From Armatimonadota bacterium (lineage in GTDB: Bacteria > Sysuimicrobiota > Sysuimicrobiia > Sysuimicrobiales > Kaftiobacteriaceae): a stretch of DNA of 64,000 nucleotides. The stretch spans positions 62,001 to 126,000 of the forward strand of contig JAVKHY010000006.1 in assembly GCA_031459765.1 (NCBI GenBank), in the 5' to 3' direction. Each line of letters starts with the position of its first letter. Position 1 is the stretch's first letter. The position numbers were made by a program, and so were the translations under genes. This document shows, one piece after another, positions 1-64,000 of the stretch. The notes under the pieces are model-generated. The model was not told the DNA's origin. It saw only the letters and a program-made list of their open reading frames with translations, and made no database searches.

Positions 1-2363
1 CGCAGGGCGAGCGCTCCCCGGGGCGAGGACACCACGACCGGATCGCCGTCCTCCACGGCGGCGCGCCGGGCGTCCTCGGGGTGCAGGATCGCCCACGGCT
101 CGCCGGCCAGGTCGGCGACGGCCGGGGCCCGGGCGCTCATCGCCCCCCGGTCGAACAACACCTCCCCCACGATCAACGTCAGCGGAAACGGCGGATCGAG
201 CGGTGAGGGACCGGAGGCGGACACAGGCGCCGTCGGCCCGGGCCGGGCGCCGGCGGTACCGCCGTTTCCTTCCTCCGCCGGACGGCGCGGCGCCAGCGGC
301 GCCCGCTCACCCAGGCGCAGTTCGGGGATCACCGCGCGCATCTCGTCAAAGATCTCCTCCCAGTCGCTGTACGCCACGGTGGCCCCGAGGACGCGGGCCA
401 GGGCGGCGAGGATCTGCCAGTCGCCGCGCGCGGCGCCGGGTCCCCGGACCGCGGCGCGGATCCGCTGAATGCGGCCCTCCAGGCTGGAGACGGTGCCGTC
501 CTTTTCCGGCAGAACGAGCGCCGGAAGGACGACGTCGGCGTCCTGCGCGGTCTCGGTGAGGAACGCGTCCTGGACGACGACGAAGGGAACCCGCGCACGC
601 GCCGCGGTCCACCGGGACCGGTCCGGGACGTCGGTGGCGGGATCCCCGCCGATGACGTAGAGGACGTCCAGTCTTCCGGCCGCCGCGGCCTCGATGATCT
701 CGGGCGCCGTCAGACCTCCTTCGGCGGCCGGCGGCGCTCCCCACAGCCGCTGCAGCTCCCCGCGCACCTCCTCCAGCGGCCGTCCGCCCGGCGCGGTGTC
801 GGGCAGCAGCCCTCCCAGCATCGCCCCGAAGACGTTGCCGCGGCCGCGCAGCACCGACGGACGGACGCCCCATCGCCTGCAGATCGCCCGCACCTCCGCC
901 AGCGCCTCCGGCCCGTCGACGGCTTCCAGCGCCGCCCTGCCGATCATCACCAGCGGCCGCCTCGCCCCGCGAAGGGCCGTCGCCGCCGCCGTGATCCGGT
1001 CCGGCTCTACGCCTCCCGCCGACGCCCCATCCCGGTCTCCGTCCAGCGCGTGCCGGAGCGCCGCGAGGACCGCGCTCCCCTCGCCGTGCCGGTGCAGCAG
1101 GTGGTGGGCCAGGTGGCGTTCGACCTCCAGGGCCTTGGAGGTCACCGCGACGACGGCCGTCCCGCGGTCGAGGGCCTGTTTCAGGCGTAGCCAGAGCACC
1201 GGGTACTCTTCGGTGAGGTCGCATCCCACCAGGAGGACGACGTCGGCGTCGGCGATGCCGGAGATGGGTGTGGTCAGCCCCCAGGTCAGGCCCAGACTCG
1301 GGCTGCCCCGGCGGGCATCCAGCCGGCAGTCCAGGTGCGGGGTGCCGACGACGCTGCGGAAGACGCGCGCGGCGACGTAGGCGTCCTCGTTGCTCATCCG
1401 GCTCCCGCCCAGCAGCGCCACCTGCGCTCCGCCCGCGGCGCGGATCCGACGGGCCACCGCCTCCAGCGCCTCCTCCCAGGAGGCGGGCTGCAGCGCGCCG
1501 TCGCGGCGCACCAGGGGTTCGGTCAGGCGCTCGGGGTGCTGGACATAGCCGTGACCGAAGAATCCCAGGTCGCACAACCAGATATCGTTGACTTCGGGCC
1601 GCTCGCCGGCCCGGGTGCGCCGGATGACGTTCCCGCGGACGTCGAAGGTCACCGCGCAGCCCACCCCGCACAGCGTGCAGACACTGTCCACCGGGTGGTT
1701 GTCCCAGGGACGCGCCGCGAACCGGTAGGACTTCGCCGTGAGGGCGCCCACGGGGCAGATGGCGATGGTGTTCCCGATGAACTTCGAGCGGACGGGCTGC
1801 GTGAAGGGCGTGTTGATCTCGCTCCGGAAGCCCCGGTCGAACCCCTTCAGCGCGTCGTCGCCGGCGACCAGTTCCCCGAACCGCACGCACCGCCAGCAGA
1901 GGATGCAGCGCTCGCGGTCCAGCACCAGCACCGGGCCCAGGGACACCGGCTTGGCGAAGTCGCGCTTCGTCTCGATGAAGCGGCTGCGGCCCGGTCCCCA
2001 GCGGAAGGTCTGGTCCTGGAGGGGGCACTCCCCGCCCTTGTCGCAGATCGGACAGTCCAGCGGATGGTTGATCAGCAGGTACTCGAGGATGGCCTCCTGC
2101 GCCGCCTTCACCTCGGGGGTCGTGGTGTGCACGACCATCCCCTCGGCCGCTTCCAGCGTGCAGGAGGTGGCCAGCTTCGGAACCTTCTCCACCTGGACCA
2201 GGCACATCCGGCAGGCGCCCAGCGGCGGCATCCGGTCGTGGTAGCAGAAGATCGGGATCTCGATGCCGGCCCGCCGCGCGGCGTGCCAGACGGTGGTGCC
2301 CCGGGGCACGGTCACCGGGCGGCCGTCGATGGTCAGGGTCACGGTCGGCGCGGGCTCGCTCAT
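1..2363 (-). CDS. nuoG: NADH-quinone oxidoreductase subunit G (partial, C-terminus off window)
   Basis: Peripheral-arm iron-sulfur subunit of complex I that passes electrons from NADH towards quinone. The N-terminal 2Fe-2S ferredoxin domain is followed by the motif HPLDCPICDKGGEC (cluster N5), CILCWRC (part of the 4Fe-4S ligands) and a molybdopterin-oxidoreductase-type domain. Cys229, 232, 236 and 264 form the CxxCxxxCx27C pattern of the extra cluster N7, kept only in some bacterial lineages. The ATG at 2363 overlaps the nuoF stop by 4 bp (ATGA), so the two are translationally coupled. About 787 residues are visible; the reading frame is still open at position 1. Identity is very secure. Confidence 0.96.
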   Translation of the reverse strand, partial: MSEPAPTVTLTIDGRPVTVPRGTTVWHAARRAGIEIPIFCYHDRMPPLGACRMCLVQVEKVPKLATSCTLEAAEGMVVHTTTPEVKAAQEAILEYLLINHPLDCPICDKGGECPLQDQTFRWGPGRSRFIETKRDFAKPVSLGPVLVLDRERCILCWRCVRFGELVAGDDALKGFDRGFRSEINTPFTQPVRSKFIGNTIAICPVGALTAKSYRFAARPWDNHPVDSVCTLCGVGCAVTFDVRGNVIRRTRAGERPEVNDIWLCDLGFFGHGYVQHPERLTEPLVRRDGALQPASWEEALEAVARRIRAAGGAQVALLGGSRMSNEDAYVAARVFRSVVGTPHLDCRLDARRGSPSLGLTWGLTTPISGIADADVVLLVGCDLTEEYPVLWLRLKQALDRGTAVVAVTSKALEVERHLAHHLLHRHGEGSAVLAALRHALDGDRDGASAGGVEPDRITAAATALRGARRPLVMIGRAALEAVDGPEALAEVRAICRRWGVRPSVLRGRGNVFGAMLGGLLPDTAPGGRPLEEVRGELQRLWGAPPAAEGGLTAPEIIEAAAAGRLDVLYVIGGDPATDVPDRSRWTAARARVPFVVVQDAFLTETAQDADVVLPALVLPEKDGTVSSLEGRIQRIRAAVRGPGAARGDWQILAALARVLGATVAYSDWEEIFDEMRAVIPELRLGERAPLAPRRPAEEGNGGTAGARPGPTAPVSASGPSPLDPPFPLTLIVGEVLFDRGAMSARAPAVADLAGEPWAILHPEDARRAAVEDGDPVVVSSPRGALAL

Positions 2364-3628
2364 ACCTGGACCGCCGTCTTCACGTCGCAGTGTCCGGTGC
2401 GGACGTGGTGGTCGTACTCGTGGCGGAAGAACCGCAGCGAGGAGTAGATGGCGGGCGGCACGCTCTCCCCCAGGGGGCAGAAGCACGTCCCCGTCATCCC
2501 CCGGGCGATGCCGTCCAGGAGCTCCAGATCCTCCGGCCGTCCTTTTCCGTGAAGGATCCGGTCCAACACCTGGCTGAGCCACACCGTGCCCTCGCGGCAG
2601 GGGGTGCACTTGCCGCAGGACTCGTCGCGGTAGAACTCCACCGTCCGGGCCACCACCTCCACCATGCAGGCGGTGTCGTCCATGACGATGAGCGCCGCCG
2701 ACCCGAGCATCGCGCCGTAGACATCCAGTTTCGCCAGGTCGTAGTCCATGGGCGTGTCGAGGTAGGCCGCGGGCAGGATCGCCGAGGAGGTCCCTCCGGG
2801 GAAGCACGCCTTGAAGGCCCGTCCCGGGCGCAGGCCCCCGGCCGCCTCGATCACCTGCCGGATCGACGTGCCCAGCGGCAGTTCATAGACGCCGGGGCGC
2901 TGCACATGACCGCTCACAGAGAAGAGAATCGGCGGGCCCTGCTCCCGGTACCAGGCCTCTCCCCGGGCCAGGATCCAGGCCACATGGCACAGCGTCTCGA
3001 CGTTGTTCAGCGCCGTGGGCTGCATGTACAGCCCCTTCACGGCTGGATAGAAGGGAGGCTTCAGACGCGGCATGGCGCGGCGGCCCTCCAGGGACTCCAG
3101 CAGGGCCGTCTCCTCCCCGGCGATGTAGGCGCCGGCGCCGGTGGCCAGGACCAGGTCCAGGTGGTAGCCGCTGCCCAGGATGTCGCGCCCCAGGTAGCCC
3201 CGCTCGTAGGCCTGGGCGATCGCCCGCTCCAGAACCGCCCGGGCCCGGTGGAACTCCCGGCGCAGGTAGATGAAGGCCTGGTGGGCGTCGACGGCGTACC
3301 CGGCGATGACGATCCCCTCGATCAGCCGGTGGGGGTCGCCCTCCATCAGCGTGCGGTCCTTGAAGGTGCCAGGCTCCCCCTCGTCCGCGTTGACGACCAC
3401 ATACTTCGTCACCGCCGGATCCCGCGGGAGGAACTTCCACTTGCGGCCGGTGCCGAAGCCCGCGCCACCGCGGCCGCGCAGCCCCGACCGCTCCACCTCG
3501 TCCACGACCTCCTCGGGACGCATCGCCAGCGCCCGCCGCAGCCCTTCGTAGCCGCCGCGCGAGACGTAGGCGTCCAGGTCGCCCTGATCGGGCTCGTGGA
3601 TGTACTTCAGCAGGAAGGGCTCAGGCAT
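2360..3628 (-). CDS. nuoF: NADH-quinone oxidoreductase subunit F (NADH/FMN-binding)
   Basis: Flavoprotein that oxidises NADH and hands electrons to cluster N3 of complex I. The 422 residues match the usual family length. The glycine-rich FMN/NADH loop GRGGAGFGTGRKW lies near residue 52, NADEGEPGTFKDR follows, and the N3 ligands appear as SCGKCTPCREG with a further cysteine downstream (TGTCFCPLG). The start overlaps the end of nuoE by 8 bp, and the stop overlaps the nuoG start, as expected within a single nuo transcript. Confidence 0.97.
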   Translation of the reverse strand: MPEPFLLKYIHEPDQGDLDAYVSRGGYEGLRRALAMRPEEVVDEVERSGLRGRGGAGFGTGRKWKFLPRDPAVTKYVVVNADEGEPGTFKDRTLMEGDPHRLIEGIVIAGYAVDAHQAFIYLRREFHRARAVLERAIAQAYERGYLGRDILGSGYHLDLVLATGAGAYIAGEETALLESLEGRRAMPRLKPPFYPAVKGLYMQPTALNNVETLCHVAWILARGEAWYREQGPPILFSVSGHVQRPGVYELPLGTSIRQVIEAAGGLRPGRAFKACFPGGTSSAILPAAYLDTPMDYDLAKLDVYGAMLGSAALIVMDDTACMVEVVARTVEFYRDESCGKCTPCREGTVWLSQVLDRILHGKGRPEDLELLDGIARGMTGTCFCPLGESVPPAIYSSLRFFRHEYDHHVRTGHCDVKTAVQV

Positions 3629-4088
3629 AGCGCTCCAGGATCTCGCCGATCTGCTCCGGCCGCAGCGGGCCGTGCCGGTCCGGGCCGACCATCACCACCG
3701 GGGCCGCCTCGCAGGCGGCGAGGCACTCCGCCGTCTTGAGCGTGAAGCGGCCGTCGGGGGTGGTCTCGCCGACCTGAATGCCCAGGCGGCGCCGGAGGTC
3801 GTCCAGCACCGCCCGACACCCGTTGAGCAGGCAGCTGACGTTGGTGCACACCTGGATGAGGTGGCGCCCCTCGGGCCGGAAGCGATAGAGGTGGTAAAAG
3901 GACGCCACGGCCGCCGCCTCGGAGGCCGGCAGCCCCAGCAGGGCGGCCACCTCCGCGACGACCTCGGGATGGAGCGCCCCGGCCTCCTCCTGCGCCACGA
4001 ACAGGGCGCCGAGGAGGGCGGAGCGCGGCTGCGGGAACTGTCCCGCCAGCCTCACGATCGCCGACCGGGCGGCGTCGGACAGCCTCAT
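3621..4088 (-). CDS. nuoE: NADH-quinone oxidoreductase subunit E
   Basis: Thioredoxin-fold 2Fe-2S subunit (cluster N1a) of the complex I NADH module. The 155 residues include the ligand pairs CTNVSC and CLAAC separated by about 35 residues, which is the family signature. The helical N-terminal half (residues 1-75) carries the typical VASFYHLYRF stretch. The ATG at 4088 overlaps the nuoD stop by 4 bp. The gene order E-F-G after D is the standard bacterial 14-subunit arrangement. Confidence 0.96.
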   Translation of the reverse strand: MRLSDAARSAIVRLAGQFPQPRSALLGALFVAQEEAGALHPEVVAEVAALLGLPASEAAAVASFYHLYRFRPEGRHLIQVCTNVSCLLNGCRAVLDDLRRRLGIQVGETTPDGRFTLKTAECLAACEAAPVVMVGPDRHGPLRPEQIGEILERYA

Positions 4089-5263
4089 CGGTCCACGTCT
4101 CCCAGGACGATGTCGATCGAGGCGATGGCCACCACGACGTCGGCCACGTAGTTGCGAAAGAGCATCACCGGCAGCGCCTGGAGGTTGTGGAAGGACGGCG
4201 CCCGCACCCGCACGCGCACGGGACGGTTGCTGCCGTCGCTGACGACGAAGTAGCCCTTCTCCCCGCGCGGAGACTCCACCGCGGCGTAGACCTGCCCCGG
4301 CGGGGGGTGGATGCCCTCGCTGACCAGCTTGAACTGGTGGATGACCGCCTCCATGCTCCGCACCAGCTCCCGCCGCGGCGGAAGGGCCACCTTCCGGTCG
4401 TCGATCAGCACCGGCCCCGGCTCCAGCCGGTCCAGCGCCTGACGGATGATCCGGCAGGACTGGCGCATCTCTTCCATCCGCACCAGGTACCGGTCGTAGG
4501 CGTCGCCCCGCCGACCGAGGGGGACGTCGAAGTCGTACTCCTCATAGCCGCCGTAGGGGAACGCCTTGCGCACATCGTAGTTCAGCCCCGAGCCCCGGCC
4601 GATGGGTCCGGTGCAGCCGTAGCGCAGGGCGTCCTGCCGCGTCAGCACGGCCACCCCCTCGGTGCGCTGCCGCCAGATCAGGTTGTCGCTGAGCAGCCGC
4701 TCGTACTCCTCCAGGCGCCGGGGGATCTCCTCCACCACCTCCCGGACCCGCGCCGGGAACTCCTCCGGGATGTCCCACTGCAGCCCCCCGATGCGCATGT
4801 AGCCGTGCATCATGCGCTGGCCGGAGACGGCCTCGAAGAGGTCCAGGATCCGCTCCCGGTCGTTGAAGCAGTACATCAGCAGGCTGGTCACGTTGACGTC
4901 GATCGCCGAGGTTCCGAGCCAGACCAGGTGCGAGGCGATGCGCGACAGTTCGGCCAGGATGATCCGGATGATCTCGGCCCGGCGGGGCGGCCGGATCCCC
5001 AGCAGTTTCTCCACCGCCAGCACGTAGGCGTGCTCCTCGATCATCGTCGCCAGGTACTCGATGCGCGGGGGAAAGACGATGTTCTGGTGGTAGGTGCGGG
5101 TTTCCATCTCCTTCTCGAAGCCGGTGTGCAGGTAGCCGATCACCGGCTCGGCGCGCAGGATGACCTCGCCCTCCAGCTCCACCATGAGGCGCAGCACCCC
5201 GTGGGTGCTGGGATGGTGGGGCCCCATGTTCAGGACGATGGCCTCGCGCGCCAGCTCGGACAT
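4085..5263 (-). CDS. nuoD: NADH-quinone oxidoreductase subunit D
   Basis: 49-kDa-type subunit of complex I that shapes the quinone-binding pocket with NuoB. The start at 5263 is chosen because MSELAREAIVLNMGPHHPSTHG begins there, with GGAAGGA 5 bp upstream; the in-frame extension to 5326 is the opposite frame of the nuoC tail. The protein is 392 residues, a normal length. The motif GPHHPSTHG, with the quinone-site histidine, and YLHTGFEKEMETRTY are intact. It starts 1 bp after the nuoC stop. NuoC and NuoD are separate here, not fused as in some proteobacteria. Confidence 0.96.
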   Translation of the reverse strand: MSELAREAIVLNMGPHHPSTHGVLRLMVELEGEVILRAEPVIGYLHTGFEKEMETRTYHQNIVFPPRIEYLATMIEEHAYVLAVEKLLGIRPPRRAEIIRIILAELSRIASHLVWLGTSAIDVNVTSLLMYCFNDRERILDLFEAVSGQRMMHGYMRIGGLQWDIPEEFPARVREVVEEIPRRLEEYERLLSDNLIWRQRTEGVAVLTRQDALRYGCTGPIGRGSGLNYDVRKAFPYGGYEEYDFDVPLGRRGDAYDRYLVRMEEMRQSCRIIRQALDRLEPGPVLIDDRKVALPPRRELVRSMEAVIHQFKLVSEGIHPPPGQVYAAVESPRGEKGYFVVSDGSNRPVRVRVRAPSFHNLQALPVMLFRNYVADVVVAIASIDIVLGDVDR

Positions 5264-5264
5264 C

Positions 5265-5776
5265 TCAGTCCTTCCGCGGCGGGGTCCTGGGGATGATGGC
5301 GCTGGGCGGCTTGGGAGTGTGGCCAAAGAACTGCACCGGCTCTTCCACCAGCGGGTAGTCCTTGCGCAGCGGGTGGCCCTCCCAGTCGTCGGGCATGAGG
5401 ATGCGCTTGAGGTCCGGATGCCCCAGGAACCGGATGCCGAACATGTCGTACACCTCGCGCTCCAGCCAGTTGGCGCCGGGATACACTTCCACCGCGGTGG
5501 GCACTGTGGGATCGCCTCCGGGCAGACGCATCGCCAGGCGCAGCCGGGCCGGGGGATCCAGCGCCGTCAGCAGGTACACCACCTCGAAGCGGGGCTCGGC
5601 GGGATGGCGGTCGACCGCCGTCAGGTCGGTGAGCATGAGGAAGCCCAGATCCCGGGCGCGGACCAGCGCGTCCCGGATGCTGTCGCGGGAGACGAGGAGG
5701 GTCAGCTCATCCCGGAACCGCACCTCCTCCTCGGCCAGGCCCCGGAAGGCCTGCGCCACCTCTTCCCGCCGATCCG

Positions 5777-5780
<4 letters not shown>
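5265..5780 (-). CDS. nuoC: NADH-quinone oxidoreductase subunit C
   Basis: 30-kDa-type connecting subunit of complex I. The GTG at 5780 overlaps the nuoB stop (GTGA). The longer upstream frame is a shadow of nuoB. The 171-residue protein has the family signature [17 protein letters not shown] and, near its C-terminus, [20 protein letters not shown]. Its position between nuoB and nuoD and the tight overlaps place it in the same transcript. Confidence 0.95.
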
Positions 5781-6291
<511 letters not shown>

Positions 6292-6301
<10 letters not shown>

Positions 6302-6648
6302 TCCAGAGCCCTCCGGCGCCAGGCGTAGACGAAGCCGACTCCCAGGACGGCCACGAACAGGAGCATCTCGATCAGGCCGAAGACCCCCAGCCGGCGGGCC
6401 ACCACCGCCCAGGGGTAGAGGAAGACGGCCTCAATGTCAAAGAGCAGAAAGAGCATGGCGATGAGGTAGTACCGGATGGGCACGCGCTCGCGCGCGGAGC
6501 CGATGGGCCAGACCCCGGATTCATAGGGTTCTGCCTTCCCCGGCAGGGGGCGGCCGCGGCCCAGCACGCTGTGCAGCGCCAGCAGCGCCACGACGAGGGC
6601 GATGATGAAGCTGAAGTAGATGAAGATCGGCAGGTAGTCCGCCACCAC
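6292..6648 (-). CDS. nuoA: NADH-quinone oxidoreductase subunit A
   Basis: Small membrane subunit of complex I with three predicted transmembrane helices (about residues 8-30, 60-82 and 88-110). The conserved loop with the motif [11 protein letters not shown] and the segment [13 protein letters not shown] are present. Length 118 residues is typical. Two adjacent GTG codons (6648 and 6645) can serve as start; the first is used here. It is the first gene of the nuo operon, 31 bp downstream of a readable promoter. Confidence 0.95.
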
Positions 6649-6678
6649 GCGTCCCCGGAGGCGCTGCTTCCTTCACGA

Positions 6679-6706
6679 TGATTACAGAGATGGTGGGGGG
6701 TGTCAA
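6679..6706 (-). promoter_or_regulatory. Promoter of the nuo operon
   Basis: On the minus strand TTGACA (6706-6701) and TAATCA (6684-6679) are separated by 16 bp. The -35 box overlaps the stop codon of the upstream cysteine desulfurase gene, so nuo can be transcribed independently of it. The expected start of transcription is about 25 bp before the nuoA GTG. Confidence 0.6.
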
Positions 6707-7863
6707 CGCCGCAGGTCCGCGGGGCGCAGCGCCGCCCGCACCCGAGCGACGATCTCGGGTGTGACCTGCAGCAGATAGTCCACCTCAGCCGGGGTGGTGC
6801 CGCGGCCGAGGGAGAAGCGCACCGTGCCCTTCGCCGCCTCCGGGGGCAGCCCGATCGCCGCCAGCACGTGGGAGGGCTCCAGGCTGCCCGAGGTGCAGGC
6901 CGATCCGCTGCTCGCCGCGACCCCCTGGAGGTCTAAGGCGACGAGCAGCGACTCGCTGTCCGTCCCCTCGAAGGAGACGCTGAGCACCCCCGGCAGGCCG
7001 GCCTGTGGATCGCCGTTGCGTCTGGCCCCGGGAATCGCCGTCAGCCCCGCGGCCAGACGGTCGCGCAGCGCGCGCAGGCGGACGGCCTCCTCGGCCATCG
7101 TCTCTTCCGCAATGCGCACCGCCTCGCCGAACCCGACAATTCCCGGGACGTTCTCCGTGCCGGCGCGGCGGTTGCGTTCATGGGCGCCGCCGTGCTGGAT
7201 GCGAGCCAGCGGGGTCCCGCGGCGCACGTACAACGCCCCGACGCCCTTGGGGCCGTACCGTTTGTGCGCGGAGACGGAGAGCAGGTCCACGGACAGCGCG
7301 TCCACCTTCACCGGGAGAATGCCCAGGGTCTGCGCGGCGTCGGAATGCATCACCGCGCCGTGGTCGCGGACCAGTCGGCCGATCTCCTCCACGGGCTCGA
7401 TCGTGCCGATCTCGTTGTTCGCGTGCATCACGCTGACCAGGATCGTATCCGGCCGCAGCGCGGCCCGAACGTCGTCGGGATCGACCCGGCCGAACCGGTC
7501 CACGGGCAGGATGGTGATCTCGAAGCCGCGGGCGGCCAGGAAGCGGCACGACTCGAGGACGGCGTGGTGCTCCACCGCCGTCGTCACGATGTGCTTCCCC
7601 CGGTGTTCGGCGGCATACGCCGCCCCCAGCAGGGCCAGGTTGTCCGCCTCGGTGGCGCCGCTGGTGAAGACGATCTCCTGCGGAGCGGCCCCGATGGCGG
7701 AGGCGAGGATCTCCCGGGCGCGCTCCACCGCCTCGCGGGCCTCCTGTCCCCAGGCGTGGATGCTGCTGGCGTTTCCGAACCGCTCGGAGAAATACGGCAG
7801 CATCGCCGCGACCACCCGCGGATCCACCGGTGTGGTGGCGGCGTGGTCGGCGTAGACGCGCAT
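6703..7863 (-). CDS. Cysteine desulfurase (NifS/IscS family)
   Basis: PLP enzyme that removes sulfur from cysteine for Fe-S cluster or tRNA thiolation chemistry. The N-terminus YADHAATTPV, the PLP-lysine segment SAHKRYGPKG and the mobile loop SSGSACTSG with catalytic Cys323 are all present. The 12-residue-type loop SGSACTSGSLEPSHVL resembles IscS/NifS rather than SufS. The ATG at 7863 overlaps the stop of the MerR gene (TGATG); a TTG at 7866 is an alternative. Its neighbour nuo encodes an Fe-S-rich enzyme, which fits, but no IscU-like scaffold gene is visible in the window. Confidence 0.93.
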   Translation of the reverse strand: MRVYADHAATTPVDPRVVAAMLPYFSERFGNASSIHAWGQEAREAVERAREILASAIGAAPQEIVFTSGATEADNLALLGAAYAAEHRGKHIVTTAVEHHAVLESCRFLAARGFEITILPVDRFGRVDPDDVRAALRPDTILVSVMHANNEIGTIEPVEEIGRLVRDHGAVMHSDAAQTLGILPVKVDALSVDLLSVSAHKRYGPKGVGALYVRRGTPLARIQHGGAHERNRRAGTENVPGIVGFGEAVRIAEETMAEEAVRLRALRDRLAAGLTAIPGARRNGDPQAGLPGVLSVSFEGTDSESLLVALDLQGVAASSGSACTSGSLEPSHVLAAIGLPPEAAKGTVRFSLGRGTTPAEVDYLLQVTPEIVARVRAALRPADLRR

Positions 7864-8192
7864 CAACGGGAAAGGGCCAGGGCGATCCCGGGCACGAGCG
7901 GCGTGCCGCCGCGGACGGGGGGAAGTTCGAGCGCGCGGACGGCCTCCCGGGCCGCGAGGAGCCGCAGGTGGCTCTTCACCTCCCGCAGCGGAACGCGGCG
8001 CCGGAGGACCAGGTAGCGGATCTGCTGGGCCCGTTCGATGTCCCGCCAGGTATAGAGGCGCCGCCGTGTAGCGGGCTCACGGCGAGGGGAGAGCAGGCCC
8101 CGGGCCTCCCACCGCCGGAGGGTGCCGGCAGAGACGCCCACCAGGCTGCTGGCGACGGAGACAGTGAACAGAGGCTGCGTTTGGGACTTCAT
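7863..8192 (-). CDS. MerR family transcriptional regulator
   Basis: Small (109 residue) DNA-binding protein. The winged helix-turn-helix is TVSVASSLVGVSAGTLRRWEARGLLSP-like in arrangement (residues 9-35), followed by the wing RREPATRRRLYTWRDIERA and a second helical segment. The ATG at 8192 is preferred because the extension to 8279 reads into the intergenic region and lacks family similarity. No metal-binding cysteines are present, so it is not a metal-sensing MerR. It overlaps the cysteine desulfurase start and probably shares its transcript; a role in sulfur or Fe-S control is only a guess. Confidence 0.8.
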   Translation of the reverse strand: MKSQTQPLFTVSVASSLVGVSAGTLRRWEARGLLSPRREPATRRRLYTWRDIERAQQIRYLVLRRRVPLREVKSHLRLLAAREAVRALELPPVRGGTPLVPGIALALSR

Positions 8193-8402
8193 GGCCACGG
8201 CCCCCCGTCCTGCCCTCCCAGTATAGCAACGGGCCGGACCCCGGCGGAACAGCCGAACAATGGGTCGAAACATGGCCACAGAGGGCTAATTTCAGTGAAA
8301 TCTGGAGATATCGTGAGAAAAATGCAGTCCTTGCCCGTATTCGGCCATCGGAAGTTTTAGAATCGCCTAGATCAGGACTGGAATTGCATCAGGGGGAGGT
8401 TC
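8193..8402 (-). other. Upstream region of the MerR gene
   Basis: About 210 bp without a gene. A minus-strand -10-like TATACT (8225-8220) lies 28 bp before the MerR start, without a convincing -35. The right part (8280-8370) is clearly more A+T-rich than its surroundings. No ORF with family similarity and no clear terminator is seen here. Confidence 0.3.
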
Positions 8403-8978
8403 CTATTCGCCGAAAGCCGCGGCGACGAAGGTTCGCATGATGCGGGCCGTGGCCCCCCAGATCACGTACGGCCCGTACTCGAAGAAGGAGACCTCGACCT
8501 GCTCGCCCGCCGGCCCCATCCGCACCTCGACACGCCGCCGGGCGGGATCTCGAAACACGCTCAGAGGAACAGAGAGCACCTCGGCGATCTCCTCCACGCT
8601 GACCCGCAGGGCGGTGGGAGGGGGAACGACGCCCACGACAGGGGTGATGACGAAGCCGCTGACGAGGGTATGGACGTCGTCCAGCAGTCCCAGCACCCGT
8701 ACCTCCCTCCGGGGAATCCCCAACTCCTCCTCCATCTCCCGCAGCGCGGTCTCCACCGGGTCCTGGTCGGCGGCGTCCGCCTCTCCGCCCGGCAGCGAGA
8801 TCTGTCCTTTGTGGTGCTCCACCGTCTCGGTCCGCCGGGTGAACAGGACGCAAATCTCCCCCCCGTCCCGGAACAGGGGAAGGAGGACGGCGGCGCGTCT
8901 CAACGCGGCGTCTGCGATGATCCGCCGGCGGATCCCCGCCAGGCGGCGCTCCACCACGGCGAAGAAGTCTTCAGTCAT
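8403..8978 (-). CDS. Nudix hydrolase, CoA pyrophosphatase type
   Basis: 191 residues. The segment HHKGQISLPGGEADAAD is the NudL/CoAse signature (LLTxR...HxGQxxFPGG-like) immediately before the Nudix box, whose catalytic core reads ETALREMEEELGI, with the metal-binding glutamates in place. Known members cleave CoA and acyl-CoA to acyl-phosphopantetheine and 3',5'-ADP. It is transcribed alone, divergently from thyA. Substrate is inferred from the motif only. Confidence 0.88.
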   Translation of the reverse strand: MTEDFFAVVERRLAGIRRRIIADAALRRAAVLLPLFRDGGEICVLFTRRTETVEHHKGQISLPGGEADAADQDPVETALREMEEELGIPRREVRVLGLLDDVHTLVSGFVITPVVGVVPPPTALRVSVEEIAEVLSVPLSVFRDPARRRVEVRMGPAGEQVEVSFFEYGPYVIWGATARIMRTFVAAAFGE

Positions 8979-9271
8979 TCGGGCCGCCCCGATTGGGATC
9001 GAACATCTGCTCGACGCCGCGTGTTGGGGAGGAGGCCGTCGTTCTCTACAATATATGGAAACTTCGGCAGGAATCCGCCGACGGACCGTGAATACGACCA
9101 GAGACCCTCAGGGGGGAGGAGCCACCAGTCTGGGCTTGACCGTCCACGACAGGCTCCCCACACAGCAGCATCCGGATACCACTCCTCCTCTGCCTGCACC
9201 TCCTCCCTGGGGTCGGTCTGCCGGTCCCAGGGACGCGACAGACCGCGGGGCGAGGGGGACGAGGGCAGGTC
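8979..9271 (+). other. Intergenic region with long leader before thyA
   Basis: About 290 bp between the divergent Nudix gene and thyA. It contains the promoter noted at 9024-9052 and then a leader of roughly 210 nt. CCCTGGG (9205-9211) can pair with CCCAGGG (9226-9232), and GGTCTG can pair with CAGACC further on, so the end of the leader may fold. No known riboswitch class is recognised. Confidence 0.35.
9024..9052 (+). promoter_or_regulatory. Predicted promoter for thyA-folA
   Basis: TTGGGG (9024-9029) and TACAAT (9047-9052) with exact 17-bp spacing on the plus strand, pointing towards thyA. The -35 box is weak and the -10 box good. Confidence 0.45.
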
Positions 9272-10189
9272 ATGGTCGTCTATAAACCCTTCGAGGAACG
9301 GACCGTCGATACCCAGTACCGGGACCTGCTGCAGCGGATCCTCACCTCCGGAGAGGAAGTCCCCACGCGGCAGGGAGTTCCGGCGCTCCGCGTGGTCGGC
9401 CACCTGATGCGCTTCCCGCTGGACAACGGCTTCCCCCTCATCACGGAACGCGACCTCGTGAGCAGACCGCGGACGCGCCCCTCTCCCTTCCACCAGGCCG
9501 TGGCGGAGATCTGCGCCTTTCTCAACGGGGCGCAGACGCGGGAGGAACTGGAGGCCTTCGGCTGCTACTGGTGGGCCGACTGGGTCACGGCGGAGGAGTG
9601 CGCGAAGTTCGATCTGTCTCCCGGGGATCTGGGACCGGGCTCCTACGGTGCGGCCTTTCGGCGCTTCCCCACCGCCGAGGGGGGGGTCTTCGATCAGGTG
9701 GCGCACCTCGTGGCGCAGATCAAGACCGCCCCCCACCTGCGCCATCACGAGCTGACCCCCTGGATCCCCCAGTACCTGCTCCAGGGCGACGGCCGCCGGC
9801 GCCGGGCGGTGGTGCCGCCCTGCCACGGGTGGATCCACGTCCACGTCAACCCCGGCACCCGGAGCCTCATCCTGAGCCACCGCCAGCGCAGCGCGGACGC
9901 GCCGGTGGGACTGGTCTTCAACCTGATCCACTACGGGGCTCTGGCCCTCATGCTGGGGCAGGTCACGGGGTACCGGCCGACGGAACTGGTGTATTTCATC
10001 GACGATGCCCATATCTACCTGAATCAGATCAAGGACGTCGAGGAGTTGCTGTCCACCTCTCCCCAGCGCCTGCCGACGGTGAGGCTCGACCCCACGGTCC
10101 GCGATCTCTTCGCCTTCCGCCCGGAGCACTTCGCCGTCACCGACTACTTCCCGCAGCTCCCGCGCCGGCGGATCCCGACACCGGTATGA
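9272..10189 (+). CDS. thyA: Thymidylate synthase (ThyA family, divergent)
   Basis: Methylates dUMP to dTMP using methylene-tetrahydrofolate. The 305-residue protein keeps the core signatures: GHLMRFPLDNGFPLIT (usual GRQMRFDLSDGFPLLT), catalytic VPPCH with Cys184-His185, HRQRSADAPVGLVFNLIHY with the arginine-serine-asparagine set that binds dUMP, and DAHIYLNQIKDVEE near the C-terminus. It is longer and more divergent than the 264-residue E. coli enzyme. The asparagine in GLVFN argues for dUMP rather than dCMP as substrate. The stop overlaps the folA start (ATGA), so it is coupled to the enzyme that recycles its product, dihydrofolate. Confidence 0.9.
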   Translation: MVVYKPFEERTVDTQYRDLLQRILTSGEEVPTRQGVPALRVVGHLMRFPLDNGFPLITERDLVSRPRTRPSPFHQAVAEICAFLNGAQTREELEAFGCYWWADWVTAEECAKFDLSPGDLGPGSYGAAFRRFPTAEGGVFDQVAHLVAQIKTAPHLRHHELTPWIPQYLLQGDGRRRRAVVPPCHGWIHVHVNPGTRSLILSHRQRSADAPVGLVFNLIHYGALALMLGQVTGYRPTELVYFIDDAHIYLNQIKDVEELLSTSPQRLPTVRLDPTVRDLFAFRPEHFAVTDYFPQLPRRRIPTPV

Positions 10190-10695
10190 TCCTCTCCCTG
10201 GTCGTCGCCGTCGCCGACAACGACGTCATCGGGCTGGCCGGGGACCTCCCCTGGCGCCTGCGGACCGACCTTCGACGGTTTCGGGAGTTGACCTGGGGGC
10301 GCACCGTGATCGTGGGACGCCGGACCCACGACGCCATCGTGCGACGGCTGGGCGGCCCGCTGCCGGGGCGCCGCACCATCGTCCTCTCGCGCCGGCGGGC
10401 GGCCGCGGAGGGGTGCGCGGTGGCGGCGTCGTGGGAGGAGGCGCTGGCCCTGGTCCAGGGGGAAGACGAGGTGTTCGTCATCGGCGGCGCGGAGGTCTAC
10501 CGTCTGGCCCTGCCCTATGCGCAGCGCATCTACCGCTCGCGCGTGCACGCCGCGCCGGACGGGGACACCGTGTTCCCCGAGCTCGATCCCGCGCAGTGGC
10601 GGGTGCTCCGGGCCACGGCGCACCCGCGCGGCGCCGGGGACGACTTCGACCACACCTTCGAGATCCTGGAACGCGCCGCCGTCCCCGTCCGGTGA
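10186..10695 (+). CDS. folA: Dihydrofolate reductase
   Basis: Reduces dihydrofolate to tetrahydrofolate with NADPH. The 169 residues show VVAVADNDVIG, the substrate loop GDLPWRLRTDLRRF with the acidic residue Asp28, the cofactor segments VIVGRRTHDAI and TIVLSRR, and the late motif VFVIGGAEVYRLALP. Length and order are normal for chromosomal DHFR. The ATG overlaps the thyA stop; the pair forms a dTMP-synthesis operon. Confidence 0.95.
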   Translation: MILSLVVAVADNDVIGLAGDLPWRLRTDLRRFRELTWGRTVIVGRRTHDAIVRRLGGPLPGRRTIVLSRRRAAAEGCAVAASWEEALALVQGEDEVFVIGGAEVYRLALPYAQRIYRSRVHAAPDGDTVFPELDPAQWRVLRATAHPRGAGDDFDHTFEILERAAVPVR

Positions 10696-10755
10696 GCCGC
10701 GTCAAGCCCCGCGCGCTGCCGGCGGGATCGTCGTAATCCAGAGGGGTCGAGTTCT

Positions 10756-11877
10756 TCAGGCGACAACCGCGACGATCCCCTGGACGCGCGGCAGCCCCCT
10801 GGCCAGCAGGCGCCAGGTGTCCCCCTCGTCCGCGCTGCCGTAGATCTCGCCCGCGGTCGTGCCGAAGTAGATCCCGGCCGGCTGCAGGCGGTCGGCGTCC
10901 ATCCCGTGGCGCAGGACCACGGTGTGCACCTTCCGCGGCAGGCCCTCGCCCAGCCGCTCCCAGCGGGCCCCGCCGGTGCGGCTGCGGTAGACCTCCAGCG
11001 CCCCCTGGATGCAGGAGTTGTGCTTCTTGCACCGGCCCTGGTAGGCCGGGACGACGTACACAGTTCCCCGCTCGCGCGGGTGGACGGCCAGCGGGAACCC
11101 GTGCCGGTCGGGCAACCCGGCCGAGATGTCGGTCCAGGAGCGCCCGAAGTCGTCGCTGCGGTAGACGCCGCAGTGTTGCTGCCGGTAGACGGTGCTGCTC
11201 GCCGCCGGAGAGATTCCGATGCGGTGGGTGCAGGAGTGGACCTGGGAGAGGTGGGCCTCCACCGTCCTGGCCCGCTCTTCCGCCGGCACCTCCTTCCCCT
11301 GAAGCGACCGATCGGCGTCGGGGCAGGATTCGACGACGCCGGTGCGCGCGTACTCCCACGTCTCCCCGCCGTCCTCCGTCCGCAGGGCCCCGTGGTTGGT
11401 GCTGCTGACGACGATCATCCGCCTGGGGTCCTGCGGGTCGAAGTGGATCCCGTGGAGCGAGTTGCCGATCGTGCCGAACCCCCAGTCTCCCCACCGATCC
11501 TCCTTGCCCGGCGCGTTGAGGTAGCCGGGGACGAGCGACCAGGATTTCCCGCGGTTCTCGCTCTTGAAGAGATAGCTGAAGTGGGTCCCGACCCACAGTT
11601 CGCGCGGCTCCCGGGGATTCACGGCCACGGTCCAGACCTTGCGGATGGGCAGGCCGTCGTTGAGCGGGGTCCAGCTGCGGCCGAAGGTTCTGCTGCTCAG
11701 GACGCCCTCGTTGCCGGTGGTGGCGTAGAGCGTCCTGCTCTTCCCGTCCCACGCGCAGTGGGTCACGGACACGCCCCGGAGCAGCGGGCCGCGCCGGCGC
11801 CACCGGGCGCGGCGACCGTCGCTCTCCAGGACGAACAGCCCGTCCACCGTGCCTGCCAGTACCAGGACCCTGGGCAT
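10756..11877 (-). CDS. Asp-box (BNR/sortilin-like) beta-propeller protein
   Basis: 373 residues with about six Asp-box repeats of the SxDxGxxW type: SRTFGRSW, SENRGKSW, TEDGGETW, SDDFGRSW, SRTGGARW and SADEGDTW, spaced as in six- or seven-bladed propellers of the Vps10/sialidase superfamily. The ATG at 11877 has GGAGG 8 bp upstream; the longer frame is not supported. No signal peptide is visible, so it is probably cytoplasmic. Such proteins are often named exo-alpha-sialidase or glycosyl hydrolase, but the catalytic residues of sialidases are not evident and the function is unknown. Confidence 0.8.
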   Translation of the reverse strand: MPRVLVLAGTVDGLFVLESDGRRARWRRRGPLLRGVSVTHCAWDGKSRTLYATTGNEGVLSSRTFGRSWTPLNDGLPIRKVWTVAVNPREPRELWVGTHFSYLFKSENRGKSWSLVPGYLNAPGKEDRWGDWGFGTIGNSLHGIHFDPQDPRRMIVVSSTNHGALRTEDGGETWEYARTGVVESCPDADRSLQGKEVPAEERARTVEAHLSQVHSCTHRIGISPAASSTVYRQQHCGVYRSDDFGRSWTDISAGLPDRHGFPLAVHPRERGTVYVVPAYQGRCKKHNSCIQGALEVYRSRTGGARWERLGEGLPRKVHTVVLRHGMDADRLQPAGIYFGTTAGEIYGSADEGDTWRLLARGLPRVQGIVAVVA

Positions 11878-11968
11878 CGCCGCCGCCTCCGGGGATGAGT
11901 CGGAGGGTAGCGTTCGGTGTCCGCAGAACCCTCCCCTGCCGAACACTGCTGTCCCTCCGGAGGCTCCG

Positions 11969-12859
11969 ATGCGCCTGTGCACCTACCAGATCAAGGGAGA
12001 CGCCCGGCTCGGTATCGTCGTGGGCGAGGCGGTCGTCGATCTGCACGCGGTGGCCCGCCGCCGCAAGATGCGAGACCTGCCCCGGGAGATGCTGGGGCTC
12101 ATCGCCGAGGTCCCCGCCGCCGCCCTGCGCGCGCTGGCCCGCGAGGCGGAGCGGTGGGTGGCGGCCGGGCGCCCGACCGTCCCGCTCCGATCGGCCAGAC
12201 TGCTGGCACCGATTCCCCGGCCGCGGAAGAACATTGTCTGCATGGGTCGCAACTACGCCGAGCACGCCCGGGAAGGGGGGAACGAGCCGCCCGCGGCGCC
12301 GGTCTTCTTCACCAAGCCGCCCACCGCGGTGGTCGGCCCCGACGCCCCCGTGATCCACCATGCCGTGACCGAGCAGCTGGACTACGAGGTGGAGCTGGTG
12401 GCCGTGATCGGCCGCCGCGGCCGGGACATCCCGGAGGAGCGGGCGCTGGACTACGTCTTCGGCTACACCATCATGAACGATGTCACGGCGCGCGATCTCC
12501 AGGACCGCCACCTGCAGTGGTTCAAGGGCAAGGCGCTGGACACGTTCGCGCCCCTGGGCCCCTGGATCGTCCACCGCTCGGCGATCCCCGACCCCCAGCG
12601 CCTGCGCCTGTCGCTGCGCGTCAACGGCGAGGTGCGCCAGCAGTCCACCACGGCGCACATGATCTTCCCCGTGGCCCGGCTGATCTCGGTGCTGTCGGCC
12701 GGCATGACCCTCGAACCGGGGGACCTGCTGGCCACGGGCACGCCGGAGGGCGTGGCCAAGGGGATGAAACCTCCGCGGTGGCTGCGGCCGGGCGACGTGA
12801 TGGAGGCGGAGGTGGAAGGGATCGGCGTCCTCCGCAACCGCGTCGTCGCGCCGCGCTGA
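11969..12859 (+). CDS. Fumarylacetoacetate hydrolase family protein
   Basis: 296 residues. The C-terminal FAH domain (about residues 88-290) shows NIVCMGRNYAEHA, the metal-binding pair in LDYEVELVAVIG, and YTIMNDVTARDLQ with a third acidic ligand, then TGTPEGVAKGM. Family members hydrolyse, decarboxylate or isomerise beta-keto or 2-hydroxy-dienoic acids in aromatic and sugar-acid breakdown. The ATG at 11969 has GGAGG 8 bp upstream. It lies directly before the IclR gene and the ABC importer in the same direction and may work on the imported compound. Confidence 0.88.
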   Translation: MRLCTYQIKGDARLGIVVGEAVVDLHAVARRRKMRDLPREMLGLIAEVPAAALRALAREAERWVAAGRPTVPLRSARLLAPIPRPRKNIVCMGRNYAEHAREGGNEPPAAPVFFTKPPTAVVGPDAPVIHHAVTEQLDYEVELVAVIGRRGRDIPEERALDYVFGYTIMNDVTARDLQDRHLQWFKGKALDTFAPLGPWIVHRSAIPDPQRLRLSLRVNGEVRQQSTTAHMIFPVARLISVLSAGMTLEPGDLLATGTPEGVAKGMKPPRWLRPGDVMEAEVEGIGVLRNRVVAPR

Positions 12860-12892
12860 CCGCTCCGCACCGCCTTCCCTCCGACCCCTTAG

Positions 12893-13741
12893 GTGAAGGA
12901 GTTGGCGGAGGCGGGACGAACCGCATTCCCAATTGTGGACTCTGTTCCTGATTCTGGAACACTCAAGACGCTGCAGAAGGCCATCGAACTCCTCCGCTGT
13001 TTCGATGCCGTCCACCCGGTGCTCGGCATCTCCGACCTCAGCCGCCGCCTGGGCCTGCCGCGCAGCGTGGTGTACCGCATCGCCACCACGCTGAAATCGG
13101 GAGGTCTCCTGGAACAGGAGGCCGGGTCGCGACGGTATCGCATCGGCATCGGGCTGTTCGATCTGGGGGCCCGCTACACGCACCGCCACCGATGGCTGCC
13201 GCTGGTCCTGGAGGCGCTGAAGGATCTGGTCGCCTCCACCGGCCACACCGGGTACATCGGCGTCCTGGCCGGCCCCGACGTCGTGGTGCTGGCCTCGGAG
13301 GCCGGCGCCCACCGGGTGCGTCTCGTGGTCAAACCGGGCGAGCGTTTCCCGGCGTACGCCACGGCGATCGGCAAGGCGCTGTTGGCCCGCCTGCCGGATG
13401 AGGAGGTGGCCCGCCTCTACGCCCGCACCCCGTTGACCCCACTGACCCGGGCCACCCTGCGCGAGATCCCGGCGCTCCTTGCCGAACTCGCGCGGACCCG
13501 GACCCGGCGCTACGCCGTCGCCGACCAGGAGACCTTTGACGGAATCAAAGCCGCGGGCATCGGATTCGCCAGTGCCGCAGACGGGGAGTCCTTCGCCCTC
13601 AGCGTCTCCTATCCGATCGCCGGTGTCTCCCGGCAAGACGAGCGGCGCATCGTCGAGGCCCTGCTCCTGCGGGGCGAGCGCCTGGGCCGGGCATTGGGCG
13701 ACCGCTGGTGGAACACGGAAGCGAGGAGGCCGCGCCGGTGA
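12893..13741 (+). CDS. IclR family transcriptional regulator
   Basis: 282 residues. The N-terminal winged helix includes LQKAIELLRCFDAVHPVLG-type helix one and SDLSRRLGLPRSVVYRIATTL (about residues 44-66). The effector domain (residues 95-275) has the usual TGYIGVLAG and FPAYATAIGKALLA segments. The start is uncertain: GTG at 12893 or GTG at 12935; neither has a clear ribosome binding site. Two TTCC-N7-GGA boxes lie inside this 5' end, suggesting autoregulation. The last base of the coding region overlaps the GTG of the permease gene (GTGA), so it is cotranscribed with the importer it probably controls. Confidence 0.9.
   Translation: MKELAEAGRTAFPIVDSVPDSGTLKTLQKAIELLRCFDAVHPVLGISDLSRRLGLPRSVVYRIATTLKSGGLLEQEAGSRRYRIGIGLFDLGARYTHRHRWLPLVLEALKDLVASTGHTGYIGVLAGPDVVVLASEAGAHRVRLVVKPGERFPAYATAIGKALLARLPDEEVARLYARTPLTPLTRATLREIPALLAELARTRTRRYAVADQETFDGIKAAGIGFASAADGESFALSVSYPIAGVSRQDERRIVEALLLRGERLGRALGDRWWNTEARRPRR
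12926..12961. promoter_or_regulatory. Two tandem IclR-like operator boxes
   Basis: TGTTCC-TGATTCT-GGAACA (12943-12961) is a perfect 6-bp inverted repeat with a 7-bp spacer. A second, weaker box TTCC-N7-GGA begins at 12926, exactly 19 bp earlier. Spacing of about two helical turns fits cooperative binding by an IclR-type tetramer. The boxes overlap the first codons of the IclR gene. Confidence 0.5.
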
Positions 13742-14646
13742 ATGCCGTCGCGCTGCCCGGCATCCGGGGCGACATCCGCTCCCTGGGTGCGGCGGTGCAG
13801 GGCCGGCCCTACCTGGCGCTGGCGGCGCTTCCTGTGGCCTTCTTCGGGGTCTTTCTCCTCTACCCGCTGGCGCTGATGTTCCTCGTCAGCATCCGGAACT
13901 ACGCGCCGGCCCAGATCGTCGGGGACCGCATCACGCTGGAGAACTACCTGCGGTTTCTCCTCGACCCGTTCTATCGTCGGATCCTGCTCTCCACCCTCCG
14001 GCTGGCGGCGGTGGTGAGTGCGACCGCCCTGCTCCTCGCCTATCCCCTGGCCTACTACCTCTCCCGCACGACCAGCCGGGCCAAGGGGTGGCTCATCTTC
14101 CTGCTGCTGACGCCGCTCATGGTCGGGATCGTCGTCCGCACCTACGGCTGGATCGTCCTGCTGGGACGCAGCGGGACCGTCAACCAGCTGCTGCTGGCCC
14201 TGGGCGTGGTCCGGGAACCGGTGCGCATCCTGTTCACGGAGACGGCCGTCGTCCTGGGCCTGATCGAGGTCCTCCTGCCCTACATGATCTTTCCCCTGAT
14301 CTCCGCGCTGCAGAAGGTGGATCCCACGCTGGAAGCGGCGGCCGCCACCCTGGGTGCCGGCCCGCTGGAGGTGCTGCGGCGGGTGGTGCTGCCCCTCAGT
14401 CTGCCCGGCATCGTCTCGGGCACGGTGATCGTCTTCACCCTGTCCGCGGGCGCGATCGTGACCCCGGCCATCCTGGGCGGCCCGCGCACGCAGACCATGG
14501 GAACGCTGATCTACCAGCTCATGACCGCCACGTTGAACTGGCCCTTCGGCTCCGCGGTCGCCTTCATCCTCCTGGCCTTCGAAGCCTTCCCCGTCTTCCT
14601 CTTCTTCGCCGTGACGGCCCGGGGGCGGGGAGGGAGAGGACCGTGA
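13738..14646 (+). CDS. ABC transporter permease, polyamine type (PotB-like)
   Basis: 302-residue membrane protein with six predicted helices, the first at about residues 28-50. The EAA loop reads EAAAATLGAGPLEVLRRVVLP (shortened) and marks the ATPase contact. The start GTG at 13738 is chosen because AGGAGG lies 7 bp upstream and GTGA overlaps the IclR stop. It forms a heterodimer with the next permease. The family imports spermidine, putrescine or other small organic cations and acids; the actual substrate is unknown. Confidence 0.88.
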   Translation: MNAVALPGIRGDIRSLGAAVQGRPYLALAALPVAFFGVFLLYPLALMFLVSIRNYAPAQIVGDRITLENYLRFLLDPFYRRILLSTLRLAAVVSATALLLAYPLAYYLSRTTSRAKGWLIFLLLTPLMVGIVVRTYGWIVLLGRSGTVNQLLLALGVVREPVRILFTETAVVLGLIEVLLPYMIFPLISALQKVDPTLEAAAATLGAGPLEVLRRVVLPLSLPGIVSGTVIVFTLSAGAIVTPAILGGPRTQTMGTLIYQLMTATLNWPFGSAVAFILLAFEAFPVFLFFAVTARGRGGRGP

Positions 14647-15431
14647 TGCCGCTCCGGGCGCTGGGACGCCTCTATCTTGTGTCGGTCTTTGCCTTTCTCC
14701 TCGCCCCCGTCGTGGTCGCCGTGCTCACGTCCTTCAACCCCACCCGGCTGAACCTGTTCCCGCCGCAGGGGGTCTCGCTGACGTGGTATCGGGAGTTCCT
14801 CCAGGCCGAGAACTTCACCCACGCCTTCGTCGCCGTGAGCCTGAAACTGGCCCTGATCGTCGCCGTCGTCACGGGGCTCCTGGCCCTGCCCGCGGCGTAT
14901 GCGCTCAGCCGCTATCGGTTCCGGGGGCGCACCCTGCTCCAGACGCTGTTCCTCTCGCCGATGATGGTCCCCCAGATGGTGGTGGGGATCGCCCTGCTGC
15001 TGTTCTTTGCCCGCCACACCTTCGCCGACGAGCTCCGCATCGTGGTCGGCCACACGCTGATCGCTTTGCCCATCGCCGTCCGGGCCATCACGGCCAGCCT
15101 GGAGGGCAGCGATCCCCAGCTGGAGGAGGCGGCCCTGAGCCTGGGCGCCAATCCCCTGCAGACCTTCACCCGCGTCACGGCGCCGCTCATCGGCTCCGGG
15201 CTGCTGGCCGCGATGCTGTTCGCCTTTACCCTCTCCTTCACCGACGTGAACGTGGCCCTGTTCCTCACCGGCCCGCGGACCACGACGCTGCCGGTGGAGG
15301 TGTTCGCCTACCTCCGCTGGGAGAGCACGCCCATCATCGCCGCGATTGCCGCGGTGCAGGTGGCGATGATCCTGGCCATCGCCCTGGTGATCAACCGGCT
15401 GGCCGGGCTGGATGCCGTGGTCAGGTACTGA
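14646..15431 (+). CDS. ABC transporter permease, polyamine type (PotC-like)
   Basis: 261 residues, about six transmembrane helices, beginning MPLRALGRLYLVSVFAFLL. The EAA loop is LEEAALSLGANPLQTFTRV. The ATG at 14646 overlaps the stop of the previous permease gene (TGATG) and follows GGGAGG. Partner of the PotB-like subunit. Confidence 0.88.
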   Translation: MPLRALGRLYLVSVFAFLLAPVVVAVLTSFNPTRLNLFPPQGVSLTWYREFLQAENFTHAFVAVSLKLALIVAVVTGLLALPAAYALSRYRFRGRTLLQTLFLSPMMVPQMVVGIALLLFFARHTFADELRIVVGHTLIALPIAVRAITASLEGSDPQLEEAALSLGANPLQTFTRVTAPLIGSGLLAAMLFAFTLSFTDVNVALFLTGPRTTTLPVEVFAYLRWESTPIIAAIAAVQVAMILAIALVINRLAGLDAVVRY

Positions 15432-15475
15432 CGAGTCTGCAACACCATCCAGGCCATCGAGGAGGAGGTGGGGGG

Positions 15476-16591
15476 ATGCTGATCAGGGCAGAAGACGATC
15501 GGATCGAGCTGGTCCTCAGCCGGAGGGCGTTCCTGCGGCTGGGCGCGGCCGCGGCCGGCGCGGCGGTCTTCGGCCGGCTGGCCGGAGTGCCGGGCGGGAG
15601 CCCGGCCGCGGCGGCCGCCGCCCCGGTCTCGGACCTGAACCTGCTGTTCGCCGGGGGAACGTGGAAGGAGTACTTCGAGCGGATCTACGCCCGGCCCTTC
15701 GAGAAGGCGAAGGGAGCGCGGGTGGTCTTCAGCGTCGGCGACTCGGCCCAGCAGATCTCGCGGGTCATCGCCGAACGCGACAACCAGCGGTTCGACATGA
15801 TCCACATCCACCAGTATGCCGCGGCCCAGTTGAACGAACTGGGACTGCTCGTGCCCCCGGACCCGCGGACCGTCACGAATCTCAAAGATGTCGACGAGGC
15901 CTTTCGCTTCCCGTACTTTGTCGGCAAGGTGCTGGCGCCCTTCGGCCTGGCCGTGAATACCCGTCGGGCGCCGAAGAAGGTGACCTCCTGGAAGGACCTC
16001 TGGGATCCCGCCTTTACCGGCCGGGTGGCCATCCCGAAATGGGAGTGGGTGGGCAATACCTGGTTCTACGCCGTCAACCGGGTCTGGGGCGGCACCGAGA
16101 CGAACATCGACCCGGGCATTGCCAAGTGCCGCGAGCTGGTGCGCACCAACCGCGCCGTGATCATGAACAACGTCGAGCACGGCATCGCCCTGCTGACGAG
16201 CGAAGAGACCTGGATCCAGCCCTTCTACACCGCCCGCACCGAGCAGGCCCGCGACGCCGGGGCGCCGGTGGAGTTCGTCTTCCCCTCCGAGGGGGGGCTG
16301 AACTGGACCTTCAACCTGGGGATCATCCGGGGACGCAGCCCCGCCAGCACCGCGCTGGCTCAGGAGTTCCTCAACTTCACGCTGGATCCGGTGCAGCAGG
16401 CGCAGTTCGGCATCCTCACCGGCTATCCGCCGACGAACCGGCGGGCCCAGGCGCTGCTTCCGCGCAACTCCAACGTCCTGCTCACTCCGGAGCAGATGGC
16501 CAACCTGGGCCGGATGCGCTTTGACATCAAGGCCATGCTGGCCAACCGCGACCGGCACGCGGAGCGCTGGAACAAGGAGGTCCTCGGCTGA
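15476..16591 (+). CDS. Polyamine-type ABC substrate-binding protein, Tat-exported
   Basis: 371-residue periplasmic-type binding protein (PotD/FbpA class). A twin-arginine signal SRRAFLRLG at residues 15-23 is followed by a hydrophobic stretch and an alanine-rich cleavage region, so it should be folded before export. The body starts near residue 52 with LNLLFAGGTWKEYFERIYARP. The ATG has AGGAGGTG upstream. It lies 44 bp after the permease gene. Ligand is not predictable. Confidence 0.87.
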   Translation: MLIRAEDDRIELVLSRRAFLRLGAAAAGAAVFGRLAGVPGGSPAAAAAAPVSDLNLLFAGGTWKEYFERIYARPFEKAKGARVVFSVGDSAQQISRVIAERDNQRFDMIHIHQYAAAQLNELGLLVPPDPRTVTNLKDVDEAFRFPYFVGKVLAPFGLAVNTRRAPKKVTSWKDLWDPAFTGRVAIPKWEWVGNTWFYAVNRVWGGTETNIDPGIAKCRELVRTNRAVIMNNVEHGIALLTSEETWIQPFYTARTEQARDAGAPVEFVFPSEGGLNWTFNLGIIRGRSPASTALAQEFLNFTLDPVQQAQFGILTGYPPTNRRAQALLPRNSNVLLTPEQMANLGRMRFDIKAMLANRDRHAERWNKEVLG

Positions 16592-16598
16592 CCCGGCC

Positions 16599-17711
16599 AT
16601 GGCCGTCCCCCTGACGCTGGCGGGGGTCCAGAAGTACTACGGCCACGTGCTTGGGGTGGGACCGGTCAGCCTCGAGGTGGCCCCCGGGGAGTTCGTCTCC
16701 CTCCTCGGCCCCTCCGGGTGCGGGAAGACGACGACGCTGCGCCTCATCGCCGGGCTGGAGCGGCCCACGGCCGGATCGATCCGCATCGGCGACGAGGACG
16801 TGACCGGCGTGCCCAGCTATCGCCGCAACATCGGGCTGGTCTTCCAGAACTACGCGCTCTTCCCCCACCTCTCCGTCTTCGACAACGTCGCCTTCGGGCT
16901 CCGCTACCGCGCGGTGACCGGCGCGGAGGCGCGGCGGCGCGTGGCCGAGGCGCTGGAGCTGGTGGGGCTGGCCGGCTACGAACAGCGGTTGCCGCGGCAG
17001 CTCTCCGGCGGCCAGCAGCAACGCGTGGCATTGGCCCGCGCCGTCGTGATCAACCCGCGCATCCTGCTGCTGGACGAGCCGCTGAGCAACCTCGACCTGG
17101 CCCTGCGTCAGCGGATGCAGGCCGAGATCAAGCGCATTCAACGCGAGGTGGGCATCACCACCGTCTACGTCACCCACGATCAGACCGAGGCCTTCGGCCT
17201 TTCGGACCGCATCGCCGTGCTCTTCCACGGCCGCCTCCACCAGTACGCCCGGCCGGACGAACTGTACGAGCGCCCGGCGACGCCCGAGGTCGCGGATTTC
17301 ATCGGCGAGACGAATACCCTGCACGGCCGGCTGCGCCGCGACCGCGGCCGGGTCGTCTTCACCACGACCCGGGGCACGGAGCTCGTGGTCTCCCCCGAGC
17401 ATGTGCCCGCCGGCGAGGAACGCGTGCGCCTGTTCATCCGACCGCACCGCGTTCGCTTCCTCCCGCCGGGGGCGGAGGCGGAGGGCCCCAACCTCTTCGA
17501 AGCGACCGTGGAGCGCCTGATCTTCGGCGGCGACGTGCTGCGGGCCACCGTGCGCCTCCGGCAGGGCGATGTCGTTCAGATCAGCGCCCACAACCGCCGG
17601 GAGACTCGCGCCGCCCTGCAACAGGGGTCGCTGCGGATCCAGCTTCTGCCCCAAGACCTGCAGGTGTTTCCCTCCAACGGAAGGGAGGCCGACCGTGTTT
17701 CAGTTCGGTGA
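16599..17711 (+). CDS. ABC transporter ATP-binding protein, polyamine type (PotA-like)
   Basis: 370 residues. Walker A GPSGCGKTTT, Q-loop NYALFPHLSV, signature LSGGQQQR, Walker B ILLLDEPLSNLD and switch histidine VYVTHDQTEAFGLSD are all intact. A C-terminal TOBE-type domain (about residues 240-370) is typical of the PotA/UgpC class. It sits 7 bp after the binding-protein gene and overlaps the next gene by 17 bp, so the importer and the deacylase are one unit. Confidence 0.93.
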   Translation: MAVPLTLAGVQKYYGHVLGVGPVSLEVAPGEFVSLLGPSGCGKTTTLRLIAGLERPTAGSIRIGDEDVTGVPSYRRNIGLVFQNYALFPHLSVFDNVAFGLRYRAVTGAEARRRVAEALELVGLAGYEQRLPRQLSGGQQQRVALARAVVINPRILLLDEPLSNLDLALRQRMQAEIKRIQREVGITTVYVTHDQTEAFGLSDRIAVLFHGRLHQYARPDELYERPATPEVADFIGETNTLHGRLRRDRGRVVFTTTRGTELVVSPEHVPAGEERVRLFIRPHRVRFLPPGAEAEGPNLFEATVERLIFGGDVLRATVRLRQGDVVQISAHNRRETRAALQQGSLRIQLLPQDLQVFPSNGREADRVSVR

Positions 17712-18681
17712 GACGACGGTGGCCCCCGGACAGGTGGCGCGGACGAGCTTCCGGCTGCTGACCTGCCCGGACGGCGACGCCGTCGATGCGCCCGTCGTCA
17801 TCATGCACGGGGCGCGTCCGGGGCCGGTGCTGTGGATCCAGGCCTGCATCCACGGCAACGAGGTGGGTGGCACGCTGGCCCTCCACCGGCTGCTGGCCCT
17901 GCTGCCGCCGTCGCGCCTCCGGGGGACCATCGTCGCCGTCCCCATCCTCAACGTGCCGGCCTTTCGCGCCCGCAGCCGCGAGAGCCCCGTAGACCACGCC
18001 AACCTCAACCGGGTGTTCCCCGGCAGCGCCGCCGGCCGCTTCAGCGACCAGATGGCCCACCGGATCTGGGGGCTGGTGCGTGAGACGGCGACCGCGGCAC
18101 TCGACCTCCACAGCGCCGGCGATCTGGGCCGGGTGCCGTTCTACGCCATCTACCACGCGGACGGCTCGGCGGCCAGCCGCACCGCCCGCCGCATGGCCGA
18201 GGCGGTGGGCACGCCGTATCTGTGGGCCTCGCGGGCGGACTGGCTCGCCGGGGCGATGTTCACCCGCCTGACGCAGGAGGGGATTCCGGCGGTGATTGTG
18301 GAGGTGGGCGGCGGCGACGTCACCGACGACGACCTCCGTCACTTCGAGCAGGCCCTCCGCGGGGTCCTGGCCGCGCTGGAGATGGTGGACGAGCCGGTCC
18401 TCCGCCAGCAGCGCTACACGATCCTCGGCGCCTCGCAGATGATGCAGGTGCGGCGGGGCGGGATCCTCATCCCCGGGGCCCGGCCCGGGGAGATCGTCCC
18501 CCGGGACGCGGTGGTCGCCGAACTCGTCGACGCCTACGGCGACGTCGTGGAAACGGTGCGCGCCCCCTTCGACCGGGGGTTCGTGGCCTCGATGCGGCGC
18601 CGCGGCCTCGCCGTCCATCCGGGCGAGCGCGTCAGCATCATGCTGGAGGTCGCAGGCGAGGAGACCGGCGGTGGGGCCTGA
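17695..18681 (+). CDS. Succinylglutamate desuccinylase/aspartoacylase family (M14-type) deacylase
   Basis: 328 residues. Zinc ligands appear as HGNEVGG (His and Glu) and the third histidine in ALDLHSAGD; the catalytic acid region is PAVIVEVGGG. Characterised relatives remove acyl groups from N-acyl amino acids, including DoeB of ectoine breakdown. GTG at 17695 has AAGGGAGG upstream and is preferred over the longer frame inside the ATPase gene. Its fusion to the importer transcript suggests that the imported solute is an N-acylated amine or amino acid; that is inference. Confidence 0.86.
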   Translation: MFQFGETTVAPGQVARTSFRLLTCPDGDAVDAPVVIMHGARPGPVLWIQACIHGNEVGGTLALHRLLALLPPSRLRGTIVAVPILNVPAFRARSRESPVDHANLNRVFPGSAAGRFSDQMAHRIWGLVRETATAALDLHSAGDLGRVPFYAIYHADGSAASRTARRMAEAVGTPYLWASRADWLAGAMFTRLTQEGIPAVIVEVGGGDVTDDDLRHFEQALRGVLAALEMVDEPVLRQQRYTILGASQMMQVRRGGILIPGARPGEIVPRDAVVAELVDAYGDVVETVRAPFDRGFVASMRRRGLAVHPGERVSIMLEVAGEETGGGA

Positions 18682-18741
18682 AGACCGGCGCCGCTACCTG
18701 CCGGAGATGACTGGCTGAGTGTGTCCGTGACCTTGCCAAGG

Positions 18742-18763
18742 GCCGGCCGCGGTCGCGGCCGGC
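18742..18763 (+). terminator. GC-rich hairpin after the importer operon
   Basis: GCCGGCCGCG and CGCGGCCGGC form a perfect 10-bp inverted repeat around GT, 60 bp after the deacylase stop. There is no T-run, so it may attenuate rather than terminate transcription into the amidohydrolase gene. Confidence 0.35.
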
Positions 18764-18784
18764 GCGCAGGGAGGAGGCCTTGAG

Positions 18785-20035
18785 ATGACGGAGCAGACGG
18801 CCATCGTAGGAGCGCGGCTGATCGACGGCACGGGGGCGGACCCGGTGGACCGCGCGGCGCTGGTGTTTGAAGGGGAGCGGATCGTCGCCGCAGGCCCGGC
18901 CGCCCGGGTGGCGATCCCTGGTGGAGCCCGCGTCATCGACGGCGACGGCCTGACGGTGATGCCCGGGCTGATCGACGCCCACGTGCACATCACGATGACC
19001 GGCGGGGCCGACCTCCTGGCGATGTCCCTTCAGCGGTCGCTCCCTGAGGTGGCGTTCGACACCGTCGGCCACCTCGCCGCCACCCTGGAGGCCGGCGTCA
19101 CGACCATCCGGACCGTCGGAGACATCGGCCACATCGACATTGCCGCGCGCGAGGCGATCACCCGGGGACGGATCCGCGGCCCCAGGATCGTGGCGGCCGG
19201 CAAGGGGCTGACCTCCACGGGCGGCCACGGCACCATCGTCCCCCCCTGGATCCGCGTCGCCCACGGCGACATCTCCGAGGTCGTGGACGGTCCCGAGCAG
19301 GGGCGCGCCGCCGTGCGCCGACAGGTCGAGGCGGGATGCGATCACATCAAGGTCTTCCAGACCGGCGGGGTGATCGACCCGGGCGGGCGGATCGAGGCGG
19401 AGGAGTTCGACGAGGAAGAGCTGCGGGCCATCGTCGGCACGGCCCGCCTCGCCGGTCGGCCGGTGGCCTGCCACGCCCACAACAAGAACGGCATCCTGCG
19501 GGCCATCGCCGCCGGCGTACGCTCCATCGAGCACGGCATGTCCTTCGACGAGGAGTGCGCCCTGCGGGCCGTGGAAGGCGGCGTCTTCCTCGTGCCGACC
19601 CTCATCGTCATGGAGCAGATCCTGCGCCGGGGGCGCAGCGCGGGACTCCCCCAGTTCATGATCGACAACGTCGGCGACCGGACAAAGCAGCACCACGCCC
19701 ACGTCCAGCTCGCCTACCAGATGGGGGTGAAGATCGCCGCGGGAACGGACGCCGGGTCGGTGCTCACCCCCCACGGGGCGGCGGGGATGGAGGTGGCGAT
19801 GCTGGTCCGGGCGGGGCTCCGGCCGCTGGATGCGATCCGCGCCGCGACGATGACGGCGGCGGAACTGCTGGGTTTGGGCCCGCGCCTGGGATCCCTCCAA
19901 CCCGGCAAGCTGGCCGACGTCATCCTCGTCGCCGGCGACCCTCTGGCCCGTCCCGAACTGCTGGGCCAGCCGGAGGCGGTGACGGCGGTCTTCGTCGGAG
20001 GCACCCAGGTCAAGGGCGTCGCCCTGACGCTGTGA
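18785..20035 (+). CDS. Amidohydrolase (prolidase/imidazolonepropionase-like superfamily)
   Basis: 416 residues. Metal-site motifs in order: GLIDAHVHI near residue 67, carboxylated-lysine candidate in DHIKVFQTGG, CHAHNKNGI, IEHGMSF and GTDAGS. This matches the binuclear zinc prolidase-type amidohydrolases that hydrolyse dipeptides or N-acyl amino acids. GGAGGAGG precedes the ATG. It follows the importer-deacylase operon in the same direction after a 103-bp gap and could provide a further hydrolytic step on the same substrate. Confidence 0.88.
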   Translation: MTEQTAIVGARLIDGTGADPVDRAALVFEGERIVAAGPAARVAIPGGARVIDGDGLTVMPGLIDAHVHITMTGGADLLAMSLQRSLPEVAFDTVGHLAATLEAGVTTIRTVGDIGHIDIAAREAITRGRIRGPRIVAAGKGLTSTGGHGTIVPPWIRVAHGDISEVVDGPEQGRAAVRRQVEAGCDHIKVFQTGGVIDPGGRIEAEEFDEEELRAIVGTARLAGRPVACHAHNKNGILRAIAAGVRSIEHGMSFDEECALRAVEGGVFLVPTLIVMEQILRRGRSAGLPQFMIDNVGDRTKQHHAHVQLAYQMGVKIAAGTDAGSVLTPHGAAGMEVAMLVRAGLRPLDAIRAATMTAAELLGLGPRLGSLQPGKLADVILVAGDPLARPELLGQPEAVTAVFVGGTQVKGVALTL

Positions 20036-20062
20036 GGCGCCCCCGCAGCGGGCGGTAGTCGG

Positions 20063-20099
20063 GCGGCGGCCCCGGCGGACCTTGCGCCGGGGCCGCCGC
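20063..20099. terminator. Bidirectional terminator hairpin, 15-bp perfect stem
   Basis: GCGGCGGCCCCGGCG (20063-20077) is exactly complementary to 20085-20099 across a 7-nt loop. It sits between the convergent amidohydrolase gene and the NitT/TauT importer operon, where a shared terminator is expected. No T-run is present on either side. Confidence 0.65.
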
Positions 20100-20107
20100 G
20101 GATCACC

Positions 20108-21133
20108 CTACGGGCCGATGAAGCGGTTCGTCCAGAGGATCCCTTCCTTCGCCGACGGCTTGAAGGGAATCTGGCCGTCGTCGAGCATGAACTGCAGGTG
20201 CTTTTCCATCATCGCCTCGCTGATCCGGCCGTCTTCGGAGAGGGCGGGGATGATCTCCCGCAGGGCCAGGGTCAGCACCTCCGGATCGGTGCGCGGGAAG
20301 TGCTTGCGCAGGTGCTGGACGGCGGCGGCCTGATCGGTGCGCATCAGCCGGTTCGCCCGGTTCACGGCCCGCACCCAGCGTCGCAGCAGGTCGGGGTTCT
20401 GGTTGGCGTAGACATTGTGGACGGCGATGCCCGTGTACATGAAGTTGTCCAGCTGCGGGACGTCCCCGGCCGACGATTTGATCACCACCACGCCGAACCC
20501 GTCCTTCTCGGCCAGGTAGGGGGTGGGCGCAGACAGGTGGAAGGCGTCGATCTGCCGCGTGCGCAGGGCGGCCAGCAGCGCGCCTCCGCCGCCCACCGCG
20601 ATGAGCTGCGCGTCGCGGTCGGGATTCAGCCCGGCCAGCTTGAGGTAGTAGCGCATGTAGACGTCGGTGGCCGCTCCGGGCCGGGTGATGCCCAGCTTGA
20701 GCCCGCGCAGGGCGGCAAAGCGCTGGGCGATGGGCGTGGCGCGGCTGACGTTGCGCGCCCGGGCCACCTCGGGATGCATGACCATGTCCAGGGTGACGCG
20801 CTTGGTCAGGTTGTAGATGAACAGGATCTGCTTGCCCTGCCGGCGCAACTGCACCGCCTGGAACGGGTCGGCGTCGAAGAACTGCACCTGGCCGGAGACC
20901 AGCGCGGCGATGCCCAGGGCGCCGCTCTCGACCTCGATGAGTTCCAGGTCGATGCCTTCCTCCGCCATGTACCCCGCCGCTTCGGCGATGTACACCGGCG
21001 CCATGAAGAGCGTTCCGGTGTGCGCCTCACGGATCCGCACCCGCGGCCCCGGGCCCGCGGCGCCGCCGGCACCGAGGGCCGCCGTCAGGATCATCAGGAC
21101 GGCGCAGGCCGCCGTCCACCGCCTCCATCGCAT
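20108..21133 (-). CDS. ABC transporter substrate-binding protein, NitT/TauT (SsuA/NMT1) type
   Basis: 341-residue secreted binding protein with a signal peptide (residues 1-30, MRWRRWTAACAVLMILTAAL) and body beginning VRIREAHTGTLFMAPVYIAEAAGYMAEEG, the usual NMT1/SsuA start. The ATG at 21133 is chosen because GGAGGTGA lies upstream; the extension to 21169 is not supported. It is the last gene of an ATPase-permease-binding protein operon. Relatives bind nitrate, taurine, alkylsulfonates or thiamine precursors; the ligand here is unknown. Confidence 0.86.
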   Translation of the reverse strand: MRWRRWTAACAVLMILTAALGAGGAAGPGPRVRIREAHTGTLFMAPVYIAEAAGYMAEEGIDLELIEVESGALGIAALVSGQVQFFDADPFQAVQLRRQGKQILFIYNLTKRVTLDMVMHPEVARARNVSRATPIAQRFAALRGLKLGITRPGAATDVYMRYYLKLAGLNPDRDAQLIAVGGGGALLAALRTRQIDAFHLSAPTPYLAEKDGFGVVVIKSSAGDVPQLDNFMYTGIAVHNVYANQNPDLLRRWVRAVNRANRLMRTDQAAAVQHLRKHFPRTDPEVLTLALREIIPALSEDGRISEAMMEKHLQFMLDDGQIPFKPSAKEGILWTNRFIGP

Positions 21134-21172
21134 GCCCCCCTCACCTCCCCCGAGTCTCACACCCTCCACCCG

Positions 21173-22051
21173 CTAGGGCACATCGCGCAACGTCCCCGCC
21201 TTGGGATGCCAGCGCATGAGATGGCCGCCGAGCAGGGTGATGCCCAGGTTCATCACCAGCACCACGACCAGCAGGGCGAAGATTCCGGCGAACAGCCCCG
21301 GGGTGTCCAGCCACCCCGCGGCCCGGCTGATCAGGTGCCCCACCCCGCGGTTGCTGGAGATGAACTCGCCGACGATGGCGCCGATCATGGCCTGCGGCAC
21401 CGTGATCTGCAGGGCGGCGATGATGAAGGGCGTGGCGGCGGGGAAGACCACCTTGCGCACCAGATCCCAGGAGGACGCGCCCATCACCCGCGCCACCTGG
21501 AGCAGCTGGGGCGGCGCGGCGCGGACGCCGGCGATGGTATTGATGAACACGATGAAGAACACCATGACGGCCGCCACGGCGATCTTGGAGGTGATGCCGA
21601 TGCCGAACCAGAGGATGAACAGCGGCGCCAGGGCGATGCGCGGGATCCCGTAGAAGGCCACCACGAAGGGCTCGACGATCCGGTAGACGACGTCCATCCG
21701 GGCCAGGGCGAAGCCCAGGATCAACCCCGCCGCGGCGCCGATCAGGTAGCCGACCGTGGCCTCCACGATCGTGAACTGCAGGTGGTACAGCAGGGCTTCT
21801 TTCGTCAGCATGGCCCACAGGGCGCCGGCGATGGCCGAGGGCTTGCTGACGAAGAACTGCTCCACCACCCGGCCGCTCGCCACCTCCCAGCCCAGCAGGA
21901 AGGCCAGGGCAAAGAGCAGCCGGCCGACCAGGGTGGCGCGGCGCTCGGCCCGGGCCCGCAAGGCCTCTTCCCGCTCCACCCGCTCCAGCAATCCGCTGCC
22001 GGCGGGCAGCGCCGGACCGCCGGGCCTCACCGCCGCCTCACGCAGGGCCAT
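21173..22051 (-). CDS. ABC transporter permease, NitT/TauT type (SsuC-like)
   Basis: 292 residues with about six transmembrane helices starting near residue 42 and the BPD-type loop VARVMGASSWDLVRKVVFP. The N-terminal 40 residues are hydrophilic. Its start overlaps the ATPase gene by 14 bp and it is followed 39 bp later by the binding-protein gene. Confidence 0.88.
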   Translation of the reverse strand: MALREAAVRPGGPALPAGSGLLERVEREEALRARAERRATLVGRLLFALAFLLGWEVASGRVVEQFFVSKPSAIAGALWAMLTKEALLYHLQFTIVEATVGYLIGAAAGLILGFALARMDVVYRIVEPFVVAFYGIPRIALAPLFILWFGIGITSKIAVAAVMVFFIVFINTIAGVRAAPPQLLQVARVMGASSWDLVRKVVFPAATPFIIAALQITVPQAMIGAIVGEFISSNRGVGHLISRAAGWLDTPGLFAGIFALLVVVLVMNLGITLLGGHLMRWHPKAGTLRDVP

Positions 22052-22865
22052 GCGCGGCCGCCTCCTGGTCCACCATGGTGATCTCCTCCTTCAGGTCGTG
22101 CCAGAGCCGCTCGTAGAACGCGGGGAAGAGCGGATCGGCGTGGATGCGAAAGACGTCGCGGGGCCGCGGCAGGGGAACCGGATAGACCCGCTTGATCGTC
22201 CCCGGCGCGCGACTGAACAAGACGATCTCATCGGACAGCGCGATGGCCTCGACCAGGTCGTGGGTGACGAAGACGATGGTCTTGCCGCTCCCCTCCCACA
22301 GACGCAGCAGCTCGTCCTGCAGGAGCACCCGGGTCTGGGCGTCGAGCGGGCCGAAGGGCTCGTCCATCAGAATGACGTCCGGCTCGTAGACCAGGGTGCG
22401 GATCAACGCCGTGCGCTTGCGCATCCCGCCCGAGAGTTCGTGGGGGTAGTGGTGCTCGAACCCGCTCAGCCCCACCCGCTGGATGTAGCGCCGGGCCCGC
22501 TCCCGGCGCGCCCCCGCCGCCACGCCGCGGAACTCCAGGGCCACCTCAACGTTCTCCAGCAGCGTCCGCCAGGGCAGCAGGTTGTCGTCCTGGGTGATGT
22601 AGCCGACATCGGTGTTCACCCCCTCCACGGCGCGGCCCTTGTAGCGCACCTCGCCGTCCGTGGGACGGATCAGCCCGGCGATCATGTTGAGCAGGGTAGA
22701 CTTCCCGCAGCCGGAGGGACCGACGAAGCTCACGAAACGGCCCTGGGGAATGGTGAGGCTGACGTCGTGGAGAGCCAAGAAGGCGTGGCGTCGCCGGCGC
22801 TCGGTGCGCGCCACGAATACCTTGAAGACGTCCCGGGCCTCGATGATCCCGGGGGCGGCCGTCAT
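22038..22865 (-). CDS. ABC transporter ATP-binding protein, NitT/TauT type (SsuB-like)
   Basis: 275 residues. Walker A VGPSGCGKSTLL, Q-loop ITQDDNLLPWRTL, signature LSGGMRKRTAL, Walker B VILMDEPFGPLDAQTR and FVTHDLVEA are intact. The signature SGGMRKR in place of SGGMRQR is typical of this subfamily. First gene of the three-gene importer operon. Confidence 0.92.
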   Translation of the reverse strand: MTAAPGIIEARDVFKVFVARTERRRRHAFLALHDVSLTIPQGRFVSFVGPSGCGKSTLLNMIAGLIRPTDGEVRYKGRAVEGVNTDVGYITQDDNLLPWRTLLENVEVALEFRGVAAGARRERARRYIQRVGLSGFEHHYPHELSGGMRKRTALIRTLVYEPDVILMDEPFGPLDAQTRVLLQDELLRLWEGSGKTIVFVTHDLVEAIALSDEIVLFSRAPGTIKRVYPVPLPRPRDVFRIHADPLFPAFYERLWHDLKEEITMVDQEAAAHGPA

Positions 22866-22952
22866 CCCGACACCTCAGGGACACACTGGGCTGGTCGCCG
22901 GCGCGACCTTGGCCCCATAATTCGGACCCGCAGGTGGCGATTCCCTTCTCTC

Positions 22953-23410
22953 GAGTTCCTCGTCCTGGAGGGGATGCAGGCCGGGCTGAGCTGGGACCTG
23001 ATCCTGCGCAAGCGGGACCGCTTCCGCGCCGCCTTCGACCACTTCGATCCCCAAGAGGTGGCGCGCTACACGCCGGCACAGGTGCGCCGGCTGCTCCGCG
23101 ATGGCGGGATCGTCCGCAACCGGGCGAAGATCGAGGCGGCGATCGCCAACGCCAGAGCCGTCCTGAAGATTCAGGAGGAGGTCGGCTCATTCGACCGGTT
23201 CATCTGGGGGTTCGTCCGCGGACGACCGCTGCAGGGGCGGCGGCGGCGCCTTGCCAACATCCCCGCGAGCACGGAGCTCTCGGTCGCGATGAGCAAGGAG
23301 CTGCGGCGCCGTGGATTCCGCTTTGTGGGCCCGACGATCTGCCACGCCTTCATGCGGGCCGTGGGGCTGGTGAACGACCACACGGTGCGCTGCTTCCGTT
23401 ACCGGCAGCT
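22953..23410 (+). pseudogene. tag: Eroded DNA-3-methyladenine glycosylase I (tag) remnant
   Basis: The frame reads LEFLVLEGMQAGLSWDLIL, then PAQVRRLLRDGGIVRNRAKI, GFRFVGPTICHAFMRAVGLVNDH and a final cysteine, which is the core and C-terminus of Tag including the catalytic glutamate (codon at 22968) and the C-terminal His/Cys zinc ligands. The first 35 or so residues, with the N-terminal Cys and the YHDxEWG motif that complete the zinc site, are missing in all three frames. The only ATG lies after the catalytic glutamate. There is no stop at the expected end; the frame runs on antisense into the next gene. This looks like a gene cut at both ends. Confidence 0.75.
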
Positions 23411-23486
23411 CGCCGCGCCAGGCTACTCGCCACCTGGCGGCCGTTCAGGCCTGCGCGCGGTCCGCCTGGGGCCGCCGCACCGACGG

Positions 23487-23945
23487 TCAGCGCGTGCGGG
23501 CGAGCAGCGCCGCGACCTGTTCCAGAAACCTCTGATCGTCGCGACCGAAGGCGCCGATCTGGTCGCTGTCGATGTCGATCTCCCCGATGACGCGCCCGTC
23601 GCGGACGATGGGAACGACGATCTCGGACTTCGTAGACGGGAAGCAGGCCAGGTAGCGGGGATCCTGCGAAACATCGGCGACGATCTCGGTCCGGCCCGAC
23701 GCGGCGGCGGCGCCGCAGACGCCCGTGCCGATGGGGATGCGCGTGTGCGCGGTGGCCTGGGGCCCCCGCCACTCGCCGAGCACGAGGTCGGATCCCTCCA
23801 CCCAGTACAGACCGACCCACGAATAGTGCGGGAATCGGTCGTGGAGATAGTCCACGACGGCCTGGGCGGCGGCCGCCCCCCTCCGGGCGGCCAGCAGGGC
23901 CTCAATCTCCGTCAGCGCCCCCGCGTAGTCGGCGACCGCGCGCAT
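23487..23945 (-). CDS. GAF-domain protein, free methionine-(R)-sulfoxide reductase-like
   Basis: 152 residues forming a single GAF domain: YSWVGLYWV, then RIPIGTGVCGAAAASG with Cys77, DPRYLACFPSTKSEIVVP with Cys101, and GRVIGEIDIDSDQIGAF. This is the fRMsr (YebR/MsrC) pattern, enzymes that reduce free methionine-R-sulfoxide. Of the three conserved cysteines, two are here; the one expected in the preceding ACxRIP segment is absent (ATAHTRIP), so catalysis may rely on a different resolving thiol. The ATG at 23945 overlaps the stop of the upstream gene (ATGA). Confidence 0.78.
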   Translation of the reverse strand: MRAVADYAGALTEIEALLAARRGAAAAQAVVDYLHDRFPHYSWVGLYWVEGSDLVLGEWRGPQATAHTRIPIGTGVCGAAAASGRTEIVADVSQDPRYLACFPSTKSEIVVPIVRDGRVIGEIDIDSDQIGAFGRDDQRFLEQVAALLARTR

Positions 23946-24385
23946 CAGCCCTCGTACTCCAGAATCCGCGGTCTCAGGTGGCGGGCCAGTCCCAGCTGTG
24001 CCGCCATCAGGCTGGTCCAGCTCACCACGCCCTCGATGAGGGCGAGCGCCTCCTCCTCGGCCCGCTCCCGGCTGATCGACGGATGGTCCAGCGTGCCGAG
24101 CAGATGATCCACGCGCCGGCAGATCGCGCCCACGTCGTCCAGCAGGTCGCCTCCGATGCGCAGTCCGTCGGCGGTGACCGCCCGGGTCGGACGCCTGGCC
24201 AGCAGGCGGCGCTGGGCGGCGGCCCACTGGCCCAGGTCGGCGATTGTCGTCCGCGCCGCCGCCGGACCGCCTTCGACCGCTACGGCGACATAGGCCTGCG
24301 CGGCCCGCCAGACCTGGCGCACGATGGCGGCCAGGAAGCGCCGGTCGTCCGGAGTCAGGGCACTAGCCTCCGAGTTCCTGCGCAT
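23945..24385 (-). CDS. Hypothetical helical protein
   Basis: 146 residues, mostly predicted helix, rich in alanine, arginine and leucine. No transmembrane segment, signal peptide or recognisable family motif. The ATG at 24385 (MRRNSEASALTPDD) is preferred; it overlaps the preceding gene by 23 bp. Its stop overlaps the GAF protein start, so the two are coupled. Function not recognised. Confidence 0.55.
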   Translation of the reverse strand: MRRNSEASALTPDDRRFLAAIVRQVWRAAQAYVAVAVEGGPAAARTTIADLGQWAAAQRRLLARRPTRAVTADGLRIGGDLLDDVGAICRRVDHLLGTLDHPSISRERAEEEALALIEGVVSWTSLMAAQLGLARHLRPRILEYEG

Positions 24386-24743
24386 AGGTGATGGTGAACT
24401 CCTCCGGGGTGCGCCGGCCCCGGGCAATGGCCCGCCGGCCCACCATCATGGTGAAGTCGATCGCCGCCGGACGCAGCACGCCCATGATCGACCCCGTGGC
24501 CAGTTCCGCCTCGCCCCGCAACTGTTCCCGGTTCCGCGCAGGGGAGTGCGCCGGCCGGTACAGCACCGCGTCCCAGACGATGTCGATGTACCGGCCGCCG
24601 GCGGAAACGCGCACCGATCGGACGGTCCGCGGCCCCAGGACGTTTTCGGCCAGATTTCTGGCCACCACCTCCGGGGCGGCCTGCTGGGCGCGGGCCGGCG
24701 CGGCGGTCAGCAGGACGGCAACCAGGACGACGAGCCGGTACAC
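24363..24743 (-). CDS. Hypothetical secreted protein
   Basis: 126 residues with a clear signal peptide (MYRLVVLVAVLLTAAPARA, cleavage after residue 19). The mature part has alternating strands, for example YIDIVWDAVLYRP, and no cysteine. First gene of a three-gene run with the helical protein and the GAF protein. Not assigned to a family. Confidence 0.6.
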   Translation of the reverse strand: MYRLVVLVAVLLTAAPARAQQAAPEVVARNLAENVLGPRTVRSVRVSAGGRYIDIVWDAVLYRPAHSPARNREQLRGEAELATGSIMGVLRPAAIDFTMMVGRRAIARGRRTPEEFTITYAQELGG

Positions 24744-24826
24744 CGTGATGGGACCACTTCCGCGCCTGCCCGGCGGTCTCCTGTGCCCAAGGGGACAACC
24801 CGACGGAGGGGGCCTCCGGGCCCTCC

Positions 24827-25453
24827 GTGGAAACTCTCCACCACACGATGACCGTCCATGGCGAGGTCCCGCTGTCGGCGATTCTGGCGGAAACGGTCGC
24901 CGACGAAGACGTCACCCTCGGAGAGCTCCTCGATCGCCTGGCGCGCCGCGGCTTCGGAGTGCTCATGATCGCTCTGGCCCTGCCCACCCTCATCCCGGTC
25001 CTTCCGCCGGGTACGGCCGCGTTCATCGGCCTGCTCTACATCATCCTGGCCGTCCAGATGCTGATCGGCCTGAATGAACCCTGGCTCCCCGCGCGGCTGC
25101 GGAGGTACCGGCTGAGCTATCGGACCATCGCCGCCCTCCGCGAGCGTGGAGTGCCGCTGCTGCGCCGCATCGAGCGTTTCTCGCGCCCGCGGCTGCTGTT
25201 CCTTGACGACCGCATCACGGCCCGCGCCGTGGCGGCGGTCGTCCTGGTCCTGGGGATCGTCCTGCTCAGTCCGGTGCCCTTTCTCAACACCCTCCCGGCG
25301 GTGGCCGTGCTGCTGCTGGGCATCGGACAGCTGAACCGGGACGCGGTCTTCCTCCTGGCCGGACTGCTGCTGGGCGTGGTCGTGGCGCTCATCATCGTCT
25401 TCGGGGTGGGCAGCCTGTACGCGTTGTTCAACCTGCTGCGGAGACGACTGTGA
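24827..25453 (+). CDS. ExoD family membrane protein
   Basis: 208 residues matching the exopolysaccharide-synthesis ExoD family: an N-terminal soluble part with VTLGELLDRLARRGFGVLMIALALP (shown in part), then GLNEPWLPARLRRYRLS and several hydrophobic helices. The family's role in exopolysaccharide production is known from rhizobia but the mechanism is not. GTG at 24827 or ATG at 24848 can be the start. Its stop overlaps the next gene's GTG (GTGA). Confidence 0.8.
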   Translation: METLHHTMTVHGEVPLSAILAETVADEDVTLGELLDRLARRGFGVLMIALALPTLIPVLPPGTAAFIGLLYIILAVQMLIGLNEPWLPARLRRYRLSYRTIAALRERGVPLLRRIERFSRPRLLFLDDRITARAVAAVVLVLGIVLLSPVPFLNTLPAVAVLLLGIGQLNRDAVFLLAGLLLGVVVALIIVFGVGSLYALFNLLRRRL

Positions 25454-26445
25454 CGGCCGCCCGGGTGCGCTGGGGAGTCCTCGGCGTGGCCTCGATCGCC
25501 GTACGCCGACTCATCCCCGCCATCGCCCGGTCCCAGACCGGCGTGCTCCAGGCCGTGGCCAGCCGCGAGGAGCGCCGGGCCCGGGAGGCGGCGGAGCGAT
25601 TCGGCTTCAGGCGCGCCTACGGCTCCTACGAGGCGCTGCTGGCCGACCCGGAGGTGGACGCCGTCTACATCCCGCTGCCCAACAGCCTGCACCGAACCTG
25701 GACCGAACGGGCCGCGGCGGCCGGCAAGCACGTCCTGTGCGAGAAGCCCCTCGGGATCACCGCCGACGACGCGCGGGCGGCGGTGGAGGCCTGCGCCCGG
25801 GCCCGGGTCGTGCTGATGGAAGCCTTCATGTACCGCTTCCACCCGCAGATCGAGCGGATGGTGGAGCTGGTGCGGTCCGGCGGGATCGGGCCACCCTGGC
25901 TGGTGCGGGCCGCCTTCACCTTCGGAGTCGGCCCGGGGCCCAACATCCGGCTGGAGCCGACGCTGGGGGGCGGAGGACTGCTGGACGTCGGCTGCTACTG
26001 CGTGAACGTGGCGCGCCTCATCCTGGGCGAACCTCGCACGGCCTTCGCCGCGGCGGAGGAGGAGCGCGGTGTGGACGTGCGGCTGGCCGGCGCGCTGCGC
26101 TTCGACGGCAGCCGCATGGCCCTGGTGGACTGCGGACTGCGCGCGCCCTACCGTCAGGTCTGCGAGGTCGTCGGCACGGAGGGCAGCCTCCTCCTGCGCC
26201 GGCCGTTCCAGCCCGAGGAGGACGCCACCGAGATCGTCGTCAGACGAGCACGCGGCGAGCCGGAGGAGCGGATCGAGATCCCGGGGACCAACCAGTACGT
26301 GCTGATGGTGGAGCACTTCGCCGCGGTGGTGGCCGGCGCGCCCGCCCGCTACCCTCCGCAGGATGCGGTGGCCAACATGCGGGCCCTGGATGCGCTGGCC
26401 GCCGCGGCCCGCACCGGAGCGCCGGCGGAGGTGGCGGAAGGATGA
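25450..26445 (+). CDS. Gfo/Idh/MocA family NAD(P)-dependent oxidoreductase
   Basis: 331 residues. The N-terminal Rossmann domain starts RWGVLGVASIA, and the family motif CEKPL is at about residue 97 (HVLCEKPLGIT). The C-terminal sheet domain carries the GGGGLLDVGCYCVN segment with the usual Asp-x3-Tyr/His positions. Family members oxidise sugar or inositol hydroxyls or reduce keto groups. Coupled to ExoD by a GTGA overlap, which may point to polysaccharide or sugar metabolism. Confidence 0.9.
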   Translation: MTAARVRWGVLGVASIAVRRLIPAIARSQTGVLQAVASREERRAREAAERFGFRRAYGSYEALLADPEVDAVYIPLPNSLHRTWTERAAAAGKHVLCEKPLGITADDARAAVEACARARVVLMEAFMYRFHPQIERMVELVRSGGIGPPWLVRAAFTFGVGPGPNIRLEPTLGGGGLLDVGCYCVNVARLILGEPRTAFAAAEEERGVDVRLAGALRFDGSRMALVDCGLRAPYRQVCEVVGTEGSLLLRRPFQPEEDATEIVVRRARGEPEERIEIPGTNQYVLMVEHFAAVVAGAPARYPPQDAVANMRALDALAAAARTGAPAEVAEG

Positions 26446-26486
26446 GCGGGCGCGAGGCGTTAGAGGAGAGCAAGGGAGGGACGACG

Positions 26487-26837
26487 ATGGCCGAACTCGC
26501 CGGACAGCGGTGCGTGCCCTGCCGGGGCGGCGACCCCCCGATGACGGCGGAGGAAATTGCGCAGATGCAGCCCCAGGTGCCCGACTGGCAGGTCGTCGCG
26601 CCGGAGGGCATCCCCCGCCTGCAGCGCACGTTCACCTTCAAGGACTTCGCCCAGGCGCTGGAGTTCACCAACCGCGTCGGGCGGATCGCCGAAGAGGAGG
26701 GCCACCACCCGGCCATCCTCACGGAGTGGGGTCGGGTCACCGTCTCCTGGTGGACGCACAAAATCCGGGGCCTGCACCGCAACGACTTCATCATGGCGGC
26801 GAAGACCGATCGGCTGTACGCGGCCGCCCGCGCCTGA
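26487..26837 (+). CDS. Pterin-4a-carbinolamine dehydratase
   Basis: 116 residues. The N-terminal CVPCRGGDPPMT extension and the catalytic EEEGHHPAI ... VSWWTHKIRGLHRNDF pattern identify the family. The enzyme recycles the pterin cofactor of aromatic amino-acid hydroxylases; many bacteria without such hydroxylases also keep it. ATG at 26487 has GGGAGGG upstream; an in-frame ATG at 26442 is less likely. No phenylalanine hydroxylase is in the window. Confidence 0.9.
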   Translation: MAELAGQRCVPCRGGDPPMTAEEIAQMQPQVPDWQVVAPEGIPRLQRTFTFKDFAQALEFTNRVGRIAEEEGHHPAILTEWGRVTVSWWTHKIRGLHRNDFIMAAKTDRLYAAARA

Positions 26838-26866
26838 TCAGCTACCCGCCGACCGGGACCAGACCG

Positions 26867-27622
26867 CTAGCGCAGGGACTGCCCGATCAGGCTGACCCCG
26901 GTCACGAGCACCAGGAGCAGTACGAGGCGCCGGAAGAGCTCCGCCGGCAGCCAGTCCTGGATCCACAGCCCGATCCGCGTGCCGAGCAGGGCCGGAAGGC
27001 AGGCCAGCAGCGCGTAGAGGGCGACGGTCGGCGTGTAGAGCCCCAGACGGTAGTAGCTCACGGCCTGCGTCAGGCCGCCGAGCATGAACGAGGCGGTCAA
27101 CCAGAAGACGAAGACCCGCTTGTCCACCCGCAGCGTGTGGATGTAGGCGGCGATCGGCGGGGCGAAGATCCCGGTCACACCCCCGACCAGCCCGGCGAAC
27201 AACCCCACCGCGGTCCCCGCATACGGCTGGAGCTCCCGCGGGACGGAGGGCACCAGGTCCCAGAACGAAAGGCCTGCGAACACCACCGCGGTGGCTCCGA
27301 CCACGGCCGTGAGGAGCTCAGGGTCGAGTCGCCCGAGGAACGGCGCGCTGGCCAGGGTGCCCACAACGACGGCCAGCAGCATGCCTCCGAACCGTCGGAA
27401 GTCCCCGGAGGTCCCGCCGCCGCGCAGGAGGATGGTGAAGTTCGTGACCACCACGGGGATGGCGATGAGCAGCACGGCGTTGCGGGGGCCGACGAGCAGC
27501 GTGGCCAGCGGGACCGCGATGAGGGGAAAGCCGAACCCCAGGGCCGCCTTCACCGCGGTGGCGAGGACGATGACCAGCAGGACGAAAGCGAACGGAGCAT
27601 TCAGGGCGAGGGCGTCGTCCAT
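26867..27622 (-). CDS. TauE/SafE family membrane transporter
   Basis: 251 residues with about eight transmembrane helices and the internally repeated pattern VKAALGFGFPLIAVPLATLL and GLVGGVTGIFAPPIAAY that marks the family. Relatives export sulfite, sulfoacetate or other organosulfur anions. ATG at 27622 (MDDALALNAPF) is chosen; the extension runs through the divergent promoter region. It is transcribed alone, divergently from the creatininase cluster. Substrate unknown. Confidence 0.85.
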   Translation of the reverse strand: MDDALALNAPFAFVLLVIVLATAVKAALGFGFPLIAVPLATLLVGPRNAVLLIAIPVVVTNFTILLRGGGTSGDFRRFGGMLLAVVVGTLASAPFLGRLDPELLTAVVGATAVVFAGLSFWDLVPSVPRELQPYAGTAVGLFAGLVGGVTGIFAPPIAAYIHTLRVDKRVFVFWLTASFMLGGLTQAVSYYRLGLYTPTVALYALLACLPALLGTRIGLWIQDWLPAELFRRLVLLLVLVTGVSLIGQSLR

Positions 27623-27659
27623 CCCGGCAACACAACTTCTCCGCCTGGCAGGGGAAGCC

Positions 27660-27688
27660 TTCGCCGTATGGAAACCCTTTTCCATAAT
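27660..27688 (+). promoter_or_regulatory. Promoter with IclR-like palindromic operator
   Basis: TATGGAAA-CCCT-TTTCCATA (27667-27686) is a perfect 8-bp inverted repeat with 4-bp spacer, close to the E. coli IclR consensus of TGGAAA and TTTCCA arms. It overlaps a candidate -10, CATAAT (27683-27688), 17 bp from a weak -35 TTCGCC (27660-27665). A bound protein would block the promoter of the creatininase-led cluster. Confidence 0.55.
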
Positions 27689-27709
27689 TCCCTGAGGGGA
27701 GCGCTGCCA

Positions 27710-28621
27710 GTGAACAAGGCCTATGAATCCTTCTACCTGCACGACGTGCCCGCCGCGGGCCGCAAGCGCAACCTCCTCGCCCTCTCCTATGCGGAGGTGG
27801 CGGAGCGGTTGCGCGAACCGGGCCAGGACATCATCCTGGTGCCGATCGGCAGCACGGAGAAGCATGGAGCCCACATCCCGCTGGGGACCGACAGCTACAT
27901 CACGATGACCGCGGTCGTTCAGGCCAGCGAGCTCGCCGACTGCCTGTACACGCCCCTGATGCCTTTCGGCTACTCCCCCCACCACATGGGACGCCTGCAG
28001 GAGGGCGCGGGGACGATCACGCTGCGTGCCGAGACCTACCGGCGGATCCTGCACGACGTGGCCCGCAGCCTCATCTTCCACGGCTTCAGCCGGATCATCT
28101 TTGTCAGCCACCACGGCTCAAACACGAAGCCCATCGACGAGGTCCTGCGCGCGCTGCGATACCGCACCGGCGCCTTCCTGGCCTTCTACAAGACGCCCAC
28201 CGAGCGCGAGATGAACGTCCTGCGGGGGGTCATCGAGAATCCGCCCGAGGAGACGCCGGGCTGGCACAGCAGCGAACTGGAAACCTCGTGCCTCATGGCC
28301 GTGCACGCCGGCCTGGTGAACATGAAGGTCGCCGTCCAGGATCGGGCCCACGCGCCGCGCTGGATGGGCCCGAAGTTCTCGAAGACGGACGGCACGGGGA
28401 CCGTGGTGTTCCAGGAGTCGGAGAACATCTGGGTCCCGATGGAGCACCACGAGTACTCGGACACCGCGGTCATCGGCAATCCCTTCCGTTCGAACCCGGA
28501 GAAGGGCGAGGAGATCTTCCGCCGCATGGCCCGGCACCTTGCCGACTTTGTGCTGGAAGCGCGCACCTTCCCCGTGGAGATCGTGCAGCGCGATTATCCG
28601 GAGCGGGCCTGGAGCGAGTAG
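27710..28621 (+). CDS. Creatininase family protein
   Basis: 303 residues. The metal-site motifs are VPIGSTEKHGAHIPLGTD, then IIFVSHHGSN and HSSELETSCLMAV, matching the creatininase/formamide hydrolase family. Members hydrolyse cyclic or linear amides, or form mycofactocin and FAPy products. GTG at 27710 is preferred because GAGGGGAG lies upstream and the operator lies before it; an ATG at 27668 would place the operator inside the gene. First gene of a cotranscribed run of eight. Confidence 0.88.
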   Translation: MNKAYESFYLHDVPAAGRKRNLLALSYAEVAERLREPGQDIILVPIGSTEKHGAHIPLGTDSYITMTAVVQASELADCLYTPLMPFGYSPHHMGRLQEGAGTITLRAETYRRILHDVARSLIFHGFSRIIFVSHHGSNTKPIDEVLRALRYRTGAFLAFYKTPTEREMNVLRGVIENPPEETPGWHSSELETSCLMAVHAGLVNMKVAVQDRAHAPRWMGPKFSKTDGTGTVVFQESENIWVPMEHHEYSDTAVIGNPFRSNPEKGEEIFRRMARHLADFVLEARTFPVEIVQRDYPERAWSE

Positions 28622-28628
28622 CGCCGTC

Positions 28629-29237
28629 ATGGGCGCCTCCGATCTCACCGTGGACGAACTCCGGGCGGAGCTGGTCCGCGTGGCCCACCGCGCCTTCGAC
28701 CTCGGCCTGACCCTGGGCATCAGCGGCAACCTCAGCGTGCGGGTCCCGGACAGCGACAGGATCGTGATCAAGGCCACCGGGGTGTCCATGGGCGACATGA
28801 CCGTGGAGGACACGCTGCTGCTGGACCTCGCCGGGCGGGTCCTCGAAGCGAGCCCGCGTCGGCCGTCCAAGGAACGCTTCTTCCATCTCGCCATCTACCG
28901 CGCGCGACCCGACGTGGGCGCCGTCTCCCATCTGCATCCTCCCCACGTCCTGGCCTTCGCGGCGCTCCACCGGCTCCCGCCGCTGCTCACGGGCGCCTCC
29001 CGGACGTTCCTGGGAGGCAAACTCGCGCTGGTCCGGCCTGCCCCCTCAGGCTCACAGGAACTGGCGGACCTCGTCGGGCAGGCCTTCAGCAACCCGGCCA
29101 TCGTCGCCGCGATCCTGGCCGAGCACGGCAGCGTCACCGTGGGCCCGGACCTGCGTCAGGCGTTCTACCTCAGTCAGTATCTGGAAGACGCGGCGCGGAC
29201 CGCCCTGCTCGTCGATCGGCTTCGGCAGATGGGGTGA
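28629..29237 (+). CDS. Class II aldolase/adducin family protein
   Basis: 202 residues. ISGNLSVRVPDSD, the acid-site region RRPSKERFFHLAIYRARPD, the zinc ligands SHLHPPH, and LAEHGSVTVG are in family order. Enzymes of this type split or epimerise phosphorylated or free ketoses through a zinc-bound enolate. It starts 7 bp after the creatininase stop, and the next gene follows within 4 bp. Confidence 0.88.
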   Translation: MGASDLTVDELRAELVRVAHRAFDLGLTLGISGNLSVRVPDSDRIVIKATGVSMGDMTVEDTLLLDLAGRVLEASPRRPSKERFFHLAIYRARPDVGAVSHLHPPHVLAFAALHRLPPLLTGASRTFLGGKLALVRPAPSGSQELADLVGQAFSNPAIVAAILAEHGSVTVGPDLRQAFYLSQYLEDAARTALLVDRLRQMG

Positions 29238-29240
29238 ATC

Positions 29241-30416
29241 GTGGGCGGCGCGGCACAGACTCCGCGGGTGGTGGCCATCGTCGCGACGCTGGACACCAAG
29301 GAGCCGGAAGCCACCTTCCTCGCGGAGGCGGTCGCCGCCCGAGGCTATGAGCCCCGTCTCCTCGATGTCAGCATCAGGGGATCGCGCGCCAGCATGCGCC
29401 GGGACGAGGCGATGGCCGCCGGTGGAGCGGAGGCCGCCCGGATCCTCGACGGACTCTACCGGCAGCGCGCCCTGGCCGGGGTGCTCGGGATCGGCGGCAA
29501 CCAGGGCACGGCCGCCGCGGCCATTGCCATGCGCGACCTGCCGATCGGCGTTCCCAAGGTCCTCGTCTCCACGATCGTCTCCGGGAACCTCCGTCCCTAT
29601 ATCGGGGCGAGCGACATCGTCATGATCCCGGCGGTCGGTGACCTCCTCGGCGGCACGAACCGGCTGACGCGCGCCGTGCTCGCCCAGGCGGCCGCGATCA
29701 TGGCGGCGATGATCGACTCGCGGGCCGCCGGCACCGTCTCCACCGCGACGCCGGCGGTGGCGCTGACCGCCCTGGGGAATGTGGAACCGGCGGCGCGCCG
29801 CATCATCCAGGCCCTGGGCCAATCCGGCCTCGAGGTCATCCCCTTCCACGCTTCGGGGGCGGGCGGCACGGCGATGGAGGCCCTGATGGAGACCGGGATG
29901 TTTGCCGCCGTGGCGGATCTGGCCACCCACGAACTGCTCGGCGAGGTCGTGGGAGACGACATCTATGCCCCGGTGCGGCCCGGGCGGCTAACCGTGGCCG
30001 GCCGCCTCGGGATCCCTCAGGTCGTCGCGCCCGGAGGCCTCGATTTCCTCGTGTTCGGCCCGCCGGACAGCGTGCCGCCGGCCTACCGCGGGCGGGCGAC
30101 CCACCGGCACAACCCGTACAACACAAACATCCGCGCCTCCGCGGACGAGCTGCGCCGCGCCGGCGAGACGATGGCCAGGCGCCTGCGGGAGGCGCGCGGG
30201 CCGGTGGCCTTCATCGATCCCCTGGAGGGATGGTCCCAGGTCGGGCGCCGCGGCGGCCCGTTGTGGGATGCGTCGGCCAACGAAGCTTTTCGGATCGCCC
30301 TGCGCGAGGGGCTCCGCGACGCCCCCGTGCAGTACATCGCGATGGAAGCGGCGATCAATGACCCGCCGGTCGCCGATCAGGTGGTGCAGCTGTTGCGGCA
30401 GTGGCTGGGGAGGTGA
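29241..30416 (+). CDS. UPF0261 / Tm-1-like ATP-binding domain protein
   Basis: 391 residues matching the UPF0261 (Tm-1 N-terminal) family: VAIVATLDTKEPEATFLAE at the N-terminus, GVLGIGGNQGTAAAA, VSTIVSGNLRPYIGASD, and in the C-terminal half NVEPAARRIIQALGQSG and HASGAGGTAMEALMETG. In plants Tm-1 is a virus resistance protein that binds ATP; the bacterial role is unknown. The second, TIM-barrel domain that often follows is absent here. Its place within an enzyme cluster suggests a metabolic role. Confidence 0.86.
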   Translation: MGGAAQTPRVVAIVATLDTKEPEATFLAEAVAARGYEPRLLDVSIRGSRASMRRDEAMAAGGAEAARILDGLYRQRALAGVLGIGGNQGTAAAAIAMRDLPIGVPKVLVSTIVSGNLRPYIGASDIVMIPAVGDLLGGTNRLTRAVLAQAAAIMAAMIDSRAAGTVSTATPAVALTALGNVEPAARRIIQALGQSGLEVIPFHASGAGGTAMEALMETGMFAAVADLATHELLGEVVGDDIYAPVRPGRLTVAGRLGIPQVVAPGGLDFLVFGPPDSVPPAYRGRATHRHNPYNTNIRASADELRRAGETMARRLREARGPVAFIDPLEGWSQVGRRGGPLWDASANEAFRIALREGLRDAPVQYIAMEAAINDPPVADQVVQLLRQWLGR

Positions 30417-30420
30417 TCCC

Positions 30421-31524
30421 ATGCTGGTGAGAGAGACGCCCCGCAATATTCCTGCACAGATGCGGGCCTGGGCGTTGTTCGGGCCGGGGGACCTGCGGCC
30501 CGTGGTCAAACCGGTGCCGGCGCCCGGGCCGGCCGAGGTCCTGATCAAGGTGGAGGCGGTGGCGATCTGCGGCACGGACATCGAGATCTACCGGAAAGGA
30601 CTGCCGGCGATGATCGAGGGGCAGCTGCCGTTCAACGGCAGCCACGTCATCGGCCACGAGTACGTCGGCACCGTTGCCCAGCTCGGCCCGGGGGTCGACG
30701 AGTTTGCGGTCGGAGATCGGGTGATCGTGGAGGTCCATGCCGGCTGCGGCCGGTGCGAGCGCTGCCGCCACGGGATGTATACGTCCTGCCTGAACTACTC
30801 GTACCGGGCCAAGGGCCATCGCGCCAACGGCTTCACCACCGACGGAGCGTTCGCCGAGTACGCGGTGAATCACATCAACACCGTCTTCCCCCTGCCTGCG
30901 CACATCCCGTTCGATGAGGCGACCCTGGCCGTCACCGCGGGGACGTCGATCTACGGGCTCGACGTGTTGGGGGGCCTCATCGCCGGGGAGTCCCTGCTGG
31001 TCATCGGGCCGGGGCCGATCGGCCTGATGACCGTCGCCTGCGGCAAGGCGCTGGGCGCGGAGGTTATCTTGGCCGGTACCCGCGAGAGCCGGCTCCGGCT
31101 CGGCCGGGACCTCGGGGCCGACCACGTGATCAACGTGCGCGAGCGCCCGCTGGTGGAGACGGTCAAGGCGCTCACGCCCCGCGGGCTGGGGGTCGACCTC
31201 GTCATGGAGTGCTCGGGATCGCCCGAGGCGGTCAATCAGGCCCTGTACTGCACCAAGCGGGGAGGGCGGATCTGCCTCGCCGCGTATGCCAGCGATCCGG
31301 TGCAGCTCGACGCCGCCTACATGGTGCGCAACAACATCTACATGTACGGGATCCGCGGGGAGGGAAACAGCGCGACGAAACGGGGGCTGGCCCTGATGGC
31401 GCAGGGGAAGATCTCCGGCCGGCCGTTCATCACCCATCGCTTCACCCTGGACGAGTTGCCCAGGGCGCTTGAAACGTTCGAGAAGCGCATCGAGGAGGCG
31501 ATCAAAGTCGTGGTCACGCCGTAG
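30421..31524 (+). CDS. Zinc-dependent alcohol (polyol) dehydrogenase
   Basis: 367-residue medium-chain dehydrogenase. Catalytic zinc site: AICGTDIEIY, GHEYVGTV; structural zinc cysteines: CGRCERCRHGMYTSC. NAD-binding loop: LLVIGPGPIGLMTV. Closest in pattern to sorbitol, threonine and butanediol dehydrogenases. GGGGAGGTGA precedes the ATG at 30421. It probably oxidises a hydroxyl of the cluster's substrate. Confidence 0.9.
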   Translation: MLVRETPRNIPAQMRAWALFGPGDLRPVVKPVPAPGPAEVLIKVEAVAICGTDIEIYRKGLPAMIEGQLPFNGSHVIGHEYVGTVAQLGPGVDEFAVGDRVIVEVHAGCGRCERCRHGMYTSCLNYSYRAKGHRANGFTTDGAFAEYAVNHINTVFPLPAHIPFDEATLAVTAGTSIYGLDVLGGLIAGESLLVIGPGPIGLMTVACGKALGAEVILAGTRESRLRLGRDLGADHVINVRERPLVETVKALTPRGLGVDLVMECSGSPEAVNQALYCTKRGGRICLAAYASDPVQLDAAYMVRNNIYMYGIRGEGNSATKRGLALMAQGKISGRPFITHRFTLDELPRALETFEKRIEEAIKVVVTP

Positions 31525-31556
31525 ACCGCAGGCGCGGCCCGAAGGGGGAGAGCGTC

Positions 31557-32471
31557 ATGGACGCACCGATGAAGAAGTACATGCGGCCCGGCATCGTCAG
31601 CTTCAAGGCGTTCCCGCTGGAGCAGGGCACCGGGCCGATCCTCGAGAGCCTGTCGAAGATCTGCGAGGACGATTTCTTCAGCGCGGTCGAGGTCGGCTGG
31701 ATCAAGGATCCGCTGGTGCGGGATGAGGCCCGACGGATCCTGGAGCAAAGCCATGTCGAGGTCTGCTATGGCGCACAGCCGGCGATGTTCAGCCAGAAGC
31801 TGAACATCAACGCCCTGGACCCCGAGGCCCGCCGGCGGGCGGTGAACCAGATGAAGAACTGCATCCGCGAGGCCGCGCACCTCGGTGCGCGGTGGGTGCG
31901 GGTCTTCTCCGGCAAGGATCCCGGGCCGCAGCGCAGGGAGGAGGCGAAGAAGATCCTGGTCGACTCCCTCCTGGAGATCTGCGAGTTTGCCCAGGGGCAG
32001 AACAACCCGGGCCTCACCCTGAAGATCTTCGACCGGGCGATCGACAAGGAGTTCCTGGTCGGCCCCTACCAGGACGCCCTCGACGTCGTGCGGGCCGTGC
32101 GCCAATCCTTCCCGACGTTCGGCCTCCTGGTGGATCTCTCGCACTTCTCGCTCCTGGAGGAAGACCCTGCGGTGGTCATTCCCGCGCTGCGGCCCTACCT
32201 GGTGCATGTGCACATCGGCAACGCCTATCTCCGGGACCGGCGGCACGTCGCCTATGGCGACCTGCAGCCGCGGTTTGGCTTTCCGGACAGCGAGGTCACC
32301 GTCGACGACGTGCGCGCGTTCTTCCGGCTGCTGCTCGATCAGGGGTTCTTCAACCCCGTGGACCGCCCGGTGTGCAGCGCCGAGGTCCGGCCGCTGGTGG
32401 CCGGGGAGCGCTCGGAGCTGATCATCGCCGGCACCAAGCGGGTGATGGCAGAGGCATGGGCCCTGGCCTGA
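31557..32471 (+). CDS. Sugar isomerase/epimerase, TIM barrel (xylose isomerase-like)
   Basis: 304 residues. The barrel core of the AP-endonuclease-2 superfamily is seen as SAVEVGWIKD, LGARWVRVFSGKDPG, LTLKIFDRAI, GLLVDLSHFSLL with metal-binding Asp/His and VHVHIGNAYLRD, and a late glutamate in VCSAEVRPL. Such enzymes isomerise keto- and aldo-sugars or sugar acids. It starts 32 bp after the dehydrogenase stop, with AAGGGGGAG upstream. Substrate unknown. Confidence 0.85.
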   Translation: MDAPMKKYMRPGIVSFKAFPLEQGTGPILESLSKICEDDFFSAVEVGWIKDPLVRDEARRILEQSHVEVCYGAQPAMFSQKLNINALDPEARRRAVNQMKNCIREAAHLGARWVRVFSGKDPGPQRREEAKKILVDSLLEICEFAQGQNNPGLTLKIFDRAIDKEFLVGPYQDALDVVRAVRQSFPTFGLLVDLSHFSLLEEDPAVVIPALRPYLVHVHIGNAYLRDRRHVAYGDLQPRFGFPDSEVTVDDVRAFFRLLLDQGFFNPVDRPVCSAEVRPLVAGERSELIIAGTKRVMAEAWALA

Positions 32472-33523
32472 CGGCCCCTCCCACGCACCGTCGCCGTCGC
32501 CGGGCGTCCGCGCGGCGCCGGATCGTGACGATCCTCGACGTGGCCCGCCACGCCGGGGTCTCGCCGGCGACCGTGTCGCGCGTGTTGAACCAGAGCAGCC
32601 ATCCGGTGAGCGCCGGGGGTCGGCGGCGGGTGCTGGCGGCGGCGCGGAAGCTCGCCTACATCCCGAACCTCCTGGCCAGGAGCCTGCTGACCCAGCAGAC
32701 CGCCGCGCTGGGCGTCCTCATTCCGGACGTCTCGAATCCCTACTACGCGGCGGCCCTGCGCGGGATCGAGGACGCCGTGGAGCCGACCGGGCGGACCGTC
32801 ATCCTCTGCAATACCGATCGCGACCCGGAGAAGCAGCGCCGATACCTGCGCGCCTTGATGGAGCGCCGTGTGGACGGCCTGATCATCGTCGGCGGATCCT
32901 TCGGCCGCGAGGAGTCGGAGATCATCGGCGGCGATCTCCCGGTGGTCATGATCGGCCGGCACCGGGTCCGGTTCCCCTCGGTCCGTATCGACAACGAGGA
33001 GGCCGCCGCGCTGGCCGCCGGGCATCTGATTGCCCTCGGGCACCGGCGCATCGTCCACCTGGCCGGACCGGCCGCCTCGCTGACCGCCGCCGACCGGCGC
33101 CGGGGCTACTGCCGGGCGTTGGAGGGCGCGGGCATCCCGGTGGACCCCGGGCTGATCATCGAAGTGGGCTTCACCCCGCGGCAGGTGGGGGCCGCCGTGG
33201 GCGCGGCGTTTCAGGCCCCCCGCCGGCCCACGGCGATCCTGGCCGCCAACGACCAGGTGGCGATCGGGGCGATCAGAGCCCTGCATGAAGTGGGGCTGCG
33301 CGTGCCCGACGATGTGTCGGTCGTGGGCTTCGACGACACGCCCCTCGCGTCGTACACCATCCCCGCGTTGACGACCGTGGCGGTGCCCAGCCGTGACCTC
33401 GGGTACCGGGCGGCGGCCCTGCTGGCGGCCGCTCTGGAAGGCCGCCGCACCGCCTCCGTCGTCCTGCCGTGCGAACTGCGAATTCGGGAATCGACAGCAC
33501 CACTCAAATCGAGGAGGGGGTAG
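32456..33523 (+). CDS. LacI family transcriptional regulator
   Basis: 355 residues from ATG 32456, or 332 from GTG 32525. Helix-turn-helix: TILDVARHAGVSPATVSRVL, hinge RRRVLAAARKLAYIPN, then a periplasmic-binding-protein-like domain starting LGVLIPDVSNPYYAA. An arginine-rich leader (MGPGLTAPPTHRRRRR) is included if the first start is right. The start overlaps the isomerase gene by 16 bp, so it is inside the cluster it probably regulates; its own operator was not found. Confidence 0.9.
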   Translation: MGPGLTAPPTHRRRRRASARRRIVTILDVARHAGVSPATVSRVLNQSSHPVSAGGRRRVLAAARKLAYIPNLLARSLLTQQTAALGVLIPDVSNPYYAAALRGIEDAVEPTGRTVILCNTDRDPEKQRRYLRALMERRVDGLIIVGGSFGREESEIIGGDLPVVMIGRHRVRFPSVRIDNEEAAALAAGHLIALGHRRIVHLAGPAASLTAADRRRGYCRALEGAGIPVDPGLIIEVGFTPRQVGAAVGAAFQAPRRPTAILAANDQVAIGAIRALHEVGLRVPDDVSVVGFDDTPLASYTIPALTTVAVPSRDLGYRAAALLAAALEGRRTASVVLPCELRIRESTAPLKSRRG

Positions 33524-33525
33524 CC

Positions 33526-34515
33526 GTGCGCAGCGGTGCTCTGCGGTGGATGTTGGCGTGCACAGTGGTGGCCATGCTGGGCGTCTGGGCGGCGGGCATG
33601 GCCCAGGCCCAGGTCCGGGTGACGATCCTGGGAGGGATCGTCGGCGGCGGTCCGTATCTCCAGGCGGCCGGATTGGGCCAGATCATGTCGGAGCACATGA
33701 GCACGGTGGTCCAGGGAACCGTGCAGGCGACCCCGGGGCTGGGGGCCAACGCCCTGCGCCTGGCCAGCGGGCTGGGCGACATTGCCGTGATCGTCAGCAC
33801 CGACGGATTTCAGGTGCTCAAGCGTCAGGGTCCGTACGCCGAGGCCAAGAAGTTCCCGCTGCAGATGTACCCGACCGTGCCCGCCCAGTACGTGCACTTC
33901 ATCGTGAAGCAGAGTTCGGGGATCACAAAGTTCGCGGATCTCAACGGCAAGCGCATCAACGTCCTGACCCGCGGGTCCCTGGCCGATCAGCTCGGGACGC
34001 GGCTGCTCGAGGTGCTGCGGGTGCGGCCCAGCCGTGTCTACCACTACCCCCACGGTGAGGCGGCCAGTGCGCTGCAAAACGACGAGGTGGACGCGGTCGT
34101 CGCCGGCGGCATCGCCCCGGCCTACAACGAGGTCTCGCTGAAGCACCCGGTCCGCGTCCTGTCCTTCACCGATGAGGAGGTGGCCCTGCTCAAGGAGCGC
34201 CTCCCGCAGATCCCGGTGACCGAGGCCGACTTCTCGTCGTCCTATCGGGGCGCGGGGAAGGCCCGGGTCATGGCCCCCTGGGCGGTGATGGCCGCGCGAC
34301 ACGACCTGGACAGCACCCTCGTCTACCAGATCACGAAGACCGTCTACGCCAACTTTGCCACGGTGGTGAAGATCTACAAGGAAGCCGAGAGCATGACCCT
34401 CCGCACGGTGCTGCAGACCCTGTATCCGCTGCATCCCGGGGCGTTGCGCTACTACCGCGAGGCGGGGCTGCGGATCCCGCCCGAGATGCTGCCGCCGGCG
34501 GACCTGCCCAAGTAG
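33526..34515 (+). CDS. TAXI family TRAP transporter solute-binding protein
   Basis: 329 residues with a signal peptide (residues 1-29, VRSGALRWMLACTVVAMLG) and the TAXI-type body VTILGGIVGGGPYLQAAGLG and LNGKRINVLTRGSLAD. TAXI proteins feed the fused TRAP permease and are known for 2-oxoacids and dicarboxylates. GTG at 33526 is preceded by GAGGAGGGGG and comes 2 bp after the LacI stop. Confidence 0.87.
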   Translation: MRSGALRWMLACTVVAMLGVWAAGMAQAQVRVTILGGIVGGGPYLQAAGLGQIMSEHMSTVVQGTVQATPGLGANALRLASGLGDIAVIVSTDGFQVLKRQGPYAEAKKFPLQMYPTVPAQYVHFIVKQSSGITKFADLNGKRINVLTRGSLADQLGTRLLEVLRVRPSRVYHYPHGEAASALQNDEVDAVVAGGIAPAYNEVSLKHPVRVLSFTDEEVALLKERLPQIPVTEADFSSSYRGAGKARVMAPWAVMAARHDLDSTLVYQITKTVYANFATVVKIYKEAESMTLRTVLQTLYPLHPGALRYYREAGLRIPPEMLPPADLPK

Positions 34516-34536
34516 GCGGCGGTCAGAGGCCGGGCG

Positions 34537-36408
34537 ATGGGCCAGACCCTGACCCGCATCTACCGGGCCGCAGCGTTCATCTTCGCGCTCGTCTTCCTCG
34601 TTGAGGCCTGGCGGGCGGGGCTGGATCTGCTCGTCGAACGGCCGCTCTTCGTGCTGTTCGCCCTGGTCTTGATCTTCCTCGAGGCCATGGCCAAAAGCGG
34701 GCGGATGCGGCCCCTCGAGCTGCTGCTGATCGTCCTGACCATCCTCTCCGTGGGGTACGTGGCCGTCAACGCCGACACGATCGCCTACCAGGGCGGAATC
34801 GCGCGGAGCAACCAGATCGTCCTGGCGGTCGTCGCCCTGGTCCTCATCCTCGAGGCCACCCGCCGGACCATCGGCTGGACTCTGCCGATCCTGGTCTTCG
34901 TCATGATCGGTTACGCCGTGGGCGGCGCGTTCATCCCCGGGAGGTGGGGGCATGCGGGTTTCACCATCCAGGACATCCTGGGCTATCTGTACCTGACCTC
35001 CGACGGGATGTGGAGCCTGCCGGTAGGTGTCGCCGCAACCTACATCCTGGTCTTCATCGTCCTGGGGCAGGTCATGATGAAATCCGGCCTCGCCGATCTG
35101 CTCAACGCCTTCGCCATGCGGGTGGCCGGTCGGATCCGCGGCGGGCCGGCGCAGGTCTCCGTGCTGGGCAGCCTGGGCTTCGGCATGGTCTCGGGTTCGG
35201 CCCCGGCCAACGTCGCCATCACGGGATCGGTGACCATCCCCCTGATGAAACGGTACGGCTTTCCGCCGGCCTGGGCCGGCGCGGTCGAAGTGGCCAGCAG
35301 CGCGGGTGGGCAGCTCATGCCTCCGGTCATGGGAGCGGCCGCCTTCATCATGGCTGAGCTGATCCGCGTGCCCTATGCCCAGATCGCCGTGGCCGCCCTC
35401 GTTCCGGCTGCGCTCTACTACCTGGGCATCGGCGCCTCCGTGTACTTCTGGGCGGGGGCCGCGGGGCTGCGCGGGTTCAGCCGTGAGGAACTGAACCAGG
35501 GGTTCATGACCATCCCCCGGGCGCTGCGCCGACGCGGACACCTGCTCATCCCCTTCGCGGCGCTGATCTGGCTCGTGATCGGAGGCTGGCACGCGCCACG
35601 CGCCGCGGCCCTGGTGGTCGTGCTGACGATCCTGACGTCGCTCGGGCATCGCGAGACGCGGATGAGCCTGGGAACCGTCTATGGCGCGTTGGCCGAAGGG
35701 GGCACGAAGACGCTGGAGGCGGCCATGGGCACCGCCGCCTCGGCGCTGATCTACTCGATGATCGTGTTCACCGGGATCGGGCTGAAGTTCTCGAGCCTGG
35801 CCGTCGCCGCGGCCGGCGGCAACACGCTGATTGTCCTCCTCTTCGTGGTGGCCGCGACCCTCATCCTCGGCCTGGCGCTACCCACCACGGCCGCCTACCT
35901 CATCGCCGCGGCCACGGTCGCGCCGGCCCTTGAGCAGGTGGGGGTGCCGACGCTCGCCGCCCATATGTTCATCTTCTACTACTCGGTGCTGGCGACGATC
36001 ACGCCGCCCGAGGGCATGGCCCTGTTCACGGCGTCTGCCATCGCCGGGTCGAACTGGATGGAAACCGGCCTCCACGGCATGAAGCTCACGCTCTCAGGCT
36101 ATCTCGTGCCCTTCGGCTTCATCTTCATGCCGACCCTGCTCCTCATCGGCAGGGCCTCGGACATGGTGCTGCACATCGCCACGGCGGCGGTGGGCATCGT
36201 CTTCCTGTCGGCAGGCGTCATGGGATTCCTGACCCGCCGCCTCCACGCCGTCGAACGCCTTGCCCTGATCGTCGGGGCGGCGCTCCTGTTCCAGCCCGGG
36301 ATGGCCCCATCGCTGGCCGGGCTCGCGGTATGCGTGCTGGTTCTGCTGCGCTCGGCGGCCAGAGGCCGGGGGGAGCCGCGACCGGCCGAAGCCGGAGGCG
36401 GCGGGTAG
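34537..36408 (+). CDS. TRAP transporter fused permease (DctQM type)
   Basis: 623 residues, about 17 predicted transmembrane helices. The N-terminal four helices correspond to the small DctQ subunit and the remainder to DctM, with the family hallmarks ISGSAPANVAITGS-like (GMVSGSAPANVAITGSVTIP) and ILGLALPTTAAYLIAA. This fusion is standard for TAXI systems. It follows the binding protein by 21 bp and ends the cluster. A sodium-driven import of an organic acid is likely. Confidence 0.9.
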   Translation: MGQTLTRIYRAAAFIFALVFLVEAWRAGLDLLVERPLFVLFALVLIFLEAMAKSGRMRPLELLLIVLTILSVGYVAVNADTIAYQGGIARSNQIVLAVVALVLILEATRRTIGWTLPILVFVMIGYAVGGAFIPGRWGHAGFTIQDILGYLYLTSDGMWSLPVGVAATYILVFIVLGQVMMKSGLADLLNAFAMRVAGRIRGGPAQVSVLGSLGFGMVSGSAPANVAITGSVTIPLMKRYGFPPAWAGAVEVASSAGGQLMPPVMGAAAFIMAELIRVPYAQIAVAALVPAALYYLGIGASVYFWAGAAGLRGFSREELNQGFMTIPRALRRRGHLLIPFAALIWLVIGGWHAPRAAALVVVLTILTSLGHRETRMSLGTVYGALAEGGTKTLEAAMGTAASALIYSMIVFTGIGLKFSSLAVAAAGGNTLIVLLFVVAATLILGLALPTTAAYLIAAATVAPALEQVGVPTLAAHMFIFYYSVLATITPPEGMALFTASAIAGSNWMETGLHGMKLTLSGYLVPFGFIFMPTLLLIGRASDMVLHIATAAVGIVFLSAGVMGFLTRRLHAVERLALIVGAALLFQPGMAPSLAGLAVCVLVLLRSAARGRGEPRPAEAGGGG

Positions 36409-37563
36409 CTAGAGCGGGATCTCCTGGTAGGGCTGCGTGCACGGCGTCCCCGACGCCACATACAGCCGGCGTGCCGTGAGATCTTCGACCACCGAGACCA
36501 CCGTCTCCACCCGCTCCTCCTCCGGGAGGGCGGGATTGGGATGCCGGCACAGCGACTCCGGTCGCCCCTCGTGGTCGCGCAGGATCTCCATCAAGGTCCG
36601 GGCATTCAACGCGCGCCGCCGCGCCCCCTCGACGAGGAGGCGGTGCATCCGCCGGGCGCGGTGGTAGGTCGAGGTCTTCTCCTCCGCCAGCGGCTGCCAG
36701 ATCTTCAGACGGTCGGGATCGACGAAGTGGTTGGCGTGGGCCAGCACCCCGTCGTGGGGGGCCAGCGCGCAGGCGGCCTCCGGGGCCGCCTCGACATTCA
36801 CCACCTCCGCCGCACCGTCGGCCTGACCGATCAGGAAGTTGGCCGAGCAGGAGCGCGGTTCGTCCGTCACCACTTGCACCGCGTCACGCAGCGAGCGCGC
36901 GTGCAGGACGCGCCAGGTGCGGACGTGGAAGGGCGTGCGCAGTTGCCGCCAATCGTCGCGGGAACTGAGCAGGCCGTTGATCACCAGTCCCAGGCCGTGG
37001 CCGTTCATGCCGATCTTGCCGCCGACGATCCCCGCCTCGGTGAAGGCCACTACCGCGGTGGCGCCCGTCCGCCGTCGCAGCAGGACCCCGCGGACGGCGG
37101 GGAACCAGTCCCAGTTCTGCCCGAGGTAGAGGTGGCCGTCGGCCGAGGCCTCCGGCGTCACGGCGAAGGCCGTGCACCCTCCGGCAGGAATGCCGCAGGA
37201 CGTCGCCTCGGCCCGGTTGATGGTCGAGTACTGGCTGTAGAGGAGCTCGTAGCGCGCATTCAGCACCGCGACGTCATCCAGGGAGATCCCGGCGCCTTCG
37301 GCGATCCCCCGCATCGCCGCCCCGTAGTCCGGTTCCACGCGGTCGATGACCGCCAGGTACATCCGCGCCCGGTCGCGCGTCTCCTGCAGCGTGAGGCGCG
37401 CCTCGCGGCGGAAGCGGTCGTAGTAGATGCGCAGGTTGTCCGCGATGGCCGCGGCGCAGGCTGCGCCGTGGGCCACGCCGTCGGCGTGGGGCTCGCCGGG
37501 GAGCTCCACGATGGGCAGCCCGGACACGAGACCGTCCTTTCGCCCTCCGAAGGGCGAACTCAT
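36409..37563 (-). CDS. C45 family autoproteolytic acyltransferase/hydrolase
   Basis: 384 residues of the acyl-CoA:6-aminopenicillanate acyltransferase family. The maturation site is in PAGGCTAFAVTPEAS, where cleavage before the cysteine would create the N-terminal nucleophile; the following LYLGQNWDWFP is also conserved. ATG at 37563 overlaps the stop of the GNAT gene (ATGA). Family members transfer acyl groups or hydrolyse amides. It converges on the TRAP permease gene with no gap. Substrate unknown. Confidence 0.87.
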   Translation of the reverse strand: MSSPFGGRKDGLVSGLPIVELPGEPHADGVAHGAACAAAIADNLRIYYDRFRREARLTLQETRDRARMYLAVIDRVEPDYGAAMRGIAEGAGISLDDVAVLNARYELLYSQYSTINRAEATSCGIPAGGCTAFAVTPEASADGHLYLGQNWDWFPAVRGVLLRRRTGATAVVAFTEAGIVGGKIGMNGHGLGLVINGLLSSRDDWRQLRTPFHVRTWRVLHARSLRDAVQVVTDEPRSCSANFLIGQADGAAEVVNVEAAPEAACALAPHDGVLAHANHFVDPDRLKIWQPLAEEKTSTYHRARRMHRLLVEGARRRALNARTLMEILRDHEGRPESLCRHPNPALPEEERVETVVSVVEDLTARRLYVASGTPCTQPYQEIPL

Positions 37564-38543
37564 GCCCGCAGCACGCGCAGGAAGTCGATCCAGGCCGGCT
37601 GCCGGACGAACCCCAGTTTGGCGTTGATCGCCAGCATCGGGGCGTTGCGGCTGCTGTTGAAGGTACGGATCTCCCGATAGCCCATGACCTGCGCGTACTC
37701 CACGGTGCGCAGCTTGAGCGCGGTGGCGATCCCCAGGCCCCGGTACTCCGGGAGCACGGCGGTCAGCTGCTGCCACAGGACGCCCGGGTCGGATTCGCTG
37801 CGCTTGAGCGCGCTCTCCCCCACGTAGAGGTCGCCCTTCTTGACCAGGAAGAACGCGTCGAGCAGCGCCTGCGGATGGCGGACCTCATCGTCCACGAACC
37901 GCTCGAAGGACGGCGGGGTGGGGAGATCGGGATCCTCGCGCGGCGCGCCCAGGTCCAGGGTGCCGTGCGCCTGGTACACCGCCCCCAGGCACTGCGGGTC
38001 GCGCCGGAGCTCGTCCTTGAGCGTGGTGATGGTTACCCCGGCCTCCGCAACCCGGCGGGTGGAGGCGGCGAAGGGGGCCAGGTCCACCGCCGTCACGGCT
38101 AGCCGGGACTCGAAGACCCGGGCGTACTCGTCGAAGCCGAACCCGCGGAGAAAGGCCACGGCGTGCGCGTAATCTTCCCGGGCCCAGGACTTGACGCGCC
38201 TCGCCCCCCGCTCTTCGAGACGGCGCAGGTGGTGGCGCATCAGCGCGGTGCCGATCCCCCGGCGGTGCGCCTGGGGATGGACGGCGACGAAGAGCTGGTA
38301 TTTGTCGGGATGAAACGACCAGGGCAGGTGCGCGTGGAAACCGTAGCCGGCGGCCCGCCCCCGCTCCTCGGCGATGACCCACTCCCGGACGAACCGCGCC
38401 TCGTCGAAGCGGCGATAGCGGTCGCGGACCTCCGCGGCCGACAGCGGTACGTCGGGGAAGTTGGCCCGGTAGATCTCCGCCACCGCCGCAAAGTCCGCGT
38501 CGCAAAGTGGCCGAATGTCCACGTGCTCAGCGATCTGTGCCAT
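37560..38543 (-). CDS. GNAT acetyltransferase with two GNAT domains
   Basis: 327 residues with two GNAT halves. The first (residues 9-150) has the acetyl-CoA loop HPQAHRRGIGTALMRHHL, a full Q/RxxGxG/A motif. The second (residues 165-325) has LPEYRGLGIATALKLRTV and the ending SSRNAPMLAINAKLGFV. Two-domain members usually acetylate amines or peptides. It is translationally coupled to the C45 enzyme, which suggests opposite or linked acylation chemistry on one substrate. Confidence 0.88.
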   Translation of the reverse strand: MAQIAEHVDIRPLCDADFAAVAEIYRANFPDVPLSAAEVRDRYRRFDEARFVREWVIAEERGRAAGYGFHAHLPWSFHPDKYQLFVAVHPQAHRRGIGTALMRHHLRRLEERGARRVKSWAREDYAHAVAFLRGFGFDEYARVFESRLAVTAVDLAPFAASTRRVAEAGVTITTLKDELRRDPQCLGAVYQAHGTLDLGAPREDPDLPTPPSFERFVDDEVRHPQALLDAFFLVKKGDLYVGESALKRSESDPGVLWQQLTAVLPEYRGLGIATALKLRTVEYAQVMGYREIRTFNSSRNAPMLAINAKLGFVRQPAWIDFLRVLRA

Positions 38544-38629
38544 CGAGGCCCTCCTCGAACTCCTTGACGAAGGTCACCCAGGCCGGCTGCCGGACGAAAG
38601 CCCAACTTGGCGTTGATCGCCAGTGCATG
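38527..38629 (-). pseudogene. 3' remnant of a second GNAT gene
   Basis: About 30 codons match the end of the neighbouring GNAT gene: LAINAKLGF, then VRQPAWVTFVKEF and a stop at 38527. Nucleotide similarity is very high over CTGGCGATCAACGCCAAG and TCCGGCAGCCGGCCTGG. One extra base after the glycine codon (GGGCTTTCG against GGGGTTCG) puts the two parts in different frames. The rest of the gene is missing. The stop overlaps the start of the intact gene, so this was an upstream tandem copy. Confidence 0.75.
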
Positions 38630-38654
38630 GCTTCTCCCTCCACCCTGTGGCCTC

Positions 38655-38692
38655 GAAAACAAACGGCGCAGAGCGTTGTCGGCTCTGCGCCG
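38655..38692 (-). terminator. Rho-independent terminator (minus strand)
   Basis: CGGCGCAGAGC and GCTCTGCGCCG form a perfect 11-bp stem with a 7-nt loop (38664-38692). On the minus strand the stem is followed by TTTGTTTTC. It would stop transcripts coming from the ImmA-like gene before they reach the GNAT-C45 pair. Confidence 0.8.
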
Positions 38693-38878
38693 CACAGGCG
38701 TCGGAAGAACGGGAGACCTACACAGGCATACCCCTGACGATCTGACGCCCATGGGCGCCGAGCCGGTCCTGCGGTGGACCGGAACGCCGCGCCGCACAAC
38801 GCTGTCGGATCTTCATCATGGACGTCACCTGCCTGCTCAAACGCCCATGAGGCTAGCACACTTCGCCGGGGGCGTCAA
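38693..38878. other. Gap before the ImmA-like gene's end
   Basis: Part of a 335-bp gene-free stretch (38544-38878) that also holds the GNAT remnant and the terminator. In this part I see no ORF with family similarity and no promoter. It contains GCCGCACAACGCTGTCGG, which loosely resembles the terminator stem and loop and may be another decayed copy. Confidence 0.3.
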
Positions 38879-39619
38879 TCAGAACAGCAGCTCCAGTTCG
38901 GTGAGCCGGAGGCGCATCGCCTGCCGGGAGACGCGGAACTGCTCCGCCAGGTCGCCGACGACGCGGTCCACGGCCCGGGCCCGCTCCTCCGGACCGAGGG
39001 CGCGCAGGATGCTCGTCTGGGCCTGCTCGAAGGCCCGGCGCACCGCGCCGGCCGGCATGAGCAGCTCCGCGGCAAAGACCCGGGCTTCACGTTCCTGGAG
39101 GGCGCGGGCCGGCTCGCGGATCACCGGCGGCTGCCCCGGCGCCTCGCTGGCCACGAGGGCGGAATGCCCGAGGACCGCGTGCGCCAGCTCCTCGGCGACG
39201 GCCCACCGCCGCTCCGCATCGCTGCGGAAGGGGTACTCCCGGTTCAGCACCAGCACAGGCCGGTCCGGCCCGCCTTCAATGCCGCCGCGCTGGCCGGCCG
39301 GCAGCGCCCGCCAGCGCACCGGATAGCCCAGCGCTTCGGCCAGCCCTTCGACGTCGACGGGAATCCGGGTGGGAAACGCCTCCAGCAGCTGGCGTGCCTG
39401 CAGCGCCGCACGGGAACGGCGCGGGGTGGGAGGTCGGGCCGGCACCGGCGCGGCCGCGCCGAGCGCAGCGATCGCCGCCCGCTCTTCGGGGCTGAACGGG
39501 CGACCGCTGCTCTCCAGCTGGAAGAGCCCGCACTCCGGGCACGACCAGGCGATCGGCGGCTCGCACTCGCTGGCGAACCGCGGCGACATCTCCGAGGCGC
39601 AAACCGGACAGGCACGCAT
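38879..39619 (-). CDS. ImmA/IrrE-type (M78) metallopeptidase-like protein with N-terminal zinc ribbon
   Basis: 246 residues. N-terminal CPVCASEM ... CPECG forms a four-cysteine ribbon (residues 4-30). The central M78 domain reads WAVAEELAHAVLGHS and REARVFAAELLMPAGAV. The usual HExxH is EExxH here: the first zinc histidine is a glutamate. The C-terminal part, with DLAEQFRVSRQAMRLRL, is a helix-turn-helix-like segment as in IrrE/PprI. Relatives cleave repressors in stress or mobile-element control. No partner XRE repressor is adjacent. Enzymatic activity is uncertain. Confidence 0.78.
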   Translation of the reverse strand: MRACPVCASEMSPRFASECEPPIAWSCPECGLFQLESSGRPFSPEERAAIAALGAAAPVPARPPTPRRSRAALQARQLLEAFPTRIPVDVEGLAEALGYPVRWRALPAGQRGGIEGGPDRPVLVLNREYPFRSDAERRWAVAEELAHAVLGHSALVASEAPGQPPVIREPARALQEREARVFAAELLMPAGAVRRAFEQAQTSILRALGPEERARAVDRVVGDLAEQFRVSRQAMRLRLTELELLF

Positions 39620-39697
39620 GGGCGAGTTGGGATTAGGTACCTGCGGCGGACCTTCCTGCCGAACGCACGCGGCCGGACCGACTGCGTGTCGGCCCGA

Positions 39698-41953
39698 CTA
39701 GATCACGGGGGGCCGCAGCAGGCGCATCCGCGCGTCGCGCGCGGCGGCCCGCACGTCCGGGAAGGGCAGCCCTTCCAGCTGCATCAGGACCTCCGCGGCC
39801 TGCAGGATGACCCGCTGCAGGTCGCCTTCTTCGGTCTGGCTGGCGCGGCTCAGCTGCATCCAGTCCGCGCCGCGCATCCAGGCGACCACGGCGTCGGCCC
39901 GCCGGTCGGCCGGCGACGGCAGACGGCGCCGCGAGACCGGGTCCCATTCGGGCTCGAACTGGGCGACCACCGGATCCGCCGGGAGGGCCTGGCGGCGCTC
40001 GAGGTCGGCGAGTTCCTTCGCCAGGCGTGCCAGCGGCTGCAGTCCGGCTTCTCCCCCGCGACGCGGAGCGCGTTCGGTGGCCAGCGCGCCCCCTACGGCC
40101 GCCCAGGCTGCGGTGGACGCCCCGATCAGGCTGCGGCGCACGGCCTCGGCCAGGATCAGGATGCGCGGATGGCGCAGTTCCGCCGCCCACCGGCCGTCCG
40201 CCGTGAGGCGGTACTCCGGATCCAGGTAGCCCAGCTGCCGCAGCACCGCGGCGCGCCGGGTGAACTCGTCGATGAGGGACCCTTCCACGTTGTGCAGCGC
40301 CTGCCGCAGGGCGGAACGGCGGAGCTCCCGGGCCCGCAGCGCTTCGATCGTCGCCAGGCACCGCGACTCCACCGGGCAGCGGGCGCAGGGCCAGGCCTCG
40401 AGCTCCTGCTCCTGGGCGGCAAGCTCCTCCACAGGCAGGTGCGCGTCGCGCCGCCGCATCCGCGCCAGCCGGTCGCGCATCCGTTCGTAGCGGCCCCGCG
40501 TGATGAGCCGGTCGTCGCAGGGCCGGCCGGCCAGGTCGTCGGGAGGAATCGAGGCGATGGCCTGCCGCAGGCGCACCACCTCGTCCCGCCGCTCGTAGGC
40601 GGCCAGGGACCGGCCCAGTTCCTGCTGGGCTTCCCGGAGCGTGCAGCGGCGCAGCAGGTTGAGGACCTGCACATAGCCCGGCGTGAACGCCGACAGCACG
40701 GGCTCCGGCTCCGCGTCGATCAGGGCCAGACCCTCGCGCGCCTCCTCCCGGGAGGTGGCCGGCAGCACGACGATCCCGATGGTGTCCTTGCCCCGGCGGC
40801 CGGCCCGTCCCGCCATCTGGTGGAACTCGGTGGGCGTCAGGGACACGGGACCCTCCGGGCTGTTCCGCACCAGCGTGGACAGCGCCACCGTCCGGGCCGG
40901 CACGTCCAGCCCGCTGGCCAGCGTCGTCGTGGCGCACACCGCGCGGATGAGCCCGCGGCTGAGCAGATCTTCGACGGCGAGGCGCCAGGCCGTGGTGTGA
41001 CCGGCATGGTGCGGGGCGATCCCGGCATCGATCAGTGCGTTGCGGAAGGGGTGCTGCCGCAGCAGGGGGTAGTCCTTCTCCCACCGGGCCATCGCCGCCG
41101 CGCGCAGTTCGGGCCCGAAGGCCCGCAGCGAGGCCAGTTCCCGCGCCGCCTCGTCGCACTGCCGGCGCGACGGGTAGAAGAGGATCACCGGGAGCAGCCG
41201 GTAATGCTCGAGGTCGCGCAGCAGCGAGGGGAGCCACCCGGCCGTCCGGCCGCCCGGCGGCAGGTGCCCCAGGGCATCGGGCGGGATGAGCCGGCCCCGG
41301 CCGTCGGCGAGGATGTAGCGCAGCGGCACCGGACGCAGGCGCTCCACAATCACCTCGGGCCGCGCGCCGCGGAGTTCGGTCAGCCAGGAGGCGACGGTCT
41401 CCGCGTTGGGGAAGGTGGCGGAGAGCAGCAGCAGACGGCTGCTCCTGGGGGCCAGCATGAGGATCTCCTCCCACGCCGTGCCCCGCTCGGGATCGGCCAG
41501 GTAGTGCGCCTCGTCGAGCACGATCAGGTCCGGCGCGGCGGAGACACCGTAGAGCGCGTTGCGGAGGATCTCGGTGGTGGCGACGATAATGGGCGCCTGG
41601 GCATTGATGCGGCGCTCGCCGGTGAGCAGGCCCACGGACTCCAGACCGTACAGACCGCTGAACCGGTGGAACTTCTGGTTGGACAGCGCCTTGAGCGGCG
41701 TGGTATACCAGGCGCGTCCGCCCCGGGCCAGCACCTCCGCCATCGCCTGCTCGGCGATCCACGTCTTCCCGCTGCCCGTCGGCGCCGCGACCAGGACATC
41801 GCCGGTGCGCACGGCGGCCAGTGCGGCTTCCTGGAAGGGGGCGGGGACAAAGGGGGCGGCCGGCGGCGTGCCGACGTCTTCGAGAATGGCGCGGAGTTTG
41901 CCGGAGGTGGGACGTCGAATGGTCTGTCGGACGGCGAGTCGCGATCGCGCCAT
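39698..41953 (-). CDS. Ski2-like DEAD/DEAH-box helicase
   Basis: 751 residues of superfamily 2. Motif I is APTGSGKTWIAE, Ia TTPLKALSNQKF, II LDEAHYLADPERG, III LLSATFPNA, V CATTTLASGLDVPAR and VI HQMAGRAGRRG. The Q-rich ratchet-type C-terminal region (residues 450-750) contains a short cysteine cluster CARCPVESRC near residue 515. Ski2/Brr2-like bacterial helicases act on RNA or DNA; specific role unknown. It is divergent from the sarcosine oxidase gene. Confidence 0.88.
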   Translation of the reverse strand: MARSRLAVRQTIRRPTSGKLRAILEDVGTPPAAPFVPAPFQEAALAAVRTGDVLVAAPTGSGKTWIAEQAMAEVLARGGRAWYTTPLKALSNQKFHRFSGLYGLESVGLLTGERRINAQAPIIVATTEILRNALYGVSAAPDLIVLDEAHYLADPERGTAWEEILMLAPRSSRLLLLSATFPNAETVASWLTELRGARPEVIVERLRPVPLRYILADGRGRLIPPDALGHLPPGGRTAGWLPSLLRDLEHYRLLPVILFYPSRRQCDEAARELASLRAFGPELRAAAMARWEKDYPLLRQHPFRNALIDAGIAPHHAGHTTAWRLAVEDLLSRGLIRAVCATTTLASGLDVPARTVALSTLVRNSPEGPVSLTPTEFHQMAGRAGRRGKDTIGIVVLPATSREEAREGLALIDAEPEPVLSAFTPGYVQVLNLLRRCTLREAQQELGRSLAAYERRDEVVRLRQAIASIPPDDLAGRPCDDRLITRGRYERMRDRLARMRRRDAHLPVEELAAQEQELEAWPCARCPVESRCLATIEALRARELRRSALRQALHNVEGSLIDEFTRRAAVLRQLGYLDPEYRLTADGRWAAELRHPRILILAEAVRRSLIGASTAAWAAVGGALATERAPRRGGEAGLQPLARLAKELADLERRQALPADPVVAQFEPEWDPVSRRRLPSPADRRADAVVAWMRGADWMQLSRASQTEEGDLQRVILQAAEVLMQLEGLPFPDVRAAARDARMRLLRPPVI

Positions 41954-42022
41954 GTGCCCTCATGATAGCGGATGCATCTCCTCGGCACCAGTGCGACGCA
42001 TACTGATTGTTACTTGACTTCT

Positions 42023-43162
42023 ATGAACCGCGACGGGACCGCCGATGTCATCGTCCTCGGCCTGGGAGCCATGGGCAGCGCGGCCGCCTATCACCTGGCC
42101 CGCCGCGGCCGACAGGTGATCGGGCTCGAGCAGTTCACTCCCGGGCACGACCGCGGCTCCTCCCACGGCCGCTCCCGGATCATCCGGGAGGCCTACTTCG
42201 AACACCCGGACTACGTCCCGCTGGTCCGGCGCGCCTACGAGCTCTGGGCCGCCCTCCAGGCGGAGGACGGATCCCGCCTCTTCCTGCCCACGGGAGGATT
42301 GATGATCGGTCCGCACGACGGCGCCCTGGTACAGGGCGCGCTCGCCAGCGCCCGCACCCACGATCTGGACCACGAGGTGCTGGACAGCGCCGGGCTGCGG
42401 GCCCGCTACCCGGTGTTCCAGGTCCGGGACGACGCCGCGGCGGTCTGGGAGCCCCGTGCCGGGGTCCTCTTCCCGGAGGCCGGTGTCCTGGCGCACCTGC
42501 GGGGCGCCCTGCGCCACGGGGCGCGCCTCCGGACGGAAGAGCGGGTCCTGGCCTGGCATCCCCGCGACGGCGGCGTGGAGGTTGAGACAGACCGCGGCGT
42601 CTACGGCGGAGACCATCTGGTCGTCACCGCCGGCCCGTGGGCCGCGCAGGTCCTGACCGACCTCGGGCTGCCGCTACAGGTCGAGCGCAACGTGATGTAC
42701 TGGTTCCAGCCGGCCGATCCCGCCCTGTTCGCCCCGCACCGCCTGCCCGTGTACATCTACGAGTACCGACGGGAGGCCTTCATCTACGGGTTCCCCCGGC
42801 TCGGCGACGACGGGGTGAAGGTCGCCCACCACCACAGCGGCGAGATCTGCACCCCCGAGGACATCCGCCGCGATGTCTCGGCCGACGAGGTCTCCCGCAT
42901 GCGGGAGATCCTGGCGCACACCCTGCCCGGCCTGGCCGGGGAGTTGCGGCAGGCCGTGACCTGCATGTACACGAACACCCCGGACGGCCACTTCATCATC
43001 GATCGCCACCCCCGCCACCCCCAGGTGATCCTGGCCTGCGGCTTCTCGGGACACGGCTTCAAGTTTGCCCCGGTGGTGGGGGAGATTTTGGCCGACCTGG
43101 CCGTCGACGGCCGCACCCGTCACCGAATCGACCTGTTCCGCCTCGACCGATTCATGGTATAG
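42023..43162 (+). CDS. Sarcosine oxidase/N-methyltryptophan oxidase family flavoenzyme
   Basis: 379 residues. FAD-binding GLGAMGSAAAYHLARRG at the N-terminus, then QFTPGHDRGSSHGRSRIIRE, a family hallmark. TCMYTNTPDGHFIID places a cysteine where monomeric sarcosine oxidase attaches FAD covalently, and GFSGHGFKFAP follows. The enzyme oxidises N-methyl amines to imines with release of hydrogen peroxide. ATG at 42023 is chosen over the upstream ATG at 41972. It is not clustered with other amine genes. Confidence 0.9.
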   Translation: MNRDGTADVIVLGLGAMGSAAAYHLARRGRQVIGLEQFTPGHDRGSSHGRSRIIREAYFEHPDYVPLVRRAYELWAALQAEDGSRLFLPTGGLMIGPHDGALVQGALASARTHDLDHEVLDSAGLRARYPVFQVRDDAAAVWEPRAGVLFPEAGVLAHLRGALRHGARLRTEERVLAWHPRDGGVEVETDRGVYGGDHLVVTAGPWAAQVLTDLGLPLQVERNVMYWFQPADPALFAPHRLPVYIYEYRREAFIYGFPRLGDDGVKVAHHHSGEICTPEDIRRDVSADEVSRMREILAHTLPGLAGELRQAVTCMYTNTPDGHFIIDRHPRHPQVILACGFSGHGFKFAPVVGEILADLAVDGRTRHRIDLFRLDRFMV

Positions 43163-43163
43163 T
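43155..43163 (+). promoter_or_regulatory. Extended -10 promoter element
   Basis: TGGTATAGT (43155-43163) is an extended -10 (TGnTATAGT). The following gene's ATG begins 7 bp later, so transcription would start at or beside the start codon. Confidence 0.5.
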
Positions 43164-43170
43164 GTAGGCA

Positions 43171-44022
43171 ATGGCTTCCACCCGCCCTTCCCCGCGGCGG
43201 GATCCCGTTCTCCTGTATCGCATTCAGTCCGATTTTGCCGCGGGTCTGGCTCCGGCCCAGATTGCCGAGAAGCTCTCGCTTCCGGTGTACACCGTGACCA
43301 CGGCGCTTCGCCGGGACGGGAGTCCGGGTGCCTTGCCGGACCCGTACAGCCTCGCCCAGCGGCGGGCCGACCAGCGGGATGCCACCCTGCTGTACTGGGT
43401 GGGCTACGTGGCCGCCTGCGGCGCCGTCTACGACGGGCCGACTCCCACGGTGGTCATCGACCTCGACCCACGAGACATCCCCCACGTGGAGCGGATGCTG
43501 GCCGACCTGACCGACCGGCATCCCGGCTGCGAGTTCTGCCAGAGCAGCGCGCGCGGACTGCAGGCCTACATCCGGGATCGCGCCCTGGGGCGGCTGCTCC
43601 TGCACTGGGGGATTCCGGACGGCAGCCGGGCCGACTCGGTACCCCTCCACTTCATCCCGGCAGCCCTGCTCCCCCACTTCGTCCGCGGATATCTCGAGGG
43701 GGGACGGGGCACGCCGCCCTTCGGCGGCCGGACGACCCCGGGATCCGTGGGGGCCATCCGCAGGGTGGTTTTCGAGGGGCCCCCGACCTTCCTCGCCGCG
43801 CTGCGCGAGGCCCTTCGACCTCACGTCGACGGTCGCGGCACACTGGTGATCCGGCGCGGCACCGGCAGGCTCACCTACACCGGTCGGGCGGCGCCGCGTG
43901 TGGTGCGCTTCGCCTATCGGGACGCCGACCGGTCGCTCCCGCGCCTGGATCGTCTGCGCCAGACACTGCGCCTTCCAGGACCCGCTGCACAGAACGGACG
44001 CCTGCGGGCCCGCCGAGGCTAG
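43171..44022 (+). CDS. LAGLIDADG-derived protein with helix-turn-helix and decayed active sites
   Basis: 283 residues. Residues 13-50 look like a helix-turn-helix (AQIAEKLSLPVYTVTTALRR). Residues 74-84 (LYWVGYVAACG) and 168-180 (HFVRGYLEGGRG) align with the two LAGLIDADG helices, each followed by a strand-rich half (TVVIDLDPRDIPHVERMLADL in part). The acidic residues that end both helices in active homing nucleases are replaced (Cys83; Gly-Gly-Arg after Glu176). This suggests a DNA- or RNA-binding protein, as in WhiA, and not a nuclease. No intron or intein surrounds it. It is followed by the RRM gene after 26 bp. Confidence 0.6.
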   Translation: MASTRPSPRRDPVLLYRIQSDFAAGLAPAQIAEKLSLPVYTVTTALRRDGSPGALPDPYSLAQRRADQRDATLLYWVGYVAACGAVYDGPTPTVVIDLDPRDIPHVERMLADLTDRHPGCEFCQSSARGLQAYIRDRALGRLLLHWGIPDGSRADSVPLHFIPAALLPHFVRGYLEGGRGTPPFGGRTTPGSVGAIRRVVFEGPPTFLAALREALRPHVDGRGTLVIRRGTGRLTYTGRAAPRVVRFAYRDADRSLPRLDRLRQTLRLPGPAAQNGRLRARRG

Positions 44023-44048
44023 GCGGCCCGCGGAGGATCGAGGAGGAG

Positions 44049-44468
44049 ATGGCCACGAAGCGGTTGTACGTGGGGAACCTGCCCTACGATGTCGGCGAGC
44101 AGGACCTCCGGACGTTGTTCGAGCCCTTCGGACCGGTCAGCGCCGTCCAGCTCATCGGCGGACGAGGTTTCGGATTCGTGGAAGTTCCCGAGGAGCGGGC
44201 GCCGGACGCGATCGCGCAGGTCAACGGCAGGCAGCACGGCGGCCGCGCCCTGGTGGTCAGCGAGGCTCGTCCGCGCCAGCCGTCCTTCGGCGGTGAGCGC
44301 CGGGGGCCGAGCGGCGGCTTCCGACGCGACGCCGGCGGCGGAGGACTCGGACGCGACGCCAGAGGCGGACCGGGCGGCGGTGGACGCGGTCGCCGCGGCA
44401 GCGGACGGGGCTCCGCAGGTGGCGGCGGACGCCGCGGCGGCCGGGGATGGCACCGCGAGCGCTACTGA
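44049..44468 (+). CDS. RRM RNA-binding protein with RGG-rich tail
   Basis: 139 residues. One RRM (residues 4-75) with RNP2 LYVGNL and RNP1 GRGFGFVEV, then a glycine/arginine-rich tail (residues 80-139) made of GGxGR and RGG units. Bacterial RRM proteins of this kind are often cold-induced RNA chaperones. GAGGAGGAG precedes the ATG. Short distance from the LAGLIDADG-derived gene suggests cotranscription. Confidence 0.92.
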   Translation: MATKRLYVGNLPYDVGEQDLRTLFEPFGPVSAVQLIGGRGFGFVEVPEERAPDAIAQVNGRQHGGRALVVSEARPRQPSFGGERRGPSGGFRRDAGGGGLGRDARGGPGGGGRGRRGSGRGSAGGGGRRGGRGWHRERY

Positions 44469-44486
44469 AATCGCCTTGGGTTGCGC

Positions 44487-44509
44487 TGCCTCAGATAGAT
44501 CCGAGACAC
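44487..44509 (+). repeat. IS left terminal inverted repeat
   Basis: TGCCTCAGATAGATCCGAGA-CAC pattern. It matches the right end in inverse orientation except for one extra A and one C/G mismatch. Confidence 0.8.
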
Positions 44510-44574
44510 CCTGAGTGAGGGTGCTCCGCCACAAACACCGCTGCAAACCCGTCCGTCGGGGCTACACTGGCCCC

Positions 44575-45405
44575 ATGAATGTCCAAGAGATCATCCTGCC
44601 CCAGGTCCGGCACCTGCGGGTGGCGCCCGAGCTGTCCCCCGAGGCCCGTCGCCGGATGACCGGCGCACGCGGCGCCCCACACGGGTGCGCCAGCCCCAAA
44701 CGTCGCCGGAGCTGGTGGCCCGGATCCGGGCGCTGCGCGAGGCCTACCCCCGCTGGGGGGACCGCAAGCTGGCCGTGCTGCTGCAGCGCGAGGACTATCG
44801 CGTCGCGCACGCGACGGTGGGGCGGGTGCTGACCCGCCTGCGCGCGAAGGGGCAACTGCAGGAACCGCCCCTGGTGCGAGCGGCGATCCACAAACGGCGC
44901 CGGCGGGCGCGCCTGCAGCGGCGCTACGCGCGGCGGATGCCGTGGGGCTACCTCCCGCGGGCGCCGGGCGATCTGGTCCAGATCGACACGACGCCCATCA
45001 CGCTCTATCCGGGCTGTCCGCGGGTGCACATCACCGCCCGCGATGTCGTCAGTCGCAAAGATGTGGTCGCCGCCTACAAGCGGGGCAACAGCGCGGCGGC
45101 CGAGGACTTGCTGCGCCACGAACTGCCGCGGATGGGCGTCCCCATCCGGGCCCTCCAGATCGATGGGGGCTCGGAATTCAAGGCCAACTTCGAGCGGGCC
45201 TGTCAGGCCCTGGGGATCGCGCTCTACGTCCTGCCCCCGCGCAGTCCCCGCTTGAATGGCAAGGTGGGTGCCCGATGACTTGGTCGCCCACAATACGCTG
45301 CTGCGGGAGCACGAGGCGGTCTATAATGGGCTCCGGCCCCACCAGGCGCTCGGGTATCTTACCCCGAACGAGTTTGTGACGCGCTGGCAGGCCGATCACC
45401 CGTGA
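44575..45405 (+). pseudogene. IS481-like DDE transposase, broken
   Basis: Three fragments in order. The first (from 44575) gives MNVQEIILPQ to ELSPEARRRM. The second frame reads RRPTRVRQPQTSPELVARI, the DDE core with QIDTTPI and LQIDGGSEF (first two catalytic aspartates) and SPRLNGKV. The third reads VPDDLVAHNTLL and NGLRPHQALGYLTPNEF to the stop at 45403-45405. Compared with intact family members, about 60 residues of the N-terminal helix-turn-helix region and about 30 residues with the catalytic glutamate (normally right after NGKV) are missing, both with frame changes. Confidence 0.85.
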
Positions 45406-45415
45406 AGGAGGCAAA

Positions 45416-45437
45416 GTGTCTCGCATCTACTGAGGCA
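45416..45437 (-). repeat. IS right terminal inverted repeat
   Basis: On the minus strand TGCCTCAGTAGATGCGAGAC-AC, the partner of 44487-44509. Confidence 0.8.
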
Positions 45438-45447
45438 GTACACGGGT

Positions 45448-45476
45448 TTGACGGCCAGGCGGCGCTCTGCTACACT
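45448..45476 (+). promoter_or_regulatory. Strong promoter of the DEAD-box helicase gene
   Basis: TTGACG (45448-45453) and TACACT (45471-45476) with exact 17-bp spacing. It begins 10 bp outside the right end of the dead IS element. Expected transcription start is near 45483, giving a leader of about 175 nt. Confidence 0.7.
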
Positions 45477-45482
45477 AAGCAA

Positions 45483-45658
45483 GTCGTCATAGATGCGTTG
45501 AGCGAGGGATGCGCATCCGGCATCCCTCGCGGTGTGTCGCGAGCCTTCCTCGGACGGATTGGTGCTGGCGAGACACACGCAGATGCCGGCACAATTCGTC
45601 GGCCCGAATCCTCGGGCCGGTCCGGGCGCTCCCCGGACGCGAAGGAGGCTTTTTTGTT
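45483..45658 (+). ncRNA. Structured 5' leader of the DEAD-box helicase mRNA
   Basis: The leader holds a perfect 11-bp hairpin (GCGAGGGATGC, 45502-45512, with 45520-45530), then GCCCGA-ATCC-TCGGGC (45602-45617) and GTCCGGG-N5-CCCGGAC. These are followed by AAGGAGG and a T-run (GCTTTTTTG) just before the ATG. Long structured leaders are known for cold-shock RNA helicase genes; whether this one senses temperature or helicase activity is inference. No known Rfam-type class is recognised by eye. Confidence 0.45.
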
Positions 45659-46885
45659 ATGCAGACACCACAGGTCGTACGACACCGACCGCAGCGGGCG
45701 CCCCACCACGCGCCCCAGAGCGGATCCCCGTCCACGGCGGAGGCGACGGCCCCGCCGGCCGCATCGGGCGGTCGCAGCTTCGGCCGCCTGGAGCTGCGCC
45801 CCGATGTCCTCCGGGCGGTTCACGAGCTTGGCTGGACCCAGCCGACACCGATCCAGGAGCAGGTCATCCCGCTCCTGAGGGAGGGACGGGACCTGGTCGG
45901 CCAGGCGCAGACCGGCTCCGGCAAGACCGGGGCCTTCGGGATCCCGCTCGTCGAGCGGATCGACCCGCAGGCGCGCGATCTGCAGGCCCTGGTGCTGGTT
46001 CCCACGCGGGAACTCGCCCTCCAGGTGTCCGATGAAGTCCGCGCTCTGGGGCGATACCGCCACCTCCGGGTTGTCACCCTGTTTGGCGGGCAGCCCATCG
46101 AGCGGCAGTTCGCCGACCTCCGGCGCCATCCGCAGGCGGCGATCGCCACACCCGGCCGGCTGCTGGACCACCTGCGGCGGCGCACCGTCACCCTCGGCGC
46201 CGTCGGGCTGGTCGTCCTCGACGAGGCAGACCGCATGCTGGACATGGGTTTCCTGCCCGACGTCACGCAGATCCTCCGCGCGCTGCCGGCTCATCGCCAG
46301 ACGGCGCTGTTCTCGGCCACGATGCCCGCCGCGGTCCGGACCATCGCCGACCGGCAGATGCGGCATCCGGTCGCGGTCCAGGTCGCGGCGCCGGCACCGA
46401 CGGTCGAGACGGTGGAGCAGTTCTACGTGGAGGTCGCGGAGGAGGACAAGGTCAGAGCGCTGCGCCGACTGCTGCAGGACGAGGCGATTCGCAGCGCCCT
46501 GGTCTTCCGGCGGACCCAACACCGGGCGGACCGGCTGGCCACCCAGCTGGGTCGCCACCACCGGGTCGGCGTGCTGCACGGGGGGATGCGCCAGAGCGCG
46601 CGGCTGCGGGCCCTGCGCGACTTCGAGGAGCGGCGCACGCCCATCCTGGTGGCGACCAACGTCGCGGCACGGGGATTGGATCTGCCGGAGATCTCCCACG
46701 TGATCAACTTCGACGCGCCGGAGGACGTGGAGACCTACATCCACCGCGTCGGCCGCACCGCCCGCGCCGGCCGCGCGGGGACGGCGATCACGCTGATCGG
46801 CCAGCACGATCTCCAGATCTTCGATCAGCTGCGCCGCACCCTCGGTCCGTCGTTCCGGCGCCACCCGCTGAATCTCTACACCTGA
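45659..46885 (+). CDS. DEAD-box ATP-dependent RNA helicase
   Basis: 408 residues. N-terminal disordered stretch (1-38), then Q-motif SFGRLELRPDVL and QPTPIQEQ, motif I AQTGSGKTGAF, Ia PTRELALQV, Ib TPGRLLD, II VLDEADRMLD, III FSATMP, IV ALVFRRTQHRADRL, V ATNVAARGLDLP and VI HRVGRTARAGR. RhlE/CsdA-like core without a long RNA-binding tail. Acts in rRNA maturation, mRNA turnover or cold adaptation. AAGGAGG lies 11 bp before the ATG. Confidence 0.94.
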   Translation: MQTPQVVRHRPQRAPHHAPQSGSPSTAEATAPPAASGGRSFGRLELRPDVLRAVHELGWTQPTPIQEQVIPLLREGRDLVGQAQTGSGKTGAFGIPLVERIDPQARDLQALVLVPTRELALQVSDEVRALGRYRHLRVVTLFGGQPIERQFADLRRHPQAAIATPGRLLDHLRRRTVTLGAVGLVVLDEADRMLDMGFLPDVTQILRALPAHRQTALFSATMPAAVRTIADRQMRHPVAVQVAAPAPTVETVEQFYVEVAEEDKVRALRRLLQDEAIRSALVFRRTQHRADRLATQLGRHHRVGVLHGGMRQSARLRALRDFEERRTPILVATNVAARGLDLPEISHVINFDAPEDVETYIHRVGRTARAGRAGTAITLIGQHDLQIFDQLRRTLGPSFRRHPLNLYT

Positions 46886-46917
46886 CGCCTGCGGGTGCCA
46901 CCGCCGCCGGGCGGGCG

Positions 46918-46926
46918 TGGTAGGAT
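46918..46926 (+). promoter_or_regulatory. Extended -10 promoter element
   Basis: TGGTAGGAT is an extended -10 9 bp before the ATG of the corrinoid-binding gene. The transcript would have a leader of only a few bases. Confidence 0.4.
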
Positions 46927-46935
46927 GGCGCTGGG

Positions 46936-47868
46936 ATGCGCATCGTCTCCCTGCTGCCCAGCGCCACCGAGATCGTCTGCGCCCTCGGCCTGGCCGACTC
47001 CCTCGTCGGGATCTCCCACGACTGCGACTATCCGCCGGAGATCCGCAACCGTCCGGTCCTGAGCGAGGCCGTCGTGACGGGCGATCTGCCCAGCGCCGTC
47101 ATCGACGCCCGCATCCGCGAGCAGGTGCACCGCGGCCGAAGCGTGTATCATCTGGACGAGGCGCAGCTCGCCCGGCTGCGGCCCGACCTCATCCTGACCC
47201 AGGAGCTCTGCCGGGTCTGCGCGCCTTCCTACTCGCTGGTGCAGCAGGCGGCGAAGATCCTGGACGCCAAACCCGGGATCGTCTCTCTGGAACCACGGGG
47301 GCTCCGGGATATCCTGGCCAACATTCAGCTGGTGGGAGACCTGACGGGCACGAGCACCCAGGCCCGGGCCATCGTGGACGGCCTGCAGGAGCGGATCGAT
47401 GCCGTGTCGCGCGCGGTCGCCGGCACGACGCGACCGCGCGTGGCCTGCCTCGAGTGGCTGGAGCCCATCTTCGTCGGCGGACACTGGGTGCCCGAGATGG
47501 TGGAGGTCGCGGGAGGACACGACGTCCTCGGCCGCGCGGGAGAGCCCTCCTTTGTGGTCGAGTGGGATCAGGTCGTGGCAGCGCAGCCCGACGTGATCGT
47601 CCTGATGCCCTGCGGCTTCGACATCCCGCGGACGCGCCGGGAGCTGGACCTGCTGACAACCCGTCCGGGGTGGGAGGCGCTCTCCGCCGTCCGCGCCGGG
47701 CGCGTCTACCTGACCGATGCGTCGGCGTACTTCAACCGCCCCGGCCCACGCATCGTGACCGGGCTGGAGATCCTCGCTGCGATCCTGCATCCGGACCGTT
47801 TCCCAGTTCCGCTCCCCCCTCACAGCGTCGAGGAGTGGCGGCCCGCCGCCAGCAACTCACGCCGGTAG
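46936..47868 (+). CDS. Cobalamin-binding protein, BtuF-like (no signal peptide)
   Basis: 310 residues of the class III binding-protein fold: RIVSLLPSATEIVCALGLADSLVGISHDCDYP at the N-terminus (shown in part), LRPDLILTQELCRVCAPSY and LEWLEPIFVGGHWVPEMVE. These motifs are typical of the cytosolic-looking BtuF relatives. There is no signal peptide or lipobox, and no transporter genes are adjacent, so it may bind corrinoid in the cytoplasm or be exported by other means. Confidence 0.84.
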   Translation: MRIVSLLPSATEIVCALGLADSLVGISHDCDYPPEIRNRPVLSEAVVTGDLPSAVIDARIREQVHRGRSVYHLDEAQLARLRPDLILTQELCRVCAPSYSLVQQAAKILDAKPGIVSLEPRGLRDILANIQLVGDLTGTSTQARAIVDGLQERIDAVSRAVAGTTRPRVACLEWLEPIFVGGHWVPEMVEVAGGHDVLGRAGEPSFVVEWDQVVAAQPDVIVLMPCGFDIPRTRRELDLLTTRPGWEALSAVRAGRVYLTDASAYFNRPGPRIVTGLEILAAILHPDRFPVPLPPHSVEEWRPAASNSRR

Positions 47869-47885
47869 CCTCGGCGCGCGGCCGA

Positions 47886-48272
47886 TCAGTAGTCGTCCCA
47901 GTTCTTCTTCTCGACCGTCCAGTCGGTGGGACCCGCGGGACGCATGGAGAGGTGCAGCATGGCGCTGGTCCGCGTCGCCCCGTGCCAGTGCCAGGTGTGG
48001 GCCGGGATGACGGCGACGTCGCCGGGGCGGATGATCCGCCGCTCGTGCTCCGTGGCCACGATGCCCTCGCCCTCCAGCACATACAGCGCCTGGTCGGTGG
48101 AGTGCACGTGGGGGATGGTCCGCGCCCCGGGCTCGAAGAAGACGCCGATCAGCTCCACCCTGCCGGGATCGGTGGGACGGACCAGGTGGTGCAGCCGGAC
48201 GCGGCCGGAGAAATACTCCGGCCGGTCCGGGGGCCCGGCCCGCTCGCGCTGGGGTTTCACCACCTCGATCAC
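47886..48272 (-). CDS. Cupin domain protein
   Basis: 128-residue single cupin. Motif 1 GARTIPHVHSTDQALYVLEGEG supplies two metal histidines (in shortened form HVH), and motif 2 PGDVAVIPAHTWHWHG the third. It could be an isomerase, dioxygenase or binding protein; nothing narrows this down. The start overlaps the stop of the small hypothetical gene by 4 bp. Confidence 0.85.
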   Translation of the reverse strand: MIEVVKPQRERAGPPDRPEYFSGRVRLHHLVRPTDPGRVELIGVFFEPGARTIPHVHSTDQALYVLEGEGIVATEHERRIIRPGDVAVIPAHTWHWHGATRTSAMLHLSMRPAGPTDWTVEKKNWDDY

Positions 48273-48481
48273 GACGCCGCCCCCCGCCCCCGCATCACCT
48301 CATCCACCGACCGGCCCAGCAGCAGCCGGCCGAGTTTGCGGTGGCCGATCCTGAGGTAGTGGGCGCGCCACACCCGGACGACGTCCTCCTTCGTCCGGGC
48401 GGCGTCGAGTTCGCCTTTCACCCGGGTTAGGTAGTCCCGCTCTTCATCGGGCGAAGCAAACGCCGGCTCGCGTGTCGCCAT
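48269..48481 (-). CDS. Small hypothetical protein
   Basis: 70 residues, charged and helical (SPDEERDYLTRVKGELDAAR). ACAGGAGGCG lies upstream of the ATG at 48481, supporting translation. It is coupled to the cupin gene by ATGA. No family recognised. Confidence 0.65.
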   Translation of the reverse strand: MATREPAFASPDEERDYLTRVKGELDAARTKEDVVRVWRAHYLRIGHRKLGRLLLGRSVDEVMRGRGAAS

Positions 48482-48566
48482 GAGACGCCTCCTGTCGGCG
48501 ACGGTCTGTGCCCTTTCAGTCTACGCGCCGTAGGGGGCACATCCTCCCCGGCGAATACCACCGGCC

Positions 48567-49241
48567 GTGGGTTCCTACTCCGGCCCGCCGCCGAAGGAGG
48601 CGTTCACCCCGAAAGAGTGGGCCATCATCCGGCGACACCGCACGCCCGAGCAGGTCCAGCGGTTCCTGAACGCCCTGCCCTACAACTACGAAAGGCGGGC
48701 GGAGACGCTCCGCTCTTTCCGTCAGGTGATCCGCCGCGGCACCGCGCACTGCCTGGAGGCGGCGCTGGTCGCGGCCGTGATCCTGGAACAGCACCACTAT
48801 CCGCCGCTGGTGCTGAGCTTCGAATCCCAGGACAACCTGGATCACGTCATTTTCGTCTTCCGCCGTCGAGGGCGCTGGGGGTCGGTCGCCCGCTCGCGGG
48901 ACGCCGGGTTGCACGGACGTCGGCCCGTGTTCCGGACCCTCCGCGCGCTGGCCTGGAGCTACTTCGACCCCTACGTGGACTGGACCGGACGCCTCACCGG
49001 CTACCAGCTGGTTGATCTGCGCGATCTCGGCGACTACGACTGGCGGTTCAACCCGAAGAACATGTGGAAGGTGGAGAAGTTCCTCATCGACATCCCGCAC
49101 CGGCCGCTGCGCAGCTCAGAGGCCCGGTACCGGCGGCTGCTGGCCCGGTTCACCGAGTACCGCCGCCGGCACCCCAAAGGTCCGGTGATCGAGATCTACT
49201 CCGGCCGCGAGCGGTGGATGCCGCTGCCCCGCGATGCCTGA
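48567..49241 (+). CDS. Transglutaminase-like cysteine hydrolase (predicted)
   Basis: 224 residues. A triad-like arrangement is visible: GTAHCLEAALVAAVIL (Cys), NLDHVIFVF (His) and SVARSRDAGL (Asp), as in transglutaminase-like proteins. The protein has no signal peptide. It starts with GTG and lacks a good ribosome binding site. Its end overlaps mutM by 8 bp. Function unknown; the family assignment rests on three short motifs. Confidence 0.6.
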   Translation: MGSYSGPPPKEAFTPKEWAIIRRHRTPEQVQRFLNALPYNYERRAETLRSFRQVIRRGTAHCLEAALVAAVILEQHHYPPLVLSFESQDNLDHVIFVFRRRGRWGSVARSRDAGLHGRRPVFRTLRALAWSYFDPYVDWTGRLTGYQLVDLRDLGDYDWRFNPKNMWKVEKFLIDIPHRPLRSSEARYRRLLARFTEYRRRHPKGPVIEIYSGRERWMPLPRDA

Positions 49242-50022
49242 ACTCCCCGACGTGGAGACCCTGGCCCGCAGACTGCGGCGGCGCCTGCGGGGCCGCCGGA
49301 TCCGCGGGGTCCGCCTGCTCACCCCGTCCACCGTCCGCCATCCCGATCCGGTGACCTTCACGCGCCTGCTGCCCGGCCGGCGGGTGCTGGACGTCGATCG
49401 CCGCGGCAAATACCTGCTGATCCGCCTCTCCGGCGATCTGACCCTCGCCGTCCACCTGCGGATGACCGGAGACTTCGAAGTCACGGTGGCCCGGACGCCG
49501 CTCCATCCCCACACGCGTGTGCTCTTCGAAGTCAACGGGGTCCACCTCCGCTTCATCGACCTCCGACGGTTCGGGCACATGGACCTGGTCACGCCGCGCC
49601 AGCTGGAGCACCTGCGGGGAGTGGCCACTTTGGGCGTGGAGCCGCTGGGACCGGAGTTCACCCCGGCGCGATTTCGCCAGCTGGTCCGCGGGCACCGGAT
49701 GGGGCTCAAGGTGCTGCTCCTGCGTCAGGACCTCATCGCCGGCATCGGCAACCTCTATGCCGACGAGATCCTCTGGCAGGCCCGGCTGCACCCGGGCCGG
49801 TCCGTCGATACGCTGTCGGCGCAGCAGATCGCCGCCCTGTACCGCATCATCCGCCGCGTCCTGGACCGTGCGGTCCGGCTCCTCCCCCGGTACGGAGGGG
49901 CCGTCGGGGTCTTTCTCGACGCCCGCGAACGCGGCGGGCGGTGCCCGCGCGACCACGGGACCCTGCGGGTCGCCCGGATCGCCGGCCGCACGACCTACTT
50001 CTGCCCGCGCTGCCAGCGCTAG
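49234..50022 (+). CDS. mutM: Formamidopyrimidine-DNA glycosylase
   Basis: 262 residues. N-terminal catalytic PELPDVETLARRL (Pro2, Glu3), lysine in RRGKYLL, H2TH helix region LIAGIGNLYADEILW, and a C-terminal zinc finger ending TYFCPRCQ. The first half of the finger is CPRDHG (Cys-x3-His) where most members have Cys-x2-Cys. PELPDVE replaces PELPEVE, a known variant. It removes oxidised purines such as 8-oxoguanine. It overlaps the preceding gene by 8 bp. Confidence 0.92.
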   Translation: MPELPDVETLARRLRRRLRGRRIRGVRLLTPSTVRHPDPVTFTRLLPGRRVLDVDRRGKYLLIRLSGDLTLAVHLRMTGDFEVTVARTPLHPHTRVLFEVNGVHLRFIDLRRFGHMDLVTPRQLEHLRGVATLGVEPLGPEFTPARFRQLVRGHRMGLKVLLLRQDLIAGIGNLYADEILWQARLHPGRSVDTLSAQQIAALYRIIRRVLDRAVRLLPRYGGAVGVFLDARERGGRCPRDHGTLRVARIAGRTTYFCPRCQR

Positions 50023-50121
50023 GTCAACCGGAGTCCTCTGGTTCCCGTCTATACCTGCTGGGACGGGGGCACCGTGTCGGAGGATCATGTTTCCGTCACC
50101 TTCCATGAGGATGGCGTGATC

Positions 50122-52353
50122 ATGCGGCACTTCCTCTCCATGATGACGGCGGTGTGCGTCCTGGCGCTGGCCGCGCCGATATTCGGTGCGCCGACCTCTG
50201 TGCCACGCCAATATGTGGGGATCTATGATGAGCTCCAGGGACAGCTGGCGCGGTTCGAGGCCGCGCTGCGGGCCCGATGGGATGGGACGAGAGCACCGGT
50301 GCTGTTCAGCGGGGAACTGTTAGCCGCCAACGGGCACGTCGGCGAGGCGCTGATCCGCCCGGGACGCGAGCAAAGGGTGGAGACCTCCCTGGATGCCTTT
50401 CAGACCCTGGGCCTCCAGGCCGCGACGGTCCAGATCAGCTTCCCCATGCTGTACCGCCCCTTCTACCGCAGCGCTGAGGAGCACGCCGCGTACCTCGCGG
50501 CGTACCGGCAGGTGGCCGCGGCCGTCCGCAGGCGCGGCATGAAGCTCATCGTCAAGTCGCAGGCCATCTTCAGCAAGGGCGGCTGGACGACGTGGGACGT
50601 GGGGTCGTTCTACCGCCGCCTCTCTCTCGACGAGTACATCCGCGGCCGCACCGACGTCGCCCTCACCATCGCCCGGGAACTGCGGCCCGACTACCTGTCC
50701 GTGGTCATGGAACCCGACACCGAGGCGGACCAGACCGGGCTGCCCATGGACACGGCGGCGAACAGTGTGCGCCTCGTGACCTCCGTCCTCAGCGCCCTAC
50801 GCCGCGCCGGCCTCACCGAGATCCGGGTGGGCGCGGGCGTGGGGACGTGGCACCGGCAGTACGATGCCCTGGCGCAGGCCTTTGCCGCGACCGGCGTGGA
50901 CTTCATCGACATCCATGTGTATCCGGTGAACCGGGATTACCTGGACCGTGCCGTGACCGTCGCGTGGATCGCGAAGCGTGCCGGCAAGGCGGTGGCGATG
51001 ACGGAGGCCTGGCTGTACAAAGCGGGCAGCGCGGAACTGTCCCGAGGCGTCACGTCCGAGGAGATCTTCGGCCGCGACGCCTTTTCGTTTTGGGAGCCGC
51101 TGGATCAGAAGTTCCTGGAGGTCATGGTGACCTTCGCCCATGCGGAGCGGCTGGCCTTCTTCTCCCCTTACTGGACGAAGTATTTCTCCGCATACCTGGA
51201 CTTCGAGCAGGCGAAGGGCCTCGCGCCCCGGGACCTCGCCGCCCTCTCCACGCGCGCCGCGGGCGAGGCGCTGGCGGCGGGCCGCTTTACCCAGACCGGG
51301 CTGACGTACAAGACGCTGATCGCCTCGGGAGCCCCTCCCCCGCCGACGGCGCCTTCCTCGACCCCGGGATCGGCGCGCCCCTCCCGGGTGCTGGTCGAAA
51401 ACGGAGGGCGCGTCGCCTGGTCGCATGTCCGAGATCTCATCGCCTACGATCACATCGGGCCGGACGGATCCTACGAGATCTCCACCATCCGGCCGGACGG
51501 CACGGAGTCCCGTTGCCTGACCTGCGGGCAGCGCGCCCTGCCCCGTTCGCACCGGGGGAACCCGGCCTGGCATCCGTCGGGCGACTACCTGGTGCTGCAG
51601 GCGCACAATCCGGCGGTCTCGTCGCATCGAGGACCGCAGGAGCGCTACCTCGGCACGCCCGGCATCGGCATCCACAACGACATCTGGATCATCTCCGCCG
51701 ACGGCGCTCGCGCCTGGAAGGTGACGAATGTCGGGACGGGGGGCGGGGTGCTGCACCCACGGTTCTCCCACGACGGCCGGACTCTGGTCTGGAGCGAGGT
51801 CGTCGATCCGGGGAGGCGCGGTTTGGGCGGGCAGTGGGCGATCAAGATCGCAGAGGTGACCTTCGTCGATGGGGCGCCCCGCGTCACGAACGTCCGGACG
51901 GTGCAGCCGGGCGGGCTCCAGCTCTACGAGACGCACAGCTTCTCGCCGGACGACGGCCGACTCCTGTTCTCCGGCGTGCCGCGGGGAGGAACTTACTTCG
52001 ACCTGGAGATCTACAGCTACGAGTTGCGTTCGGGACGTCTGCTGCGCCTGACCCAGAATCGAGAGTGGGACGAGCATGCCCATTTCACGCCCGACGGCCG
52101 GGCGATCGTCTGGGCCAGCAGCGAGGGGATCGCCATGCGCAAGGATCCCCGGGATCTGCGCCTGGACTACTGGACCATGGCCCCCGACGGCCGGGGCAAG
52201 CGACGGCTGACCTGGTACAACGAGTCGCCGGCCGCCGGCGAGGGGACCGTCGCCGCGGACTTCGAGTTCGGGCCCGACGGCAAGACCATCGTGGCCAAAT
52301 TCGGCGTCGCCGGCCGGGGCGAACGCGTCCTCCTGCTGCGCCTCTTTGACTAG
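50122..52353 (+). CDS. Secreted TIM-barrel glycoside-hydrolase-like protein fused to a TolB-like beta-propeller
   Basis: 743 residues. ATG at 50122 starts a signal peptide (MRHFLSMMTAVCVLALAAP); the upstream GTG at 50074 is less likely. Residues 30-385 look like a (beta/alpha)8 glycosidase barrel with acid/base and nucleophile candidates in LSVVMEPDTEAD and VAMTEAWLYK. After a proline-rich linker (APPPPTAPSSTPGS), residues 415-743 contain PD40/TolB-type repeats such as HPSGDYLVLQ, HDGRTLVW, SPDDGRLLFS and TPDGRAIVWAS. Substrate unknown; the propeller may bind carbohydrate or protein. Confidence 0.7.
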   Translation: MRHFLSMMTAVCVLALAAPIFGAPTSVPRQYVGIYDELQGQLARFEAALRARWDGTRAPVLFSGELLAANGHVGEALIRPGREQRVETSLDAFQTLGLQAATVQISFPMLYRPFYRSAEEHAAYLAAYRQVAAAVRRRGMKLIVKSQAIFSKGGWTTWDVGSFYRRLSLDEYIRGRTDVALTIARELRPDYLSVVMEPDTEADQTGLPMDTAANSVRLVTSVLSALRRAGLTEIRVGAGVGTWHRQYDALAQAFAATGVDFIDIHVYPVNRDYLDRAVTVAWIAKRAGKAVAMTEAWLYKAGSAELSRGVTSEEIFGRDAFSFWEPLDQKFLEVMVTFAHAERLAFFSPYWTKYFSAYLDFEQAKGLAPRDLAALSTRAAGEALAAGRFTQTGLTYKTLIASGAPPPPTAPSSTPGSARPSRVLVENGGRVAWSHVRDLIAYDHIGPDGSYEISTIRPDGTESRCLTCGQRALPRSHRGNPAWHPSGDYLVLQAHNPAVSSHRGPQERYLGTPGIGIHNDIWIISADGARAWKVTNVGTGGGVLHPRFSHDGRTLVWSEVVDPGRRGLGGQWAIKIAEVTFVDGAPRVTNVRTVQPGGLQLYETHSFSPDDGRLLFSGVPRGGTYFDLEIYSYELRSGRLLRLTQNREWDEHAHFTPDGRAIVWASSEGIAMRKDPRDLRLDYWTMAPDGRGKRRLTWYNESPAAGEGTVAADFEFGPDGKTIVAKFGVAGRGERVLLLRLFD

Positions 52354-52366
52354 CCGCTGGAGGGCC

Positions 52367-52395
52367 TTGCGCCCGCCAGCCGGGCATGGTAAAGT
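52367..52395 (+). promoter_or_regulatory. Promoter of the T-box-proC transcript
   Basis: TTGCGC (52367-52372) and extended -10 TGGTAAAGT (TAAAGT at 52390-52395), 17-bp spacing. Expected start near 52402, matching the 5' edge of the T-box leader. Confidence 0.6.
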
Positions 52396-52401
52396 AACGG
52401 G

Positions 52402-52638
52402 CACTATCGCCGTGACGGGGAATGTAGGAGGAGACCCTGCGCGAGCGAGCGCCGTCCATCGGGTGCAAGACGGCGCCGCAGAAGCCCTCCGAACCCACCC
52501 CTGAGCGTGTCGCGACGAGCGGCCGGCGCCCGCCGATACCGGGCAGCGAGAGCCCATCCGCCGCTGCCGGGCGGGTGGGAACCAAGGTGGTACCGCGGAC
52601 GCCCTTCCGCCCTTGAGGCGGAGGGCGCCTTTCATTTT
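52402..52638 (+). ncRNA. T-box riboswitch upstream of proC (proline-type)
   Basis: The conserved T-box AAGGTGGTACCGCGGA (52584-52599) pairs with the acceptor end of uncharged tRNA. It is followed by a terminator stem (52600-52627, CGCCCTTCC against GGCGGAGGGCG with one bulge and one G-U pair) and CCTTTCATTTT. Upstream, Stem I has the conserved GGTGCAAG loop (52472-52479) and the specifier context GAA-CCC-ACC, where CCC (52494-52496) is a proline codon. Uncharged tRNA-Pro should allow read-through into proC, so proline synthesis rises when proline is short. Confidence 0.9.
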
Positions 52639-52655
52639 CGGCGGAGGTGGCCGGA

Positions 52656-53477
52656 GTGGGCATCACGAGCGTGATCGGATTCATCGGCGCGGGCAACATG
52701 GCCGGCGCCCTGGTGCGGGGCCTGCTGGGCGAACGCGTGGTGGCCCCGGCGCACCTGTGGGCGACGAACCGGAGCAACGACGCCCGGCTGGAGGCGTTGC
52801 GCAACCAGTACGGAATCACCGTCACGCGCAGCAAGCGGGAGATCGCCGGCGCCGCATCGGTCCTGATCCTGGCCGTGAAACCAAAGGACATGAGCGAGGT
52901 CCTCCGAGAGCTGGACGGTCTGGTGCGCCGCGACCACCTGGTCATCTCGGTGGCCGCCGGAGTTCCCCTGCGGACCATCGAGGCCGCGTTCCCCGACGCC
53001 GCCGTCGTCCGCGCCATGCCCAACACCTCCGCGGCGGTGCAGGAGTCGGCGACGGCGCTGGCCGCAGGAACGCGCGCCGGCGCCGCGCACCTGTCCACGG
53101 CCGAAGCGATCTTCCGCGCCGTGGGCGACGTGATCACCGTGGAGGAAGAGCTCCTGGACGTCATCACCGGGTTGTCGGGCAGCGGACCGGCCTACGTCTA
53201 CCGGCTGATCGAAGCGATGATCCACGCGGGCACCGAGCTCGGGCTGGAGGCACCGCTGGCGCGGCGGCTGGCCATCCAGACCCTGGTGGGGGCGGCGCGC
53301 ATGCTGGAGACCTCGCGGGAGGATCCGGGTGAGCTCCGGGAGCGGGTCACCTCGCCGGGCGGCACGACGATGGCGGCGCTGCGGGCCCTGGAGGACCGGG
53401 GATTCGCCGCCGCGGTCCGGGAAGCGGTCGGCCGGGCCGCCGATCGGGCCCGCGAGATGGCGGAGGAGTTCGGCTAA
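52656..53477 (+). CDS. proC: Pyrroline-5-carboxylate reductase
   Basis: Last step of proline synthesis, reducing pyrroline-5-carboxylate with NAD(P)H. The 273 residues begin GITSVIGFIGAGNMAGALV (Rossmann loop), continue VLILAVKPKDM and VRAMPNTSAAV, and end with the catalytic region LSGSGPAYVYRLIEAM and LRERVTSPGGTT. GTG at 52656 is preferred because GGAGGTGG lies just upstream; GTG at 52647 is possible. It converges on arsM with a 4-bp overlap. Confidence 0.94.
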   Translation: MGITSVIGFIGAGNMAGALVRGLLGERVVAPAHLWATNRSNDARLEALRNQYGITVTRSKREIAGAASVLILAVKPKDMSEVLRELDGLVRRDHLVISVAAGVPLRTIEAAFPDAAVVRAMPNTSAAVQESATALAAGTRAGAAHLSTAEAIFRAVGDVITVEEELLDVITGLSGSGPAYVYRLIEAMIHAGTELGLEAPLARRLAIQTLVGAARMLETSREDPGELRERVTSPGGTTMAALRALEDRGFAAAVREAVGRAADRAREMAEEFG

Positions 53478-54202
53478 CCTGCGGCTTCGGCAGCCGGCTT
53501 GCGGGCTCTGACCGTGACGCTGAATACCGTCCCGGTCCCCGTGCTCACGGGTTCCACGTCCACAAACCCCGCGGCGCGAATCGCGGCCAGGTAGTCGTCG
53601 AGGTCCAGTGCGCCGCCGACGCAGGCCGCCCAGGCCTCCATGGACCGGCGCACGGTCTCCGGGATCGGGCCGCGGGTCACGATGTCGGAGACGACGAGGC
53701 GGCCCCCCGGCCGCAGGACGCGGAACGCCTCCCGGAACGCGGCCCGCTTGTCGGGGACGAGGTTGATCACGCAGTTGCTGATCACGACGTCGGCGCTGCA
53801 GTCGGCCAGCGGCAGGTGCTCGATCTCGCCCAATCGAAACTCGGCGTTGGCGATCCCGGTGCGCTCGGCGTTCTCCCGCGCCTTCCAGACCATCTCCGGC
53901 GTCATGTCCACGCCGACGGCATATCCCCCGGGAGCGGCCTGGCGGGCGGCCAGCAGCACCTCTCGCCCCGCCCCTGATCCGAGGTCGACCACGACCTCCC
54001 CGGAACGCACCCCCGCGTACTCCAGGGGGCTCCCGCAGCCCAGCGAGGGACCGCTGAAGTGCTCGAGCACCTCCTCGCCCGCAGAGACCTCAGGGGCCCC
54101 GCAACAGCCCGAGGCCAGGGGGCCTTCTCCGCAGCACCCGCCGCCGGCCCGCGCGGCGTAGTGTGCCCGCACCTGCCGTCGGATCTGCTCCGGCGGAATC
54201 AT
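53474..54202 (-). CDS. arsM: Arsenite methyltransferase (ArsM-like)
   Basis: 242 residues. SAM-binding VVDLGSGAGREVLLAA and GVDMTPEMVWKARENAE. Cysteines typical of ArsM are present: GGGCCGEGP near residue 22, SLGCGSP, VISNCVIN and AACVGGALD. The N-terminal CC pairs may help load As(III). The enzyme methylates arsenite to volatile or less bound species. The ATG overlaps the stop of the GNAT gene (ATGA). Confidence 0.9.
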   Translation of the reverse strand: MIPPEQIRRQVRAHYAARAGGGCCGEGPLASGCCGAPEVSAGEEVLEHFSGPSLGCGSPLEYAGVRSGEVVVDLGSGAGREVLLAARQAAPGGYAVGVDMTPEMVWKARENAERTGIANAEFRLGEIEHLPLADCSADVVISNCVINLVPDKRAAFREAFRVLRPGGRLVVSDIVTRGPIPETVRRSMEAWAACVGGALDLDDYLAAIRAAGFVDVEPVSTGTGTVFSVTVRARKPAAEAAG

Positions 54203-54666
54203 GACCGCGACCTCCTCCCCTCGACCGCCTCAAGACGCATCCGCATCGCCTGCGCCGTCACGCAGCACGCATCGGCAAACTCGGTGGACCGCCGCACGTC
54301 GGGAGCCACCTCCTCCCGCGCCACCGGTTCGAACCCGAATCGCCGGAAATACCCGGCGGCGTCGGTCGTGAGCAGGAAGACCTCCGCGACTCCCTGCCCG
54401 ACGGCGCGCCGGAGCAACCTCGTCACGAGCGCGCCCGGAATCCCCCGGCCGCGGTAGGCGGGGGCGGCGGCCACCGAGCGCAGCAGCGCGGTTCGACCGT
54501 ACCTTTCCAGCCCCGCTGCGGCCACGATCCGGCCCGCCTCTTCGGCCACGGCAAAGCCGGCGATGTGCTCGGCCACCCCGGCGGTGGGCAGGCCGACTTC
54601 CCGGAGCAGATGCCGGATCGCGGCCAGATCGGCCGCCTGCGCGTCCCGAATCGTCACGCCGACCAT
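54199..54666 (-). CDS. GNAT acetyltransferase of ars cassette (ArsN2-like)
   Basis: 155 residues. GNAT fold with acetyl-CoA loop AAPAYRGRGIPGALVTRLL and LLTTDAAGYFRRFGFEP. ArsN-type acetyltransferases found beside ars genes acetylate organoarsenicals such as arsinothricin. The ending SMRM-like (CCVTAQAMRMRLE) is typical of this subfamily. Between arsR and arsM in one transcript. Confidence 0.8.
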   Translation of the reverse strand: MVGVTIRDAQAADLAAIRHLLREVGLPTAGVAEHIAGFAVAEEAGRIVAAAGLERYGRTALLRSVAAAPAYRGRGIPGALVTRLLRRAVGQGVAEVFLLTTDAAGYFRRFGFEPVAREEVAPDVRRSTEFADACCVTAQAMRMRLEAVEGRRSRS

Positions 54667-54694
54667 CGGGTCCTCAGGAGGAGCCGTCGTTCCA

Positions 54695-54711
54695 TCGATA
54701 ACCTTCGATAA
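54695..54711. repeat. TCGATAA direct repeat
   Basis: TCGATAA occurs twice with a 3-bp gap (54695-54701 and 54705-54711), one helical turn apart, in the arsR-GNAT gap. It may be an internal operator for the ArsR protein. A related ATCGAAAG lies in the arsR promoter. Confidence 0.35.
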
Positions 54712-54729
54712 ATTCGGTCCGTGTCCCTG

Positions 54730-55095
54730 CTAAATCGCGCCGACGAGTTCCTGGATCAGGGCTTTGATGGCGTTCCGGCGCAGGGCATAGTAGGCCCAGA
54801 TCCCGTGCCGCGTGACATCGACCAGCCCCGCCTCGCGAAGCACCCGCAGGTGGTGGGAGATGGTGGGCTGTCCGACCTCGAAGGCCTGCTGGATCTCGCA
54901 GACGCACAGGGCGTCGTGGCGGGAAAGGAGGGTGAGTATCTTGAGCCGGATCTCGTCCCCCAGGGCGCGGAACGCCGTCGCGGCGTGTGCGATCCGGCGC
55001 TCGTCGAACCGGGTTCCGGCCACGGCGGTCAGGCACTGGTCGTCACAGCAGGCCCGGTGCACCGCCTCCCGATCGGCTTCCTTCGCCACCGCCAC
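54730..55095 (-). CDS. arsR: ArsR family metalloregulator
   Basis: 121 residues. Winged helix IRLKILTLLSRHDALCVCEIQQAFEVGQPTISHHLRVLREAG (shown in part) with the As(III) motif LCVCEIQ in helix 3 and extra cysteines ACCDDQC near residues 16-21. It should release DNA upon binding trivalent arsenic. GTG at 55095 is the start; it lies only about 8 bp after the promoter -10 box. Confidence 0.9.
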   Translation of the reverse strand: MAVAKEADREAVHRACCDDQCLTAVAGTRFDERRIAHAATAFRALGDEIRLKILTLLSRHDALCVCEIQQAFEVGQPTISHHLRVLREAGLVDVTRHGIWAYYALRRNAIKALIQELVGAI

Positions 55096-55102
55096 GGCGC
55101 AC

Positions 55103-55131
55103 AGGATACTCTATAAATCGAAAGTTGTCAA
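55103..55131 (-). promoter_or_regulatory. Promoter of the arsR-GNAT-arsM operon
   Basis: On the minus strand TTGACA (55131-55126) and TATCCT (55108-55103) with 17-bp spacing, a near-consensus promoter. The spacer contains TTCGATTTATAGAG, a likely ArsR binding site. Transcription would begin at the GTG of arsR or one or two bases before it. Confidence 0.75.
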
Positions 55132-55187
55132 TGCATTTCTGGCCCACCAACGGCCGGGCCTGCAGCGATGAGGGGGGCCGGACAGAC

Positions 55188-55223
55188 GACTGCCCGACGC
55201 GAGCTCGCTCGCGTCGGGCAGTC
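55188..55223. terminator. Perfect 16-bp hairpin between YtxH gene and ars operon
   Basis: GACTGCCCGACGCGAG (55188-55203) is fully complementary to 55208-55223 over a 4-nt loop. It would insulate the ars promoter from the YtxH transcript. No T-run follows. Confidence 0.65.
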
Positions 55224-55259
55224 CGTACGAGTTGGGGAGCAGAGGCGTTTCCCGAAGCC

Positions 55260-55589
55260 TCAGCTCTGCTGGCCGTCTCCGGGCCCGGCGGGGACCTCCT
55301 CGGGGGTGAGTCCCTTTCGCCCGCGCTCGTAGGCCACGCGCAGCCGCCGCGACCCCTCTTCCACAATCGATCGGCCGCGCCGGGTCAGGTCGTCGGCCGT
55401 CTCGCGCACGCGCTCGCCCAGCCCCCCGGCGGTGGAGCGGAGACGATCGCCGACGGTCTCCGCGCCGCTCCGGATCCGCTGCCGCGTCTCCTGGCCTGAC
55501 CGCGGGGCAAACAGCACCCCCAGTCCGATCCCGACCAGGCTCCCGACGATCATACCGGTCCAGAACTCTCTCCGTCCCACCACGGCCAT
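55260..55589 (-). CDS. YtxH-domain membrane-anchored protein
   Basis: 109 residues. One N-terminal transmembrane helix (FWTGMIVGSLVGIGLGVLFAP) followed by SGQETRQRIRSGAE and an amphipathic helical region with apolipoprotein-like repeats (residues 40-90). ATG at 55589 has GAGGAGGG upstream. YtxH proteins are stress-related membrane proteins of unknown mechanism, common in Firmicutes and other Terrabacteria. Confidence 0.82.
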   Translation of the reverse strand: MAVVGRREFWTGMIVGSLVGIGLGVLFAPRSGQETRQRIRSGAETVGDRLRSTAGGLGERVRETADDLTRRGRSIVEEGSRRLRVAYERGRKGLTPEEVPAGPGDGQQS

Positions 55590-55611
55590 CCCTCCTCGTC
55601 TCGCCACTTCC

Positions 55612-55617
55612 ATTATA
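55612..55617 (-). promoter_or_regulatory. -10 element of the YtxH gene
   Basis: A perfect TATAAT on the minus strand, 22 bp before the start codon. No good -35 is seen at 16-18 bp. Confidence 0.45.
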
Positions 55618-55666
55618 CTAGCATCACCACACACGCATTCCCGCACTGTCGCGGTGGAGGTTGGCC

Positions 55667-56314
55667 ATGGCGCATGAGCTGGTGGCTCCCGTGCTCGCCC
55701 GATACCTGGACGACCTCGTTCCTCCCCGCCCGAGAGAACTCGCGGCGATGGAAACCTACGGACGCAAGGCCGGGTTCCCCATTATAGGACCGGCGGCGGG
55801 ACAGTTCTGCTACGTGCTGGCCCGCCTGACGGGCGCGCGGCGCGTTTTCGAGATGGGCTCGGGGTACGGCTATTCCACGGCGTGGTTCGCGCGCGCCGTG
55901 AAGGACAACGGCGGCGGAACGGTCTTCCACGTCGTGTGGGATGAGGAGCTTTCGCAGCGGGGGCGACGGCACCTGCGCGCGCTGGACCTCGACGATGTGG
56001 TCGAGTATCGCGTCGGCGAAGCCGTGGCGATCCTGCGGGAGACTCCGGGGCCCTTCGACCTGATCTTCAACGACATCGACAAGTCGGCGTACCCGGCCTC
56101 TCTCGCGGTGATCGCCGAGAAGCTGCGCCCCGGCGGTGCCCTCATCGTGGACAACGGGCTCTGGGGCGGCCGCGTGTTCGATCGCCGCGATCGGACGCCG
56201 GCCACGGAGGGGGTCCGGGAGCTGACCAGGCTCCTGACCACCGATCCCCGCTGGGCGACGACCCTGGTCCCCATCCGGGACGGCCTCCTGATCGCCTGCC
56301 GCCAGGAACGGTGA
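55667..56314 (+). CDS. SAM-dependent O-methyltransferase (CCoAOMT/YrrM-like)
   Basis: 215 residues. SAM site VFEMGSGYGYSTAWFARAV, then FDLIFNDIDKSAYPASL with metal-binding acidic residues and GGALIVDNGLWGG. These are the marks of the cation-dependent O-methyltransferase family that methylates catechol-type or other hydroxyls. GGTGGAGG precedes the ATG. Substrate unknown; it stands alone. Confidence 0.86.
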   Translation: MAHELVAPVLARYLDDLVPPRPRELAAMETYGRKAGFPIIGPAAGQFCYVLARLTGARRVFEMGSGYGYSTAWFARAVKDNGGGTVFHVVWDEELSQRGRRHLRALDLDDVVEYRVGEAVAILRETPGPFDLIFNDIDKSAYPASLAVIAEKLRPGGALIVDNGLWGGRVFDRRDRTPATEGVRELTRLLTTDPRWATTLVPIRDGLLIACRQER

Positions 56315-56320
56315 CCGGCG

Positions 56321-57322
56321 TCAGCCCTGGAAGACGGCCGGGCGCTCCCGCCCGGCGACGCTCACGACGGGCCAGTACGGGTCCAGCGTGAGGTTTTCCA
56401 GGCCCTCGGCGGTGATCAGGAAGGTATCCTCGACCTTCGCCCCGGGCAGTGATGGGTTCCAGGCGACGGCCATGCCGTGCCCGAGTTCGACGTGCGTGGC
56501 CGGTGTGGCCACGATTTCTCTCGGGCGGTACCCGGCGAGTCCCCCCTGATGGTGCTCCTCGAAGGCTGCGGCGCGCGACAGGCGTTCGTAGGCTGAGCGG
56601 ACGGCTTCCAGCACGTGGGCCAGGGTTGCTCCTGGCCGCGTGGCCGCCAGGGCCGCCGCCTCTACCGCCAACACCTGCTCGTACAGACCGGCGACCTCCG
56701 GGTGGCCCCAGCTCCGCATCCGGGTCACATTGGCGACGAGGCCGTGGCGGCGGCCGCACACCACGGCCAGACATAACCTTCCGAGCGGCCGATCCTTCGG
56801 CAGAGGATGCCGATAACGGAAGAGGCGATCCTCGCCGGCGGCGAGCAGGACCACGGGCTGGATGCCTCTGGCCGTCAGGCGCTCCGCAATGACGGCGGCC
56901 AGCCGCCGCTCGCTCCACCCAGGCAGGGCCTCGCGGACGGCCTCGCCCAAGGCCATCGCCGTCTCCCGTCCAAGGGTCCGGAACTGCTCGCAGGCGCGCC
57001 CGGGCAGGACCAGACGTAGGGACGTGAGGTCGTGCTCGAGATCGTTGGGATACTGGAGAGGCGGTAGCGCATGCCAGGGATAGGAGATCGGGCGAAGCCC
57101 CGGAGCCTCCTCTTCGGCGAGGCGGGCGGCTTCGATCACCGAGGTGTGCATCACCAGCTCATCGCGTGTCGCTTCGAGCCAGGCGACGCCTTCGCCAGCC
57201 ACCACGGTGCTGTCGCCGCCGGTCAGCCAGGCGAAGTTCTCCGGCCGGTACAACCACAGACGCTCCATCCCCTGCGCCGCCATCCACCCCTGCAGCTGGT
57301 TCCAGGCGTCGGCGTGGACCAT
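56321..57322 (-). CDS. M24 (Xaa-Pro aminopeptidase/creatinase-like) family protein, active site altered
   Basis: 333 residues: an N-terminal creatinase-like domain (residues 1-115) and a C-terminal pita-bread domain. The central histidine region EEHHQGGLAGYRP and final PGAKVEDTFLI are present, but the segment that normally holds two metal aspartates (D-x-G ... sDitRT) reads VVCGRRHGLVANVTRM. At least part of the metal site is therefore lost, as in creatinase. ATG at 57322 overlaps the stop of the isomerase-like gene (ATGA). Last gene of the sugar operon. Confidence 0.75.
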   Translation of the reverse strand: MVHADAWNQLQGWMAAQGMERLWLYRPENFAWLTGGDSTVVAGEGVAWLEATRDELVMHTSVIEAARLAEEEAPGLRPISYPWHALPPLQYPNDLEHDLTSLRLVLPGRACEQFRTLGRETAMALGEAVREALPGWSERRLAAVIAERLTARGIQPVVLLAAGEDRLFRYRHPLPKDRPLGRLCLAVVCGRRHGLVANVTRMRSWGHPEVAGLYEQVLAVEAAALAATRPGATLAHVLEAVRSAYERLSRAAAFEEHHQGGLAGYRPREIVATPATHVELGHGMAVAWNPSLPGAKVEDTFLITAEGLENLTLDPYWPVVSVAGRERPAVFQG

Positions 57323-58746
57323 CAGTGCCCCCCCACCGATCCTCCATGCCGGTGGATCCGCCACCCCAGGTAGCGGGTGGTGGCCTCGTAAACGGGTCCG
57401 GCCACAGAGGCCAGGGTCACGGCCACGTGATGCTCGAACCCGTTCCGGCAGATGAAGCGCAAGAGATCCTGCATCTCCGGGATCTCCACGACGGCATACC
57501 CGCCGAAGGTTTGTAGAAACTCCTCCACAACCCGCCCCTCGCCGATGTAGCCGGCGATGGTGCCGGCGCGATCGTCGGTGGAAAAGCGGCAAAAGGTCAG
57601 CGGACCCGGGCGCAGCCGGCCGACGATGGTGCCGAAGGTGTTCTCCCGGCCCACCGTCCCGGCGATGATCTCCTGGTAACTCATCGTCGCCTCCTCAAAC
57701 ATCGTCAGCGGTAGGTTGCTGCAGTGGAAGATCACTGCCCGGTTTGGATCGTCCTTATAGTTGTTGTTCCAGTCCACGATCGCGCTGGGTTGGTTTGCGG
57801 CCAGCTGCAGCGCGTACATGGCCACCACTCCGGCGACATCCGTCTCGCAGGCGCTGGGCATCATCGCGTTGCTCATCATACTCATCACCGTGCACGGCAC
57901 CACGCCCAAATACTCTTCCAGGGCGGTCCAGCACTGAATGGCGCTGGCCCGCAGCCCGTTGACGCTCATCCACTCGTCGAGCACGACGCCGAGCTTGGCC
58001 ATCTTCACCAGCGCGCTCGAAGGAATCCCTTCGGTCCGTACGTAGGCGCGGATGCCGTCCAGGCGCGCCGCCACCGCCGGGCTGTCGTCCCCGAGGCGCG
58101 CGATCCGACCCAGGACCTCGGAGAGATCGAGGGTGATGACGGAGATTCCCGCCCCTTCCAGCAGCTTCTCGCTGAACCGGACCGTGTTGAAGGCCGCCGG
58201 CCGGGCCCCCACCAGTCCGACGCGCAGCCCCTGCAGCCCGCGCACCACCCGGCAGGTGGCGACGAACTCCCGGAGATCCCGACGGAACGCCGGCGTCTGC
58301 GGCGCCACGGTGTGCTGGCGAGTGAGGGAGAAGGGGATGCCGTACTGGGTCAGGTTGTTGCACACCGAGATCTTGCCGCAGAAGCTGTCGCGCCGGCTGG
58401 CGATGGTCATTTGCCCGATCTCGTCGGGAAAGGCATGGACCAGCACCGGGACGCGCAGCCCGGCCAGGCGCAGTGCGTCAGCCACGGCCCTCTCGTCGCC
58501 GAAGTTGGGCAGCGTCACCACAATGCCGGCGATCTCTTCACGGTGGACCCGAAAGAGCGCGGCGCACTTCTTCGCGTCCTCCCAGCTCTCCACGGTCCCC
58601 AGTTTGGTCTGTTCCGGATCGAGGGTGATGACGTCGATCGCCTCCTCGGCCAGCACCTGCAGGATCTCCTGCCGGCCACGCTCGCACAGGTGATCGGGGA
58701 AGAACCCCCGGTTGCCCACGATCAGTCCCAGCGTCGTCCTGCTCAT
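57322..58746 (-). CDS. L-fucose/L-arabinose isomerase family protein
   Basis: 474 residues with the family layout: LGLIVGNRGFFPDHLCERG at the N-terminus, GIVVTLPNFGDERAVADAL, then QCWTALEEYLGVVPC with a metal-site glutamate, and the C-terminal beta-barrel part with PGPLTFCRFSTDD and GFEHHVAVTLASV. It would interconvert an aldose and ketose. ATG at 58746 follows GGAGG. It is 25 bp after the permease gene in the same operon as the FGGY kinase and aldolase, completing an isomerase-kinase-aldolase set. Confidence 0.87.
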   Translation of the reverse strand: MSRTTLGLIVGNRGFFPDHLCERGRQEILQVLAEEAIDVITLDPEQTKLGTVESWEDAKKCAALFRVHREEIAGIVVTLPNFGDERAVADALRLAGLRVPVLVHAFPDEIGQMTIASRRDSFCGKISVCNNLTQYGIPFSLTRQHTVAPQTPAFRRDLREFVATCRVVRGLQGLRVGLVGARPAAFNTVRFSEKLLEGAGISVITLDLSEVLGRIARLGDDSPAVAARLDGIRAYVRTEGIPSSALVKMAKLGVVLDEWMSVNGLRASAIQCWTALEEYLGVVPCTVMSMMSNAMMPSACETDVAGVVAMYALQLAANQPSAIVDWNNNYKDDPNRAVIFHCSNLPLTMFEEATMSYQEIIAGTVGRENTFGTIVGRLRPGPLTFCRFSTDDRAGTIAGYIGEGRVVEEFLQTFGGYAVVEIPEMQDLLRFICRNGFEHHVAVTLASVAGPVYEATTRYLGWRIHRHGGSVGGH

Positions 58747-58771
58747 ATCCACCGCCTCCGTACCATTCGGT

Positions 58772-59629
58772 CTAGCCCTTCACGGCCCCGAAGGTCAGGC
58801 CCCGGAGCAGATAACGCTGCATCAGCAAGGAGAACACCACCACGGGCAGCATCGTCACCAGGCCGGCCGCGGCCAGCGGTCCCCAGGCCACACGGAAACC
58901 GGTGATGTACCGGCCCAGGTAGATGGGCAGCGTCTGCGCTCGGGCCGTCGAGGTCAGGATCAGGGCCAGCAGAAATTCGCCCCAGCTCTGCACGAAGCTC
59001 AGGGTCATCATGGCCGCCAATCCGGGCGCCGAGAGCGGGAGGACGACCCGCCAGAAGGTGGCGAAGGGCGTGGCGCCGTCCACGAAGGCCGCCTCATCGA
59101 GCTCGCGCGGGATCTCGTTGAAGAACGAGATCAGCACCCACACGGCAAAAGGCGTGGTGAAGGTGAGGTGCACCAGGATCAGCGCCCACCAGGTGTCGAG
59201 CAGGTGCAGCAGGCGAAAGGTCACGTAGAGGGGCAGCGCGGCGGCGATGGGCGGCAGCATACGCACGGAGATGATCCACGAGACGAAGGGCATCCCTCCA
59301 ATTTTGAACCGAGAGATGGCGTATCCGGCCAACGCCGCCACAAAGGTGGAGATGAGCGCCGTGCCCAGCGCCACCACCACGCTGTTGCGCAGATAGGGTA
59401 CGATGTTCTCGATCGCCGTCGTGCCGCCGCCGCCACCGTAGATCCCCGAGCCGCCTCCCGTGAAGTTATCGAGGGTCAAAGCTTGGGGAATGATCATCGG
59501 CGGCCAGCGGAACCAATCGCTGCCGGGCTTGAAGGCAGTGGTCACCAGCCAGTAGACGGGAAAGAGGAAGAACACCATGACCGCCAGTGTGATCACGAGC
59601 TTGGCCACGGCCTGAGCGCCCTCCCTCAT
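58772..59629 (-). CDS. Carbohydrate ABC transporter permease (MalG-like)
   Basis: 285 residues, six predicted helices, and the EAA loop ELDEAAFVDGATPFATFWRV. A glycine-rich loop (GGGSGIYGGGGG) lies in the first extracellular segment. ATG at 59629 overlaps the stop of the MalF-like gene (ATGA). Confidence 0.9.
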   Translation of the reverse strand: MREGAQAVAKLVITLAVMVFFLFPVYWLVTTAFKPGSDWFRWPPMIIPQALTLDNFTGGGSGIYGGGGGTTAIENIVPYLRNSVVVALGTALISTFVAALAGYAISRFKIGGMPFVSWIISVRMLPPIAAALPLYVTFRLLHLLDTWWALILVHLTFTTPFAVWVLISFFNEIPRELDEAAFVDGATPFATFWRVVLPLSAPGLAAMMTLSFVQSWGEFLLALILTSTARAQTLPIYLGRYITGFRVAWGPLAAAGLVTMLPVVVFSLLMQRYLLRGLTFGAVKG

Positions 59630-60591
59630 GCCCGTTCCAGCTCCAGCAGACGGTCGATGTGCAGGATCCGGATGAGAACGTTGGTCAGGAGCGTGATGAC
59701 CGCCAGCAGGAGCATGCTCAGGGCCGAGCCGTAGCCGACATCCCATCCGAAGGAGACCCCGACCTTGTAGATATAGAAGCTCAGCGGATGCGTGGCCGAC
59801 CCCGGTCCGCCGAACGTCGTCATGTACACGATGTCGAAGAGTTTAAGGATGTCGATCAGGCGCACGATGAGAACCACCCAGATGAGGGGCGCGAGAAAGG
59901 GCAGCTCGATGAACCGCGTTACGGCCCAGCCCCCGGCGCCGTCCACGGTCGCCGACTCCACCAGGTCCCGGGGGACATTCTGCAGGCCGGCATACAGCAC
60001 CAGGAAGACAAAAGGCGTCCACTGCCAGATGTCGATGATGATGAGCCCGATACGGGCCGCGGTGAAATCTCCCAGCCAGGAGATCCGCTCCAGCCCGAAC
60101 TTGGAGAGCGCGTAGTTCACCGGACCGAACTCGAAGTTGTAGAGCATCTTCCAGGCGATGCCCGCCACCACCGCGGGGATCATCATCGGCAGCAGGAGGA
60201 GCGAGCGCCAGACCCGCTCGCCGACGACGCCGCGCAGGAGCAGCGCCAGGCCCAGCCCCAGGAGCAGCTCGACGGGCAGGGCGATCCCCGCCATCAGACC
60301 GGTGAAGACCAGCGACGCCCGCATCGTGGAGTCCCGGGCCATCTGGACGAAGTTTGCCGTCCCGACGTAGCGCGGCGGGGTCCACTGCGCCAGGTTGTAG
60401 GTGTGCGCCGACATGTAAAGCATATAGACGAACGGGTAGGCGCTCAGCCCGACCAGCAGCGCGACCAGCGGCAGGATCATCCAGAACGCCAGGCGGAAAC
60501 GGCGGGGACGGCGGAGCGGCGCGTGGGGGCGGGCCGCGGACCGCGGCCCGCCCCACAGGACCGGCCTACTTGAGGAGCTTGGCCCACTCAT
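59626..60591 (-). CDS. Carbohydrate ABC transporter permease (MalF-like)
   Basis: 321 residues with six predicted helices, the first at about residues 36-58, and the EAA loop VESATVDGAGGWAVTRFIELP. The start overlaps the binding-protein gene by 26 bp. No ATPase gene is in this operon within the window, so a shared MsmK/UgpC-type ATPase may energise it. Confidence 0.9.
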   Translation of the reverse strand: MSGPSSSSRPVLWGGPRSAARPHAPLRRPRRFRLAFWMILPLVALLVGLSAYPFVYMLYMSAHTYNLAQWTPPRYVGTANFVQMARDSTMRASLVFTGLMAGIALPVELLLGLGLALLLRGVVGERVWRSLLLLPMMIPAVVAGIAWKMLYNFEFGPVNYALSKFGLERISWLGDFTAARIGLIIIDIWQWTPFVFLVLYAGLQNVPRDLVESATVDGAGGWAVTRFIELPFLAPLIWVVLIVRLIDILKLFDIVYMTTFGGPGSATHPLSFYIYKVGVSFGWDVGYGSALSMLLLAVITLLTNVLIRILHIDRLLELERA

Positions 60592-61924
60592 CGGCCAGCT
60601 TGGCCAGCTCGGCCACGGTGATCGGGCGCTTCCCTCCCAGCATCTCGGAGAGCACGCCCACGGTGATGTCCTCGAGCTTCGGCTCCTGAGGAATCCGGGG
60701 ACGATATCCCTGGGTGGGATAGGTGGCCTCCAGCACCGGGACCCGCGGGTCGAGCCGGCGCGCCTCGGGGTCCTTGAGGGTGGACATGCGCGCCGGGGCC
60801 ACGCCGAACTTGATGAATTTCGCCTTGTCGTTCGCCTTATTCGTGGCGAATTGCAGGAAGCGGAAGGCCTCGGGCTTGTGCTTGCTGGCCACGTTGATGC
60901 CCAGGCCCCAGATGCCGCTCACCGAGTGGCCGCCGGGCATCAGGGCCACGCCGACCTTCTGCTCAATCGGCTTCAGGGCTGCGGCTTCGCGGAAGGCGGC
61001 CCAGACGCCGGTCCACTGCGGCACCATCGCCACCGTGCCCCGGGCGAAGGACTCCAGGGTCTCGCCGTAGTCGGCGCCCAGCGGATCGGGGCTGTAGGGC
61101 AGGAGCGCCTTCATGTCCTCGACGGCCTTGACCCCTTCGGGCGTGGCGAAGGCCGGTTCCTTCTTCGCCGTGAAGTAGTCGCCGTAATCCAGGTCCACCG
61201 GCCCGAACTTCTTCAGGCCGTCCTGGCTGCGCCGGTAGGGGGCGAAGAACAGAACGTACATGTAGAACAGGGTGTGGGTGCGGGGGAACATCAGCGCGAT
61301 TCCGTAGTCCGTAGGCGAGTCGGGGTTGAATTTCTTCGTGAAGAACTTCGCCACATCCACCGTTTCCTGCCAGGTCGTGGGCGGCTTCAGGTCGCGTCCG
61401 TACTGCGTCTTGAACTTGGCCTGCAGCGTCGGGTTGGCGAAGTGGTCCTTCCGATAGTAAAACAGCATCGTGTTGTTGTAGAAGGGGATGCCGATGTTCT
61501 TCCCGGCCCAGACCCCTCCAATGTGCCAGATGGTCGGATGGAAGTCCTTCAGATCGTAAGCCGGATCGACCAGCCGGGGATTGTCCTCGCGGAACTTGGC
61601 CAGATCGACGAACCCCGGCGCCATCGCCCCGGCCGTCATCACGTCCCAGGTGGCCACATCAAAGGCCCCGGTGCGGCTGGCGATATCCGCCAGCATGCGG
61701 GGATAGAGCACCTCCCAGGAGATCGGGGTGACCGTGATCTTGATGGTGGGATTCGCCTGCGTGAAGCGCTGGCCGATGTCGGCGAGCGCGTCGGCGTTGT
61801 CCGGCGACGCCCAGACGTTGAGCGTAACCGGCGCCTGGGTCCAGGCCGGACGCAGCGGCGCCGCCAAGAGGAGTGCCACGAGACCGGTGACCACCGTGAG
61901 CCACCGGCGCTTGGTCGGACCCAT
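60566..61924 (-). CDS. Carbohydrate ABC substrate-binding protein
   Basis: 452 residues with a signal peptide (residues 1-30, MGPTKRRWLTVVTGLVALLL) and a family 1 extracellular solute-binding body: VTLNVWASPDNADALADIG, YNNTMLFYYRKDHF and FARGTVAMVPQWTGVW. GAGGGAGG lies upstream of the ATG. It is placed 76 bp after the aldolase gene. Sugar or polyol ligand, identity unknown. Confidence 0.9.
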   Translation of the reverse strand: MGPTKRRWLTVVTGLVALLLAAPLRPAWTQAPVTLNVWASPDNADALADIGQRFTQANPTIKITVTPISWEVLYPRMLADIASRTGAFDVATWDVMTAGAMAPGFVDLAKFREDNPRLVDPAYDLKDFHPTIWHIGGVWAGKNIGIPFYNNTMLFYYRKDHFANPTLQAKFKTQYGRDLKPPTTWQETVDVAKFFTKKFNPDSPTDYGIALMFPRTHTLFYMYVLFFAPYRRSQDGLKKFGPVDLDYGDYFTAKKEPAFATPEGVKAVEDMKALLPYSPDPLGADYGETLESFARGTVAMVPQWTGVWAAFREAAALKPIEQKVGVALMPGGHSVSGIWGLGINVASKHKPEAFRFLQFATNKANDKAKFIKFGVAPARMSTLKDPEARRLDPRVPVLEATYPTQGYRPRIPQEPKLEDITVGVLSEMLGGKRPITVAELAKLADEWAKLLK

Positions 61925-62000
61925 CGTTCCTCCCTCCTCCTACCGCGATCTTCACTGCGTCTGGTGCGGGTGGCCGGCCTGGGCTGGCCCTGGACACCTC

Positions 62001-62666
62001 CTACCGATGAGCCTCAGCGTTGCGCTGGCCGTACCGGCTCCGGTGGAACTCGTATGCCCGCCTCACCTCGTCGGCGGGGAGCTCTTCCGGCTTCCCCATC
62101 TGCAGCGCCAGGTAGCAGATCCGCGCCGCGTCTTCCGTCAGCACCGCGGCGCGTGTTGCCGCTGTGGGGGTCTCTCCGACGGCCAGCACGCCGTGGTGCG
62201 CCAGGAGCACGACCGGGCTGGAGTGCAGGAAGCGGACAGCCGCCTCTCCGATGGCCTCTGTCCCCACCGGCGCGTACTCCGCGCACGGGATCGGACCTCC
62301 GAACACATCGGCCATTGAGGTGAGGTAGACGGGTATGGCCCGTTTGAGCGCCGCGAACGCCGTCGCGTAGGGAGAATGGGTGTGAACGACGCCGCCGATC
62401 CGCGGCAACCGCCGGTACAGGAATAGATGCGTGGCGGTGTCCACCGACGGGGCGAGCGTCCCCTCCACGGTCTGCCCGTCCGCGTTCACGACTACCAGGA
62501 GATCGGGACGGAGCTCCTCGTAGCGCACGCCGCTGGGCTTGATCACGACGAGGCCGGAGTCCGGATCTCGCCCGCTCACGTTCCCGCTGGTCCAGGAGAC
62601 CAATCCCCATCGGACCAGCTCGAGGTGCATCGCGTACACTTCCTCGCGCAGCGCAGCGAGCAGCAC
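62001..62666 (-). CDS. Class II aldolase, AraD/FucA-like
   Basis: 221 residues. GLVSWTSGNVSGRDPDSG at the N-terminus, zinc ligands HTHSPYATAFAAL, LAHHGVLAVG and an acidic residue in EYAPVGTEAIGE. Pattern lies between L-ribulose-5-phosphate 4-epimerase and L-fuculose-1-phosphate aldolase. GTG at 62666 is the chosen start; it falls 7 bp after the kinase stop. With the kinase and isomerase it would finish a three-step sugar pathway. Confidence 0.85.
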   Translation of the reverse strand: MLLAALREEVYAMHLELVRWGLVSWTSGNVSGRDPDSGLVVIKPSGVRYEELRPDLLVVVNADGQTVEGTLAPSVDTATHLFLYRRLPRIGGVVHTHSPYATAFAALKRAIPVYLTSMADVFGGPIPCAEYAPVGTEAIGEAAVRFLHSSPVVLLAHHGVLAVGETPTAATRAAVLTEDAARICYLALQMGKPEELPADEVRRAYEFHRSRYGQRNAEAHR

Positions 62667-62673
62667 AGATCGC

Positions 62674-64000
62674 TCACGTCCCGGGGGCGCGCCACATCGG
62701 CGCCAGCAGCCCCTCGTCCACCAGCTGTAGCATCCGCGGATAGACGGCCCGCCAGCGGCGATAGTGTTCCTGGTAGGCGGCATGGGCGGAGGGGCTGGGG
62801 TCGAAGCGCCGTTCCCAGGCCACCAGTTGCGCCGTGGCCTCCTCCAGACTGGAATAGAAACCGAGGGCCCTGCCCATGATCATCGCCGCACCCAGGGAGG
62901 TGGCTTCTTTGACGACGGGGACTTTCACTGGGATCCCGTAGACATCGGCCATGATCTGCGGCCACAGGAACCCTTTGGACGAGCCTCCGCAAAAGACGAG
63001 CTCGCTCGCCGACCGGCCGGCGAGCTCGGTCAGCACGAGGTAGTTCCCGTAGGAAACGTAGGCCGCGTTCTCCTCCAATGCGCGATAACACTCCTTCTTG
63101 CCGGACGTGTGAGGGGAGAGCACGTCGAACTGGAGGAAGGACGGGGCGGCGTGCTTCCAGCGCCGGGCCACCATCACGTCGGAGAAGATGGCAATGAGCC
63201 CATGGCTGCCGGGCGGGACCTGCTCGGCCATCTTCTCCAGCACCCAGTAAGGATCCACGCCCAGACGGTGCGCCAGCTCCACCTCGCTCTGGCAGAAGGC
63301 GTCCCGGAACCAGCGGGTGGAAAACCCGTGGTAAAAGCCGATGCCCTCCGTCATCCACTGGCCTGGGACGGCGTGACAGAGGGTGCGGGGGCGGGCCTGG
63401 GGATCGATCAGCGGGCGGTCGGTGATCACCGCGGTCTGCCACTGCGTGCCTCCCACCACCACCCAGCTCCCCGGGGTGATCGCGCCCACGCCCACCAGCC
63501 CGCACTGGGTGTCGGCGCCGGAGGTGACGACCGGTGTCCCCGCACGGAGCCCGGTGGCCTCCGCCGCACGCGGCATCACCTCGCCCACGACGGTGCCGGA
63601 CTCGAACACCGGCGGGTAGATCCCGCGAGGCAGATCGAGACGCTCGATCAGCTCTTGGCTCCAGGTGCGTCGGGTCAGGTCGAACAGCCCTGAACTACTG
63701 CCAATGGTGGGATCTGTCACGATCCGGCCGGTCAGCCGGAACAGCACCCAATCGGAGAGCATGCTCATCCGGGCGATGCGGGAGTAGATGTCGGCTCTGT
63801 GTCGGCGCAACCACCAGAATCGCGGCGGGGCGATGATATTCACCCAGTCCCCGCCGATACGGTAGATCTCGTCGGCGAGCCCCGCCCGGATCATCTCCTC
63901 GGCTTCGCGGGTGGCGCGGGCGTCGAGGTTCGGACAGGCCCAGAGGACCTGATCCTCGGCGTCGTAGAGGACCATCCCTTCGCGCATGGAGGTGGCCGTG
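62674..64000 (-). CDS. FGGY family kinase, LsrK-like (partial, N-terminus off window)
   Basis: About 442 residues visible. From memory of the E. coli autoinducer-2 kinase LsrK, the match is close and collinear: SMREGMVLYDAEDQ, WACPNLDARATREAEEM, RWFRDAFCQSEVELAHRLG, VPPGSHGLIAIFSD, HAAPSFLQF, RALEENAAYVS, VFCGGSSKGFLWPQI, PVVKEATSLGAA and a C-terminal MWRAPG. LsrK phosphorylates AI-2 (DPD); other FGGY enzymes phosphorylate pentuloses or deoxy-ketoses. The operon here has no Lsr transporter; it has a CUT1-type importer and a FucI-like isomerase, so a sugar substrate is also plausible. Confidence 0.85.
   Translation of the reverse strand, partial: TATSMREGMVLYDAEDQVLWACPNLDARATREAEEMIRAGLADEIYRIGGDWVNIIAPPRFWWLRRHRADIYSRIARMSMLSDWVLFRLTGRIVTDPTIGSSSGLFDLTRRTWSQELIERLDLPRGIYPPVFESGTVVGEVMPRAAEATGLRAGTPVVTSGADTQCGLVGVGAITPGSWVVVGGTQWQTAVITDRPLIDPQARPRTLCHAVPGQWMTEGIGFYHGFSTRWFRDAFCQSEVELAHRLGVDPYWVLEKMAEQVPPGSHGLIAIFSDVMVARRWKHAAPSFLQFDVLSPHTSGKKECYRALEENAAYVSYGNYLVLTELAGRSASELVFCGGSSKGFLWPQIMADVYGIPVKVPVVKEATSLGAAMIMGRALGFYSSLEEATAQLVAWERRFDPSPSAHAAYQEHYRRWRAVYPRMLQLVDEGLLAPMWRAPGT

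Follow-up and report, generated by a model that had tools for sequence, protein, structure and literature searches.

The window analysed here, a 64,000-nt stretch of DNA from an Armatimonadota bacterium (Sysuimicrobiota in GTDB), carries at 52414-52639 of its forward strand a transcriptional T-box leader with a proline specifier (CCC), located 5' of proC, the gene for pyrroline-5-carboxylate (P5C) reductase. This leader is very probably a riboswitch for tRNA-Pro(GGG) that works in the way proposed below. Direct support comes from its anatomy, from the agreement of codon with gene and of bulge with tRNA, and from the conservation and distribution of such leaders. As a proline T-box, the element itself is of a familiar kind, and its Stem II is reduced; the unusual part is the series formed by its counterparts in sister species. 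The features of the locus are the following.

52367-52395, + strand: promoter, with -35 box TTGCGC (52367-52372), 17-nt spacer and -10 box TAAAGT (52390-52395)
52414-52506, + strand: Stem I, 93 nt, K-turn flanks GAC and TGAGC (Rfam alignment, fold)
52417-52420 with 52498-52501, + strand: basal Stem I helix GGGG/CCCC, 4 bp (Rfam alignment, fold)
Within Stem I, + strand: distal tRNA-elbow module, AGCGAG ... GGGTGCAAG, in which GGGTGCAAG is the apical loop
52494-52496, + strand: specifier CCC (Pro), in the internal loop directly above the basal helix
52509-52523, + strand: reduced Stem II, a 5-bp hairpin GTCGC/GCGGC with a 5-nt loop (read from the sequence)
52524-52544, + strand: Stem IIA/B pseudoknot (read from the sequence; IIA lies inside the Rfam match), pairing CGG/CCG (52524-52526/52533-52535) and loop GCCC (52528-52531) with GGGC (52541-52544)
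52553-52579, + strand: Stem III, 10 bp with a 7-nt loop, then AA (read from the sequence; Rfam match)
52584-52598, + strand: T-box sequence AAGGTGGTACCGCGG (read from the sequence)
52584-52614, + strand: antiterminator, helices A1 (52584-52587/52611-52614) and A2 (52595-52598/52607-52610), evaluated at -6.3 kcal/mol
52588-52591, + strand: antiterminator bulge TGGT, complementary to tRNA ACCA, the 3' end of tRNA-Pro(GGG)
52601-52639, + strand: intrinsic terminator (terminator scan), hairpin 52601-52626 and T-rich tail GCCTTTCATTTTC
52656-53477, + strand: proC (TIGR00112, 282 bits, cut-off 197)

A first-pass annotation of the sequence had proposed a Stem I landmark, a CCC specifier, a T-box sequence and a terminator ahead of proC. 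All four are found: the landmark is the apical loop of Stem I, the fold places CCC in the internal specifier loop, and the T-box sequence is followed by the terminator hairpin and its T-rich tail. The 5' strand of the terminator, whose region folds at -23 kcal/mol (52599-52644), is the 3' strand of the antiterminator. This overlap, together with the specifier and the Rfam match, supports the reading of a proline-specific, transcription-attenuating T-box. As judged by eye from the sequence, Stem II shows no S-turn and has no room for one. In a free fold of the whole leader, the stability did not exceed that of shuffled sequences (z -1.2) and the antiterminator was not returned as the MFE structure.

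The Rfam T-box model (RF00230) aligns end to end with 52403-52617 at 44.4 bits (E 9.4e-9), below the curated gathering cut-off of 93 bits. A score under this threshold had been named beforehand as refuting a T-box, and it is what was obtained; the end-to-end match nevertheless stands, and the cut-off is misleading here. Indeed, the source genome (G000) holds 12 T-box matches that all score 40-80 bits, none reaching 93, although the specifier of each fits its gene, so that the cut-off is uninformative for this genome. Most T-boxes across the phylum likewise miss it.

Specifiers were read by one rule, as the codon that a single nucleotide separates from a four-nucleotide basal strand followed by NGAGC or a near variant, although TGG and ATC were read by eye, and the T-box genes other than proC were named by eye from translations rather than by family search. 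In all 12 T-boxes, the codon lies one nucleotide before the basal helix and fits the downstream gene: ilvB CTC, thrS ACC, DAHP synthase TGG, valS GTC, metG ATG, ileS ATC, ilvE CTC, proS CCC, glyQ GGG, proC CCC, alaS GCC and pheS TTC. Most of these genes encode aminoacyl-tRNA synthetases. The bulge base also complements base 73 of the cognate tRNA in 12 of 12, with A/U73 for Thr and Gly, C/G73 for Trp (these three being the discriminating cases) and U/A73 for the others; in the proC leader, the UGGU bulge faces A73 of tRNA-Pro(GGG). The cognate tRNAs, tRNA-Pro(GGG) included, are encoded in the genome. A chance match is ruled out as an explanation by the codon agreement. The earlier assignment of CCC to proline holds, as the same codon recurs in other Pro leaders: 30 Pro leaders have CCC and 11 Ala leaders GCC, an invariance that is partly by construction because the comparison accepted only CCC, CCG or GCC.

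A generic sigma-70 scan leaves the proC promoter below its threshold. The promoter announced by the first-pass annotation is nonetheless borne out by the spacing TTGC-N17-TANAGT-N17/18-GACGGGG, conserved in seven proC leaders from seven genomes, among them two shortened forms described below. The likely start of proC is GTG 52656; a longer in-frame alternative, GTG 52647, falls within the Shine-Dalgarno-like GGAGGTG. The gene stands alone, the upstream gene ending at 52353 and the downstream neighbour being convergent, and this neighbourhood, with the conserved promoter, supports a single-gene unit under its own promoter and T-box. The convergent neighbour is an arsenite methyltransferase-like gene (53474-54202 of the window, - strand; NF008823, 264.9 bits). 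A search of the source genome (99% complete) with the proB (glutamate 5-kinase) model gave no match above the cut-off, the two weak partial matches being other kinases; since no proB was found, proC is perhaps the only dedicated proline gene. Proline may thus come from ornithine-derived P5C, with proC as the sole dedicated step.

In the proposed mechanism, the specifier loop of Stem I in the nascent leader would display CCC for recognition by the GGG anticodon, and the tRNA elbow would be held by distal Stem I. With uncharged tRNA, the ACCA end would pair with the UGGU bulge and stabilise the antiterminator, leading to proC transcription; with proline-charged tRNA, the overlapping terminator hairpin would form. 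We infer tRNA binding, amino-acid sensing and read-through from the sequence comparisons.

B. subtilis proI provides a precedent for a P5C-reductase gene that stands alone behind a Pro T-box of its own (PMC9245794). The proC locus had been presented as a clean example of this arrangement: the lone gene under a Pro T-box stands, whereas it has this precedent and is one of 12 T-boxes in its genome. Both B. subtilis proI and proBA share with the proC leader the tRNA-Pro-responsive T-box type (PMC9245794); the proC leader differs in being very GC-rich, in its specifier CCC and in having just a small hairpin as Stem II, and its genome differs in that no proB was found. With regard to the four-class scheme of T-boxes (PMC10482949), the leader shares with Class I (tyrS type) an internal-loop specifier, a terminator/antiterminator pair and the trait of a long Stem I with an elbow module, here AGCGAG and GGGTGCAAG; it differs in a Stem II without visible S-turn and in sister proC leaders without the distal module. 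Its distal Stem I, reduced Stem II and strong G/C codon-anticodon pairing are common to Class II (glyQS type), whereas it is specific for Pro, not Gly, and retains the Stem IIA/B pseudoknot.

The source genome (2.8 Mb) has as its closest named relatives MAGs that were deposited under the names Armatimonadetes and "Terrabacteria group ANGP1". The comparison covered 43 genomes of the phylum, all of one order. In the proC leaders of G006 (same genus) and G002, the promoter, an 18-nt spacing and the basal helix are kept and Stem I has lost everything above the specifier loop, giving the cores GACGGGG-AAACCCA-CCCCTGAGC (G006) and GACGGGG-CCTCCCA-CCCCTGAGC (G002). Such mini T-boxes have lost the distal part of Stem I that contacts the tRNA elbow, the specifier being left in a hairpin loop of about 6-8 nt. 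They number 16 in 12 genomes of two families and precede proC (G006, G002), proS (G000, G006, G003, G017-G020) and alaS (G000, G006, G001, G002, G004, G008, G009), with specifiers that are all CCC or GCC. One alaS leader called mini by a regular expression (L241) proved to have a full Stem I and was excluded from this count. All keep a specifier matching the gene, the Stem IIA/B motif and the T-box sequence, and 15 of the 16 have an intrinsic terminator. In the minis with an identified promoter, only 13-30 nt separate the end of the -10 box from the hairpin, so that an ordinary Stem I would not fit upstream. The alaS minis of G001, G002, G004, G008 and G009 also lack Stem II, the K-turn leading directly into IIA/B, and in every proS mini Stem II is no more than a short hairpin.

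Among 125 gene-assigned T-boxes, mini forms account for 16 of 46 with Pro or Ala specificity versus 0 of 79 others (Fisher 1.6e-8, shared ancestry ignored). When the distal signature was scanned for separately, no T-box outside Pro/Ala proved to lack a distal Stem I, that of the ilvB leader L124 being divergent but present. Judged by eye from genus and family, without a tree, distal Stem I was lost independently at least five times (twice in proC, twice in proS, once in alaS). As MAFFT misaligned 6-nt and 7-nt mini loops, a mini model (R1) was built from four cleanly aligned leaders; its matches were sorted by reading the sequence because it also picks up full T-boxes. Against 343 genomes of other phyla, R1, whose sensitivity is limited, gave four matches, all with full Stem I and none a mini. 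The bare pattern GGGG-N2-6-CCCACCCC-NGAGC was discarded, its six sites being chance occurrences outside any T-box leader. No description of mini Pro/Ala T-boxes was found in open PMC texts.

Known T-boxes with a short Stem I are ileS leaders, mostly under translational control. They belong to Class III, defined by an apical-loop specifier, no elbow module, mostly translational control and a required Stem II (PMC10482949). Like the ultrashort Stem I of Nocardia farcinica ileS, the 16 minis have no distal module and present the specifier in a short apical loop, thus fitting the Stem I trait of this class; they depart from it in being transcriptional (terminators in 15 of 16) and Pro/Ala-specific, and five alaS leaders are devoid of the supposedly required Stem II. 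Transcriptional T-boxes are considered to need a long Stem I generally, since the tRNA has to be captured before the polymerase arrives at the terminator; the absence of Stem II from Gly T-boxes has been explained by strong G/C codon pairing (PMC7583486). In the Pro/Ala T-boxes of the relatives, the module of Stem I that binds the elbow has been lost repeatedly, in some cases together with Stem II, whereas specifier, pseudoknot, Stem III, T-box sequence, terminator and promoter are kept; the all-G/C codon-anticodon pairing would render the lost modules dispensable. We infer that the mini forms still work.

The main competing explanation, possible but distinctly less likely, is that the minis are T-boxes in decay, with tRNA sensing lost and the terminator acting as a constitutive brake. 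It is consistent with the many proS leaders of family f4 and of G007 that consist of a terminator-like hairpin only, without a T-box, and with the proC leader L015, which retains just the T-box end and terminator. The minis, however, retain a gene-matched specifier, the IIA/B motif, the T-box sequence and an unchanged promoter spacing, and persist over several genera. Moreover, the losses are confined to Pro/Ala leaders, which argues against random decay, as this should not select by codon. A shifted register, with a Pro codon such as CCA read by tRNA-Pro(UGG), is very improbable: in some leaders CCCA precedes five pyrimidines and a 4-bp basal helix would allow CCA, but a 5-bp helix is possible there as well and restores CCC plus one nucleotide, and CCC is constant whereas the next base may be A or G; in the window, where the basal helix has 4 bp and the reading is CCC, this register is rejected. 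That the minis are assembly or binning artefacts is scarcely credible, for, although the named relatives are MAGs and many comparison genomes are fragmented, the 16 cases, spread over 12 genomes from two families, have clean junctions and differing loops and helices (GGGG/CCCC, GGAG/CTCC, GGGA/TTCC), and the G006 leader is identical in the public contig L013 (possibly the same assembly).

Other leaders of this order show further arrangements. A complete tRNA-Ala(GGC) gene with CCA lies in the Stem III loop of the ilvE Leu (CTC) T-box leader (L007:1694-1768; G000:C4:43614-43688). It is the only tRNA-Ala(GGC) gene found in the source genome, and its product is the tRNA that the mini alaS T-box would be expected to bind. 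About 17 genomes from three families share the arrangement (further loci L366-L376 and L388-L393); the gene is apparently leuS in G041, and in G006 the T-box core is cut by the contig end. The arms of Stem III on either side of the tRNA covary (GATAGCGT/ACGCTGTC, GACGGACGC/GCGTCCGTC, GACAGCC/GGGCTGTC). In family f4, tRNA-Ala(GGC) is free-standing. No account of a T-box enclosing a tRNA gene was found in open PMC texts. The ilvB Leu T-box is immediately preceded by a match to the Guanidine-I (ykkC-type) riboswitch (L001:1326-1430, 66.1 bits, cut-off 63), the two forming a tandem riboswitch, and similar sequence is present in L148 and L151. The proS leaders L338-L345 and L317 and the proC leader L015 contain little beyond a terminator-like hairpin near the promoter, without a T-box sequence, and are apparent remnants of lost T-boxes. 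The alaS T-box L254 (G041:C18), near a contig end, has IIA/B-like, Stem III and T-box elements and no recognisable Stem I or II, and was possibly truncated by an insertion.

Returning to the mini forms as working riboswitches, it is reasonably probable that the proC leader is one of a lineage-specific group of transcriptional T-boxes that have repeatedly dropped the elbow part, the Stem II reinforcement, or both, only at all-G/C specifiers (CCC, GCC), and that the smallest of them need little beyond the 3' discriminator, the IIA/B pseudoknot and a hairpin bearing the codon to sense tRNA. At the scale of the phylum, the Rfam cut-off conceals most T-boxes of a GC-rich lineage from an inventory. 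Full and mini proC leaders within one genus and under the same promoter are natural pairs for directly testing the ideas on long Stem I and on G/C pairing.
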